Source: a virus
Direction: 5' to 3' (one strand)
Virus record (IMG/VR): IMGVR_UViG_3300034012_000466
Location: 1-34,918 of that record
DNA length: 34,918 nt
This document shows positions 1-34,918 of the stretch, one piece after another. Positions within the stretch are counted from its first letter, which is position 1; each line of letters starts with the position of its first letter. The translations under genes were made by a program, and so were the position numbers. The notes beneath the pieces are model-generated. The model saw only the letters and a list, made by a program, of their open reading frames with translations. It had not been told where the DNA came from and did not search any database.

Positions 1-14
1 TGGAGATCAAGTGA
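1..14 (+). CDS. ERF single-strand annealing protein, last codons only (partial)
   Basis: The window opens inside the final codons (Glu-Ile-Lys-stop) of the same gene that is complete at 33488-34036. Its TGA overlaps the ATG of the exonuclease by one base (TGATG), exactly as at the other end. Only the stop-proximal fragment is present, cut by the contig edge. Confidence 0.8.
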
Positions 15-619
15 TGGAACAGCGCAGCCCAGAATGGTTCGCTGCGCGTCTCGGGTCAGTCACTGCATCCAGGGTATCGGATGCTCTGGCTGGCCCAGAC
101 ACCGCAGCCCGTAGGAACTACCTCGTACAACTAGTAACAGAGCGTCTGACAGGCCAGCAACAGGAGTCATTCACCAACGCAGCAATGCAATGGGGGACAG
201 ACACAGAACCTCTTGCGCGTGTTGTGTATCAAGCCACGCTGAAAGGAGATGCGTTTGTTTCAGATGCTCCGTTTGTCAAGCATCCAACAATTGAATGGTT
301 TGGCGCATCACCGGATGGTTATGTCGAGGACGGACTGCTAGAGATCAAATGTCCAAACAGCACGACACACATCGACTACCTGATGGCTGGCAAGGTTCCA
401 ACCAAGTACCAGAAGCAGATGCTGGCTCAGTTAGCTTGCACAGGCAGGGAATGGTGCGACTTTGTGAGCTTTGATCCTCGAGTCCCAGAGCATCTGCAAC
501 TGTTTGTCGTGCGATTCCAACCCAAGAAAGAGGAGATCCAGAAGCTGGAAGAAGGAGTGCAGAAGTTCTTGGATGAAGTCAACAAAGCAATGGAGAAACT
601 GAATGCCAGCAAAGTATGA
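14..619 (+). CDS. YqaJ-type (lambda exonuclease-like) recombination nuclease, copy A
   Basis: A 201-residue protein of the YqaJ/lambda exonuclease superfamily. These nucleases resect one strand of double-stranded DNA ends to load an annealing protein. Family features visible are RSPEWFAARLGSVTASR at the N-terminus and a catalytic core with Asp101 (SPDG) and Glu110-x-Lys112 (LEIKCP). The ATG at 14 overlaps the ERF stop as TGATG; a GTG one codon earlier is the less likely start. It pairs functionally with ERF and the small SSB-like protein as a recombination module. Copy B at 34036-34641 differs at about nine residues, all before residue 112. Confidence 0.9.
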   Translation: MEQRSPEWFAARLGSVTASRVSDALAGPDTAARRNYLVQLVTERLTGQQQESFTNAAMQWGTDTEPLARVVYQATLKGDAFVSDAPFVKHPTIEWFGASPDGYVEDGLLEIKCPNSTTHIDYLMAGKVPTKYQKQMLAQLACTGREWCDFVSFDPRVPEHLQLFVVRFQPKKEEIQKLEEGVQKFLDEVNKAMEKLNASKV

Positions 620-827
620 TGTTGTTGCCGCGACTGGAACCTACACCGCCAAAGACGGTTCCGAGAAGAAGTCTTGGATGAAGATCGGATCAGTCATCCA
701 GACTCAGAAAGGTCTGAGCTTGAAGCTCAACGCTGTCCCGGTTGGTTGGGATGGTTGGGCAATCCTGGCTGAACCGAAAGAAGCACCGAAACCCAAGGCA
801 GACTACGATGACGATCCACCTTTTTGA
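603..827 (+). CDS. Small SSB-like protein with an SSB-type acidic C-terminal tip, copy A
   Basis: A 74-residue protein that starts 17 bp inside the exonuclease 3' end, with GGAG about 7 nt upstream of its ATG. The body looks like a compact beta-rich fold (VVAATGTYTAKDGSEKKSW, then KIGSVIQTQKGLSLKL). The last residues are DYDDDPPF, which closely match the acidic DDDIPF tip that bacterial SSB proteins use to recruit partner enzymes. It is too short for a full classical SSB, but a minimal OB-like strand set is possible. Position in the ERF-exonuclease operon supports a role in single-strand DNA handling. The SSB-like call is inference from the tip and context. Confidence 0.6.
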   Translation: MPAKYDVVAATGTYTAKDGSEKKSWMKIGSVIQTQKGLSLKLNAVPVGWDGWAILAEPKEAPKPKADYDDDPPF

Positions 828-975
828 GCCAGACTGCCAGACAGAAAAGCAAGCCCTAGAGCTTGCTTTGGTGTTGGATCAGGCTGAAATCTATCTGTGC
901 AACAAATGCAACTGCTATCACATCCGAGCAATCACGGATGCAGCATCAGCAACGCTTGCCGACGAACATCAGTGA
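808..975 (+). CDS. Small Cys-rich (zinc-ribbon-like) protein
   Basis: A 55-residue protein starting at an ATG inside the acidic tail codons of the SSB-like gene. It carries a Cys-x2-Cys-x-Cys-x2-His cluster (LCNKCNCYH), which suggests a metal-binding knuckle. The N-terminal half is an acidic helix (EKQALELALVLDQAE). It is the last rightward gene, and its 3' end overlaps the convergent lysozyme gene by 44 bp. The function is unknown. The frame is also open in the partial right-hand copy at 34830. Confidence 0.6.
   Translation: MTIHLFEPDCQTEKQALELALVLDQAEIYLCNKCNCYHIRAITDAASATLADEHQ
846..869. terminator. 9-bp perfect hairpin at the convergent end; terminator candidate, better for leftward transcripts
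   Basis: AAAGCAAGC pairs perfectly with GCTTGCTTT around a 6-nt loop. Read leftward, the stem is followed by TTTTCTGTCT, which suits an intrinsic terminator about 60 nt beyond the lysozyme stop. Read rightward, only TTT follows. It lies inside the coding frame of the 808-975 gene. Confidence 0.5.
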
Positions 976-1447
976 CGCGGCGCTCCCAACCTCGACCGAA
1001 TGTGTCCCAGGTTGGGAGTTCCTGCAAGAACTTCAGCCGCGCAGCACAGTAAGCATCAATGACCTGACGCGCATCAGCAGCGTTTATAGCCTTCATCGTC
1101 ACCGGCCCGATAGCTCCATCAGCCGTGACACCGATAGCCTCCTGTAGGAACTTTGCAGCCCTCCCAGGCCCACTGTTGATCGCAGTATCAAACACGCAGT
1201 AGTCGATCCCGGTTGGCAGATCGTCACCCTTCACCGCATCCCAATATTTCTGTCGGTAGAGCGGCATGACATCAGCAGGTGACAGGTTTCTCATGTCTTC
1301 TGCGCTGACAGGATGACCACACCACTTCTCCCAGGTTGCCTTTGTGCATCCAAGGTTAGTGATCCCACCAGGATCTTTCGGGTGGTCAACGTATCCACCC
1401 TCGTGATGCAGCACAAAATCCAGACACTGCGGAAAGTTTCCCTTCAC
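932..1447 (-). CDS. Endolysin, GH108-type N-acetylmuramidase
   Basis: A 171-residue muramidase of the glycoside hydrolase 108 family, which cleaves peptidoglycan glycan strands at lysis. The signature is EGGYVDHPKDPGG at residues 16-28, with Glu16 as the predicted catalytic acid. The C-terminal half (residues ~95-165) matches the peptidoglycan-binding domain usually joined to it (DGAIGPVTMKAI). The start is GTG, preceded by GAGGG at 7 nt. There is no signal peptide, so export depends on the holin. It is the last gene of the leftward series and overlaps the convergent 808-975 gene by 44 bp. Confidence 0.93.
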   Translation of the reverse strand: MKGNFPQCLDFVLHHEGGYVDHPKDPGGITNLGCTKATWEKWCGHPVSAEDMRNLSPADVMPLYRQKYWDAVKGDDLPTGIDYCVFDTAINSGPGRAAKFLQEAIGVTADGAIGPVTMKAINAADARQVIDAYCAARLKFLQELPTWDTFGRGWERRVTDVRRQALLMLHP

Positions 1448-1469
1448 TTTTTAGCCCTCATGTCAATGA

Positions 1470-1883
1470 TCACTTGGAATCCTTCTTGGCGAAGATTTTT
1501 TCTGCGGTTCTTCCACCAAAATAGGCCAGCATAATCAACTGACCCCATTCCCCTAAGAGCTTAACGTAAGACTCATTTACGCTCCACCCGAAAGCAGAAG
1601 CAGAAGCAAACACAAAATAGGCGCACAAGATCGCAATCAGCGTCATCGGCCTGATGTTCTTCGACAGCCATGAGTCGCTGCCCATGTCTGATTTCCAGCG
1701 ATCCGTAACATTTTGCTGCTCTGCCTTGAACAACTCGGTTTCGTTAGCCATCTTTGCTAACTCACCGTTCTGCTGCATCAGCGCAAGCTCTGCTTGAGCC
1801 TTGGCTTTAGCCTCTGGATCGGGAATTACCTTATCGAGGATCTTCCCTGCAAACGGCAGCAAGGCACTAATTGCTGGCAGCAT
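1470..1883 (-). CDS. Holin of the 3-TM (GTA-type) family
   Basis: A 137-residue protein. It has a hydrophobic N-terminus (LPAISALLPFAGKIL), a charged middle helix (residues ~22-62), the family-like stretch RWKSDMGSDSWLSKNIRP, then two membrane segments (ILCAYFVFASASAF and LIMLAYFGGRTAEKIF). This matches the Holin_3TM family found in gene-transfer agents and many phages. Location directly upstream of the muramidase supports a role in forming the membrane lesion. The start overlaps the preceding gene by 17 bp. Confidence 0.8.
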   Translation of the reverse strand: MLPAISALLPFAGKILDKVIPDPEAKAKAQAELALMQQNGELAKMANETELFKAEQQNVTDRWKSDMGSDSWLSKNIRPMTLIAILCAYFVFASASAFGWSVNESYVKLLGEWGQLIMLAYFGGRTAEKIFAKKDSK

Positions 1884-2127
1884 TGCGTTTCTCCAGTGCT
1901 GATGACAAAGATTTCCGGCCTACAACACCACCAATCGCGCCGATACACAACAACATAATATCTTTCAGGATAGCGAGGAATGCTTCATCAATTGGACTGA
2001 TCCTCTCCATGTCATGCTCGACAAACAGCACACCACCAAGGATCGTCAGCACAGAAACAACAAGGATGCCGGTCAGTGACAGAGTGATAACTGCCCAGAC
2101 TCTGACCTCGATTTCTTCGTTGGTCAT
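1867..2127 (-). CDS. Small two-TM membrane protein of the lysis cassette
   Basis: An 86-residue protein with two membrane helices at about residues 10-36 and 53-70, separated by an acidic loop, and a basic C-terminus (GRKSLSSALEKR). It starts by an ATGA overlap with the upstream gene and sits beside the holin. It may be a second holin or an antiholin, inferred from topology and position. I do not recognise the family. Confidence 0.65.
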   Translation of the reverse strand: MTNEEIEVRVWAVITLSLTGILVVSVLTILGGVLFVEHDMERISPIDEAFLAILKDIMLLCIGAIGGVVGRKSLSSALEKRNAASN

Positions 2128-2639
2128 TCCATTTTCTCAACGATGAATGCAATCATGTGATAAATGATGATGCCGCCCATCGCTAAAGCAATGCTGATGA
2201 AAATACCATCTGCACTCATGCGGATCAGTTTCTTGCGTCTACGAATCTGCTCGTAGATCATCTTTTCACGCTTTTCTTTTATACCTCGGCGCATCATGAT
2301 GAACTCGTTATACCCTTCTTTTCCGAGCCACCACAGTTCACCCAGAGTGAACATATGCCGGATCTCTTCCTCCATCTGCTGGATCTTGATCTTGGCAGCA
2401 TAGGTGTCGAAGGCTTCAGCAGTCGCTGATTTCTTCCACACCAGTTTCTTGAAGATCGGAGGAGGCTTGTTTGCATTCTCCTCCTCTGTCCTGATCCACT
2501 CTTGCAGATCAGCAACAGCACCAGCCCATTTTCCTAACTGACCAAATACATCTTCAGCTTCCCTGCCAATCTCAACTGCTTTTTTAAGACCGTTGAAAAC
2601 CGCAGTTGCTGTGGCCAGCAGGGTAACTGGATCAAGCAT
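2124..2639 (-). CDS. Lysis-region protein with coiled coil and C-terminal TM helix
   Basis: A 171-residue protein. The N-terminus (LDPVTLLATATAVFNGLKKAVEIG) is mildly hydrophobic. The middle is long charged helix, then a strongly basic stretch (YEQIRRRKKLIR), and the C-terminus is a TM helix (FISIALAMGGIIIYHMIAFIV). I chose the ATG at 2639 because it overlaps the upstream stop as TAATG; the longer form would need a TTG. It resembles an unnamed protein common near phage lysis genes, possibly spanin-like in role. No lipobox is visible. Confidence 0.65.
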   Translation of the reverse strand: MLDPVTLLATATAVFNGLKKAVEIGREAEDVFGQLGKWAGAVADLQEWIRTEEENANKPPPIFKKLVWKKSATAEAFDTYAAKIKIQQMEEEIRHMFTLGELWWLGKEGYNEFIMMRRGIKEKREKMIYEQIRRRKKLIRMSADGIFISIALAMGGIIIYHMIAFIVEKME

Positions 2640-2833
2640 TACCTCACCCAATTATCCCAGGCTGTTTTCATAACCAGCAGAGCAGCGCCGATACCTGCAA
2701 GCCACTTCATAAACGCTACAAGCGTTTGAGCGGTTCTCCAGGCTTCTGCAAGGTCTTTGATACTGTCGTTGAGACTGTCAACCTTCTGCTCAAGTTTCTC
2801 AACGTGAGCGCGGAGTTGCTCGACTTCGCTCAT
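2639..2833 (-). CDS. Small coiled-coil protein with C-terminal TM segment
   Basis: A 64-residue protein with a heptad-rich helix at residues 2-35 (VEQLRAHVEKLEQKVDSL) followed by a membrane segment (MKWLAGIGAALLVMKTAW). The ATG at 2833 overlaps the tail-fibre stop as ATGA, which settles the start; five codons further upstream is possible but lacks this coupling. The layout resembles small holin-like or spanin-like proteins that follow tail fibre genes. The function is not certain. Confidence 0.65.
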   Translation of the reverse strand: MSEVEQLRAHVEKLEQKVDSLNDSIKDLAEAWRTAQTLVAFMKWLAGIGAALLVMKTAWDNWVR

Positions 2834-3825
2834 GCTGTCCTCTTCCACATATAAACCGTAATGTACGGCTGATAGTTGGCATTAGTACCGGACGAACCAG
2901 TGCTACCGGTCGTACCAGACACCGAGTGCGTATGATCGCCTGAAGCGTTACCAGTTGCAAAGGTATGCGTATGAGCGCCAGCAGAGTTAATGCCATCAGT
3001 AATCGTACCAGTCGAGCCAGGGATTCGACCTTCAAAGAAATACTGGTTGCCGCCAGTTGAAGTGGCGAAAGTGGCAGAGTGTGTATGCGTACCAGCAGAA
3101 TCAGTCGTTCCTGAATGCGTATGCGTTGCGCTCTGGCCGCTAGATGTCGCGCTAAACGAATGCGTGTGACTGACAACGATTGCATCAGCACTACCACCCG
3201 TTTCTTCCGCTGAGTCAAATAGCGGATTAGACGCATTAAATCCAACAGGAACACGGCCAGCACCAAACGCAGTCCATGTGCCAAAACCAAGCAAAGAAGC
3301 AGGATTTGTGCTGTTTGTGGCGTTGATGTAGATCGACCCAACGGGGTAAATATTTGCCAGCAATGCAGCAGAAATTGCAGCAGTAACAAACGCAGTCGTT
3401 GCGACCGTAGTGTTGTTGGTTCCAGCAACTTGAGTCGCAGCAGTTGGTGACGCAGCAGTCAGATTCCCATCAACGTTTCCAGTGACATTTCCAGTGACAT
3501 TTCCAGTGACATTGCCAACAAATCCAGCACTGGTAAACCGACCGACAGCAGATCCACCAGCAGCAACACCCAACTCGTTTGCAGTGACTCGATACAAACC
3601 AGTGTCTGTATCACCGTTGAACGTCCAAGATGGCGCAGCAGCGGTTCCTGCTGGAGCAATGTAGATGTCTTGAGCGCCAGACTGCCATTCCTTCAGGTCT
3701 GACATCAGCGTCCGAATAGCATTGTTGATCCCAGACGGAGCGCAGCCTTCAGCAATGTTAATGCTGTTGATGTCTGTGTTGAGGTCTGGATTAGTGTCGA
3801 ACTCGCTGATCTTAGTCTTTGCCAT
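2830..3825 (-). CDS. Tail fibre / collar-type protein with HxH metal-binding repeats
   Basis: A 331-residue receptor-binding type protein. Residues 1-60 form the particle-attachment end (SEFDTNPDLNTDINSINIAEG). A (N-V-T/D-G) repeat near residues 105-118 suggests a beta-helical shaft. Next is a collar-like head domain (YPVGSIYIN, then GAGRVPVGF). The C-terminal part holds five His-x-His motifs (SHTHSF, THTHSG, THTHSA, AHTHTF, DHTHSV) like the metal-binding tips of T4 short and long fibres, and ends QPYITVYMWKRTA. GGAG lies 5 nt before the ATG. It is followed by the lysis genes. Confidence 0.85.
   Translation of the reverse strand: MAKTKISEFDTNPDLNTDINSINIAEGCAPSGINNAIRTLMSDLKEWQSGAQDIYIAPAGTAAAPSWTFNGDTDTGLYRVTANELGVAAGGSAVGRFTSAGFVGNVTGNVTGNVTGNVDGNLTAASPTAATQVAGTNNTTVATTAFVTAAISAALLANIYPVGSIYINATNSTNPASLLGFGTWTAFGAGRVPVGFNASNPLFDSAEETGGSADAIVVSHTHSFSATSSGQSATHTHSGTTDSAGTHTHSATFATSTGGNQYFFEGRIPGSTGTITDGINSAGAHTHTFATGNASGDHTHSVSGTTGSTGSSGTNANYQPYITVYMWKRTA
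3464..3523. repeat. 12-bp tandem repeats in the tail fibre shaft
   Basis: TTTCCAGTGACA occurs three times without change (3476-3511), flanked by degenerate units on both sides. Read leftward it encodes Asn-Val-Thr-Gly repeats. Such arrays can expand or contract by slippage and change shaft length. Confidence 0.85.
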
Positions 3826-3827
3826 GA

Positions 3828-5921
3828 TTACTCCATTATTTGCTCAACACCAAACGCACCCGCCTCACCAAGCGTCTGAGTCAATATAGCCCAGAATTTA
3901 GCTTGTGTTGGCTGCAATCTACGAAGCTCTCGCATTCTAGCAATGCCATCAGGTGTGGTGATGATCTCAGCAAGAGACGCAGCATTGTTCTCAAACGCTC
4001 TGGTTTGAAAAAAGTCGCGCACTGTCTTTAGCGGTTCAGTTGCCCATCGAACACCAGTCGCAATCCCGCCAGGAGCATTTTTCTCCATCTCACGCAGGAT
4101 TTGAGCGTTAAATGCAGTGTCAGAACCGATCTTCTTAACCCGTCCTGCTGCTTGCAGAACTCTGGTCAAATCGGTTAAAGCAACATACTGATCTGGACTC
4201 AATGCAGCGCGTAAAGCCTCTTGACGCTTTGTGTCACCAAGCAACATATTCCTGAATGCAAGACCAGCATCAATCTTTTCTTCAGTAGCACCAGCAGCAG
4301 GTTTCATTGCCTTCTGCCAAGTGTTTTCCAAATATGCTCTAACAACCTCATTCCAAATTGTGCCGCCATTGTCACCGGATTGCGTGATCTGTTGACGCAC
4401 AAGACGAATGGTCTGCGGTGATGATGGTTTGTTTGCCGCGCCAAACACACGATCAGCGAACTGATCAAGATTGTCTCTGGTAATGTTTACAAGCGACAAC
4501 CCTGCCCTGCTTTCATTAAACCTATTGATAGGCTCAGACAACCTAGCAAATTCAGCATTTGCTTCAGCGTATCCAGGAATGCGCTGCTCCATACGGTTCA
4601 CAAGATTACGCTGGATGTTAGCCAAATCTCTGCGAACAACAGCATCCATGCTGGTTGCAGCATCTGACTCCAGCATTTGATCAATTGAAAACTTCAGTCG
4701 CTGCAAAGCTCTCGGACGATCCTCTACAACAACCTGCATGACTGGTTCACCCTGTGCATCAAGCACAGGATTGCCTTGTGCGTCACGCTGCACAACAGTG
4801 CGGTTAAAGTCATTCCTGATGCGCTGTAGCGTTCTAAGCTCTTCACCCTTTGCAATACGCATCATCTGATCAATGTTCTGTGCAATATCAGTAACATCTA
4901 CAGGTGCAGCACCTTGAAACGCATTCTCATACATTGGCTCAACTGCTGCCGACCTTTCTTGTTGCAGCATATTCCGTCTAGCAATCAATGCTTGTTGACC
5001 TCGATAACCAGCAGTCATCGGATCATCTACCCGACTGATAGACGATAGAAAGTTCTCAACCGCTGGCTGAATCTGCTGTTGATACCTGCGACTGTAAAAC
5101 TCTCCAAGCAAATCCTGAGATGCAGGTATGTTGCCAAGCACCTTCTGTTGAGCCTTCAGGCTTTGCAAGTTGGTTAGTTCAGCAGGAGTAAGCTGGATGC
5201 CTTGCTGTTGTGCTAAACGCTGAAGATCAGCAACTTCCTGCGGATTAATCCTTCCAACATCACGAACCAGTGACCTCTCTGCCAGACGCCCAATGCCATA
5301 AGGGATTGCTTGAAACGCAGCCTCTCCAGCACCTGATCTGGCGATAGCGCGAACATCCATCGGCTCACCACCAAGAAGCGAAGCAATTCCTTGCCTCGCA
5401 GCAGTTCCAGCAGCGCCAGCAGCACCAGTCAACCCAATAGATGCAGCAGCACCACCTGGGCCAGCAAGCAGCATCGGAGCCGTTGCAATACTCGTTGCAA
5501 TTGGAGGAACTGCTTCCGCAATGTCAGGAGCAACAAAAGCCGCAGAAGTTAACGGAGCTTTCCTTACACCAGGAACCTCTGCATATAGATTTTGGTCGTC
5601 ACCAAGGTAAAAAATGTCACCATCAATAACCGTATAGCGAGACTCTGGGATTCCTCTAGCTTTTGCAAACTCTCTGATCTGCCCTTTAACATCAGTCGGC
5701 ACACCAGCGCGTAGTGCAGCAGATGGAGTTGCCGCAGCCTCTCCAGTTCTAATCATCTGCGGAGCATTTACAGCAATCGTTGGAGGCTGGAAAACCCTTC
5801 GTTGCTGTTCTTGCTGGCCAATGACAGCAAGACCACGAGGAGACAACCTACTAACATCTCCGTCAGCAATAGCTTGCAAATCTTCTTTGGACAAACCAAC
5901 CAGTCTCGGATCAGTTGCCAT
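3828..5921 (-). CDS. Large virion protein, probable DNA-ejection (internal virion) protein
   Basis: A 697-residue protein and the largest in the region. The N-terminal ~90 residues look flexible. A hydrophobic Ala/Gly-rich stretch at about 130-185 could insert in a membrane. The remainder is helical, with coiled-coil-like charged segments (DLQRLAQQQGIQLTPAELTN). It follows three smaller Ala/Gln-rich proteins, as the ejection proteins of P22- and T7-like podoviruses do. I see no transglycosylase motif. GGAGG at 6 nt precedes the ATG, which overlaps the upstream stop (TAATG). The role is inferred from size, composition and position. Confidence 0.65.
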   Translation of the reverse strand: MATDPRLVGLSKEDLQAIADGDVSRLSPRGLAVIGQQEQQRRVFQPPTIAVNAPQMIRTGEAAATPSAALRAGVPTDVKGQIREFAKARGIPESRYTVIDGDIFYLGDDQNLYAEVPGVRKAPLTSAAFVAPDIAEAVPPIATSIATAPMLLAGPGGAAASIGLTGAAGAAGTAARQGIASLLGGEPMDVRAIARSGAGEAAFQAIPYGIGRLAERSLVRDVGRINPQEVADLQRLAQQQGIQLTPAELTNLQSLKAQQKVLGNIPASQDLLGEFYSRRYQQQIQPAVENFLSSISRVDDPMTAGYRGQQALIARRNMLQQERSAAVEPMYENAFQGAAPVDVTDIAQNIDQMMRIAKGEELRTLQRIRNDFNRTVVQRDAQGNPVLDAQGEPVMQVVVEDRPRALQRLKFSIDQMLESDAATSMDAVVRRDLANIQRNLVNRMEQRIPGYAEANAEFARLSEPINRFNESRAGLSLVNITRDNLDQFADRVFGAANKPSSPQTIRLVRQQITQSGDNGGTIWNEVVRAYLENTWQKAMKPAAGATEEKIDAGLAFRNMLLGDTKRQEALRAALSPDQYVALTDLTRVLQAAGRVKKIGSDTAFNAQILREMEKNAPGGIATGVRWATEPLKTVRDFFQTRAFENNAASLAEIITTPDGIARMRELRRLQPTQAKFWAILTQTLGEAGAFGVEQIME

Positions 5922-7303
5922 TATTTACCTCCGAGTGCTTGTCGTGCTGCATCGCGTAGGTCTTGAGGGATGGCAACACCTGACTGAATTGGCGAAAACT
6001 CTAGTCTGCCTGTGCGCTGAAACTGGTTCCAAGAGTTAAGATTCTCATTGTAGTCTGCAATCAAGCGATCATTCCTGCGCTTGAGCATCTGCACGATCCT
6101 TGCCCGAGACTGAGCATCATCAATAATCTTCGGGAAAGCGTCATACAGAATTGCAGACTCCTCTTTAGAGAAGCCTTTAGCACCACCCATTGCACCCATG
6201 AAATCCAACACAAGCAGATTAGTCGCTGCTTGAAACTCCCTAGTGTTAGCAAGCATCGATGGAGCAACATTAACACCAAGAGAAGTAAGGAACTGTGACG
6301 CTCCGATTGACCCAGGAGCCAGCATACCAACAAAGGTTTTTTCCTTGTTGAGCTTAAGAATGTCGTCCAGCATCGTATTAACGCGAGCAGCATCCATTGC
6401 TTGCTGCCGTTGTTCTGGAAGCTGTTTTGCAATCTGACCAACCAAAGCCTTATCTGCTGCTTCTGTGGTAGTGACAGAAACTTTCGGTGATGTTGCTTCT
6501 GCCCTTGCAAGCAGCGCTGCATTGATTTGTTCTGTTGCGTTAGGTGGCAACGCTGATACAACGTCAGTGCCAAACAATAGTTTGGCTTGGTTACCGTACT
6601 CTCCGGTTAGTTTTCCTGTCTGTGAAACAACAGGTGTTGCTTTGCCATTGACAACCTCATACAAGGTATCGCCAACAGCTTGCAGTCTTGGTGGAGCAGC
6701 AACCAATGGAGTTGCTCGACCACCAGCAACAGAGTAAAGAGCGCCACCAGCCTCTCTAATCTCAGGTTTCGGGCCAGCAGCAAGCTCTTGCTGTTTGGTC
6801 AATCCTTCAACCAGATCCTTAAAGTCTTTCGGACTCAGGAATGACCTAGCAAGGTTCAACGCTTGCTGATTCAACACAGGACGATTTAGCGTTCCAGCCT
6901 CGGCAGACTGGATCAGCGCAGCCAACGGATCAGCAGCCTGTGCGCCAGTAGTTAGTGCTTGCTGACGCTCAGTCGTCATCAACTGCGGCATGATGCCTTG
7001 CAAGGCTCTCTGCTGCTGCTGCAACCTCTGCTGTTCAGCCAGCTTCAGCGCCATCTGCTGACCTTGGATCTGCTCCGACAGCGCACCTCGATATGCCTGT
7101 TGGCCAGCCTGGAGTCCAGCACCGATAGCCTGACCGATGTTGGTTCGCTGTCGACTAGGCCCACCGGCTTGCAACAGACCAGCAGCAAGACCTAGCAGAC
7201 CCTGCTGTCGAGCCTGTTGAAGTGCAATCTGCGACTCATCTCCGAGCAACCCAGAGACATACTGTGGCTGCGGAAACAGTCGATCAAGGATTCCATCCAT
7301 CAT
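5921..7303 (-). CDS. Gln/Ala-rich virion protein, probable ejection protein
   Basis: A 460-residue protein. The N-terminal 120 residues are rich in Gln, Ala and Gly (LLQAGGPSRQRTNIGQAIGAG), followed by a Gln-rich helical part and a conserved-looking C-terminal globular half (FVGMLAPGSIGASQFLTSLG; MGAMGGAKGFSKEESAIL). Such proteins sit in the virion interior of podoviruses and leave with the DNA. The start is an ATG-ATG pair; the second, at 7300, has better spacing from GAGG. The assignment rests on composition and neighbours. Confidence 0.6.
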   Translation of the reverse strand: MMDGILDRLFPQPQYVSGLLGDESQIALQQARQQGLLGLAAGLLQAGGPSRQRTNIGQAIGAGLQAGQQAYRGALSEQIQGQQMALKLAEQQRLQQQQRALQGIMPQLMTTERQQALTTGAQAADPLAALIQSAEAGTLNRPVLNQQALNLARSFLSPKDFKDLVEGLTKQQELAAGPKPEIREAGGALYSVAGGRATPLVAAPPRLQAVGDTLYEVVNGKATPVVSQTGKLTGEYGNQAKLLFGTDVVSALPPNATEQINAALLARAEATSPKVSVTTTEAADKALVGQIAKQLPEQRQQAMDAARVNTMLDDILKLNKEKTFVGMLAPGSIGASQFLTSLGVNVAPSMLANTREFQAATNLLVLDFMGAMGGAKGFSKEESAILYDAFPKIIDDAQSRARIVQMLKRRNDRLIADYNENLNSWNQFQRTGRLEFSPIQSGVAIPQDLRDAARQALGGK

Positions 7304-7308
7304 TCACC

Positions 7309-7842
7309 TCACAGCAGAGACAGTCTGCGCGATTCAATCGGCTCTAGGTCTTGCAGGAATGGCACAGGAGGCAATCCAAACCTGCTTTGCATGGTCATCA
7401 TCCTGCGATCCATCGGGATAGTGTCAAACATTCCAGCATCGATAGCGCGGATCTGATCGAGTGTGATCGGAACCTGCTGACCAGGACGCAGCGGCATCGC
7501 CTGTGCCACAGGAGCTTTAGGCTGCATGGCTCCAGCCAACTGAGCGCCAGCCATGAGGCTTTGCGGAGTCGTTGCTTTGGACATAAATCCAGCCAGAGGT
7601 GACGCAGGAGCAGCAGCCAGTTGCGTTTCTAGCGCCATACCGGGAATGAAAGTTCCTCCAGCAGCAGCACCAGTACCTGCGGCTCCAGCACCAGCAGCAG
7701 TGCCGCCCATGAGAGCAGGAGCAACAGTACCACCACCGAAACCAAGAGTCGCTCCAAGGAGCGCACCCTTGACCGGATCTTTCTTATTAGTGGCAGCACC
7801 AGCGACAGCCCCAATAGCGGCAAGAGTAACGGGATCAGCCAT
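7309..7842 (-). CDS. Gly/Ala-rich small virion protein
   Basis: A 177-residue protein dominated by Gly, Ala, Thr and Pro in residues 1-110 (AAIGAVAGAATNKKDPVKG). The tail is more ordered and charged (IDAGMFDTIPMDRRMMTMQSR). Its place between two ejection-type proteins suggests a minor internal virion protein. GAGG precedes the ATG by about 6 nt. No known family is recognised. Confidence 0.55.
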   Translation of the reverse strand: MADPVTLAAIGAVAGAATNKKDPVKGALLGATLGFGGGTVAPALMGGTAAGAGAAGTGAAAGGTFIPGMALETQLAAAPASPLAGFMSKATTPQSLMAGAQLAGAMQPKAPVAQAMPLRPGQQVPITLDQIRAIDAGMFDTIPMDRRMMTMQSRFGLPPVPFLQDLEPIESRRLSLL

Positions 7843-7844
7843 GA

Positions 7845-8954
7845 TTACCTCGCAGGAGCCTGTTGCGGTTGATTGAATGCAGACACCAACGCAGCACCAC
7901 CAAGCAAACTGGCAGCAGGATTAGTGTAAGACGGTGCGGCTTGTTGAGCACCTTGCGGAAACCCTGACAAAAATGCGCTGTATTGCGACAGAGCACGATA
8001 CGGAGCTTCCTGCTGGAAGTTGTATCGATTGATAGCGTCTTGCAGAACCTGACGCTGATACTGCTCTTGGAGTTGACCGGCTTGCAAGAGCTTCTGAGCA
8101 CCAGCGTAATCCTGTTCAGCAAGTGCCGGAGCGATATTAGCTGCCTGAAGCTGAATGCCAGCAGCACCCTGAGCAGCACCAGTCAGACCCTGTGCAGCTT
8201 GGAGTTGCGTGGACAGTCCTTGATACTGGCCCTGGCCGATGCCAGCAGCAGCAGCAAGTTGGTTAATGAGAGCTTGCTGTTGAGCCTGTTGCTGACGGTT
8301 AAGAGCTTGCTCTTGGAACTGCCGTTCAGCTTGATACCCCTGAAAAGCAAGACGCTCACCAAGACCAGACAGGTTGGAAGCAAGAGACTCAGCAGCGCCA
8401 GCCTGAAGTTGACCCATCGCAGACGATCCAAACCTGCCAGCGCGAGAGGCTTGCGATGCAATATCTTGGATCTGTGATTGGAATCGCTGCTCAATCGGCC
8501 TAGCCGCAGCAGCGAAAGTACCCTGGAGAAATGGATTCATCCCAAGGTATGCGCCACCAGCAGTCTGATCAGCAGCAACTTCACCGGCTCGACCGTAGAT
8601 GTCCTGATACATACCTGCGGCTTGCGGTTGTGCAGCACCGTAGACATTCTGGAACATACCAGCACCGGGTGACTGGAAACCAGTTAACCCGCCGACAGCC
8701 TGTTGAGCTTGCTGAACTAGCGGAGATCCTGCCTGTGCGCGTTCAGCAGCAGACTGGATAGCCTGTTCAGTAAATCCAGAAGGCCCGACATACGTTTGAC
8801 CAGGAAAAAACTGCGGGACATATGCACCAGGGATCTGTCCGGTCTGGAACAGACTCTGAGCGCCACTCAGACCCTGCTCGACAAACGGAACAAGTCTAGG
8901 ATCAATCCTAGTTTCGGTTACTTCCGGTCTGCTTCTGCTTCCACCGAATGGCAT
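7845..8954 (-). CDS. Gln/Ala-rich virion protein, probable ejection protein
   Basis: A 369-residue protein. The N-terminal region contains YVPQFFPGQTYVGPSG, and the central and C-terminal parts are dense in Gln and Ala (QEQALNRQQQAQQQALINQL), predicted as long helices. I chose the ATG at 8954, just after the upstream TAA and preceded by GAGGGGAAG; the five-codon longer form lacks this. It is the first of four adjacent genes with ejection-protein character. Confidence 0.6.
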   Translation of the reverse strand: MPFGGSRSRPEVTETRIDPRLVPFVEQGLSGAQSLFQTGQIPGAYVPQFFPGQTYVGPSGFTEQAIQSAAERAQAGSPLVQQAQQAVGGLTGFQSPGAGMFQNVYGAAQPQAAGMYQDIYGRAGEVAADQTAGGAYLGMNPFLQGTFAAAARPIEQRFQSQIQDIASQASRAGRFGSSAMGQLQAGAAESLASNLSGLGERLAFQGYQAERQFQEQALNRQQQAQQQALINQLAAAAGIGQGQYQGLSTQLQAAQGLTGAAQGAAGIQLQAANIAPALAEQDYAGAQKLLQAGQLQEQYQRQVLQDAINRYNFQQEAPYRALSQYSAFLSGFPQGAQQAAPSYTNPAASLLGGAALVSAFNQPQQAPAR

Positions 8955-8955
8955 T

Positions 8956-9453
8956 TTACTTCCCCTCAATCCATTTGATCGGCTTGTCGTGCTGAGTAAA
9001 AAACTTCCACATATCTAGGCTTACTGCTCTTGCAGCAGGATAACCCTTTTTCAGCATGACAATCATGGGACACATCTGCAATGCAACAAGCCTTAGAGTC
9101 AAAGCGTATGCCCTGTCCTCTTTGCCGCCTCTTTCAAGCTCCACAGAATCATGGTAGGCATTGATTGATTGAACAATCAACGGCATCAGAAATGATCTGT
9201 GCTTGTTGAAAAACTCATTGCAAGGAAATGTAACAAGAGCATTCCAGAAAACCGCATCGATCTCCTGTCGGGACGGTTCCTTGTCTTTGTCGATCAAGTC
9301 ATCCCAAAGCTCTGCAATGCTGCTGAACGCTACTACAAAGTCAACAGCACTATGGTCACCGTCAAACCACTCTAATAGCTTGGCATCACGAATAGCCCTC
9401 CACTCTTGGCTATCGTGTGACTTCTGCGACCCATTTTGTAGGCTTGAATCCAT
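8956..9453 (-). CDS. Hypothetical helical protein in the ejection cluster
   Basis: A 165-residue, mostly alpha-helical and acidic protein (LLEWFDGDHSAVDFVVAFSS; AELWDDLIDKDKEPSRQEID). The ATG at 9453 has GGAG 4 nt upstream and overlaps the preceding gene by 44 bp; a longer version would use GTG. There are no membrane segments or catalytic motifs I can name. Its place between the acetyltransferase-like gene and the ejection proteins suggests a virion or assembly role. Confidence 0.6.
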   Translation of the reverse strand: MDSSLQNGSQKSHDSQEWRAIRDAKLLEWFDGDHSAVDFVVAFSSIAELWDDLIDKDKEPSRQEIDAVFWNALVTFPCNEFFNKHRSFLMPLIVQSINAYHDSVELERGGKEDRAYALTLRLVALQMCPMIVMLKKGYPAARAVSLDMWKFFTQHDKPIKWIEGK

Positions 9454-9811
9454 AACGCTCCGCAATCTTTCGCCACCCAGGACGACTGCTGTCAAATGAG
9501 ATTTTACGCGCTCCACCCGCTAGCGCAATCTCATGGGCATGACGGAAACCATCTTCCATCAGAAACTTGCCCCAACCAGCCCAAATGTGCAGAGTGTCAC
9601 CCATCGGTTGCAAAACTCCAAACCCGACAGGATTTCCGTCCTCCACCATCAACCAGAGCATTGACCGTCCTTCAAAACAGTCAACGTAGATGTCCTCTGG
9701 TATCCACTGATCCCTGCTTGCCCTCTTAACCTCCAGCAGTCCAGGTCTAACAAATTCCCACACTTCCCGCAGTCTCTGCGGCTCTACAAACACTCTAGCC
9801 GAGGACGACAT
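9410..9811 (-). CDS. GNAT acetyltransferase-like virion-region protein (T7 gp13-like position)
   Basis: A 133-residue protein with GNAT-like features: a strand block FEGRSMLWLMVEDGNPVGFGVL, then HIWAGWGKFL, and a C-terminal AERYGFKPTKW typical of the end of GNAT folds. T7-like phages carry a small GNAT-like protein, gp13, in the same place before the ejection proteins. Whether it acetylates anything is unknown. The ATG at 9811 lies 17 bp inside the previous gene; an upstream TTG would add 11 residues. Confidence 0.6.
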   Translation of the reverse strand: MSSSARVFVEPQRLREVWEFVRPGLLEVKRASRDQWIPEDIYVDCFEGRSMLWLMVEDGNPVGFGVLQPMGDTLHIWAGWGKFLMEDGFRHAHEIALAGGARKISFDSSRPGWRKIAERYGFKPTKWVAEVTR

Positions 9812-10574
9812 AGCGATATGTCTTGTCGGCAGTCGAGTTCGCAAAATGACTGATCGTTGCCTGACCGTATCCTACAGATGACGCATACACATCAGACGTA
9901 GACGATTCATCGATCTTGTTGGCAGTCACAATGACACTCGGTGTCGCTGGCCTTGTCGGAGTGGTCTGCGCTGCAAGATGCTCAATCACCACCAAAGTGC
10001 TTGTCGTCGCCCACATGATCTGAACGTAATCGTTGGCTACAACATCAACGTAAAAGTTCAGAGCCGCAATCAGGTGACCGTCTGTGCCACCATGACTGTT
10101 TGGAACCGAAAACTTGGAGTTGCTGTTTGCAATGTCAGTCCCGTTTTTCCGGAACCAAACATCCACATCCTGAATCTGCGTGTCGTCGTTTGCAAACTGA
10201 ATCGAAAACTGAATGTTGTAGACGCCAGCAGTCTCAAACGTGATCTGCGAGTTGCTTACAACGCTGACACCCTCGGAGAAGTCAGTCGTGTTGTAAGTAA
10301 TGGCATATGCCGTTGTCGTGTTGGCAGCAGCCTGATCTGTTGAGTCAGAAAACGATCCAAACGGAACAGGATCAGCCATTGCCGCAGCAGACGATGGCAT
10401 CAGCAGAATCAGGCTCTCAGGACTAATCCGAGCATCGTACAGCGTCGTAGACGTAGCATCGCCAGTCGCCAGAGTGAGATAGCCAAGACTGTTGATCTTG
10501 CCATCTAACACACGATTGACAATCTCAGCAACCTCTCGCTGACTACCACCCTGCTGAGGCAACCTGCGAAACAT
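9795..10574 (-). CDS. Virion protein with C1q-like beta-sandwich domain
   Basis: A 259-residue protein. Residues 1-60 (SQREVAEIVNRVLDGKINSLG) are a helix-turn unit often seen at the N-terminus of podovirus tail-tip or decoration proteins. Residues ~85-200 look like a C1q/TNF-type jelly roll (GVYNIQFSIQFANDD; DVWFRKNGTDIANS; VVANDYVQIMW), a fold that commonly trimerises in fibres. The start overlaps the upstream stop as TGATG. The exact role, tail spike or decoration, is undecided. Confidence 0.65.
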   Translation of the reverse strand: MFRRLPQQGGSQREVAEIVNRVLDGKINSLGYLTLATGDATSTTLYDARISPESLILLMPSSAAAMADPVPFGSFSDSTDQAAANTTTAYAITYNTTDFSEGVSVVSNSQITFETAGVYNIQFSIQFANDDTQIQDVDVWFRKNGTDIANSNSKFSVPNSHGGTDGHLIAALNFYVDVVANDYVQIMWATTSTLVVIEHLAAQTTPTRPATPSVIVTANKIDESSTSDVYASSVGYGQATISHFANSTADKTYRYVVLG

Positions 10575-11995
10575 CAGCGACCACCAACAGGCACGATGTC
10601 CACATCAACACCAACAGCAGTGTCGTAGTTCCCTGTTGGAGTAATACTCAGACGATGGTAGTTTCCTCGAGACCGTAGACTCACCCGGTTCTCGCTGTCA
10701 GCAGCAACCGCTGTAGAGTAGCTTATAGCCCCGTCTAAGCGTTTTCTGCTTGCGACTGATACCGTAGCACTACCGTTGTCGATTTGTGGCCTAGCAAGCC
10801 GTACAAGCGTTTCCTGGCCTTCTACGGTGATGTCGCCTGTGTTGATCGTTCCGGTGAGATCAGTTCCAGCAAAGGTGACGATCCTAGCCCCGGATACACC
10901 ACCCAGGATCAGTTTGCCACCAGTCCACAGACGCGAATCCAGAGAGGCTGGCAGCGCATCCAGACTAGCCGAGATGTTGTCCAACTGTTCTAGAGTCGTG
11001 GATGCAGTCGCAATGCTGGAGATGTAGTCCGCTCCAGAGTCACCGTGTGACCAGCGATCCGTTGACCAGTTATAAATCAGGAGCTTCTGGATGTTGAAAA
11101 TATCCCTAAAGCACCACAGCACCAGTTTATTGACCGGATCGACAGCAGCAGACATCTTGCTGAACTGAGACGGATCTGCGTTGGCGTAGAACCACCTATC
11201 AACACGCTCCGCACCGATAGGCTTGACCTGCTGACCATCGGTCATAAAGAACCCGTCATCGCTCAGAAAGAACGTCATCGGGCCATATTGAGCAATAGAT
11301 CGAGACTCGTAACAGCCTACATTCCTAGCAATGTTGTCGAACTGGAAGAACAACGGTGCGCCGATGTAGGTCATCCGGACGATACCGCGCTCCATCAGCA
11401 CGACACCAAACTCACCCCCGGTGATACCGCGAATCTCACCACCATCAGGGATGTCCTGCGTGTCGGATTGGCTGGCAGCACCAGGAGTCCAGTCGGTTTC
11501 ATCATTTATGTCCGACCAGAGTACACGGTTAGGATAAGTTGCGGTTTTGCCAGCGACAACAAAGTCCCGCACAACGGTCACAAACGATGCTGTGGGAGCA
11601 GCAGCAGCAAGGTCAGCAAACCTTGTGCTGGATGCCATGTTCCATGCTTGCAGCTTGTCTACACCGTTGGACGCAATGACCTGCGATCCAAACTGAGTGA
11701 ACTGCCAGAAGTCAGTTGTTGAGTAGGCAGTCGGAGTCCTAGAAACATCATCCAGATCAGCATCAGCAGGATCGAACTTGAACAGTTTGCCAGCACCAGC
11801 AGCAAACAACGTGGTAGCACCAGCCCATCGACCAGGAAACACCGTCAGCAGATTCTCACTAGCAGCATCAGACAGGTTTGCAGTCCCGTTGAGAGACGCA
11901 TAACCAGATGCTGTAGGGTAGATGTTTTTAGCCTCGGTCAGGTTCCCAGAAACCCCTGGCCGATCTGGTGTCCACTGACCGAATGCGATTCTCAT
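10574..11995 (-). CDS. Tail hub / DNA stabilisation protein (P22 gp10-like)
   Basis: A 473-residue, beta-rich protein. Sequence blocks are RIAFGQWTPDRPGVSGNLTE at the start, YPNRVLWSDINDETDWTPG in the centre and a propeller-like series ending DNGSATVSVASRKR. This resembles podoviral packaged-DNA stabilisation or tail accessory factors, which form the hub below the portal. The ATG at 11995 overlaps the preceding stop as ATGA; the 14-codon longer frame is unlikely. It lies after the fibre genes and before the ejection proteins. Confidence 0.75.
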   Translation of the reverse strand: MRIAFGQWTPDRPGVSGNLTEAKNIYPTASGYASLNGTANLSDAASENLLTVFPGRWAGATTLFAAGAGKLFKFDPADADLDDVSRTPTAYSTTDFWQFTQFGSQVIASNGVDKLQAWNMASSTRFADLAAAAPTASFVTVVRDFVVAGKTATYPNRVLWSDINDETDWTPGAASQSDTQDIPDGGEIRGITGGEFGVVLMERGIVRMTYIGAPLFFQFDNIARNVGCYESRSIAQYGPMTFFLSDDGFFMTDGQQVKPIGAERVDRWFYANADPSQFSKMSAAVDPVNKLVLWCFRDIFNIQKLLIYNWSTDRWSHGDSGADYISSIATASTTLEQLDNISASLDALPASLDSRLWTGGKLILGGVSGARIVTFAGTDLTGTINTGDITVEGQETLVRLARPQIDNGSATVSVASRKRLDGAISYSTAVAADSENRVSLRSRGNYHRLSITPTGNYDTAVGVDVDIVPVGGR

Positions 11996-12480
11996 TGCGA
12001 AGTCCAAGTATTCGATGAATACGTTTGCTCTGTCCAAACATTTGAACCGGGTATTTCATCTGTCCATGTGTTTGCGTCACCATCAGGGATAGACCAAACA
12101 CCAAGCACAGACACTACACCAATACTACCGATAAGACCGAACCCAGTTACATCAAGATAGTTGTTGCTCTCAAGCGTTACAGTTCCGAGAGCAGTGGTTC
12201 CCTGAACACCAGTGACAGGAACCCGGACAACGATAAGAACAGTCAGTGTACCTGTTTGACCTGTTGCAGAAACACCTGTTAGCAGTACGTTTGCACTAGC
12301 AGAGACAACTACAGAACCAGTTTGCCCAGATGCTGAAACACCGGTAACTGGTACATTTGCGTTAGCAACAACAACAACAGAACCAACCTGCCCAGTCGCA
12401 GAAACGCCGGTAACATCAACAATTGCATTGTTTCCAGTTTCTGAAAATGGAAACTCTGCAAATGGTGCGAAGCCGAACAT
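11992..12480 (-). CDS. Repeat-containing tail/virion protein (22-residue VTGV repeats)
   Basis: A 162-residue protein. Five 22-residue repeats start near residue 23, each opening with (V/L)TGVSA-type sequence and running into a valine-rich strand (GQVGSVVVVANANVP). The C-terminus has three Trp-Thr motifs (NTWTDE, NVWTEQ, NTWTSQ). The pattern suggests stacked beta hairpins in a fibre or surface protein. Start and stop overlap both neighbours by 1 and 4 bases. Confidence 0.7.
   Translation of the reverse strand: MFGFAPFAEFPFSETGNNAIVDVTGVSATGQVGSVVVVANANVPVTGVSASGQTGSVVVSASANVLLTGVSATGQTGTLTVLIVVRVPVTGVQGTTALGTVTLESNNYLDVTGFGLIGSIGVVSVLGVWSIPDGDANTWTDEIPGSNVWTEQTYSSNTWTSQ
12085..12414. repeat. 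66-bp tandem coding repeats (five units)
   Basis: Five consecutive 66-bp units, most alike in the first three and more diverged in the last two, encode the 22-residue VTGV repeats of the 11992-12480 protein. Confidence 0.75.
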
Positions 12481-12938
12481 TAGACAGCCTGCGAGTCAGC
12501 CATACTAGGCTGAGTCGTCCAAACAACCGAAAACGGAAACCCTGATTGGCTTGTGATATCACGCAGTGCCTGACGGTACACAGACCACGCTTGTCGGTCT
12601 ACAGGAGAATCAGGAAGCTGAGTCCAATCAGATGCAGACAGCAGATCGTTTCGTTTGTTTCTAACATTCTTTGCTGCAATATCTTCAGGTTTGCGTGTCA
12701 CAACCCAAGATTGTACCCACTGACTATCTGTCTGTACTGGCAAAGTTTCTTTCAGTTCCTCTGTCAAAGCATCGTATGTCGGAGGCGTTGTAAGCGTCAC
12801 CTCAAAAACAGAATACTCGTTCAGCAAAGACAAAGGGATTGCAGCAGGAAAACTAACATTTGGATGCAAAAATCTGAGCGTCCCGGTGTCAAATGGGTAA
12901 TGCACACCACCATCAAACACTCGTATATACGTCATCAT
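12480..12938 (-). CDS. Tail fibre assembly chaperone-like protein
   Basis: A 152-residue protein. The C-terminal half reads RNKRNDLLSASDWTQLPDSP and then AWSVYRQALRDITSQSGFP, closely matching the phage tail assembly chaperone domain (PF16778 type). That domain helps fibres fold or trimerise. The N-terminal half is likely fibre-specific. It lies among the fibre genes, fitting this role. The start is one of two adjacent ATGs (12938 or 12935) with GAGG just upstream, overlapping the previous stop. Confidence 0.75.
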   Translation of the reverse strand: MMTYIRVFDGGVHYPFDTGTLRFLHPNVSFPAAIPLSLLNEYSVFEVTLTTPPTYDALTEELKETLPVQTDSQWVQSWVVTRKPEDIAAKNVRNKRNDLLSASDWTQLPDSPVDRQAWSVYRQALRDITSQSGFPFSVVWTTQPSMADSQAV

Positions 12939-14299
12939 GACCTCGGGAAAAAGACTTGCTGCGTGTAAAACGTAAACGATGCAGATGCCACCATCAACAG
13001 TGCAGTGCTTGAAATGTTTAACTGCTTTCTGGTGTACAAAAAGCTGGATACATCACCGGAATTAGGAGTCCCTTCAGTAAACGAACACAATGACGGAGGA
13101 TACACCTCTGTAGCTGTTGCTTTTGTAGCGTAGTAAGCAATCAACAAACCTTTTGAAGTAATAGTAAGACCTGCTGCTGATGGGTTTATAGAACTTGTTT
13201 CTGTGGTAGATCCGTACACCGCACCAGTCGTAGTAGCATTCCTTAGCGTAATGCAACAGGTGCTGTAACTTAATGTCTCAGGAATACCGCTTTTGGTCCA
13301 TGAAATTGTGTACGAAGCTGGTTCGCTGCCGCCTGCCGTTTTTGTAAAGATATATTTGACAACCTCTCCTCCACCGGTATCGTAAGAATTAGCGGTTGCG
13401 AATCCACTAGGACCCGTTACAACCAAGGGGTTGTTTTGTGCAACAGTGATAATAATCACAACCAAATCACCAGAAGCCGTACCGGTTGGCGTGGTCACTG
13501 TAGAAGATGTGTTGCTTCCAGAGTCATTTGTAGCGTCTACGATTGTTGGGTAGTCGCTTGAAACTGTTGGTCCTGGCTTTAAGGCCAAAGAAAAACTGTT
13601 ATTACTGTATGCAGTGCTGTCTAGACCAGAACTAAGTGTGAATTGAGCAACATCAAACGCACCACTTGTCCACGTTCCACTGCCTATAGCGAGGGTGGTT
13701 CTAAAAGCATCGCTGCTGTTGACTTGAATAAAGTTTGATAATAAAGCTGGTGTGTTGTACACAAGGTTTGATGCGTGTCCAGAACCTCCCCCCGCAATAA
13801 CAATTGCACCCGATGTAACTGGAGTGATGCTCGGTGGATTTATAAGTACTGTGTTAGCAATAGACACATGCTCAACTTTTTCAACCAATATGTCTAAGTC
13901 GATGTTTCGCCAAACATGAATCGCCACAGCCCCGGCATCATTAGCATTTAAGGTAGGCCCAACTTGAACAGTGGTTTCGCTTGCTCCAGCAACTTTTACA
14001 TAGATAATTAAATGGGCATCGTATGTATCGTTTGAAAAATCTTTTTCACCAACCAGTAGGTATCCTGCTGTATTAACCTTAATGTTCCGATTCGCACTGT
14101 TACTACCAGTTGAATACACAAGAACGATTACATCATCCTGTGCTGGGGATGTTGCTACTCCACCAGACAAAGTTCCTGACAGCGAAATATCTGTATCAGT
14201 TCCTGTGCTGCCAACAAAACTAGCGGTTCTACCACCTACATATGTAGGTGCGGCTGCGGTTGATTTTTGTAATGCCCTGAGAGCGTGTGGCAGCAGCAT
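12935..14299 (-). CDS. Beta-rich tail/virion protein with tandem Ig-like sandwiches
   Basis: A 454-residue protein with almost no helix after residue 20. Two similar halves each start with a Ser/Thr-rich strand set and contain IHVWRN- or ITLRNA-like strands (GAVAIHVWRNIDLDI; TCCITLRNATTTGAV), suggesting duplicated sandwich domains. It sits between the fibre protein and the chaperone-like gene, so it may be a fibre or surface adhesin. The ATG overlaps the upstream stop (TAATG). The family is not recognised. Confidence 0.65.
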   Translation of the reverse strand: MLLPHALRALQKSTAAAPTYVGGRTASFVGSTGTDTDISLSGTLSGGVATSPAQDDVIVLVYSTGSNSANRNIKVNTAGYLLVGEKDFSNDTYDAHLIIYVKVAGASETTVQVGPTLNANDAGAVAIHVWRNIDLDILVEKVEHVSIANTVLINPPSITPVTSGAIVIAGGGSGHASNLVYNTPALLSNFIQVNSSDAFRTTLAIGSGTWTSGAFDVAQFTLSSGLDSTAYSNNSFSLALKPGPTVSSDYPTIVDATNDSGSNTSSTVTTPTGTASGDLVVIIITVAQNNPLVVTGPSGFATANSYDTGGGEVVKYIFTKTAGGSEPASYTISWTKSGIPETLSYSTCCITLRNATTTGAVYGSTTETSSINPSAAGLTITSKGLLIAYYATKATATEVYPPSLCSFTEGTPNSGDVSSFLYTRKQLNISSTALLMVASASFTFYTQQVFFPRS

Positions 14300-15171
14300 T
14301 ACGCCACGCTCCCAACCAAAGCACCATAAAGCGTTGTGCTAACTTTCCAAAGCTCAATCACAGTAAACCCAGTGGTTGCCAAGGTAGGAGCCGAACCTCC
14401 AACCCATGTCACGCTAGGCCAAGTTATCGTGTACGCAGTTCCATCGTTAACCATCAACGTCATAGACTGACCAGCAGCAAATCCTGTTGCAGTAGGTGAC
14501 CGACTGGCCCCTAGAGTCCACAACTGGATAGTTCCGTTTGATGGGTCTAAATCTACAGACGCTCCATCAGTGATCGTAAAAACTTCTTCTGTAAAGTCGC
14601 CATCAAAAATTAGATTCGTGATGGTTTTGTTGGTGAGTGTTTGTGTCCCACCCGTTGTAACCTGATTGATCTGCGCCAGAACCTGAACTGCGTTTGAACT
14701 ATCTTTGAAGTACAGTTTTCCATCGGCAGTATTGACCACCAACTCACCAGCAGAAAGGCTTAAAGCAGTTGGAACTGCACTGGGAGTGCTGCTATTTCGA
14801 AGCTGAATTGTGGTGACGTTGCCTGAGTAGGATGCCGTTGTAGCTGGAACGATATCTGGCCCATCAACATAGACGGATCGATCTGCCGGATACGTTAGGA
14901 ACACATCCTTACTGCCAGCACTCCAACTGACAGCGTTTCCAGAATTACTTGAGGCAAGGATCGTATCTCGGCTGAGAGTCGTACCAGACAACGTATACGT
15001 CCCGACACCGACTTCCCAGTTCGTACCATCCGTGACCGTGTAGTAGGTCGTGTTTCCATCGCCAACAACGGAAAACGATTGATACCCCGTAACAGCACCA
15101 GCAAGCGTGTAAGTGCCTGTACTGGTGGTGGTAGTGGTTTCTTTTACGCGATCCTTGAGTACAAGTGCCAT
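14299..15171 (-). CDS. Tail fibre protein
   Basis: A 290-residue fibre-type protein. Residues 1-90 (ALVLKDRVKETTTTTSTG; VGTYTLSGTTLSRDTIL) are the common N-terminal domain of phage fibres. Residues ~135-195 hold the shaft-like LSAGELVVNTADGKLYFKD and the hallmark TLTNKTITN. The C-terminal sandwich (SMTLMVNDGTAYTITWPSV) is shared with many side-fibre proteins. AGG/GAGG motifs precede the ATG. With 12480-12938 and 2830-3825 it forms the adsorption apparatus. Confidence 0.8.
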   Translation of the reverse strand: MALVLKDRVKETTTTTSTGTYTLAGAVTGYQSFSVVGDGNTTYYTVTDGTNWEVGVGTYTLSGTTLSRDTILASSNSGNAVSWSAGSKDVFLTYPADRSVYVDGPDIVPATTASYSGNVTTIQLRNSSTPSAVPTALSLSAGELVVNTADGKLYFKDSSNAVQVLAQINQVTTGGTQTLTNKTITNLIFDGDFTEEVFTITDGASVDLDPSNGTIQLWTLGASRSPTATGFAAGQSMTLMVNDGTAYTITWPSVTWVGGSAPTLATTGFTVIELWKVSTTLYGALVGSVA

Positions 15172-15180
15172 GACCTAACC

Positions 15181-15603
15181 TCAAGCAATCCTGATGATCG
15201 CGTTAGAAGCATCAGCAGTCGGGAACTGAACTACAAAATCTCCGTTCGTGCTCGTCTTGTCAGCACCAAAGTCCAGCACAGCAATCGCTCGATCAGACTT
15301 GCTTGAGTTATAGATCAAAGCACCCCTAGCAGTGAATGATGCGCTAGTCCAGGTGGTATCCGTGAAGTCAACAAACGCAGTTGTGCCGCTAGACGTAATA
15401 GAAGCGCCTGTGAGCGTGTTTCCTCCGGTGGTGTACCCGTTACCATTAGCAACCTCATCCGTGCTGCTGTAGGCTGTTGTAGAGGCTCCAAGTGTGGCCG
15501 ATGATGTGAACAACGCGATTTTGATCGTATCTGTATCAAGATCGTGTGTGCCACCAAGAAGCTCCGTCTTGAAGCTGGTACACATTGCTTGGGTGATAGC
15601 CAT
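15181..15603 (-). CDS. Phage tail/virion structural protein
   Basis: A 140-residue protein that begins ITQAMCTSFKTELLGGTHDL and continues DTIKIALFTSSATLGA. This pattern recurs in small structural proteins of many podo- and siphoviruses, usually in head-tail clusters. The body is beta-rich (TAFVDFTDTTWTSASFTARG). GAGG 6 nt before the ATG is clear. It is likely a decoration or tail-tip component; the exact site in the particle is unknown. Confidence 0.7.
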   Translation of the reverse strand: MAITQAMCTSFKTELLGGTHDLDTDTIKIALFTSSATLGASTTAYSSTDEVANGNGYTTGGNTLTGASITSSGTTAFVDFTDTTWTSASFTARGALIYNSSKSDRAIAVLDFGADKTSTNGDFVVQFPTADASNAIIRIA

Positions 15604-15606
15604 GAT

Positions 15607-16227
15607 TTACCTCTTCTGAACTGTCATAACCATAGGATTGCCAGAATACTCTGCCTGCTCATCCGATACAGTGAGATCCTGCAAAGACCGCTGAAACAAT
15701 GCCGCCCATGTCTGAATCCTGGCATCATTCATCAGATATGGCTCTGCTTCTGTCAGCGCACCATAAAGCAGAAGATCAGGACAAACACTCGTAAATGTGT
15801 TCGTGCTTGTGCTGTCACTCAAAAACGTCGGCGCAGCGTAATACAACATCCACAGCGTGTAGTTGCTGTCTGCCACAGGAGCAAACTGCATTTCCTCTGA
15901 CAGGATGGTGTAGGCGACAGGCTTGCCGCTCTCAGTCACCCGCGCATTCCTGGTGAACGAAGCAGGAGACAGGTATCCGATGGGGATCTCTGGATTGCCA
16001 TCCAGATACAGGTTACGCATCTGGAGGAAGTCGCTTGGCAGACCGACAGTGCTATCACCACCAGTCATCGTCGTGCTAGACAGCTTTAGCATCTCGCGGA
16101 TGCGAAGCTGCCTACGCAGACGGATCTCAGCCAGCCGGATAAAGTCAGGAATCTGGCTACTTAGATCGCTTCTTGCGAGATAGTTTGCGACTGCTGTTTT
16201 CAGGTCGCTGTAAGTTGCTAGGGCCAT
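15607..16227 (-). CDS. Head-to-tail adaptor protein (SU10/P22 gp4-like)
   Basis: A 206-residue protein with helices in the N-terminal half (TYSDLKTAVANYLARSDLSS; DFIRLAEIRLRRQLRIREM) and a beta-rich centre (MQFAPVADSNYTLWMLYYAA). This is the pattern of podoviral adaptor proteins that bind under the portal ring. Order relative to the capsid and hub genes agrees. Its 5' end overlaps the glycosyltransferase-like gene by 71 bp, and no strong ribosome-binding site is visible before the ATG, so coupling to the upstream gene is likely. Confidence 0.75.
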   Translation of the reverse strand: MALATYSDLKTAVANYLARSDLSSQIPDFIRLAEIRLRRQLRIREMLKLSSTTMTGGDSTVGLPSDFLQMRNLYLDGNPEIPIGYLSPASFTRNARVTESGKPVAYTILSEEMQFAPVADSNYTLWMLYYAAPTFLSDSTSTNTFTSVCPDLLLYGALTEAEPYLMNDARIQTWAALFQRSLQDLTVSDEQAEYSGNPMVMTVQKR

Positions 16228-16873
16228 GTTTCACGTCATCCCATCCAAAGGTCTTGACGCCAATATGTCCGATGTGCATTGACAGTTCATGGTCAACAAA
16301 CACCGGAATGTCATTCTCCATGCACCGGACGCAGAACGTAACATCCTCACCGATGACATTGCCGTGATCAGTCCAAATGACATCAAACCACGGTCTAGGG
16401 ATCTTCTCAAACACTTCCCTGTTGACAAGTGTAACCGCAAAACCCACTGCGGTCACCTGTTCAACACCCTTCTTGCCCCTGCTTTCAACCTTGTGCCAGA
16501 CCTGTTTCGGCTCTCCTGGCTTGCCGTTGAGCATCTCCCGCTCAATCTTAAGGTTTAACGCAGTCGGCAGAATAGGCTCTCTGCGCGTTGTAGCGTTCAC
16601 ACCGCAGATCGGTACTTGCCTCGCCTGGAGGATCTCCAGCGTATCAGCAGGGAACCGCTGATCAGAGTCAATCCACAGAACTTGATCTGCACCCCATTCC
16701 AGAGCTTCCTGCGCCAGTTTCTCACGCTGAGTGAAGATCAGCGTTCCTGGCATCTGCAATAGTTGTATTTCGTTCTGACCCCGTTTTGCCTCGTATCCGA
16801 CCAATCTTGCAAGGTCAAAACAGAATCCGCTCATCACCTCGTCCCGACATGGGACACAGATTGCAACCTTCAT
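16157..16873 (-). CDS. Glycosyltransferase-like protein (GT-A type) in the head module
   Basis: A 238-residue protein. It starts MKVAICVPCRDEV, the beta1 nucleotide-binding strand of GT-A folds, and has WIDSDQRFP (DxD-like) near residue 67. Later blocks VGFAVTLVNREVFEKI and GEDVTFCVRCMENDIPVFVD resemble acceptor-side motifs. Such genes are found between phage capsid and adaptor genes, perhaps to decorate virion or host glycans; substrates are unknown. AAGGAGGAGC sits directly before the ATG. Its basic tail (RKLSRKKRSK) is encoded in the 71-bp overlap with the adaptor gene. Confidence 0.75.
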   Translation of the reverse strand: MKVAICVPCRDEVMSGFCFDLARLVGYEAKRGQNEIQLLQMPGTLIFTQREKLAQEALEWGADQVLWIDSDQRFPADTLEILQARQVPICGVNATTRREPILPTALNLKIEREMLNGKPGEPKQVWHKVESRGKKGVEQVTAVGFAVTLVNREVFEKIPRPWFDVIWTDHGNVIGEDVTFCVRCMENDIPVFVDHELSMHIGHIGVKTFGWDDVKHGPSNLQRPENSSRKLSRKKRSK

Positions 16874-16881
16874 GCTCCTCC

Positions 16882-17190
16882 TTAAACGCTTCCTGGGTAA
16901 GTCCTCCAGACTCGGTTATCAGGGTCATTCAACCAAGCCTTAAATCGTTTTTCGTCTGTCACCATGAATCCACGCATGATGCCCATCTTGTTGAGGACAT
17001 CAATCACCGTGTTTGGAATCCTGGCAACATGGGTCATAACACTGTCAACCTTCTTGGTTGCAGCGTTGACCTGTTGTTTGTTTGCTTCCACGATCTCAGA
17101 CACATCCTGCTTAGTGGTCAGGATGACTTGATCGTCTTGCAACGTCGCTACCGTGTAGCGAGTCTCACTGATACTGAATAAGTCTTTCAT
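16882..17190 (-). CDS. Conserved phage protein following the capsid gene
   Basis: A 102-residue protein starting MKDLFSISETRYTV. It has a helical middle (VEANKQQVNAATKKVDS), and its end (FKAWLNDPDNRVWRTYPGSV) resembles a small unnamed protein often found beside phage capsid genes. The ATG at 17190 lies 2 nt beyond the T-run of the capsid terminator hairpin and has no Shine-Dalgarno. A GTG at 17217, inside the hairpin, would add nine residues. How translation starts is therefore unclear. Confidence 0.65.
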   Translation of the reverse strand: MKDLFSISETRYTVATLQDDQVILTTKQDVSEIVEANKQQVNAATKKVDSVMTHVARIPNTVIDVLNKMGIMRGFMVTDEKRFKAWLNDPDNRVWRTYPGSV

Positions 17191-17192
17191 GC

Positions 17193-17223
17193 AAAAAGAG
17201 GGAGCAGGTTTCCCCACTCCCTC
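17193..17223 (-). terminator. Intrinsic terminator after the capsid gene
   Basis: Read leftward: GAGGGAG, then TGGG, a GAAA tetraloop, CCTG (two G-C and two G-T pairs), CTCCCTC, then TTTTTG. That makes an 11-bp stem with a T-run. It starts 18 nt after the capsid stop codon. It probably trims capsid transcripts and lowers expression of the genes beyond. Confidence 0.85.
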
Positions 17224-17225
17224 CC

Positions 17226-17241
17226 ATCAGTCATTACTGAT
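17226..17241 (-). other. Small hairpin between the capsid stop and the terminator
   Basis: ATCAGT and ACTGAT form a perfect 6-bp stem with a 4-nt loop, beginning at the last base of the capsid stop codon and ending 2 nt before the terminator stem. It may stabilise the capsid mRNA 3' end. Confidence 0.5.
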
Positions 17242-18185
17242 TACAGCGCGGGGTTCAAATCGGCTGCGATGCCATGAGCTGCCTCGTTCCGCATCTCCAG
17301 CGTGAACTCAGCGAGAAGCTGGGTCTTCTCAGCATCGCCGGTCTTCGCCAGATCATTCGTCGCAAACGGACGCAGATACGCAATCGCAGCATACTCAGGA
17401 TCAAGCAGCAGTGCATCCCGAGTACGCATGAAGCGATCCGGGGTGACCGACAGCGTACCAAAGTCGCTCATGTAGACATCAGCAGCACCGATGATGGTCG
17501 TCGGCTGGTCGCCTGGGGCCATGTAACGCTGTGCAGCGATACCAGCGAAACTCGACACCTTCTGCTTCAACCCGCTGTTGACCACCAGCAGTTTCGGATT
17601 GCCACCCGAAACAAACACCTCGGCAACCACATCTTTCAGCAGCGTCTCGGTGAAAGTCCGGGTAGCACCGTCCGAGCGAGTCGAAACACCAATCGTCGTC
17701 GGATCAGTGCCAGACGTACCAGCGGAAGTGTTGGTCTTCAGCCAGGACAGAATCGCACCGAGTTTCCGAGCGGTGGTGGAAGAGCCAGCAGTCTGCCCTT
17801 GGTTGGCAGTGATGATGGTTTCCATGTCGCGCTTCAGTTCCGACGCAGCCTTAGAAAGCTGATACGCCTTCTCCGACTTCCGGCCAGCCTTGTTCACGGC
17901 CTCGAGGGTGTTCGAGATGGAAATTGTCTTCTGTACAATTTGCGTATAATTTCCAAGACGAACAGTCGGGCTGATCGTGGTAGCAACAGCATCAGCGCCC
18001 TCAACCGCAGCGTTTGCAGTCGTAGCAGCAGCCAGCGAATCGCTTTGCCATTCGTGGTAAACAGCAGTCGCTTTGGTACGAGCCAGGGTGGACAGGATCG
18101 GGGTTTCGGTCGGACTGATGTCGTAGATAACATCAATCAAATCTTCGCGCATACCGATTGCGCTGTGTGCGGTAAAAGTGCTCAT
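17241..18185 (-). CDS. Major capsid protein, SU10-type HK97 fold
   Basis: A 314-residue protein. Family marks are TAHSAIGMREDLIDVIYDIS near the N-terminus, PTETPILSTLARTKATAVYHEWQSD around residue 40, and an ending LLAEFTLEMRNEAAHGI. These match the SU10-like major capsid family of podoviruses. It follows the scaffold gene and is followed by a strong terminator, as expected for the most abundant protein. The ATG at 18185 has AAGGA 8 nt upstream; a longer start nine codons earlier is less likely. Confidence 0.92.
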   Translation of the reverse strand: MSTFTAHSAIGMREDLIDVIYDISPTETPILSTLARTKATAVYHEWQSDSLAAATTANAAVEGADAVATTISPTVRLGNYTQIVQKTISISNTLEAVNKAGRKSEKAYQLSKAASELKRDMETIITANQGQTAGSSTTARKLGAILSWLKTNTSAGTSGTDPTTIGVSTRSDGATRTFTETLLKDVVAEVFVSGGNPKLLVVNSGLKQKVSSFAGIAAQRYMAPGDQPTTIIGAADVYMSDFGTLSVTPDRFMRTRDALLLDPEYAAIAYLRPFATNDLAKTGDAEKTQLLAEFTLEMRNEAAHGIAADLNPAL

Positions 18186-18195
18186 TTCAAAATCC

Positions 18196-19119
18196 TTACA
18201 GGAATCGTTCAAAAATGGCAGCAGCGTCTCGCGCTTTGCCGGTCTTTTTCAGGACTTTGCGCTGATCCCTGATTGCCATCTCCTCTGTGTTCACCGGCCT
18301 ACTGGTTCCCGGTTTCAACACTTTCGGAGCTTCCGCAACCTTCTTCTGGACACCCGGCTTCTGAGACAGAAGTTTGTCGTATTGAGCCGCCTTCCAGAGA
18401 GTCAATACAGCGCGTGAATCGTAGACCTGGGCAAGTTCCTGATCCGTGAAACCGAGTTGTTTGGCGTAAGCCCTGATCTCGCCTCTAACCGTTTCACCCT
18501 TCTGTGGATCTGCAAACTCAGGGATCGCTTGAGCCAGCTTCTGCTGTTCCTCGGCAACGATGCTTGCAAGTCTCTGCTGATGCTCCGATTGTTGCTGGTA
18601 GGCAATTCGTTGCTGTTCAGCTTGGACTGCTGCTAGTTGCTCTCGGCGCTGCTGTAACTCTGCGACCTTGACCGCATATCCGATTGGATCAGATTCTTTC
18701 AATGCCTCAAGGTTCTCGCCCTTCGACTGTTCTGCCAGCACCTGCTGAATAGCTTGCAGACGCTCTGCATACTGGTCTCGGAGAGCTTTCGCTTGCTCGA
18801 CAGCCTGTCTCTCTGCTTCCAGAGCCTTCCGCTGTTCCGCTAGCGATTGGGTTTTCTGAGTGTAATCCGTGCCAAGCTGGTAAGACTTGATCAGTTCATC
18901 CAGAGTAACCTCGCGTTCCTCACCGGCTGCTTTCACCCGGTAGCGCGGAGTTTCCTCAACCTGCTCAGTCTGTTCCTGTTCCTGCTCCTGCTCTACAACC
19001 TCTTCCTGCGGTTCCTGCTGGTCGGCTTGTGGAGCCTCAGCATCGCCCATCAATCCAAGAATTGCGGCAGCGCCACTGTTTACATCAAGCTGTCCACTTC
19101 CTTGCGGAGTAGTGTCCAT
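18196..19119 (-). CDS. Capsid scaffolding protein
   Basis: A 307-residue, highly charged, Glu/Gln-rich, coiled-coil protein with an acidic N-terminal third (EEVVEQEQEQEQTEQVEETP), a short folded part (RYRVKAAGEEREVTLDELI) and a basic C-terminus that may bind capsid. Placement between portal and major capsid genes is diagnostic for a scaffold. A Shine-Dalgarno GAGG precedes the ATG by about 6 nt. No protease domain is visible, so the scaffold is likely removed without a phage protease. Confidence 0.85.
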   Translation of the reverse strand: MDTTPQGSGQLDVNSGAAAILGLMGDAEAPQADQQEPQEEVVEQEQEQEQTEQVEETPRYRVKAAGEEREVTLDELIKSYQLGTDYTQKTQSLAEQRKALEAERQAVEQAKALRDQYAERLQAIQQVLAEQSKGENLEALKESDPIGYAVKVAELQQRREQLAAVQAEQQRIAYQQQSEHQQRLASIVAEEQQKLAQAIPEFADPQKGETVRGEIRAYAKQLGFTDQELAQVYDSRAVLTLWKAAQYDKLLSQKPGVQKKVAEAPKVLKPGTSRPVNTEEMAIRDQRKVLKKTGKARDAAAIFERFL

Positions 19120-19127
19120 TCAAACCC

Positions 19128-19355
19128 TCACAAAATTTTCCATCGTTTAGACCTGATCTCAGTCGTATCGGCAATCGCTTGGAAATGACTTTTGATCAAA
19201 TCTATTGCGCGAATCATTCTATAGGAATTTTCTCTAGCGTCAACCTCGTGATCACTAGAGTTAACAATCCTGTCAACAAACCCTTGTTTCAGGCTTTCCA
19301 GTTCCCTGACAAACTCATCATCCCGGAGCAGATTGGCTGCGCGATCTGGACTCAT
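19128..19355 (-). CDS. Small portal-associated helical protein
   Basis: A 75-residue, fully helical protein (NLLRDDEFVRELESLKQGFV; DLIKSHFQAIADT). It is translationally coupled to the portal gene by ATGA and lies directly before the scaffold gene. Short helical proteins at this position recur in podovirus head modules, and it may assist portal-scaffold nucleation. That role is inference. Confidence 0.7.
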   Translation of the reverse strand: MSPDRAANLLRDDEFVRELESLKQGFVDRIVNSSDHEVDARENSYRMIRAIDLIKSHFQAIADTTEIRSKRWKIL

Positions 19356-21358
19356 CCTGGGATTTCCACGTTCGCACTAATACCAGCACCGATCTTGGCA
19401 GCTTTCAACTGTGCCTCTGCCTCAAACTCTGCTCGTTTAAGCTCAAACTCAGCAGCAGCCTTTTCCCTGGCAAGCTGAATATCGGCTTGAGCCTTCATCC
19501 GTTGAGTCTCGATTGCTGCCATCGCTTTCTGCTGCTCGATCTGGATCTGCGCTTGCGCTTGAGCAATCATGGCATCGGTAGCAGGATTGGGTTGCGGTTG
19601 CTGAGGAGGAGGATTGGACAGTTGCTGATCCTGTTCTGGAGTGATGTCCCGGAAGAACTCAGTTGAGTCCTTGAATCCAGCAGCCTCAACAAACCTGCCA
19701 AGAGTCGCCCGATACTGCCCGAGACTGACCAACGGGTTAGCCGGCCCTGCCAACTGTAGGATCTGCTCCTGTTTGGCCAAAACCATCTGGAGCATTGCCA
19801 TCTGTTCTTGCTTCGTACCAGTCCCAAGACCAACCCGAATGCTGACATCGTACTGATTCGACCACTCTCGAGGATCCATCGGCACAAACTTGCCGCGCAT
19901 ACGAAGCAGAACCTGCTTGTCCTGATACTTGCAGAGCAGGTGCAAAATGCCCTTGAACAGCGACTTAACCCCCGTCTCAGCAAAGATCCTAGCGATCAGT
20001 TCGATCTTGCCTTGAGCAGCGTTGGTAACCGCAGCCACAGCAGCAGCAGTGACGTTTTGCAGGATGTTTGGATCGAGTCCCTGTTGAGCATCTGATACAC
20101 CAGTCCGTTTCTGCTGAACCTGATCGAAATAGCCCATCATCGGGAAGATTTGATCACCGATGGATGGAACCGTGATCGGAGTCATCGCACCAGGACTTTT
20201 CATCCTGACGACACCACCCGGAGTCACATTGAGCAAGTCATCGATGTTGACCTGACCCTCGACCACACCCATCCGAGCATTGTTCGACAGATACAGGTTA
20301 TCCAGCGACTGACGCACCAGAGTCGACTTGATCAGTTGCAGATCAATCGTCCTGTCTGCCAGCGACTGACCAAAGAACTTGTGCGGGATCGGGATCGGGC
20401 AAATAACATGGAACGGAACATAGTCCGTCTTCTCGTTGCTCAAGATCTGGTTGTTGCTGTAGAAAATCTTACGCAACTCAGCAAGACCGTCACCGTCATA
20501 GTCCACATAAATGTAGCACTCGAAAACCTCGACCTCCTGCATCGACTCATCCAGCGAGGTGACCTCGAAAGGCTCCTCTCCTGGCGTGTATCGAGCAAGA
20601 CGCTCCTCGGTGAAGTCCAGGCTGTTGAATGCTGGCAGACCGTCAACGATCTCCTTGTCAAATCCCATCTGGATCAGGATTGACCTGGGAACCAAAGTAC
20701 GGTGAGCAAGGAATGGCGCATCCTGAACGGTTCTAGCCTTCTTGGAGACGATCAACTCTTCCGGAGGGACGTTCTCAACGACAACTCGACCGATCTTGTT
20801 GCGCTTCTGGACAACAACACTGCGAGTCTGCGTGACCTGACCGTCAACCTCTACTTCCTCGATCTGCTCTGCAACAACCTGTCGGGTTCCGTCTGCCAGC
20901 AATAGTGCAAGCTCGATCTCTGAGAGGTTCTTGTAAACCTCCTCGATCACATCCAGCTTCTCATCCCAATACGCTTTGACCGTCCCGGTCTTCTGGAGCA
21001 GTGCATCCTTGAACCAGTGATGCAGGATGGTAAAACCTGGGTTTTGCTTGTAGAAAACCCAGTTTGCGTAATCCGTTGCTTGCTTCGCACCTTCCTCATC
21101 ACCTGGGCCAACAGGCTCGTACTGGATGATGTCGTCTGCGCGAGTGAATACCCGGATCAGATCTGGCAACGCACCGTCTACAGCCTCTGCAACCTCTGCG
21201 GTGATGATCTGTGATCGACCTTCTACCTCGTTGCCATAGGGCTTGCGGAGGTAGTAATCCATCGCTTTTGCGCGTTCAGCGGAAGTCTCTGTGTCGAGAT
21301 AGCCAATAGCGTCATCGATCTCAGACGACAGAATGCCCTTGAGCCTACCTTCATCCAT
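19352..21358 (-). CDS. Portal protein (P22/SU10-like)
   Basis: A 668-residue portal with the N-terminal family pattern RAKAMDYYLRKPYGNEVEGR and TAEVAEAVDGALPDLIRVF. The core DYANWVFYKQNPGF and the loop ICPIPIPHKFFGQSLADRT are shared with large podoviral portals. A long Gln/Ala helix (residues ~585-650) forms the barrel-like end. The portal forms the dodecameric DNA entry ring. GAGG at 6 nt precedes the ATG, which overlaps the small upstream gene by 8 bp. Confidence 0.92.
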   Translation of the reverse strand: MDEGRLKGILSSEIDDAIGYLDTETSAERAKAMDYYLRKPYGNEVEGRSQIITAEVAEAVDGALPDLIRVFTRADDIIQYEPVGPGDEEGAKQATDYANWVFYKQNPGFTILHHWFKDALLQKTGTVKAYWDEKLDVIEEVYKNLSEIELALLLADGTRQVVAEQIEEVEVDGQVTQTRSVVVQKRNKIGRVVVENVPPEELIVSKKARTVQDAPFLAHRTLVPRSILIQMGFDKEIVDGLPAFNSLDFTEERLARYTPGEEPFEVTSLDESMQEVEVFECYIYVDYDGDGLAELRKIFYSNNQILSNEKTDYVPFHVICPIPIPHKFFGQSLADRTIDLQLIKSTLVRQSLDNLYLSNNARMGVVEGQVNIDDLLNVTPGGVVRMKSPGAMTPITVPSIGDQIFPMMGYFDQVQQKRTGVSDAQQGLDPNILQNVTAAAVAAVTNAAQGKIELIARIFAETGVKSLFKGILHLLCKYQDKQVLLRMRGKFVPMDPREWSNQYDVSIRVGLGTGTKQEQMAMLQMVLAKQEQILQLAGPANPLVSLGQYRATLGRFVEAAGFKDSTEFFRDITPEQDQQLSNPPPQQPQPNPATDAMIAQAQAQIQIEQQKAMAAIETQRMKAQADIQLAREKAAAEFELKRAEFEAEAQLKAAKIGAGISANVEIPG

Positions 21359-21518
21359 TTTGCACCTCTGCCCTGCGAGTGTATTGCCGTTTCGGTGGAG
21401 GATCTGCCTGTTTCAGCGCAGCAATCTCCTGCTCCAACTGGCGAATGCGCTCACGCAATTCGTGAATGGTTTGGTCAAAATCTCGACGTAGAACGATGTT
21501 TCCCTGCGGAACTAGCAT
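21351..21518 (-). CDS. Micro-protein between terminase and portal (coiled coil)
   Basis: A 55-codon gene. Its ATG overlaps the TerL stop (TGATG) and its TGA overlaps the portal start by 8 bp, so it fits exactly between them. The protein has a short beta start (MLVPQGNIVLRRDF), a coiled coil (TIHELRERIRQLEQEIAALK) and a basic tail (PPPKRQYTRRAEVQNG). A nucleic-acid or terminase-portal bridging role is possible. It is easily missed because of its length. Confidence 0.7.
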   Translation of the reverse strand: MLVPQGNIVLRRDFDQTIHELRERIRQLEQEIAALKQADPPPKRQYTRRAEVQNG

Positions 21519-22771
21519 CAAACCACCCATTTTGCACTATGTTTAATCGGTTTACCCCAATCGTCATTGGACATCATTTCCAGTGACTCTGCAAGATAAC
21601 GCCATGCATCAGCAGCATGAGAATGCTCATCATGCAGTGGCGCACCAGCCTCCTGCGTGACCTGATTGATTGATCTGCGATACCGTTTGAGATGGTTTAC
21701 AAGTTCCATCGTCTTGTCAGCGTCGAAATAAGCCCTTGGAAAGACCATCCTGGCGATTCTGATGCCCTCCTCTGGGTTACCCCTTGGCAGCACGGTAACT
21801 CGCCTTCCAAGCGTTTCTAGCAGGTTCTGGGTGGACTTACCGGTCTGGAAGTTCTTGTTTGCTCCATCGTGCGGGATGAAGTCTGTTCCCCATCTCCATT
21901 TCCTCGACTCGATCTCCATGACATAGCTGTCAATGGTTCGATGAGAGTCCTCGATGAAGTCAATGATCCTGACTTCTGAGGCAACCTTCTGGACAAAGAT
22001 GATCGACATGGAGTCGTTCCATCCCAGATCCCAGACAGTGTGAACCTTAAGCGTTGCATCGTATGGCACAGACCTGATCCGGCCTTCCCTCTGTAGAGAT
22101 TCAATCTCATTTGCGTAGATCGCACCGTCTACAGCAGGTCTGCATCTACCCTCCCAGACAGTGAGATACCCCTGCGGATCTCGGTCTAGCCAGTCTCTGC
22201 GCTCCTTGTCCAGTTCTTCTGGAAACCAAGGATTGTCTGACCAGTTGACCTCGCACACCCATGAATCAGACGGTGGTTGCACCACAAACCGGGTGAAGGT
22301 TTCATCCGTATCAAGTTCAGGATTGAAGCTGATCCAGATTTCTGATCCAGGCTTACGGATCGTAGGTATCAGTACATCCCAGGACTTGCGAGTGACAACC
22401 TGTGCTTCTTCCACCCAACAGATGTCAGTGCCTTCGTAAGATTTCATGTTTGCCACACCTTGCTGGCGAATACCTGCAAAGGTGAATTCTGTCCCGTTGG
22501 AACCTATGATCCTGTTTTCTTGCACCTCGTACAGGCTATCCAGTCCGAGCAGACTGATCTGATCTCTCAACAGTCTATGCACAGACTCCTGGATGGATTT
22601 CTGCGTCTCCCTAGCACAGAGAACCCTGATCGGTTTGGATGCTCCTAGTGCTACCAATGCCCGAGCAATCGACCAGGACTTACCTGATCCCCTGCCACCG
22701 TGCAAAACCTTGTAACGTCTTGGCTGGAACAGCGGCAGGAGTTTATTCGGCAGTTCGACTCTTTGCCTCAA
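21518..22771 (-). CDS. terL: Terminase large subunit (TerL)
   Basis: A 417-residue packaging motor. The ATPase has Walker A GGRGSGKS at residues 25-32 and Walker B ICWVEEA at 117-123. The nuclease half shows VWDLGWNDSMS and, near the end, DEHSHAADAWRY, both with acidic metal ligands. It resembles the Terminase_3 family. The start is TTG at 22771, preceded by AGAGGTGG at a usable distance; no ATG lies before Walker A. It overlaps terS by 29 bp. Confidence 0.92.
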   Translation of the reverse strand: MRQRVELPNKLLPLFQPRRYKVLHGGRGSGKSWSIARALVALGASKPIRVLCARETQKSIQESVHRLLRDQISLLGLDSLYEVQENRIIGSNGTEFTFAGIRQQGVANMKSYEGTDICWVEEAQVVTRKSWDVLIPTIRKPGSEIWISFNPELDTDETFTRFVVQPPSDSWVCEVNWSDNPWFPEELDKERRDWLDRDPQGYLTVWEGRCRPAVDGAIYANEIESLQREGRIRSVPYDATLKVHTVWDLGWNDSMSIIFVQKVASEVRIIDFIEDSHRTIDSYVMEIESRKWRWGTDFIPHDGANKNFQTGKSTQNLLETLGRRVTVLPRGNPEEGIRIARMVFPRAYFDADKTMELVNHLKRYRRSINQVTQEAGAPLHDEHSHAADAWRYLAESLEMMSNDDWGKPIKHSAKWVV

Positions 22772-23117
22772 CCCCGACCACCTCTAAAACAGTTGCAGAC
22801 TGGATTGGCCCACCATCAGCACCAACAAGCTCATGGGTGGTCTTTTCCTTCCACCCTGCGCGAGTTTTCATCCAGAAGATCATTGCCGCGGTATTGCCTG
22901 ACTTTGCCTGTTGGAACAGAGTTTGAGCGACCTGAGCGTTAGCGTCGATCCTTCCTTCCTCGAGTTCCTGCCGGTAATACTTCAACACAGTGTCATGGCT
23001 GATGCCTAGCTTTGTGCCAATATCATCAACCCTTGCACCTACCGCGGCAAGCATCTTGACCAGCCTACGGTTTTCTTCTGTAGGCTTATGATCCTTCGCC
23101 CCTATTTTTCTAGCCAC
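22743..23117 (-). CDS. terS: Terminase small subunit (TerS)
   Basis: A 124-residue DNA-recognition subunit. Residues ~12-50 form a helix-turn-helix (RRLVKMLAAVGARVDDIGTK; LGISHDTVLKYY). The next part (AQVAQTLFQQAKSGNTAAMI) and FWMKTRAGWKE are typical of small terminases. It is directly upstream of TerL, overlapping by 29 bp. The start codon is GTG with AGGA at 7 nt, and it overlaps the methyltransferase stop (TAG) by 8 bp. Confidence 0.88.
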   Translation of the reverse strand: MARKIGAKDHKPTEENRRLVKMLAAVGARVDDIGTKLGISHDTVLKYYRQELEEGRIDANAQVAQTLFQQAKSGNTAAMIFWMKTRAGWKEKTTHELVGADGGPIQSATVLEVVGVEAKSRTAE

Positions 23118-24330
23118 GATTGTTTCCTACTTCATCGAACAATTGACCAGTCGATTCTAGTGTTGCTTTCTTTCCTGTAAAGTCTTGCCATCGCTTTACG
23201 ATTACGTCGCAATACTTTGGATCGAGTTCCATTAAACGAGCGTAACGGCCATTCTTTTCTGCTGCAATCAATGTAGTACCTGATCCACCAAAACTGTCTA
23301 ACACGACATCGCCACCCTTGGTGTTGTTGAGCATTTGATACTCAAACAATGCAACTGGCTTCATTGTTGGGTGCTCGCCGTTCCGGCTTGGTTTGTCAAA
23401 CTCTAAGATGGTGGTCTGCTTTCGATCCGACGCCCACAGGTGACCAGCGCCGTCCTTCCATCCGTATAGGCATGGCTCGTGTTGCCATTGATAGTCCTGC
23501 CTCCCAAGCACCAAACTGGACTTCTTCCATATCAAGCACTGGCGAACCGTCCAGCCAGCGTCCTTGGCCGCGCCGCGAAAGTTGTAACCCTCCAAGTCAG
23601 CGTGCCAGATGTAGAACACCGATCCGGCCTTCATCACAGCGTCAGCGGCTGTGTAGGAATCTCGGAGGAACTGACGGAATTGCTCATCGCCCATCGAATC
23701 GTTCTTAATTGTGAGCTTTTCCTTGGTTCCACCCTCGTAAGCCACGTTGTAGGGTGGATCTGTAAGCCACATATCGACCAACTGGTTAGAACAAAGCGTT
23801 TCTAGTGATTCAATGCTCGTGCTATCCCCGCACATCACCCTATGCTTGCCTAGCAGCCAGATGTCACCTAATCGCGTGACAGGCTCCTCTGGAACCTCTG
23901 GAGTCTCATCCTCGTCCGTCAATCCTTCCGTCACCTCTACAGGCTTCAGCGCATCCATTTCCTCTTGCGTGAAACCGGTAAGGCTAATGTCAAACCCGCT
24001 ATTGACAAGCTCCTCTAGCTCGACAGATAGAAGACTGTTCTCCCATCCAGCATTCAGCGCGAGTTTGTTGTCGGCCAGGATGTAAGCCTTCCGCTGAGTC
24101 TCTGACAGATGACTCAACCTGATGCAAGGCACTTCTGACAGGTTTAGCTTTCGAGCAGCCATCACCCTGCCGTGACCGGCAATGATGGTGTTGTCGTCTG
24201 CTATCAGTACAGGGTTGTTGAATCCAAACTCTCGGATGCTTGCAGCAATCTGGGCAACTTGCTCGTCCGAGTGTGTACGCGCATTCCTGGCGTATGGAAT
24301 CAGCTTGTCGATTCCAATCTTTTCTATCAT
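23110..24330 (-). CDS. ParB-domain DNA methyltransferase (N6-adenine or N4-cytosine)
   Basis: A 406-residue fusion. Residues 1-95 are a ParB/Srx-like N-terminal domain (LIPYARNARTHSDEQVAQIA; IIAGHGRVMAARKL). Residues ~155-400 form a DNA methyltransferase with catalytic DPPY at 191-194 and a C-terminal SAM motif DSFGGSGTT. The motif IV-before-I order fits N6-adenine or N4-cytosine enzymes of the beta type. It probably modifies phage DNA to evade host restriction, or marks DNA for packaging, since TerS is next. No restriction partner is visible. AGGAG at 5 nt precedes the ATG. Confidence 0.88.
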   Translation of the reverse strand: MIEKIGIDKLIPYARNARTHSDEQVAQIAASIREFGFNNPVLIADDNTIIAGHGRVMAARKLNLSEVPCIRLSHLSETQRKAYILADNKLALNAGWENSLLSVELEELVNSGFDISLTGFTQEEMDALKPVEVTEGLTDEDETPEVPEEPVTRLGDIWLLGKHRVMCGDSTSIESLETLCSNQLVDMWLTDPPYNVAYEGGTKEKLTIKNDSMGDEQFRQFLRDSYTAADAVMKAGSVFYIWHADLEGYNFRGAAKDAGWTVRQCLIWKKSSLVLGRQDYQWQHEPCLYGWKDGAGHLWASDRKQTTILEFDKPSRNGEHPTMKPVALFEYQMLNNTKGGDVVLDSFGGSGTTLIAAEKNGRYARLMELDPKYCDVIVKRWQDFTGKKATLESTGQLFDEVGNNRG

Positions 24331-24354
24331 TCCGACTCCTAACGGGTCATCGGT

Positions 24355-25041
24355 TTACTTTACCTTTACTCGATCCTTAATCAGTTTGTCGATCTCTGGA
24401 TCACCCATCTGCTCCGGTGTTGGTGCAAACAATGCTCGTTTTCTGTTGTCTGTCACCGCTGCCGGTTCAGACAAATAATATACAGCGATTGAGTTTCTGG
24501 TTACACCTGCTGGACATTTGATTGGATCAGGCAGTCCATGCCATGAGCCTCTAGTGTCGAAGATCACTGCCCTGTTGAACTTCGGCTCAACGGTCTTAAC
24601 AAGAGTTCGGCTGTCTTTGTACAGACCAAGCCCACCACCCCATTCCTGTTTCCAATCAGAAGTAAGGTATACGATAAGGTTAAGACGGCGTTGTAGGTGT
24701 AGCTTTGGATGGATGTTGTAATCCAGGTGAACATTGAGCTTCCCTCCTCTGCTGTGCTGATGCCAGCCACCACCGTGTAGTCCTTGGTCAGCGAACAGAT
24801 CCTCGTCTACCATTGCTTCCAGGGACTGTGTAAACCTGTCGCTAGTTAGCCAAGCAAATGTCTTGTATGTCTCTGGCGGGAACCTGTGCCAGTCGTTGCA
24901 GGTGCGCTTGACCTCTAACGGATTGTCATACCTGAACCAGCATGGATCATCTGGCTGCGGGAACTCTTCTGCTAGCTGATCTGGATTGGTGAAGAAGTCA
25001 TCTATCACACAATGCCAGTATGGATCGTGGTCTACGATCAC
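24355..25041 (-). CDS. 2-oxoglutarate/Fe(II)-dependent oxygenase
   Basis: A 228-residue double-stranded beta-helix oxygenase. The iron triad is His105-x-Asp107 (NVHLDYN) and His168 (GSWHGLP), and Arg182 (TRNSIAVYY) is the 2-oxoglutarate anchor. The family hydroxylates proteins, nucleic acids or small molecules; the target here is unknown. It starts at GTG, coupled to the upstream stop as GTGA. Genes of this kind are common in aquatic phages. Placement beside a methyltransferase and glycosyltransferases suggests a modification set. Confidence 0.88.
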   Translation of the reverse strand: MIVDHDPYWHCVIDDFFTNPDQLAEEFPQPDDPCWFRYDNPLEVKRTCNDWHRFPPETYKTFAWLTSDRFTQSLEAMVDEDLFADQGLHGGGWHQHSRGGKLNVHLDYNIHPKLHLQRRLNLIVYLTSDWKQEWGGGLGLYKDSRTLVKTVEPKFNRAVIFDTRGSWHGLPDPIKCPAGVTRNSIAVYYLSEPAAVTDNRKRALFAPTPEQMGDPEIDKLIKDRVKVK

Positions 25042-25334
25042 TTTTTATTGCGTTCGCTGATAGCTTTAGCTTTAGCCTTAGCGTCTGCCTTGGATGAAGC
25101 GCCCCAGGCTCTCAGTGACAGCAGCAAACGGGTTGGCTTGCCATCCTTGTACTCTGGCCCAGGCATACCACCCATCCGAGCGAGGAATGATGCCCTGCGA
25201 GGATTGTCACCAGACTTCACCGGAGCTTTCAGGTCTGATCCTGGATTAGCTCTTTCGTAGGACTTCCTACCAGCCTCATTCAGCCCACCAGAAGGACTTT
25301 TACCGGCCTTGCGAGTCCATGCAGGTGACTTCAT
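25038..25334 (-). CDS. Small basic phage protein (DUF6321-like)
   Basis: A 98-residue, Lys/Arg/Gly-rich protein. Blocks SPAWTRKAGKSPSGGLNEAG, RKSYERANPGSDLKAPVKSG and RRASFLARMGGMPG match from memory a small conserved phage protein family (DUF6321). Its role is unknown; the charge suggests nucleic-acid binding or packing. It is joined to its neighbours by ATGA and GTGA overlaps. Confidence 0.7.
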   Translation of the reverse strand: MKSPAWTRKAGKSPSGGLNEAGRKSYERANPGSDLKAPVKSGDNPRRASFLARMGGMPGPEYKDGKPTRLLLSLRAWGASSKADAKAKAKAISERNKK

Positions 25335-25486
25335 TTCTGCTTACCTGCCCTGATGTTATCCACCAGATTAGGGTATGGCCTGCCAGCAGCAGCCGCCATT
25401 GCCTTAGCAGACTTCTTCTGCTTCTTCGACAGCGGATCAGGTTTGCCAGCAGACTTAGGCCGAGGCTTGTCCCAGATAGGCTTCAT
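25331..25486 (-). CDS. Micro-protein, 51 residues, basic
   Basis: The frame starts MKPIWDKPRPKSAGKPDPLS and ends GRPYPNLVDNIRAGKQK. It is highly basic, with Pro-rich N-terminal and helical Ala-rich middle parts. ATGA overlaps at both ends lock it between its neighbours. Similar short proteins with a GRPYPNLVDN-like end occur in other phages as far as I recall. The function is unknown. Confidence 0.7.
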   Translation of the reverse strand: MKPIWDKPRPKSAGKPDPLSKKQKKSAKAMAAAAGRPYPNLVDNIRAGKQK

Positions 25487-25560
25487 TTCTTCGGGTACTT
25501 TGGAGCGTTGTTCTTGGCAGGCTTGGGCTTTTTGTACTTCGGTTGATTGGTCGTACCCAT
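25483..25560 (-). CDS. Micro-protein, 25 residues, Lys/Pro-rich
   Basis: A 25-codon frame beginning MGTTNQPKYKKPKPAK. Its ATG overlaps the upstream TAA by one base (TAATG), and its TGA overlaps the next ATG (ATGA). An exact fit on both sides supports real translation. The peptide is about one third lysine and probably unstructured. Its role is unknown; translation relay alone is possible. Confidence 0.5.
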   Translation of the reverse strand: MGTTNQPKYKKPKPAKNNAPKYPKK

Positions 25561-25907
25561 TAATCTTCCTCCATCATCTTAGCCATCTTGAGCATGATCT
25601 TATGCTTCTCAGTCATGCCCTTAACAGGCCCACCAGACAGCCAGCGATCACACACATAATCCTCTGAACACCGGAAGTCCCATCGAGCGCAATAGCCGAT
25701 GTCGTCCTCGTCAACGATCTCCTGCATTTCCTCTGGCAGACCAGAAACCATGCACTCGATCATCTCCGGGGTTTGCAGGAACCGCGCACAGTTCCCACAA
25801 CTCATCTGATCGTCTTCTGTCTCGGTATAACCGGCCTTTGACTCAGCCTCAGCCTTGTTCCGATCATTGACCTTCTGGTCATGCGTTGAGACTGGACAAC
25901 CGTTCAT
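25560..25907 (-). CDS. Cys-rich phage protein (possible Fe-S or zinc site)
   Basis: A 115-residue protein with six cysteines in the folded part: CGNC, then C (IECMVSG), and C-x7-C-x5-C in YCARWDFRCSEDYVCDRW. The pattern resembles small high-potential iron-sulfur-like or zinc proteins seen in many environmental phages. Residues 1-30 are polar and probably disordered. It sits in the chain of tiny overlapping genes. The metal type cannot be decided from sequence. Confidence 0.65.
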   Translation of the reverse strand: MNGCPVSTHDQKVNDRNKAEAESKAGYTETEDDQMSCGNCARFLQTPEMIECMVSGLPEEMQEIVDEDDIGYCARWDFRCSEDYVCDRWLSGGPVKGMTEKHKIMLKMAKMMEED

Positions 25908-26062
25908 TTCGCCCTCTTTGGCATCTTTTTGTACGCAGACTTAGGGGTTGCCTCGATCATCTCTTTAGCAACCTTCTGCGGGACTCCGGTCTGCTTTGCA
26001 ACCTTCTTTGACCCGGCTGCTGCGTACATCAACCGCTGCTGCTGCTTGCTGGTGATCGGCAT
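25904..26062 (-). CDS. Micro-protein, 52 residues, basic helical
   Basis: The frame reads MPITSKQQQRLMYAAAGSKK, then AKQTGVPQKVAKEMIEATPK, ending KMPKRAK. It resembles short phage proteins with the N-terminal pattern MP-x-SKxQQRLM (DUF3008-like). ATGA joins it to the Cys-rich gene; its start lies one base past the previous stop. Strong positive charge suggests DNA or virion association. Confidence 0.65.
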   Translation of the reverse strand: MPITSKQQQRLMYAAAGSKKVAKQTGVPQKVAKEMIEATPKSAYKKMPKRAK

Positions 26063-26063
26063 T

Positions 26064-26720
26064 TCAGTCCTCGACGATGTGCTCTAAGTGCCCAATACGC
26101 CCAATAACACCCATCTTATCAACTTCTTGCACACTTGTCTCCGGCAGGAATTTGAACAATCCATGCTCGATGTCAAAGACTTTTTTGTCCTTCCACTGAC
26201 TCCAATGGAATGCCAGTGAGCGTTTCAGCGCCAGTTCTAATGTCGGAATCTGTGTGCTTGGTATTCCGTAGCACCGAGTCATATACATATGTGATGTTCC
26301 ACATTCCTCCAGGCTGAATCCTGTCGGAATCCTGCGCTTGAACACCAGCTTCTCCGGATCGTGCAAGCCTGGATTGAAGTCATCCGTCAACTGATAGCGA
26401 CCACTCACTTTGTAGTTGTTAGCCTCAGTCAACCAATCCAGTGACCGGATCATCACCTGCATCTCAATTGAGTTCTGGATGAACCCTCTTGGCAATCCAC
26501 TGTCATGCGCCTCATGGATAAAATCGCAATCCCAGAACGGAACCAGATGCACCCTGCGCGGGATAGCCTCTAGGAAGGCTTTATCGGGCCTATAGCGAGA
26601 TGATTCTGTCAGGACGATGGAGGACAGCGGGAATCGCTTCCAGATGCTCTCAAGCGTTCCTAGTAGCTCATAGCAGCGTCTTTCGTCGTTGTTGATCGCT
26701 GATGTGACCAAAAATCTCAT
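26064..26720 (-). CDS. Glycosyltransferase-like hypothetical protein
   Basis: A 218-residue protein. The start MRFLVTSAINNDERRCYELL and IVLTESSRYRPD, followed by the YKVSGRYQLTDDFN block, recall GT-A-like proteins of capsule clusters. No DxD motif is clear, so catalysis is uncertain. The ATG at 26720 couples to the upstream glycosyltransferase stop (ATGA). The two probably act together on a glycan. Confidence 0.6.
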   Translation of the reverse strand: MRFLVTSAINNDERRCYELLGTLESIWKRFPLSSIVLTESSRYRPDKAFLEAIPRRVHLVPFWDCDFIHEAHDSGLPRGFIQNSIEMQVMIRSLDWLTEANNYKVSGRYQLTDDFNPGLHDPEKLVFKRRIPTGFSLEECGTSHMYMTRCYGIPSTQIPTLELALKRSLAFHWSQWKDKKVFDIEHGLFKFLPETSVQEVDKMGVIGRIGHLEHIVED

Positions 26721-27328
26721 TTCCAGCCACCTCTTGTGCTTTTCCATTCCTGCGTTGCAAATACCTGTCCTTTGCCCTTGTAAGTGGAGCCAGCAAAGTG
26801 TTCAGGCAGGAAATAGTGGCTCGGATAAACAGTGAGATCAGAGAATTCATGCTCATGCATTGTCTGAGTGATTCGTGCTGGCCCAGAGAACTCCCAGGCC
26901 ATCCTATCGCCTGGAGTGTCGTTTTCCAGGTCTTTGATGATCTGACCAATGAACGGATGCCGCGGGACTGATCCGACCACACCGTTTGCAATCAGTCCTG
27001 GACGCTTTGTCTCTGACTCCCAGGACGCAAACACATCCGGCTCTAGTAGCCAGTCCTCCAGCGGTCTGACGCACACACTGTCGGCGTCTAGTGCGATACC
27101 GCCATAGTTGTACAGGATCTCCCACCTCATACAGTCAGCAACACCGCAAAGCTCTCGCTCCCAGTAATGCCTCATGTGCTTGGCAAGTAGCCAGCCAGAT
27201 TTAAGGTCGCTGTTACCCCAGACCTTGACCTTGTAGCTGGGATTTTTGTCGATCCATGACTGGATCTCTGCGTCTGGACGTTTTGACTCATCGCCAACCC
27301 AGACGAAATGCAATCGTTTCGGTATCAA
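26717..27328 (-). CDS. Glycosyltransferase with DXD sugar-binding motif
   Basis: A 203-residue protein of the DXD sugar-binding family. It begins (M)IPKRLHFVWVGDES, which matches the usual family start, and carries DCMRWEILYNYGGIALDADS with DAD as the metal site. I place the start at TTG 27328: the family begins there, and GGAGG lies 8 nt upstream in the 3' arm of a terminator-like hairpin. No ATG is available further upstream in frame. It likely transfers hexose to a phage or host acceptor. Confidence 0.8.
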   Translation of the reverse strand: MIPKRLHFVWVGDESKRPDAEIQSWIDKNPSYKVKVWGNSDLKSGWLLAKHMRHYWERELCGVADCMRWEILYNYGGIALDADSVCVRPLEDWLLEPDVFASWESETKRPGLIANGVVGSVPRHPFIGQIIKDLENDTPGDRMAWEFSGPARITQTMHEHEFSDLTVYPSHYFLPEHFAGSTYKGKGQVFATQEWKSTRGGWK

Positions 27329-27354
27329 AAAAAGTGCCTCCACGCAGGAGGCAC
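27327..27354 (-). terminator. Intrinsic terminator overlapping a start codon and RBS
   Basis: Read leftward: GTGCCTCC, 5-nt loop, GGAGGCAC, then seven T. It is a perfect 8-bp stem with a T-run, 46 nt beyond the 27400-27582 stop. The 3' arm contains the GGAGG that should serve the TTG start at 27328, so the hairpin could block both transcription and translation. Confidence 0.85.
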
Positions 27355-27399
27355 AATCGGGGAGACACCCAAGGAAGGAGCACCCCAATTGTGCCAGAT

Positions 27400-27582
27400 T
27401 TATCTTGCAGACGGAAACAGCAGTTCTGGTTGCTTTTGTGCGCCTTTCACCAGCAACTCTTGCGCTGTCATCTCGACCATGTGCTGCCGACCGTAACCCG
27501 GTGAGACAAACTTTCCACGCTTCAGCCAGTGCGGAACCCAGGTGATGCCTCTCAAAACATAACAGTCTGTGGCCAGCTTCAT
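27400..27582 (-). CDS. Small hypothetical protein, 60 residues
   Basis: The protein reads MKLATDCYVLRGITWVPHWL and later SPGYGRQHMVEMTAQELLVK. It is basic, with no known motifs. An ATGA overlap with the MazG-like gene supports translation. A terminator follows 46 nt after its stop, making it the last gene of that transcription segment. Confidence 0.6.
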   Translation of the reverse strand: MKLATDCYVLRGITWVPHWLKRGKFVSPGYGRQHMVEMTAQELLVKGAQKQPELLFPSAR

Positions 27583-27899
27583 ACGATCGTCTCCTTTATA
27601 AACACCCCGTTAGGCATCAGAGTGCCTTTCCGGTCTTTGATCTCGTTAAACGCACCCTCCAGGCAGTCCAGCATATCCAGCCCTGCAAGCTCACAGAAGT
27701 TGATCATGCAGACCAGAACATCACCCACAGCGTCAGCAGTCAGAGCAACATCCTTCTTGGCAATCCCGTCTGCAAGCTCACCCATCTCTGAAACCATTTT
27801 CAGGAACTGAGCGTTAGCTGTTGAGTTTGGGATGATCTGTCTGGCCCTAGACCAGCCGACAACCCGCACATAAAGCTCATCGAAAGACATTGTTGGCAT
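27579..27899 (-). CDS. MazG-like nucleotide pyrophosphohydrolase
   Basis: A 106-residue all-helical protein. The metal-binding pattern is EMGELADGIAKKD, then DAVGDVLVCMINFCELAGLD, as in MazG/iMazG-type NTP pyrophosphatases. These hydrolyse (d)NTPs to monophosphates and may tune nucleotide pools or alarmones during infection. AAGGAG lies 7 nt before the ATG at 27899. The family match is good; the substrate is not deducible. Confidence 0.85.
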   Translation of the reverse strand: MPTMSFDELYVRVVGWSRARQIIPNSTANAQFLKMVSEMGELADGIAKKDVALTADAVGDVLVCMINFCELAGLDMLDCLEGAFNEIKDRKGTLMPNGVFIKETIV

Positions 27900-28077
27900 G
27901 ATCAGACTCCTTCTGGATTTTTAGAAACTGCGACATTAGTCTGGCTTGTGTTGCCATTTCCACCAACAAATTTTGAGCTTCGTTGTAATTTTTGTTCAAA
28001 AGTTGGATCCACAGATTTCCAGTCATCTGATTCAGGGTCAGCCAGTGCGACGACCAGTCCACCGGGTTGTTGAGCAT
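27877..28077 (-). CDS. Possible overlapping gene, helical, 66 residues
   Basis: An alternative frame inside the 3' part of the 27902-28402 gene encodes a convincing amphipathic helix set (HWLTLNQMTGNLWIQLLNKN; EAQNLLVEMATQARLMSQFL). It overlaps that gene by up to 176 bp (125 bp if it starts at 28026) and the MazG-like start by 23 bp. There is no strong Shine-Dalgarno. The sequence looks more protein-like than the C-terminal end of the frame it overlaps. Confidence 0.4.
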   Translation of the reverse strand: MLNNPVDWSSHWLTLNQMTGNLWIQLLNKNYNEAQNLLVEMATQARLMSQFLKIQKESDHANNVFR

Positions 28078-28402
28078 CCCAGAGTCGCTTGTTGAACCGG
28101 AATGCTCGTCTGTCTTCTGAGTTGAATGATCCAATCTTTTTCTCCGTGTCATCGTCCATTGCTTTGAGAAGTGCTTTTCGGAAGTAACTTACCTCGATGT
28201 CCAGGTAGTGCAGATAACTTTCCAGTGCATCTGTCCACAGAAAATCGTGAGCGGTTAAGCAGTCAAATGTCAGTTTGAAGTGTTTTTCTCCGAATGGTTT
28301 GAATGGTTTTATGCAAGCGTCTCGCATTGCAGTGACAACAACTGCTGCGACCAATCGCTGTTCTGGGATGCCTTTGTAGGTCTGTTCAATTTCTGCTTCC
28401 AT
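27902..28402 (-). CDS. Hypothetical phage protein
   Basis: A 166-residue protein starting MEAEIEQTYKGIPEQRLVAA, with AHDFLWTDALESYLHYLDI and a C-terminal polar, probably disordered tail after RLWDAQQPGG. AAGGAG at 7 nt before the ATG at 28402 is strong. The folded part (residues 1-125) resembles proteins seen in other phage early regions, but I cannot name a function. The tail is read over the possible 27877-28077 gene. Confidence 0.65.
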   Translation of the reverse strand: MEAEIEQTYKGIPEQRLVAAVVVTAMRDACIKPFKPFGEKHFKLTFDCLTAHDFLWTDALESYLHYLDIEVSYFRKALLKAMDDDTEKKIGSFNSEDRRAFRFNKRLWDAQQPGGLVVALADPESDDWKSVDPTFEQKLQRSSKFVGGNGNTSQTNVAVSKNPEGV

Positions 28403-28598
28403 GAAACAACTCCTTCTTGATTTGTTCTGGGATCTTTGGCAGAGGGAACCAACCGACAAACCATTGGTCTGTCCCGTTCCACCAGTCGATTGTTGATATT
28501 CCAGCCCGATTCAGCAACTGCACCTTTTTGTTGATCGGACAGGTGTCCATTGTTCTGAAGAACAGTGTGGAATCAGTTTCTGGATTGTCCTGTTGCAT
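28386..28598 (-). CDS. Small hypothetical protein, 70 residues
   Basis: The protein has a Trp-rich segment (STIDWWNGTDQWFVGWFPLP) and a basic helical end (KIPEQIKKELFHGSRN). It overlaps the next gene by 17 bp and is joined to the upstream one by TGATG. No family is recognised. Confidence 0.55.
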   Translation of the reverse strand: MQQDNPETDSTLFFRTMDTCPINKKVQLLNRAGISTIDWWNGTDQWFVGWFPLPKIPEQIKKELFHGSRN

Positions 28599-28786
28599 CA
28601 GTCGCTCAACAATGTGCCAATAGCGGTTTTAGGTTCCAACTTGCAAATCCCGCACATACATTCGATAGATTTCTCCGGCTGCGCCAGCCTATCTCGCAGG
28701 GCTTTGACCAGTTCGCGCCACTCTTTACTTGTCATGCCTTCTTCCAGCGCCATCAGCGCCTGCTGCATCAGTTCTCTGTCAGTCAT
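28598..28786 (-). CDS. Small hypothetical protein with CxxC, 62 residues
   Basis: A helical N-terminus (TDRELMQQALMALEEGMTSK) and a Cys-x-Cys-x2-Cys cluster (ECMCGICKLEPKT) suggest a metal-binding small protein. It is coupled by ATGA to the gene above and TGATG to the gene below. The function is unknown. Confidence 0.6.
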   Translation of the reverse strand: MTDRELMQQALMALEEGMTSKEWRELVKALRDRLAQPEKSIECMCGICKLEPKTAIGTLLSD

Positions 28787-29061
28787 ATCTCAAGACTTTC
28801 AATAATGTGGGCAAGCTCATCAATGACGGCTGTTGTTTGCTGCCGGTATTGATGGATGGACAGGCCGAGCGGTGAAGCCACTGGCGATACCTCAGTAGAG
28901 GCTGTACGCATTGGTGCGTCCGCCATAACTGGTTTGAGGCGCATATGCAGCGTTTCCACTGTTGCCTTCAGCAGATGAAGCGCAGCCTGCATCTCAACGC
29001 ATTGCCGCTCAATCTGGCTTTTGTATTGCTCTACTTCTGGGTTTTGTTTACCTTGGTTCAT
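28783..29061 (-). CDS. Small helical hypothetical protein, 92 residues
   Basis: Predicted helices lie at residues ~8-45 (QIERQCVEMQAALHLLKATV) and 65-90 (HQYRQQTTAVIDELAHIIES), separated by a Pro/Ser linker. GGAG precedes the ATG at 29061 by 8 nt. It may be a regulator or adaptor. No recognisable family. Confidence 0.55.
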   Translation of the reverse strand: MNQGKQNPEVEQYKSQIERQCVEMQAALHLLKATVETLHMRLKPVMADAPMRTASTEVSPVASPLGLSIHQYRQQTTAVIDELAHIIESLEI

Positions 29062-29075
29062 ATTGTGATCTCCGC

Positions 29076-29303
29076 TCAAGATGTATATCCATCCTTAACA
29101 AGTTTGTGCAGTGCTTCAGTCAGCGCACCGATCAGTTGCAATCGGTCTTGCGTGGCACTTGTCTTGATCTTGAATTGACCACGATCTTTCCAAAACAGCA
29201 TAACGATTGCTGTGTCTGGGTTCTCATCAAGTGCCTCGTGCAGCATCTCCGCTGCGGCTTCCTTGTACTTGTCTGAGATTGCTACGGGTTGTAGTTTGCT
29301 CAT
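29076..29303 (-). CDS. Small hypothetical protein, 75 residues
   Basis: The protein contains KEAAAEMLHEALDENPDTAI and then a two-strand part (VMLFWKDRGQFKIKTS) followed by a helix. AAGGAG 8 nt before the ATG at 29303 supports this start over a longer version. The role is unknown. Confidence 0.6.
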   Translation of the reverse strand: MSKLQPVAISDKYKEAAAEMLHEALDENPDTAIVMLFWKDRGQFKIKTSATQDRLQLIGALTEALHKLVKDGYTS

Positions 29304-29334
29304 ATGTTCTTCTCCTTCAGTTTTGCTTCGATTG

Positions 29335-29574
29335 TCATGCTCCTTCCTCCTGGTAGTCACGGATGCTCTTGTCTTCCGTGCAGTTCACCGGGATGCAAGT
29401 CGGATGCTCCCACCCTCTAGCGTCAGCACCTGGACGAATCTCCACCGCAATGTCCTCGTACTCGGTCATGCCGAGAGCATCGCCGGAATTTTCCATAGCT
29501 GCTGCCTTTGCTTGCTTCTCATCATCGGCAACAACAACAAACTCAAACGACATCTTGACTGTATAGAGTTTCAT
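29335..29574 (-). CDS. Small hypothetical protein, 79 residues
   Basis: An alpha/beta protein starting MKLYTVKMSFEFVVVADDEK with a helix (QAKAAAMENSGDALG) and a tail holding two cysteines (HPTCIPVNCTEDK). The ATG at 29574 overlaps the upstream stop as ATGA with GGAG at 5 nt, so longer versions are unlikely. The fold resembles a small ferredoxin-like unit. Confidence 0.6.
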   Translation of the reverse strand: MKLYTVKMSFEFVVVADDEKQAKAAAMENSGDALGMTEYEDIAVEIRPGADARGWEHPTCIPVNCTEDKSIRDYQEEGA

Positions 29575-29762
29575 CTTCGCTCCAGTTTTCCATCGGGGTT
29601 TGCAGCTTCTGCTGTCAGTGACTGCGCTGGAACCTCGTATGTGGCCCAGGTTGCTCCGCAGTCCTGACATTTCTTCCTTCTCCAGATCCACCAGTATCGA
29701 GTGTCTTTTCTTGTTTCTAATGTCTTGGATGACCAGGATCCACACTCAACGCAGGTACTCAT
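29571..29762 (-). CDS. NrdR-like zinc-ribbon protein, 63 residues
   Basis: Two CxxC pairs (CVECGS and CQDCGAT) flank an Arg/Lys-rich strand (WIWRRKKC), with TLETRKDTRYW before it and TWATYEVP after. This copies the zinc-ribbon module of NrdR, the ribonucleotide reductase repressor, without its ATP-cone. A free ribbon could bind nrd-like promoters or act as a small phage regulator of the Ogr kind. It overlaps the upstream gene by 17 bp. Confidence 0.65.
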   Translation of the reverse strand: MSTCVECGSWSSKTLETRKDTRYWWIWRRKKCQDCGATWATYEVPAQSLTAEAANPDGKLERR

Positions 29763-29925
29763 CCTCGACCTCTACCTGCAAGGACTCCAGAACCACCTTG
29801 ATGTTGATTTTGGCATCCAGGGTTGCCAAGAACGACAGAGTATCTGGCCGATCCTTGGTCATCTGGTTGTTTGCCCACTCGATTGCTTCCAGAGCTTTGG
29901 CAAGGGTTGATGCTTTGATCTTCAT
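29746..29925 (-). CDS. Small hypothetical protein, 59 residues
   Basis: The protein starts MKIKASTLAKALEAIEWANN and is mostly helical, ending in an acidic stretch (EVEDEYLR). AAGGAG at 5 nt gives a clear ribosome-binding site. The 83-nt gap upstream (29926-30008) is AT-rich and shows no convincing promoter or hairpin. The function is unknown. Confidence 0.6.
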   Translation of the reverse strand: MKIKASTLAKALEAIEWANNQMTKDRPDTLSFLATLDAKINIKVVLESLQVEVEDEYLR

Positions 29926-30008
29926 TTCTGCTCCTTGGTTGTGTGTGCTGCTGAGTGAAACTTTACATCAGCCTTTCTTGTTTGTGTTGTGTTTTGCTGA
30001 AATATTTT

Positions 30009-30554
30009 TTAATCGACAGCGACAGGTCTATAGATTTCCTTTATACCCAGCAGTTGACCCCTAGCTTCCGGGGTGCAGTCCCGTCCGTCTGTGGCGATAT
30101 GGTGATCCCAGATATCTCTCAGCCTAGTGTCTTGCTTGACACCTCTCCAGAGCAGCATGACAGCCTGTGCTGACTTTGGGTGCTTTGCCCAATGCAACGG
30201 ATCGTATGCTGGTGTCCTGATCTGTGCTACAGCAGACTGGATGAGCTTCTGGCCTTCCGGAGTGATCTCCTTGGCTGGAGGTGGCAGCGCGGTCTTGTGC
30301 TCTGGTCGGTTGAACTGCTTGCACAGACGGATGAACTCTGCAAGCGCAGGTGGCCACTCAGGAGGGTTCTCAGCTAGAGACGCCAGCGCAGCACGAATGG
30401 CATCAGGGTTAGCTGATCGCAGGAACTGCTCCCAGGCTGCCGACAGATCAGACCATGATTGATCTGACACATTGAACACAGCTTTGGTCTTGTTGCTTCC
30501 AAACAGCGTCTCAAAACGGAACAGAATCCTCTGGAAGTACGGGAACTTGTCCAT
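30009..30554 (-). CDS. Replication protein P-like (possible helicase loader partner)
   Basis: A 181-residue protein. The first half (SDLSAAWEQFLRSANPDAIR; ASLAENPPEWPPALAEFIRL) has the pattern of lambda P-type replication proteins, whose C-terminal parts bind the host DnaB helicase. It follows the DUF1376-type initiator, overlapping it by 44 bp, as lambda P follows O. GGAG at 7 nt precedes the ATG. No Walker motif is present, so it is not a DnaC-type ATPase. Moderately sure. Confidence 0.6.
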   Translation of the reverse strand: MDKFPYFQRILFRFETLFGSNKTKAVFNVSDQSWSDLSAAWEQFLRSANPDAIRAALASLAENPPEWPPALAEFIRLCKQFNRPEHKTALPPPAKEITPEGQKLIQSAVAQIRTPAYDPLHWAKHPKSAQAVMLLWRGVKQDTRLRDIWDHHIATDGRDCTPEARGQLLGIKEIYRPVAVD

Positions 30555-31263
30555 TGCTCGTCTCCATGTCGATGGTGTCGAAACTTGAAAATCTTGCTTT
30601 CCAACTATCGTCTTTGCGCTGCTTCTCTGTCACAGCACGTTGATTGCGAACCCAGTTCTTCCATGTTGCAAACCAATCAGCTTTTACGCCTTTAGAACCT
30701 GGGACTGCAATCCAGTAGTCGCAGAACACTTCAAAAACTTTTTCAGGCACAAGATCAGGTCTTTCGCTCCTACAGAACACTTCCCAATCAGGTGGCAACG
30801 TGTCAATTGAAAGGCGCGAGCCTTTACTACTACTACGTTTAGTAGTAGTAGTTGGTTCTTGGTTATTGGTTACTGGTTTATGGTTATTGGTTAGTTGAAC
30901 ATCTGTTGAGCCTGTGTCTAACACTTGTTGAACAGGTGTTGAACTAGTGTTCTTCTTGCGTTCAGCAGATGCCTTGCCAGCGTTGCTTCTCTTGTTGACA
31001 ATAGCCTTGTACTCAGCGATTTCCTTGTCGCATCTTGTATGCTTCCAAGCACCGTCTTCTAGCCTGAAGTAAGACTCCAAAATGAGCCTGACCGTACCAG
31101 CGTCTATACCGACCTGGAAGGCCAAAACATCAACTTTGTCTGGGAGTGGGCGCTCACTGTCGTAGTACATCCAAAGCAAACGCAGATAGGCCATTGACTG
31201 AGCATCTGTCAGCCTCGATGTGGCCTTTAGGAAGTCACCAATGTGGTGCTGGTAGTAATGCAA
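30511..31263 (-). CDS. DUF1376-type replication initiator
   Basis: A 250-residue protein. Residues 1-90 match the DUF1376/YdaU domain of phage replication initiators (YYQHHIGDFLKATSRL; AYLRLLWMYYDSERPLPD). A polar linker (~95-145) is encoded by the iteron-like repeats, and the C-terminal domain (PPDWEVFCRSERPDLVPEKV; GVKADWFATWKNWVRNQ) resembles those of O-like proteins. The protein ends PEDSVPF, like an SSB-type tip. The start is TTG with AGAGGAG at 6 nt, buried in a 13-bp stem. Confidence 0.8.
   Translation of the reverse strand: MHYYQHHIGDFLKATSRLTDAQSMAYLRLLWMYYDSERPLPDKVDVLAFQVGIDAGTVRLILESYFRLEDGAWKHTRCDKEIAEYKAIVNKRSNAGKASAERKKNTSSTPVQQVLDTGSTDVQLTNNHKPVTNNQEPTTTTKRSSSKGSRLSIDTLPPDWEVFCRSERPDLVPEKVFEVFCDYWIAVPGSKGVKADWFATWKNWVRNQRAVTEKQRKDDSWKARFSSFDTIDMETSNGQVPVLPEDSVPF
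30826..30951. other. Putative replication origin: iteron-like repeats inside the initiator gene
   Basis: Three elements lie side by side. First is an 11-bp perfect inverted repeat at 30826-30852 (ACTACTACTAC, 5-nt loop). Second are six 7-bp repeats NNTGGTT at 30851-30892. Third are five 11-bp repeats resembling GAACANNTGTT at 30897-30951. Periods of 7 and 11 are not multiples of 3, so protein repeats do not explain them. Lambdoid phages keep their origin inside the initiator gene in the same way. Confidence 0.75.
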
Positions 31264-31367
31264 AACAGTCTCCTCTGGAGGACAACCTCAGGGTGAGAAT
31301 TCCGAGGTGGGCCACCCAGTGCAGGGCAGATGTACGGGCCTGAAGCCGTCCGCTAGAGGAGACTGTT
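31264..31367 (-). ncRNA. Structured leader RNA with sequestered ribosome-binding site
   Basis: 31264-31276 and 31355-31367 are perfect 13-bp inverted repeats enclosing 78 nt. The 3' arm contains AGAGGAG, the ribosome-binding site of the replication initiator. Inside, 31285-31289 can pair with 31304-31308, and 31334-31337 with 31346-31349. An alternative 8-bp pairing of 31305-31312 with 31372-31379 crosses the closing stem. A switch, attenuator or thermosensor is possible. The rest of the gap to 31416 shows nothing else. Confidence 0.7.
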
Positions 31368-31416
31368 CCAAGCCCACCTTATGCGCTTCTCACGGCGCAG
31401 AACAATCTTACAACGC

Positions 31417-31803
31417 TCATCGACACATTGCAAAAAACGGCTCATACACACTACGCGCTTTCTGCTTCTCCCTCCACCGACGCTTGACCAGCGTGTTTGG
31501 CTCCCTGGGTGGCCTGGGAAGGTCTCTGCCCTGTCCAAACCGGTACATAGGCAGCTTTATCCTGCCGTTTAGGACAACTTCCCAATCAGCGATGTAGAGC
31601 ATCTTTCTCTGGTGCATACGCCTAATAATCGACCGACAGAACTCAACAGACAGACCTGTCTGCCTTGCAAGCTCCTTGGCTGTCATAGGCTCCCTCTGCA
31701 CCATCACAATCAGGTCAAGCAATGAGTCTGGCAGACTCACTTTGTGCCTACCAAGTTTGCTTCGAACAACACCAGTATCGTTTTTCTCCATGCTGCTTCC
31801 CAT
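31417..31803 (-). CDS. Winged-helix DNA-binding protein
   Basis: A 128-residue protein. A winged helix-turn-helix occupies residues ~24-80 (LLDLIVMVQREPMTAKELAR; SVEFCRSIIRRMHQRKMLYI), with a wing strand (ADWEVVLNGRIKLPMYRFG) and a basic Pro/Arg tail. It sits just above the leader of the replication initiator, so it may regulate early genes. A repeated AAGGAAGGAG lies before the ATG at 31803, which is inside the nuclease gene by 67 bp; 31791 is another start. Confidence 0.75.
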   Translation of the reverse strand: MGSSMEKNDTGVVRSKLGRHKVSLPDSLLDLIVMVQREPMTAKELARQTGLSVEFCRSIIRRMHQRKMLYIADWEVVLNGRIKLPMYRFGQGRDLPRPPREPNTLVKRRWREKQKARSVYEPFFAMCR

Positions 31804-32021
31804 AGCTCCTTCCTTTCCCCGTAGTCCAGTTTTGATCCCTGATCAATGTTGTGATGACACGACACACATAGAGCAGCGACATAGCAGTCATGAGCCTTGA
31901 TTGCCATGCCCTTGCCGTACTCTGACCAGTTAGCATGAGCAGCTTGAGTCTCGTTCTCCTTGCCACACAACTGACAAGGCAGACTGGCGACTGCTCTAAG
32001 CAGTGGTTTGCTTCTGTACAA
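31737..32021 (-). CDS. HNH-like nuclease (YbcO/DUF1364-like)
   Basis: A 94-residue protein with an HNH-type zinc layout: CQLCGKENETQAAHANW, then CVSCHHNIDQG. It matches YbcO-like phage structure-specific nucleases that sit in nin-type recombination regions. The start is TTG at 32021 with GAGG at 7 nt. NinB lies nearby, which fits a lambda-nin-like recombination set. Confidence 0.75.
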   Translation of the reverse strand: MYRSKPLLRAVASLPCQLCGKENETQAAHANWSEYGKGMAIKAHDCYVAALCVSCHHNIDQGSKLDYGERKELWEAAWRKTILVLFEANLVGTK

Positions 32022-32283
32022 GATGCCACCTCATGATTTCAGCTTGCAACGCTTCCCGACCACCTATGCCGCGAGCCTTCTCCACTAGCTCCAGGTAGGC
32101 TCTCCTGCGCTCTTTTTTCATCCGCAACACAAACTGAGCCTCGCAAAACAACACATATGCCCTGGAGTGCAGACCGACTATCGTTCCGTCTGGTAAATGC
32201 TTGGCAACTGCATGATCGTGTCTCTCTCCACACGCATCGCAGACAAGGATTCCGTCCAGGTCAAGCCTCGTTCCGTCGCCCAT
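31996..32283 (-). CDS. Hypothetical protein overlapping ninB
   Basis: A 95-residue protein starting MGDGTRLDLDGILVCDACGE. It contains one CxxC, a His pair and a long basic helix (FVLRMKKERRRAYLELVEKA). It overlaps the ninB 3' end by 106 bp and the nuclease start by 26 bp. The ATG at 32283 has only a weak AGGTG site. It could bind nucleic acid; no family is recognised. Confidence 0.55.
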   Translation of the reverse strand: MGDGTRLDLDGILVCDACGERHDHAVAKHLPDGTIVGLHSRAYVLFCEAQFVLRMKKERRRAYLELVEKARGIGGREALQAEIMRWHLVQKQTTA

Positions 32284-32612
32284 GCAATCACCTGCTCCAC
32301 ATACTCCGAGAATGCCGCGGTCGTCATCCCTGTCGTTGTCGGCTCCAGTTCGACCATCTGCCCACCTGGAAGCTCTTTCATCCGTCCAGGAAGCAACAGA
32401 GTCTTGAAGTAGGTGTGCCATGTATCAGGATGATAAGTTTGACCACCCGGCATGACCTGCTCACTGATCGCTTGCAGAACAGCCCAATAGAGCGAGTTCT
32501 GAGCGGTTGAACGGTTGGGTTTAGAGATCGACACCACCCAACCCGGTTTCGCGGCTTGGACAGCCTCTAAAGCTCTCCTACGGGCGTCCTCGTTTGTCAG
32601 TGGTATCAACAT
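32178..32612 (-). CDS. ninB: NinB recombination protein
   Basis: A 144-residue protein. Blocks DARRRALEAVQAAKPGWVVS, PNRSTAQNSLYWAVLQAISE and TTTAAFSEYVEQVIAWATER match NinB (lambda Orf), a recombination mediator that binds single-strand DNA and SSB. The ATG at 32612 has GGAGG upstream and overlaps the preceding nuclease by 7 bp. It should work with ERF and the exonuclease. Confidence 0.88.
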   Translation of the reverse strand: MLIPLTNEDARRRALEAVQAAKPGWVVSISKPNRSTAQNSLYWAVLQAISEQVMPGGQTYHPDTWHTYFKTLLLPGRMKELPGGQMVELEPTTTGMTTAAFSEYVEQVIAWATERGLTWTESLSAMRVERDTIMQLPSIYQTER

Positions 32613-32917
32613 AGTTCCTCCACCTTGCACTGCCACCTGTTGCCTTCCTTGTGCCAGCCATGAATCTGGACTCTCCACCCTGCGCGAACCATCTCAGGGT
32701 AGGCATCAGAGTCCTGGATTTTGTGTCTGCGGCTGCTCATGTTGGACTTGCTGGTGACCTGCACTGCAATGGTTTCACCAGCACCGATGGCCAGGATGTC
32801 TATGCAGCCAAACAGGTCGTGTTTGCGCTTTGTAAATCCGTTGTAATGCTCGACGATTGCGACCTTGTACCCGTCACCCTCGAGCAGCCACTTAGACCTA
32901 GCTGTCAGGGTGGTCAC
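32606..32917 (-). CDS. Restriction-fold nuclease-like protein
   Basis: A 103-residue protein. Sequence KWLLEGDGYKVAIVEHYN, KRKHDLFGCIDILAIG and TIAVQVTSKSNMSSR follow the layout of small PD-(D/E)XK-type or resolvase-like phage nucleases, with Asp-x-Phe-Gly-x3-Asp and Gln-x-Thr-Ser at the active-site positions. It is a possible Holliday-junction resolvase. The start is GTG at 32917, overlapping the regulator stop as GTGA. Confidence 0.7.
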   Translation of the reverse strand: MTTLTARSKWLLEGDGYKVAIVEHYNGFTKRKHDLFGCIDILAIGAGETIAVQVTSKSNMSSRRHKIQDSDAYPEMVRAGWRVQIHGWHKEGNRWQCKVEELC

Positions 32918-33144
32918 TTGAACCCCGCATATTGATCGACAGTGTTGAAAAACCCCGGAACAAGCCACTCTTTGCGAACCTTGCCACCAGTCAACTCCTC
33001 GATCTGGATCGCCCTGGGCAGCGGGACTTTGCCAGCTTTCCTCCATGAGTACAGGTTCTGACGGTGGAGCTTGAGAGCAAGACAGAGCTTGCCCTTGCCG
33101 CCAACGATGGCAGCAGCGTAGTCGAGAGCGTTAGAGACATTCAT
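32914..33144 (-). CDS. YdaS/Cro-like helix-turn-helix regulator
   Basis: A 76-residue protein with the single-domain Cro/YdaS pattern: ALDYAAAIVGGKGKLCLALK, HRQNLYSWRKAGKVPLPRA and QIEELTGGKVRKEWLVP. It probably binds the palindrome in the adjacent divergent promoter and controls the early operons. The ATG at 33144 has AGGAGG 7 nt upstream. No CI-like partner is found. It is the first gene of the leftward series. Confidence 0.8.
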   Translation of the reverse strand: MNVSNALDYAAAIVGGKGKLCLALKLHRQNLYSWRKAGKVPLPRAIQIEELTGGKVRKEWLVPGFFNTVDQYAGFK

Positions 33145-33163
33145 TGTGTTACCTCCTGACCAC

Positions 33164-33192
33164 ATTACACCACATTGCTAATCGCTTGACAA
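33164..33192 (-). promoter_or_regulatory. Leftward promoter for the Cro-like gene
   Basis: Read leftward, TTGTCA (33192-33187), a 17-bp spacer and TGTAAT (33169-33164). The predicted start near 33157 gives a leader of about 13 nt, so AGGAGG begins almost at the RNA 5' end. The -35 shares bases with the rightward promoter. Confidence 0.6.
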
Positions 33193-33214
33193 GCACAACA
33201 TACTGCCTTACACT
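33186..33214 (+). promoter_or_regulatory. Rightward early promoter
   Basis: TTGACA at 33186-33191, a 17-bp spacer and TACACT at 33209-33214, a good sigma70-type promoter for the recombination operon that begins at 33242. The -35 overlaps that of the leftward promoter, within the palindrome CTTGACAAG (33185-33193), a likely operator. Confidence 0.75.
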
Positions 33215-33241
33215 GGCTTCACCTTCAACAAGGAGCACAAC

Positions 33242-33388
33242 ATGGAAAACGATCAAGACCGTTGGGAGTATGAGGTTCAGCGCCACCAGGAGTCGGAAGA
33301 ACTCAAGAGCAAGGTGATCGATGCTCTGCTGTGGGCTATCTCGTTCTCGCTGCTGATGCTGTTGTTCTGGCTTGCACTGGCAGCATGA
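33242..33388 (+). CDS. Small membrane protein, 48 residues
   Basis: The first rightward gene, with AAGGAG 6 nt before the ATG. The N-terminus is acidic and helical (ENDQDRWEYEVQRHQESEEL), followed by one TM helix (ALLWAISFSLLMLLFWLALA). It is expected early in infection and may be a host-membrane or superinfection factor; this is inference from topology and position. Confidence 0.7.
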   Translation: MENDQDRWEYEVQRHQESEELKSKVIDALLWAISFSLLMLLFWLALAA

Positions 33389-33585
33389 TCAACGACCCTA
33401 ACTTCGTCTGGCGTAGCAGCGCAGCAACAGACGTAACAATCACATGGCGCAAGTTTGGTTGGACACCCATCTCAGAAAGGACAGACCATGAAGCAGATCG
33501 CATCCGCGCTCGTCAAAGCACAGCGCGAGTTTGGGCCAGCGTTGAAGACTTCCAGAAACCCTCACTTCAAGAGCAAGTACGCTGA
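33385..33585 (+). CDS. Small hypothetical protein overlapping ERF, 66 residues
   Basis: The ATG overlaps the stop of the membrane peptide as ATGA. The start MINDPNFVWRSSAATDVTIT and WRKFGWTPISE resemble a short conserved phage protein placed before recombinases. The second half runs over the ERF gene for 98 bp and may be an extension of little value. The role is unknown. Confidence 0.6.
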   Translation: MINDPNFVWRSSAATDVTITWRKFGWTPISERTDHEADRIRARQSTARVWASVEDFQKPSLQEQVR

Positions 33586-34036
33586 CCTTTCAGCGGTAGT
33601 CGAGGCTGTCATTGACGGTCTGAACAACAACGGGATCGCTCTGATCCAGCAGACGCATGAGTGCGAGTCTGGTGTCATCGTAGAGACATTGTTGATACAT
33701 GAGTCCGGTGAGCAGATCAGCGGAGGTCGGCTCCACGTTCCTGCAAGCAAACAGGATGCTCAGGGATACGGATCGGCTCTGACCTATGCCCGTCGCTACA
33801 GTTTGATGGCAACCACTGGCATCGCTCCAGAGGATGATGACGGTAATGCTGCCAGCAAGAAACAGGATCTAAACCCTGAAGTGATCGCACAGATCATCCT
33901 CAACACTCAGACGATGGATGACCTCAAGTCCTGCTATGCAAAAGCCTTCAAGCAGTTCCAGGGTGATCAGGATGCTCTGGCAGTGATTGAGGACGCAAAG
34001 AACAAGCGTAAGGCTGAACTGATGGAGATCAAGTGA
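33488..34036 (+). CDS. erf: ERF-family single-strand annealing protein
   Basis: A 182-residue protein. Family features are HFKSKYADLSAVVEAV near residue 26, and the hallmark GSALTYARRYSLMATTGIAP at residues 95-114. ERF proteins anneal single strands made by the exonuclease and can circularise or recombine phage DNA. AAGGA at 7 nt precedes the ATG at 33488. The C-terminal 60 residues are charged. Its TGA overlaps the exonuclease ATG. Confidence 0.92.
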   Translation: MKQIASALVKAQREFGPALKTSRNPHFKSKYADLSAVVEAVIDGLNNNGIALIQQTHECESGVIVETLLIHESGEQISGGRLHVPASKQDAQGYGSALTYARRYSLMATTGIAPEDDDGNAASKKQDLNPEVIAQIILNTQTMDDLKSCYAKAFKQFQGDQDALAVIEDAKNKRKAELMEIK

Positions 34037-34641
34037 TGGAACAGCGCAGCCCAGAATGGTTCGCTGCGCGTCTCGGGTCAGTCACCGCATCCAGGGTGTC
34101 GGATGCTCTTGCTGGCCCGGATACAGCATCCAGACGCAACTACCTCGTCCAGCTTGTCACAGAGCGACTGACAGGCCAACAGCAGGAGTCATTCACCAAC
34201 GCAGCAATGCAATGGGGAACAGACACAGAACCTCTAGCGCGTGTTGTGTATCAAGCCACACTTGAAGGTGATTCGTTCGTTGAGGAAGCACCATTCGTAA
34301 AGCATCCAACTATAGATTGGTTTGGTGCATCACCTGACGGATTCGTCAACGATGGATTGGTCGAGATCAAGTGCCCCAACAGCACGACACACATCGACTA
34401 CCTGATGGCTGGCAAAGTTCCAACCAAGTACCAGAAGCAGATGCTTGCTCAACTGGCTTGCACAGGCAGGGAATGGTGCGACTTTGTGTCGTTCGATCCT
34501 AGAGTCCCAGAGCATCTACAGTTGTTTGTAGTGCGGTTCCAACCCAAGAAGGAGGAGATCCAGAAGCTGGAAGAAGGAGTGCAGAAGTTCTTGGATGAAG
34601 TCAACAAAGCAATGGAGAAACTGAATGCCAGCAAAGTATGA
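34036..34641 (+). CDS. YqaJ-type (lambda exonuclease-like) recombination nuclease, copy B
   Basis: The second allele of the 14-619 gene, with the same length and catalytic residues (Asp101, Glu110-x-Lys112). Changes from copy A include Ala31Ser, Lys77Glu, Ala80Ser, Asp84Glu and Tyr103Phe, all conservative or surface-type, while residues after 112 are the same. This copy is preceded by the complete ERF gene. The pattern says two natural variants, not sequencing errors. Confidence 0.9.
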   Translation: MEQRSPEWFAARLGSVTASRVSDALAGPDTASRRNYLVQLVTERLTGQQQESFTNAAMQWGTDTEPLARVVYQATLEGDSFVEEAPFVKHPTIDWFGASPDGFVNDGLVEIKCPNSTTHIDYLMAGKVPTKYQKQMLAQLACTGREWCDFVSFDPRVPEHLQLFVVRFQPKKEEIQKLEEGVQKFLDEVNKAMEKLNASKV

Positions 34642-34849
34642 TGTTGTCGCGGCTACTGGAACCTACACCGCTAAGGATGGTTCCGAGAAGAAGTCTTGGA
34701 TGAAGATTGGATCAGTCATCCAAACCCAGAAAGGTCTGAGCTTGAAGCTCAACGCTGTCCCGGTTGGTTGGGATGGTTGGGCTATGCTGGCTGAACCGAA
34801 AGAAGCACCGAAACCAAAGGCAGACTACGATGACGATCCACCTTTTTGA
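34625..34849 (+). CDS. Small SSB-like protein with acidic tip, copy B
   Basis: Same 74-residue protein as at 603-827, with one visible change (WAML for WAIL) and an unchanged DYDDDPPF tip. It keeps the 17-bp overlap with the exonuclease and the same GGAG site. Conservation of the tip between diverged copies supports its importance. Confidence 0.6.
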   Translation: MPAKYDVVAATGTYTAKDGSEKKSWMKIGSVIQTQKGLSLKLNAVPVGWDGWAMLAEPKEAPKPKADYDDDPPF

Positions 34850-34918
34850 GCCAGACTGCCAGACAGAAAAGCAAGCCCTAGAGCTTGCTTTGGTGTTGGA
34901 TCAGGCTGAAATCTATCT
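34830..34918 (+). CDS. Small Cys-rich protein, 5' part only (partial)
   Basis: The start of the gene seen complete at 808-975. The window ends after about 29 codons, before the Cys cluster. The sequence here equals the left copy. Confidence 0.6.
   Translation, partial: MTIHLFEPDCQTEKQALELALVLDQAEIY
34868..34891. terminator. 9-bp hairpin, right-hand copy
   Basis: Same perfect hairpin (AAAGCAAGC with GCTTGCTTT) as at 846-869; terminator-like when read leftward. Confidence 0.45.

Follow-up and report, generated by a model that had tools for sequence, protein, structure and literature searches.

The window (the whole 34,918-nt stretch of DNA analysed here, IMG/VR virus record IMGVR_UViG_3300034012_000466) carries on its minus strand a gene whose product contains the DUF1376 domain PF07120 (Pfam; E 2.4e-19, 69.9 bits against a cut-off of 30.1). 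The PHROG labels of the product, primosomal protein and replication initiation protein, agree with this, and with the earlier note on this DNA, which had read the gene as a DUF1376-type initiator. In a related locus (L307; MW202520.1), the gene behind a DUF1376 homologue carries the annotation 'replication protein P', an arrangement supporting an O/P-like role for the DUF1376 gene. The TTG at 31263 is the sole in-frame start downstream of a TGA. This weak start had been counted towards a regulatory switch; it proved typical of the family described below, where TTG and GTG are frequent, but it is not diagnostic. The two ends of the window (11-827 and 34033-34849) each carry a YqaJ recombinase gene and its neighbour, in copies that are nearly but not fully identical; a population variant at the termini of a circularly permuted genome might explain this.

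The 153 nt that separate the start of the initiator from the upstream gene hold a stem, a Shine-Dalgarno sequence (SD) and a crossing 8-bp match. Re-reading the sequence confirmed that the 13-bp stem (P2 in Table 1) is perfect, with 78 nt between its arms, that AGAGGAG sits in its 3' arm 6 nt ahead of the TTG, and that 31305-31312 can pair with 31372-31379 (AGGTGGGC/GCCCACCT; P1). The predicted minus-strand fold (-73.4 kcal/mol) is more stable than each of 200 dinucleotide shuffles (-55.3±4.3 kcal/mol; z -4.2). Stem, SD and crossing pairing are real and belong to a larger conserved RNA, a leader of about 135 nt (31264-31398, minus strand). Its 5' hairpin H0, the pseudoknot PK2, the helix P3, a second partner for one P1 strand (giving the helix AP) and a promoter were absent from the earlier note. 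Besides the CGGAA listed in Table 1, invariant unpaired bases include A31382 and a CCG around 31335-31337.

Table 1. Features of the initiator locus and of its leader RNA (positions in the window)
Feature	Position	Strand	Basis or remark
-35 box TTGCAA	31428..31433	minus	inside 3' end of upstream ORF; position conserved in the family
-10 box TAAGAT, 17-nt spacer	31405..31410	minus	family-wide position
H0, 5'-terminal hairpin GCGCC-GUGAGAA-GCGC	31383..31398	minus	stem covaries (GC, AU, GU and CG, UA, UG)
PK2 5' strand, the H0 loop GUGAGAA	31387..31393	minus	covaries with 31293-31299
P1 5' strand AGGUGGGC	31372..31379	minus	pseudoknot helix; double changes at 5/7 pairs
AP 5' strand GGGCUUGGA	31367..31375	minus	part of the P1 strand plus next bases; second partner
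P2 5' strand AACAGUCUCCUCU, anti-SD arm	31355..31367	minus	covariation/conservation
P3 5' strand GGACGGCUUCAGG	31339..31351	minus	RNAalifold and subtype-A pairing
AP 3' strand UUCAGGCCC	31336..31344	minus	in minimum free energy (MFE) fold of nascent transcript in 54/56 leaders; permutation test
P4, small hairpin GCCC-UGCACU-GGGU	31314..31327	minus	3 pairs, 97% paired, no double change
P1 3' strand GCCCACCU	31305..31312	minus	pairs with P1 5' strand
CGGAA, invariant, apparently unpaired	31300..31304	minus	56/56 distinct leaders
PK2 3' strand UUCUCAC	31293..31299	minus	covaries with the H0 loop
P3 3' strand CCUGAGGUUGUCC	31280..31292	minus	RNAalifold and subtype-A pairing
P2 3' strand AGAGGAGACUGUU, holds SD AGAGGAG (31270-31276)	31264..31276	minus	conservation; SD unpaired ~1e-4 in full-length nested fold
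DUF1376 replication initiator	30511..31263	minus	TTG start; Pfam PF07120; PHROG labels

The promoter of the window is weak when taken alone: its -35 and -10 boxes match the consensus at 8 of 12 positions, under the 9/12 cut-off of our promoter scan, which does not list it, and the -10 box has an equal-scoring register 2 nt away. The claim of a promoter thus rests on the family. Of 54 distinct upstream regions, 52 have their best sigma70-like -10 box placed so that it ends 4-7 nt (mode 5) ahead of the leader; promoter scores average 8.7/12, compared with 7.1 in shuffles. As the promoter stands at a fixed distance across the family, transcripts should begin at H0, the predicted start in the window being the first G of H0 (31398).

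For comparison of leaders we took the 80 best relatives of the initiator in IMG/VR. The leader of the window was found in three of them (L001, L002 and L004), and in a fourth, L003, the leader is clearly homologous but its P1 differs (GCAGGUC/GACCUGC). Pattern searches on the conserved parts yielded 61, then 71, then 72 stretches (the lists overlap), so that more than 50 distinct homologues are found among IMG/VR phages; they fall into subtypes A (window-like) and B, and 56 distinct leaders are the basis of most counts given here. The leader runs up to the start codon, which mostly follows CUCAC by 28-30 nt.

The leader helices and both pseudoknots, P1 and PK2, are conserved with covariation. 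Over H0, P1, PK2, P2/P3 and P4, the 39 distinct leaders of subtype B have 98.8% of their cells paired; pairing falls to 30-43% in controls with slid partners. Double changes occur there at 15 pairs and in 100 cells (shuffle mean 29; 0 of 500 shuffles as high). RNAalifold, run unguided on the mixed alignment, also recovered H0, P2 and P3. A covariance model built from subtype B alone, with only helices H0, P2, P3 and P4, recovered all 15 subtype-A leaders, the window with 65.3 bits (E 1.8e-13), and had no match in 89 other loci picked from the DUF1376 searches. Matches of the model to the reverse strand (23-41 bits) were excluded as inverted-repeat symmetry. In subtype A alone, whose alignment was fitted to the B model, 98.5% of cells pair and double changes are found at 20 of the 31 modelled pairs. 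The loop of H0 and its partner read GUGAGAA/UUCUCAC in 35 distinct leaders, GUGGAAA/UUUCCAC in 11 and otherwise in 10, with double changes at three PK2 pairs; in the near-identical leaders L090 and L171 the loop and its partner have changed together. The SD stem noticed at first thus covaries, with compensatory changes, in the leaders of related phages, and so withstands the refuting comparison that the earlier note had named.

Long inverted repeats beside a replication gene could also be a DNA-level element, such as an origin hairpin or a mobile inverted repeat. We hold this to be very improbable. The leader helices contain 145 GU cells against 4 AC cells, indicating that the sense RNA is the conserved molecule under selection; moreover, the promoter keeps its offset and the SD always lies within P2.

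The earlier note had proposed that the leader RNA buries the ribosome-binding site of the initiator. This was borne out across the family: P2 is conserved, and in the full-length nested fold the probability of the SD being unpaired has a median of 0.001 over the 56 leaders. A different picture emerged for the proposed competition between folds. P1, the 8-bp helix that crosses the SD stem, forms a pseudoknot with it, and the two are conserved jointly, so they are not rivals; what P1 competes with is AP. The segment that offers the second partner to the P1 strand lies just 3' of the 5' arm of P3. A candidate AP helix exists in 56/56 leaders and has 3-7 nt in common with P1 in most of them (0-2 in a few). 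It is part of the MFE fold of the nascent transcript of about 67 nt in 54 of the 56, and as the transcript grows it is kept in the nested MFE until nucleotide 125 of 132 (median). The mean helix score of AP is 6.44, against 5.61±0.13 for permuted and 4.26±0.14 for shuffled partners. In subtype B the 3' strand of AP scarcely varies and AP accordingly shows no covariation, so that the case for AP in the predicted folds is drawn from the contrast between subtypes A and B and from folding.

When AP was forced, the median probability of the SD being unpaired was 0.38 (0.27 in the window), and it exceeded 0.5 in just 19 of the 56 leaders. In full-length RNA, the fold with P2 and P3 is better than the AP fold by 10.2 kcal/mol (median), as computed from RNAfold nested folds, which ignore the P1 and PK2 pseudoknots. 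With the OFF fold ahead by some 10 kcal/mol, either an activator or purely kinetic expression would be needed. The same stability, together with the commonness of weak TTG/GTG starts, would fit a static attenuator, in which P2 merely keeps translation of the initiator low and P1, PK2 and AP are aids to folding; likewise, P1 and AP could both belong to a single three-way junction that does not switch. Low expression, however, would not call for two conserved pseudoknots and a strand with two possible partners, and we regard a static attenuator as possible but on the whole unlikely.

We consider it likely that the conserved cis-acting leader ahead of the replication initiator is a translational switch whose default fold is OFF. 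The leader would start at its own promoter and end at the start codon of the initiator. Once finished, it would adopt a compact double pseudoknot made of H0, P1, PK2, P2 and P3, in which P2 would hold the SD in 11-13 pairs and translation would therefore be off. During synthesis, the strand that later forms P1 would pair first in AP, and AP would be the favoured nested fold, with a more open SD, until the leader is almost complete. AP is incompatible with full P1 and, judged from the connectivity of the strands, would for steric reasons not easily coexist with completed P2 and P3. Because AP would exclude the finished fold and leave the SD more open, the swap from AP to P1/PK2/P2/P3 is the likely switch. 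We thus infer that AP forms in cells and represents the ON state; the swap would then give each transcript a short window for translation, which a trigger, be it a ligand, a protein or an RNA acting at H0/PK2 or at P1, could stretch or shorten. To our knowledge, how the timing and level of the replication initiator are controlled in tailed phages is poorly known beyond a few models.

By their N-termini, most genes that follow the leader resemble DUF1376 genes. Among the others, those with enough readable sequence likewise lead to replication initiators, of several other families. An HTH_36/O-like initiator stands behind the leader in L105, where it was directly tested, and apparently in L113 and L117, which look alike; further non-DUF1376 initiators follow it in L092, L097 (as the second gene), L187 and L208. 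In L105, L113 and L117 an HNH endonuclease-like gene lies between leader and initiator, as if it had been inserted at the start codon and used the leader. What the leader accompanies is therefore a function rather than a single protein family, and this speaks against the DUF1376 protein itself as its binder.

This bears on the possibility that the leader is an operator, one fold of which is held by an RNA-binding protein of phage or host, perhaps autogenously by the initiator. The leader adjoins the gene it would control, and the level of initiator would be a natural variable for feedback. The same leader nevertheless precedes several unrelated initiator families, and related DUF1376 genes have quite different leaders, making self-binding by DUF1376 unlikely; a shared host protein is a possible binder. 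Overall, we judge control by a protein to be rather improbable.

L001 has virtually the same leader sequence as window positions 31264-31416, yet the best segment of the initiator protein there is 65% identical, which suggests mosaic exchange at this module. BLAST searches with the leaders found no match among named phages and plasmids. Seventeen pattern matches in bacterial genomes all lacked the H0 stem and were set aside as chance. The covariance model had no match in 399 genomes from the order to which G001 belongs (titled Caballeronia; it contains L167), a search run without a positive control. In the named DUF1376 phages examined (from Moraxella, Acinetobacter and Pseudomonas, the Methylophilaceae phage P19250A and a spring metagenome phage), the gene lies within a tightly spaced operon that leaves hardly any or no room for a leader, and none was found. 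The leader is, therefore, known so far from uncultivated phage contigs only.

Searches of Rfam 15 with the leader and with the whole window gave nothing credible, in line with the suggestion that the form is undescribed. We found no paper linking DUF1376 with an RNA motif, in a literature search that covered subscription journals and recent catalogues of structured RNAs in part; an earlier description is therefore possible. The leader does have the riboswitch trait of a covarying, pseudoknotted domain coupled to an expression platform, the SD in P2. If it were a metabolite riboswitch, H0, P1 and PK2 would form the ligand pocket, P2 would be the platform, and the initiator would be tied to a metabolite of the host. 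The compact domain with its invariant unpaired bases (CGGAA, A31382 and the CCG) and the single function across unrelated initiator families speak for this, as does a modular platform, the SD stem here and a terminator in a sister class described below. The leader matches no riboswitch class of Rfam, however, its invariant unpaired bases are few, and the identified genes under its control are replication or HNH genes, none of them metabolic, so that nothing points to a ligand. We regard a riboswitch as conceivable, with the chances clearly against it.

In the IncI-alpha/I-complex and IncL/M plasmids, the SD of the initiator gene repZ or repA (ColIb-P9; Rfam PK-repZ) lies in a stem, and the loop of a 5' hairpin forms a pseudoknot upstream of it. 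Asano and Mizobuchi (1998), cited in PMC10724649, reportedly described the molecular switch in the pseudoknot control of repZ. This pseudoknot switch of I-complex initiators (PMC10724649) is the closest known logic to that proposed here. As in PK-repZ, the SD of the initiator is sequestered in a stem (P2), and a 5' hairpin loop pairs upstream of it (PK2). The leader differs in sequence and fold, has one pseudoknot more as well as a strand with two alternative partners, and belongs to phages rather than plasmids; the PK-repZ model of Rfam did not match it at E values up to 10. Unlike PK-repZ, it has no conserved leader peptide: if transcription starts at H0 there is no room for an SD before it, and a mini-frame from the GUG of the H0 loop, read by eye, is not kept in all leaders. 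Nor was an antisense RNA seen.

The likeness raises the further possibility that the H0 loop is targeted by a trans-acting RNA, as in I-complex copy control, with the loop variants as compatibility or superinfection groups. The pair L090/L171, differing jointly in loop and partner, would fit, and in I-complex plasmids, which follow the same logic, single loop changes can alter specificity and decide compatibility (PMC10724649). Compensatory drift would explain such loop swaps equally well, no trans RNA was identified, and the antisense strand is unconstrained, as the ratio of GU to AC cells attests. The promoter scan saw no antisense promoter-like site in the window, although it also misses the sense promoter. 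We think a specificity element of this kind quite unlikely.

Several other known RNAs invite comparison. In the phage lambda cIII mRNA (Lambda_thermo), two alternative folds set the accessibility of the SD. The window leader, in contrast, contains pseudoknots, is much more stable, would act on replication instead of lysogeny, and has no Rfam match. An RNA thermometer was judged unlikely, with nested folds of -57 to -64 kcal/mol in the leaders listed and 11-13 bp in P2. In HDV-like ribozymes the strands run in the order P1 5', P2 5', P3, P1 3', P2 3', to which the strand order of the leader is similar. A ribozyme was judged unlikely: there is neither an Rfam match nor a sign of a catalytic core, and the conserved H0, paired through PK2 to the core, lies upstream of P1, where cleavage would remove it.

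The position ahead of the initiator is also taken by other RNAs. The int-alpA RNA (RF02996) or look-alikes of it lie directly upstream of many DUF1376 genes (among L005-L080; for example, L008:2909-2984, L012:2851-2919 and L028:2910-2978); several matches exceed the Rfam cut-off and others fall short of it. The position suggests control of replication genes. int-alpA RNA differs from the leader in sequence and topology, has a terminator-like U run, and was not detected in the window leader.

A second leader class, undescribed and marked by the motif CCAACNUCCGAAAGGAUGAG, was observed at L222:1033-1134, L235:1084-1186 and L284-L305; none of the seven loci tested matched Rfam. The genes behind it are those of replication initiators, small HNH-like genes or others. 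Its topology is that of the window RNA, namely a 5' hairpin, a loop pseudoknot, a P1 pseudoknot and a long closing stem, but its closing stem ends in a U run and so makes a terminator. The same topology with a terminator as output supports P2 being the output platform of the window leader; the class may be either a true homologue or a look-alike.

The leader family seems to be an RNA switch, so far undescribed, for the onset of phage replication, paralleling the RNA control of plasmid initiators. If so, an RNA switch common to phages with unrelated initiators would be a shared control point, and if the terminator class works alike, one regulatory architecture would serve two output platforms, as in riboswitches. 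At its most speculative, and with little confidence, one may picture the window RNA, its terminator sister and the int-alpA-like RNAs as interchangeable cassettes for replication control that sense a common signal of the infection state, or the transcripts of other such cassettes by way of the H0 loop, as compatibility or superinfection groups. In 15 sequences of the terminator class, 22 of the 34 pairs show double changes, with a covariation score of 0.518 compared with 0.173 in shuffles.

Follow-up and report, generated by a model that had tools for sequence, protein, structure and literature searches.

In this work, a composite repeat array was recognized in the linker codons of a DUF1376 gene, and it is very probably the replication origin of the phage, lying within the gene for its own initiator. 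The sequence analysed is a 34,918-bp IMG/VR virus record, and this whole stretch is referred to as the window. The array is best read as an origin of the lambda kind, belonging to a family of initiators that has been little described and in which 'tail plus iteron' cassettes would be exchangeable; that the origin is in outline lambda-like and worked by the DUF1376 protein is likely.

The initiator gene (30511-31263, minus strand) encodes a lambda-O-like protein of 250 aa from a TTG start, an assignment based on PF07120, PHROGs, and an AF2 model. The product matches PF07120 (DUF1376) with an E value of 2.4e-19 and 69.9 bits against a gathering score of 30.1, and the same match was found in 60 of 60 aligned relatives. 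Its PHROGs matches are named 'primosomal protein' and 'replication initiation protein', and the lambda O family is not named among its Pfam and PHROGs matches, which comprise only DUF1376 and primosomal or replication-initiation families. The protein would be a functional counterpart of lambda O and is not classed here with the O homologues. In the AF2 model, a confident winged-helix DUF1376 domain (residues 1-85; 31009-31263, minus strand; pLDDT mostly 95-98; secondary structure HHHH-EE-H) ends in a long helix that reaches about residue 106. The linker behind it (about 107-150) is of low confidence and leads to a C-terminal domain that is helical (30633-30816, minus strand). The tail of the long helix is basic (residues 86-107; 30943-31008, minus strand) and contains SNAGKASAERKK. 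Fold matches of the winged-helix domain in the PDB comprised 23 chains with Z of 5.0-5.8, those listed being mostly winged-helix DNA- or RNA-binding proteins. Foldseek and VIA-align returned generic winged-helix matches for the window protein (Z about 5-6) among which no initiator stands out, and a PDB sequence search found no relative, its only match having an E value of 0.076. The DNA of the window and of its relative L002 is about 99% identical through the heptad end, about 50% in the C-terminal domain, and about 100% in the last 60 nt or so. Judged from this comparison, the difference is a clean cassette swap of the C-terminal domain with near-identical DNA on either side.

The gene downstream (30009-30554, minus strand; 181 aa) overlaps the initiator gene and occupies the position of lambda P, a position that suggests a corresponding role; its product has no family match in Pfam or PHROGs. 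The equivalent place in MW202520 is annotated as replication protein P, and in most annotated relatives the gene next after the DUF1376 gene is P-like, a DnaC-like or helicase-loader gene, or a helicase gene. On the other side, at 32914-33165 and 33455-34641, the initiator gene is adjoined by a gene for a YdaS/Cro-like regulator and by ERF and YqaJ recombination genes, which are encoded on the opposite strand; this gene content resembles the replication region of E. coli Rac. Elsewhere in the window, a 66-bp tandem repeat is present in 2.5 copies at 12250-12414 (TRF score 176).

On the coding strand, the linker codons carry, in this order, in-phase 11-bp units of the form GTTSAAC-N4, six AACCANN heptads, and perfect inverted repeats. 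The preliminary description had reported five 11-bp units at 30897-30951, six 7-bp units at 30851-30892, and an inverted repeat at 30826-30852, and all three were recovered. The 11-bp units are close to GAACANNTGTT, and the array extends by two degenerate in-phase units (GAAGAAC and GCTGAAC, 30945-30966) that overlap the tail codons, so that the whole array spans 30897-30966 on the minus strand with five clear and two degenerate units. Each of the six heptads is exactly NNTGGTT, that is, AACCANN on the coding (minus) strand, and the form is conserved across the family. With a GC content of 36%, the heptad block falls within the most AT-rich 2% of all 42-mers in the window. The inverted repeat follows immediately after the heptads and has perfect 11-bp arms (30826-30836 and 30842-30852) around a 5-nt loop. 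Beside it lies a second perfect hairpin (30810-30825) of the form AAAGGC-GCGA-GCCTTT, with a 6-bp stem and a GCGA loop, whose codons give the KGSRL peptide that corresponds to the hairpin site in many relatives. A pattern of four spaced AACC matched the window once, at the array itself, and had no match in 100 shuffles.

The array is selected as DNA and is the product of neither chance nor protein selection. In codon-preserving synonymous shuffles of the window, which keep the protein fixed, period-7 matches numbered 18.4±2.8 compared with the observed 31 of 40, which none of 20,000 shuffles reached; period-11 matches were 29 of 50 against 18.6±3.2 (P=0.0008). The codon choice in relatives points the same way. 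In 66 linkers ascertained by protein similarity only, the codons within N[QH]xPxT were compared with the rest of the same genes: Pro was CCA in 72/73 cases (259/607 in the rest), Ile was ATA in 28/28 (113/619), Thr was ACC in 69/73 (212/810), and Asn was AAC in 73/73 (328/619). Furthermore, 60 divergent genes were compared with codon-preserving shuffles, their 110 residues preceding the array having a positional identity of less than 70%. In these genes, the heptad block gave a mean z of 3.7 at periods 7 and 14, and the 60 nt upstream of the heptads gave 2.93±0.18 at period 11 and 2.02 at period 22. The other upstream periods in these 60 genes showed no excess over the shuffles, with mean z all below 1. 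The comparison of synonymous conservation in relatives that had been proposed as a check thus came out in favour of selection on DNA. It had been argued earlier that periods of 7 and 11 shift the reading frame, that protein repeats are therefore excluded, and that selection acts on DNA. The last part stands on the synonymous-codon tests, but the frame argument is not strict for period 7, because three heptads make 21 bp, which encode a repeated heptapeptide NxxPxTN.

This coincidence is what speaks for a constraint on the protein, in which the repeated linker peptide (NQEPITN, VEQVLNxCSTD) would be under selection and the DNA repeats would be its shadow; moreover, P130, T132, and N127 are invariant or almost so in 60 proteins. 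Such a reading is highly improbable. It does not account for four-fold and rare synonymous choices that are nearly fixed, for periodicity above that of codon-preserving shuffles, or for a spacing that stays constant although the unit types change. In addition, the linker is of low confidence in the AF2 model, and Moraxella phage Mcat25 is short of exactly one 11-bp unit, which breaks the frame.

The spacing is conserved in related genomes, and its absence there had been named beforehand as a result that would speak against an origin. Eighty relatives from the protein search have the layout of the window, a few of them with degenerate heptad runs. A DNA scan of IMG/VR for five spaced AACC, blind to protein, gave at least 120 matches; 80 loci were read, and 72 of these lie in DUF1376 genes, 68 at about codon 110-220 of the ORF and four more in truncated ORFs. 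The remaining eight are tandem repeats, mostly without A at position 5. At heptad position 5, on which the search pattern placed no constraint, A is present in 97%. The preliminary description had considered a double array of different period unusual, but within the DUF1376 family it is the common layout. In a sample of 20 named phages chosen by protein, which included phages of Moraxella, Acinetobacter, Pseudomonas, Methylophilaceae, Chlorobiaceae, Vibrio, and Shewanella, at least four exact heptads were present in 10 DUF1376 genes and a significant period of 5-8 bp, mostly 7, in 16. Among 21 DUF1376 genes of cellular genomes, at least four exact heptads were found in two, both reached via similarity to the window protein, a significant 5-8-bp period in 11, and an 11-bp period in 10. 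Other forms occur in place of the heptad, among them the (AACCAG)n of Bordetella phage IFTN2, the (ATACAG)n of Pseudomonas phage AH02, and the AAAGAT/ACAGAT of E. coli Rac ydaU. Universality of the heptads in DUF1376 genes was rejected, as they are absent from E. coli Rac ydaU and from most copies in cellular genomes; ydaU has GTTSAA-type units without heptads, and thus heptads are not essential family-wide. It was likewise rejected that AACC heptads are a generic repeat: three of 299 Pseudomonadota genomes matched four AACCANN units, all as near-perfect tandem repeats, and such matches were no commoner than those of a reversed control pattern. The general plan across these sequences is initiator iterons, a short strand-asymmetric repeat, and usually a hairpin, with AACCANN as the dominant form of the repeat.

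Several single loci deserve mention. Five AACC heptads are present in the DUF1376 gene of a Planctomycetaceae bacterium, on a MAG contig (L205/L206) from outside Pseudomonadota. The unit loss in Moraxella phage Mcat25 (L240) is seen in comparison with Mcat21 (L238); it shifts the linker frame, so that the initiator is annotated as two separate ORFs, and since the search score of Mcat28 equals that of Mcat25, the loss may be common to both. Linker arrays were also observed in initiator genes with unrelated N-termini, as 22-bp AACAGTCCCAAAT units in Burkholderia phage Bcep176 gp11 (L258) and as 8-bp CTGATTCT units in Pseudomonas phage LESphi2 (L254), both followed by a common RGxRLP-coding hairpin region, so the layout may reach beyond DUF1376. 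In Pseudomonas phage MR13 (L241), the DUF1376 initiator is annotated as 'putative antirepressor protein' and its neighbour as 'globin', which look like misannotations.

The hairpin is the least certain part of the layout. A stem of at least 6 bp within 60 nt after the heptads was present in 40% of 60 genes and in 9% of 494 other windows of the same genes (P=2e-15), but gene by gene the excess over codon-preserving shuffles is weaker, with 30% of genes at P≤0.05. At many loci, the hairpin tips after the heptads show recurring loop contexts, such as CTGAAG, CTGACGG, ACTGTCGT, and GCTAAAGC, in unrelated stems, which suggests a preferred tip sequence.

While the heptad is nearly constant, the 11-bp unit is of at least five types and switches between near-identical DUF1376 domains, and its type tracks that of the basic tail. 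With the unit type called solely from the DNA between the tail segment and the first heptad, tail AGKASA was accompanied by unit GTTSAAC in 72/72 genes, GGRPK by AACCCA in 20/22, GAxxRW by CCCCYAA in 10/12, AxxRW by GCGAACGCA in 4/6, and RIKSE by AATCAG in 3/3. Among 27 held-out genes that were not used for the rule, including E. coli ydaU as the copy in phage 683R6 (L253), the predicted unit was present in 20, none or a weak one in seven, and a wrong one in none; the classes were drawn by eye, the regular expressions were tuned on the first set, and the AGKASA expression was slightly loosened for the held-out set. About 20 changes of tail type were counted on the tree of the globular domain, and the independent contrasts are few, three on well-supported branches and seven on the best tree, and those tested all agree. 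Domains up to 85% identical have different units (L087 with GTTSAAC vs L089/L095 with CCCCYAA-like units; L063 with GTTSAAC vs L071 with AACCCA), and the globular DUF1376 domain as the sole reader of the 11-bp unit was therefore rejected. The alignments of such pairs lose their similarity suddenly around residue 85-90, the point at which a short basic segment of one kind gives way to another. There is about an even chance that the basic tail sets the 11-bp specificity. The 11-bp array, with which the tail codons are partly in phase (SAER = GCTGAACG), could itself account for part of the tail type as a by-product, and sequence alone does not tell cause from by-product; close linkage by itself could also carry tail and unit together. 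We tentatively hypothesize, at slightly less than even odds, that DUF1376 initiators are two-part readers, in which a constant winged helix would go with the constant AACCANN and an exchangeable tail would dictate the 11-bp iteron. Because the tail codons abut their own putative binding sites, protein specificity and DNA target would then move between phages as one cassette.

An origin inside the initiator gene is already known from lambda, and the comparison with gene O drawn in the preliminary description is supported by position (the linker between the DNA-binding and C-terminal domains), order, strand, gene context, and the spacing kept in relatives. The gene O linker has, in the same strand sense as the window, four 18-bp iterons, then A-rich DNA, and then an inverted repeat. 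The lambda origin occupies the middle of gene O, its AT-rich tract is crucial for unwinding, and O binds single-stranded A/T-rich DNA (PMC7466680); the four 18-bp iterons are joined to a 38-bp AT-rich sequence (PMC3349717). Common to both systems are an origin, in the window a probable one, that lies in the linker and has iterons, an AT-rich strand-asymmetric segment and an inverted repeat, and an exchangeable C-terminal domain; a P-like or loader gene comes next in lambda and in most annotated relatives of the window gene. However, the lambda iterons are palindromic and its 38-bp tract is non-repetitive, whereas in the window the iterons are direct units of 11 bp and AACCANN forms a regular array, its protein belongs to the DUF1376 family, and the type of iteron varies with a short tail segment and not with the globular domain. 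E. coli Rac ydaU-ydaV also consists of a DUF1376 gene and then a DnaC-like gene, with an AGKASV tail and GTTCAA/GTTGAA units in the ydaU linker, and Rac has an active but repressed origin, oriJ (PMC3945230). It differs from the window in that a 6-bp-type AAAGAT/ACAGAT repeat takes the place of the AACC heptads. Iteron plasmid origins of the RK2, R6K, and F type resemble the window in having direct-repeat iterons beside a DNA unwinding element, but there the origin lies outside the rep gene, the iterons are about 17-22 bp long, and there is no constant 7-bp array. The DnaA-trio repeats, which are short, strand-specific, and placed beside initiator boxes, are comparable to the heptads, but have a 3-bp period and are bound by DnaA, while the heptads are 7 bp long.

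From the anatomy (order, strand, and spacing) and the selection on it, we infer that the DUF1376 protein would bind the array and that replication would start there, and the binding steps are inferred in the same way. The protein would bind the 11-bp units on one face of the DNA, since they are spaced by about one helical turn, with the basic tail setting which unit is read. Binding would strain and open the heptad block, which is AT-rich and strand-asymmetric; its constant core, AACCA, may be read by the constant winged-helix domain or as a single strand; it is somewhat probable that the heptads are the unwinding element. The hairpin would mark the far edge of the opened site, and the exchangeable C-terminal domain would hand it on to the product of the neighbouring gene, a helicase or its loader. 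GC skew was uninformative as an origin signal in the window, where it simply follows gene direction.

Other functions of the array were weighed against that of an origin. A protein on the 11-bp array might repress its own operon or pace replication by handcuffing, with the real origin elsewhere. Iterons often serve control besides initiation, and both this and the mid-gene position of the array count for such an operator, but it would leave the heptads, the hairpin, and the lambda-like order unexplained, and the array types travel with the initiator gene, so it is considered unlikely. Considerably less probable is a recombination junction, in which repeats and hairpin would be kept for initiator domain swaps (mosaicism by Erf-type recombinases). 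Annealing needs sequence identity as such and would not call for unit types that vary while the 7- and 11-bp phasing stays fixed, and domain swaps should arise incidentally at any conserved origin, although the breakpoint of the C-terminal domain swap at the heptad end, the ERF gene in this phage, and the swapping of tail/iteron cassettes at about residue 85 would fit it. Slightly less probable again is an RNA element that would act at the mRNA level, with antitermination and the control of translation as examples; the hairpin does lie in a transcribed region, but an Rfam search gave no match, and DNA is favoured by the 11-bp spacing, which is close to one turn of the DNA helix, and by the similar layout of the lambda DNA origin.

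No earlier description of this layout in DUF1376 genes was found in the open literature searched, subscription papers being outside its scope. As far as that literature goes, three points are new: the assignment to DUF1376, the constancy of the 7-bp element, and the putative cassette of tail and iteron. DUF1376 is still of 'unknown function' in Pfam and is mentioned by only five papers of the open literature searched. On the present evidence it is very probably a widespread family of phage initiators, and sequence alone would suffice to locate the exact origin in many phage genomes. The pairing of tail and iteron offers a recognition rule that can be tested, and with a near-constant heptad beside a switching iteron, natural variants are at hand for experiments on how phage initiators melt DNA.
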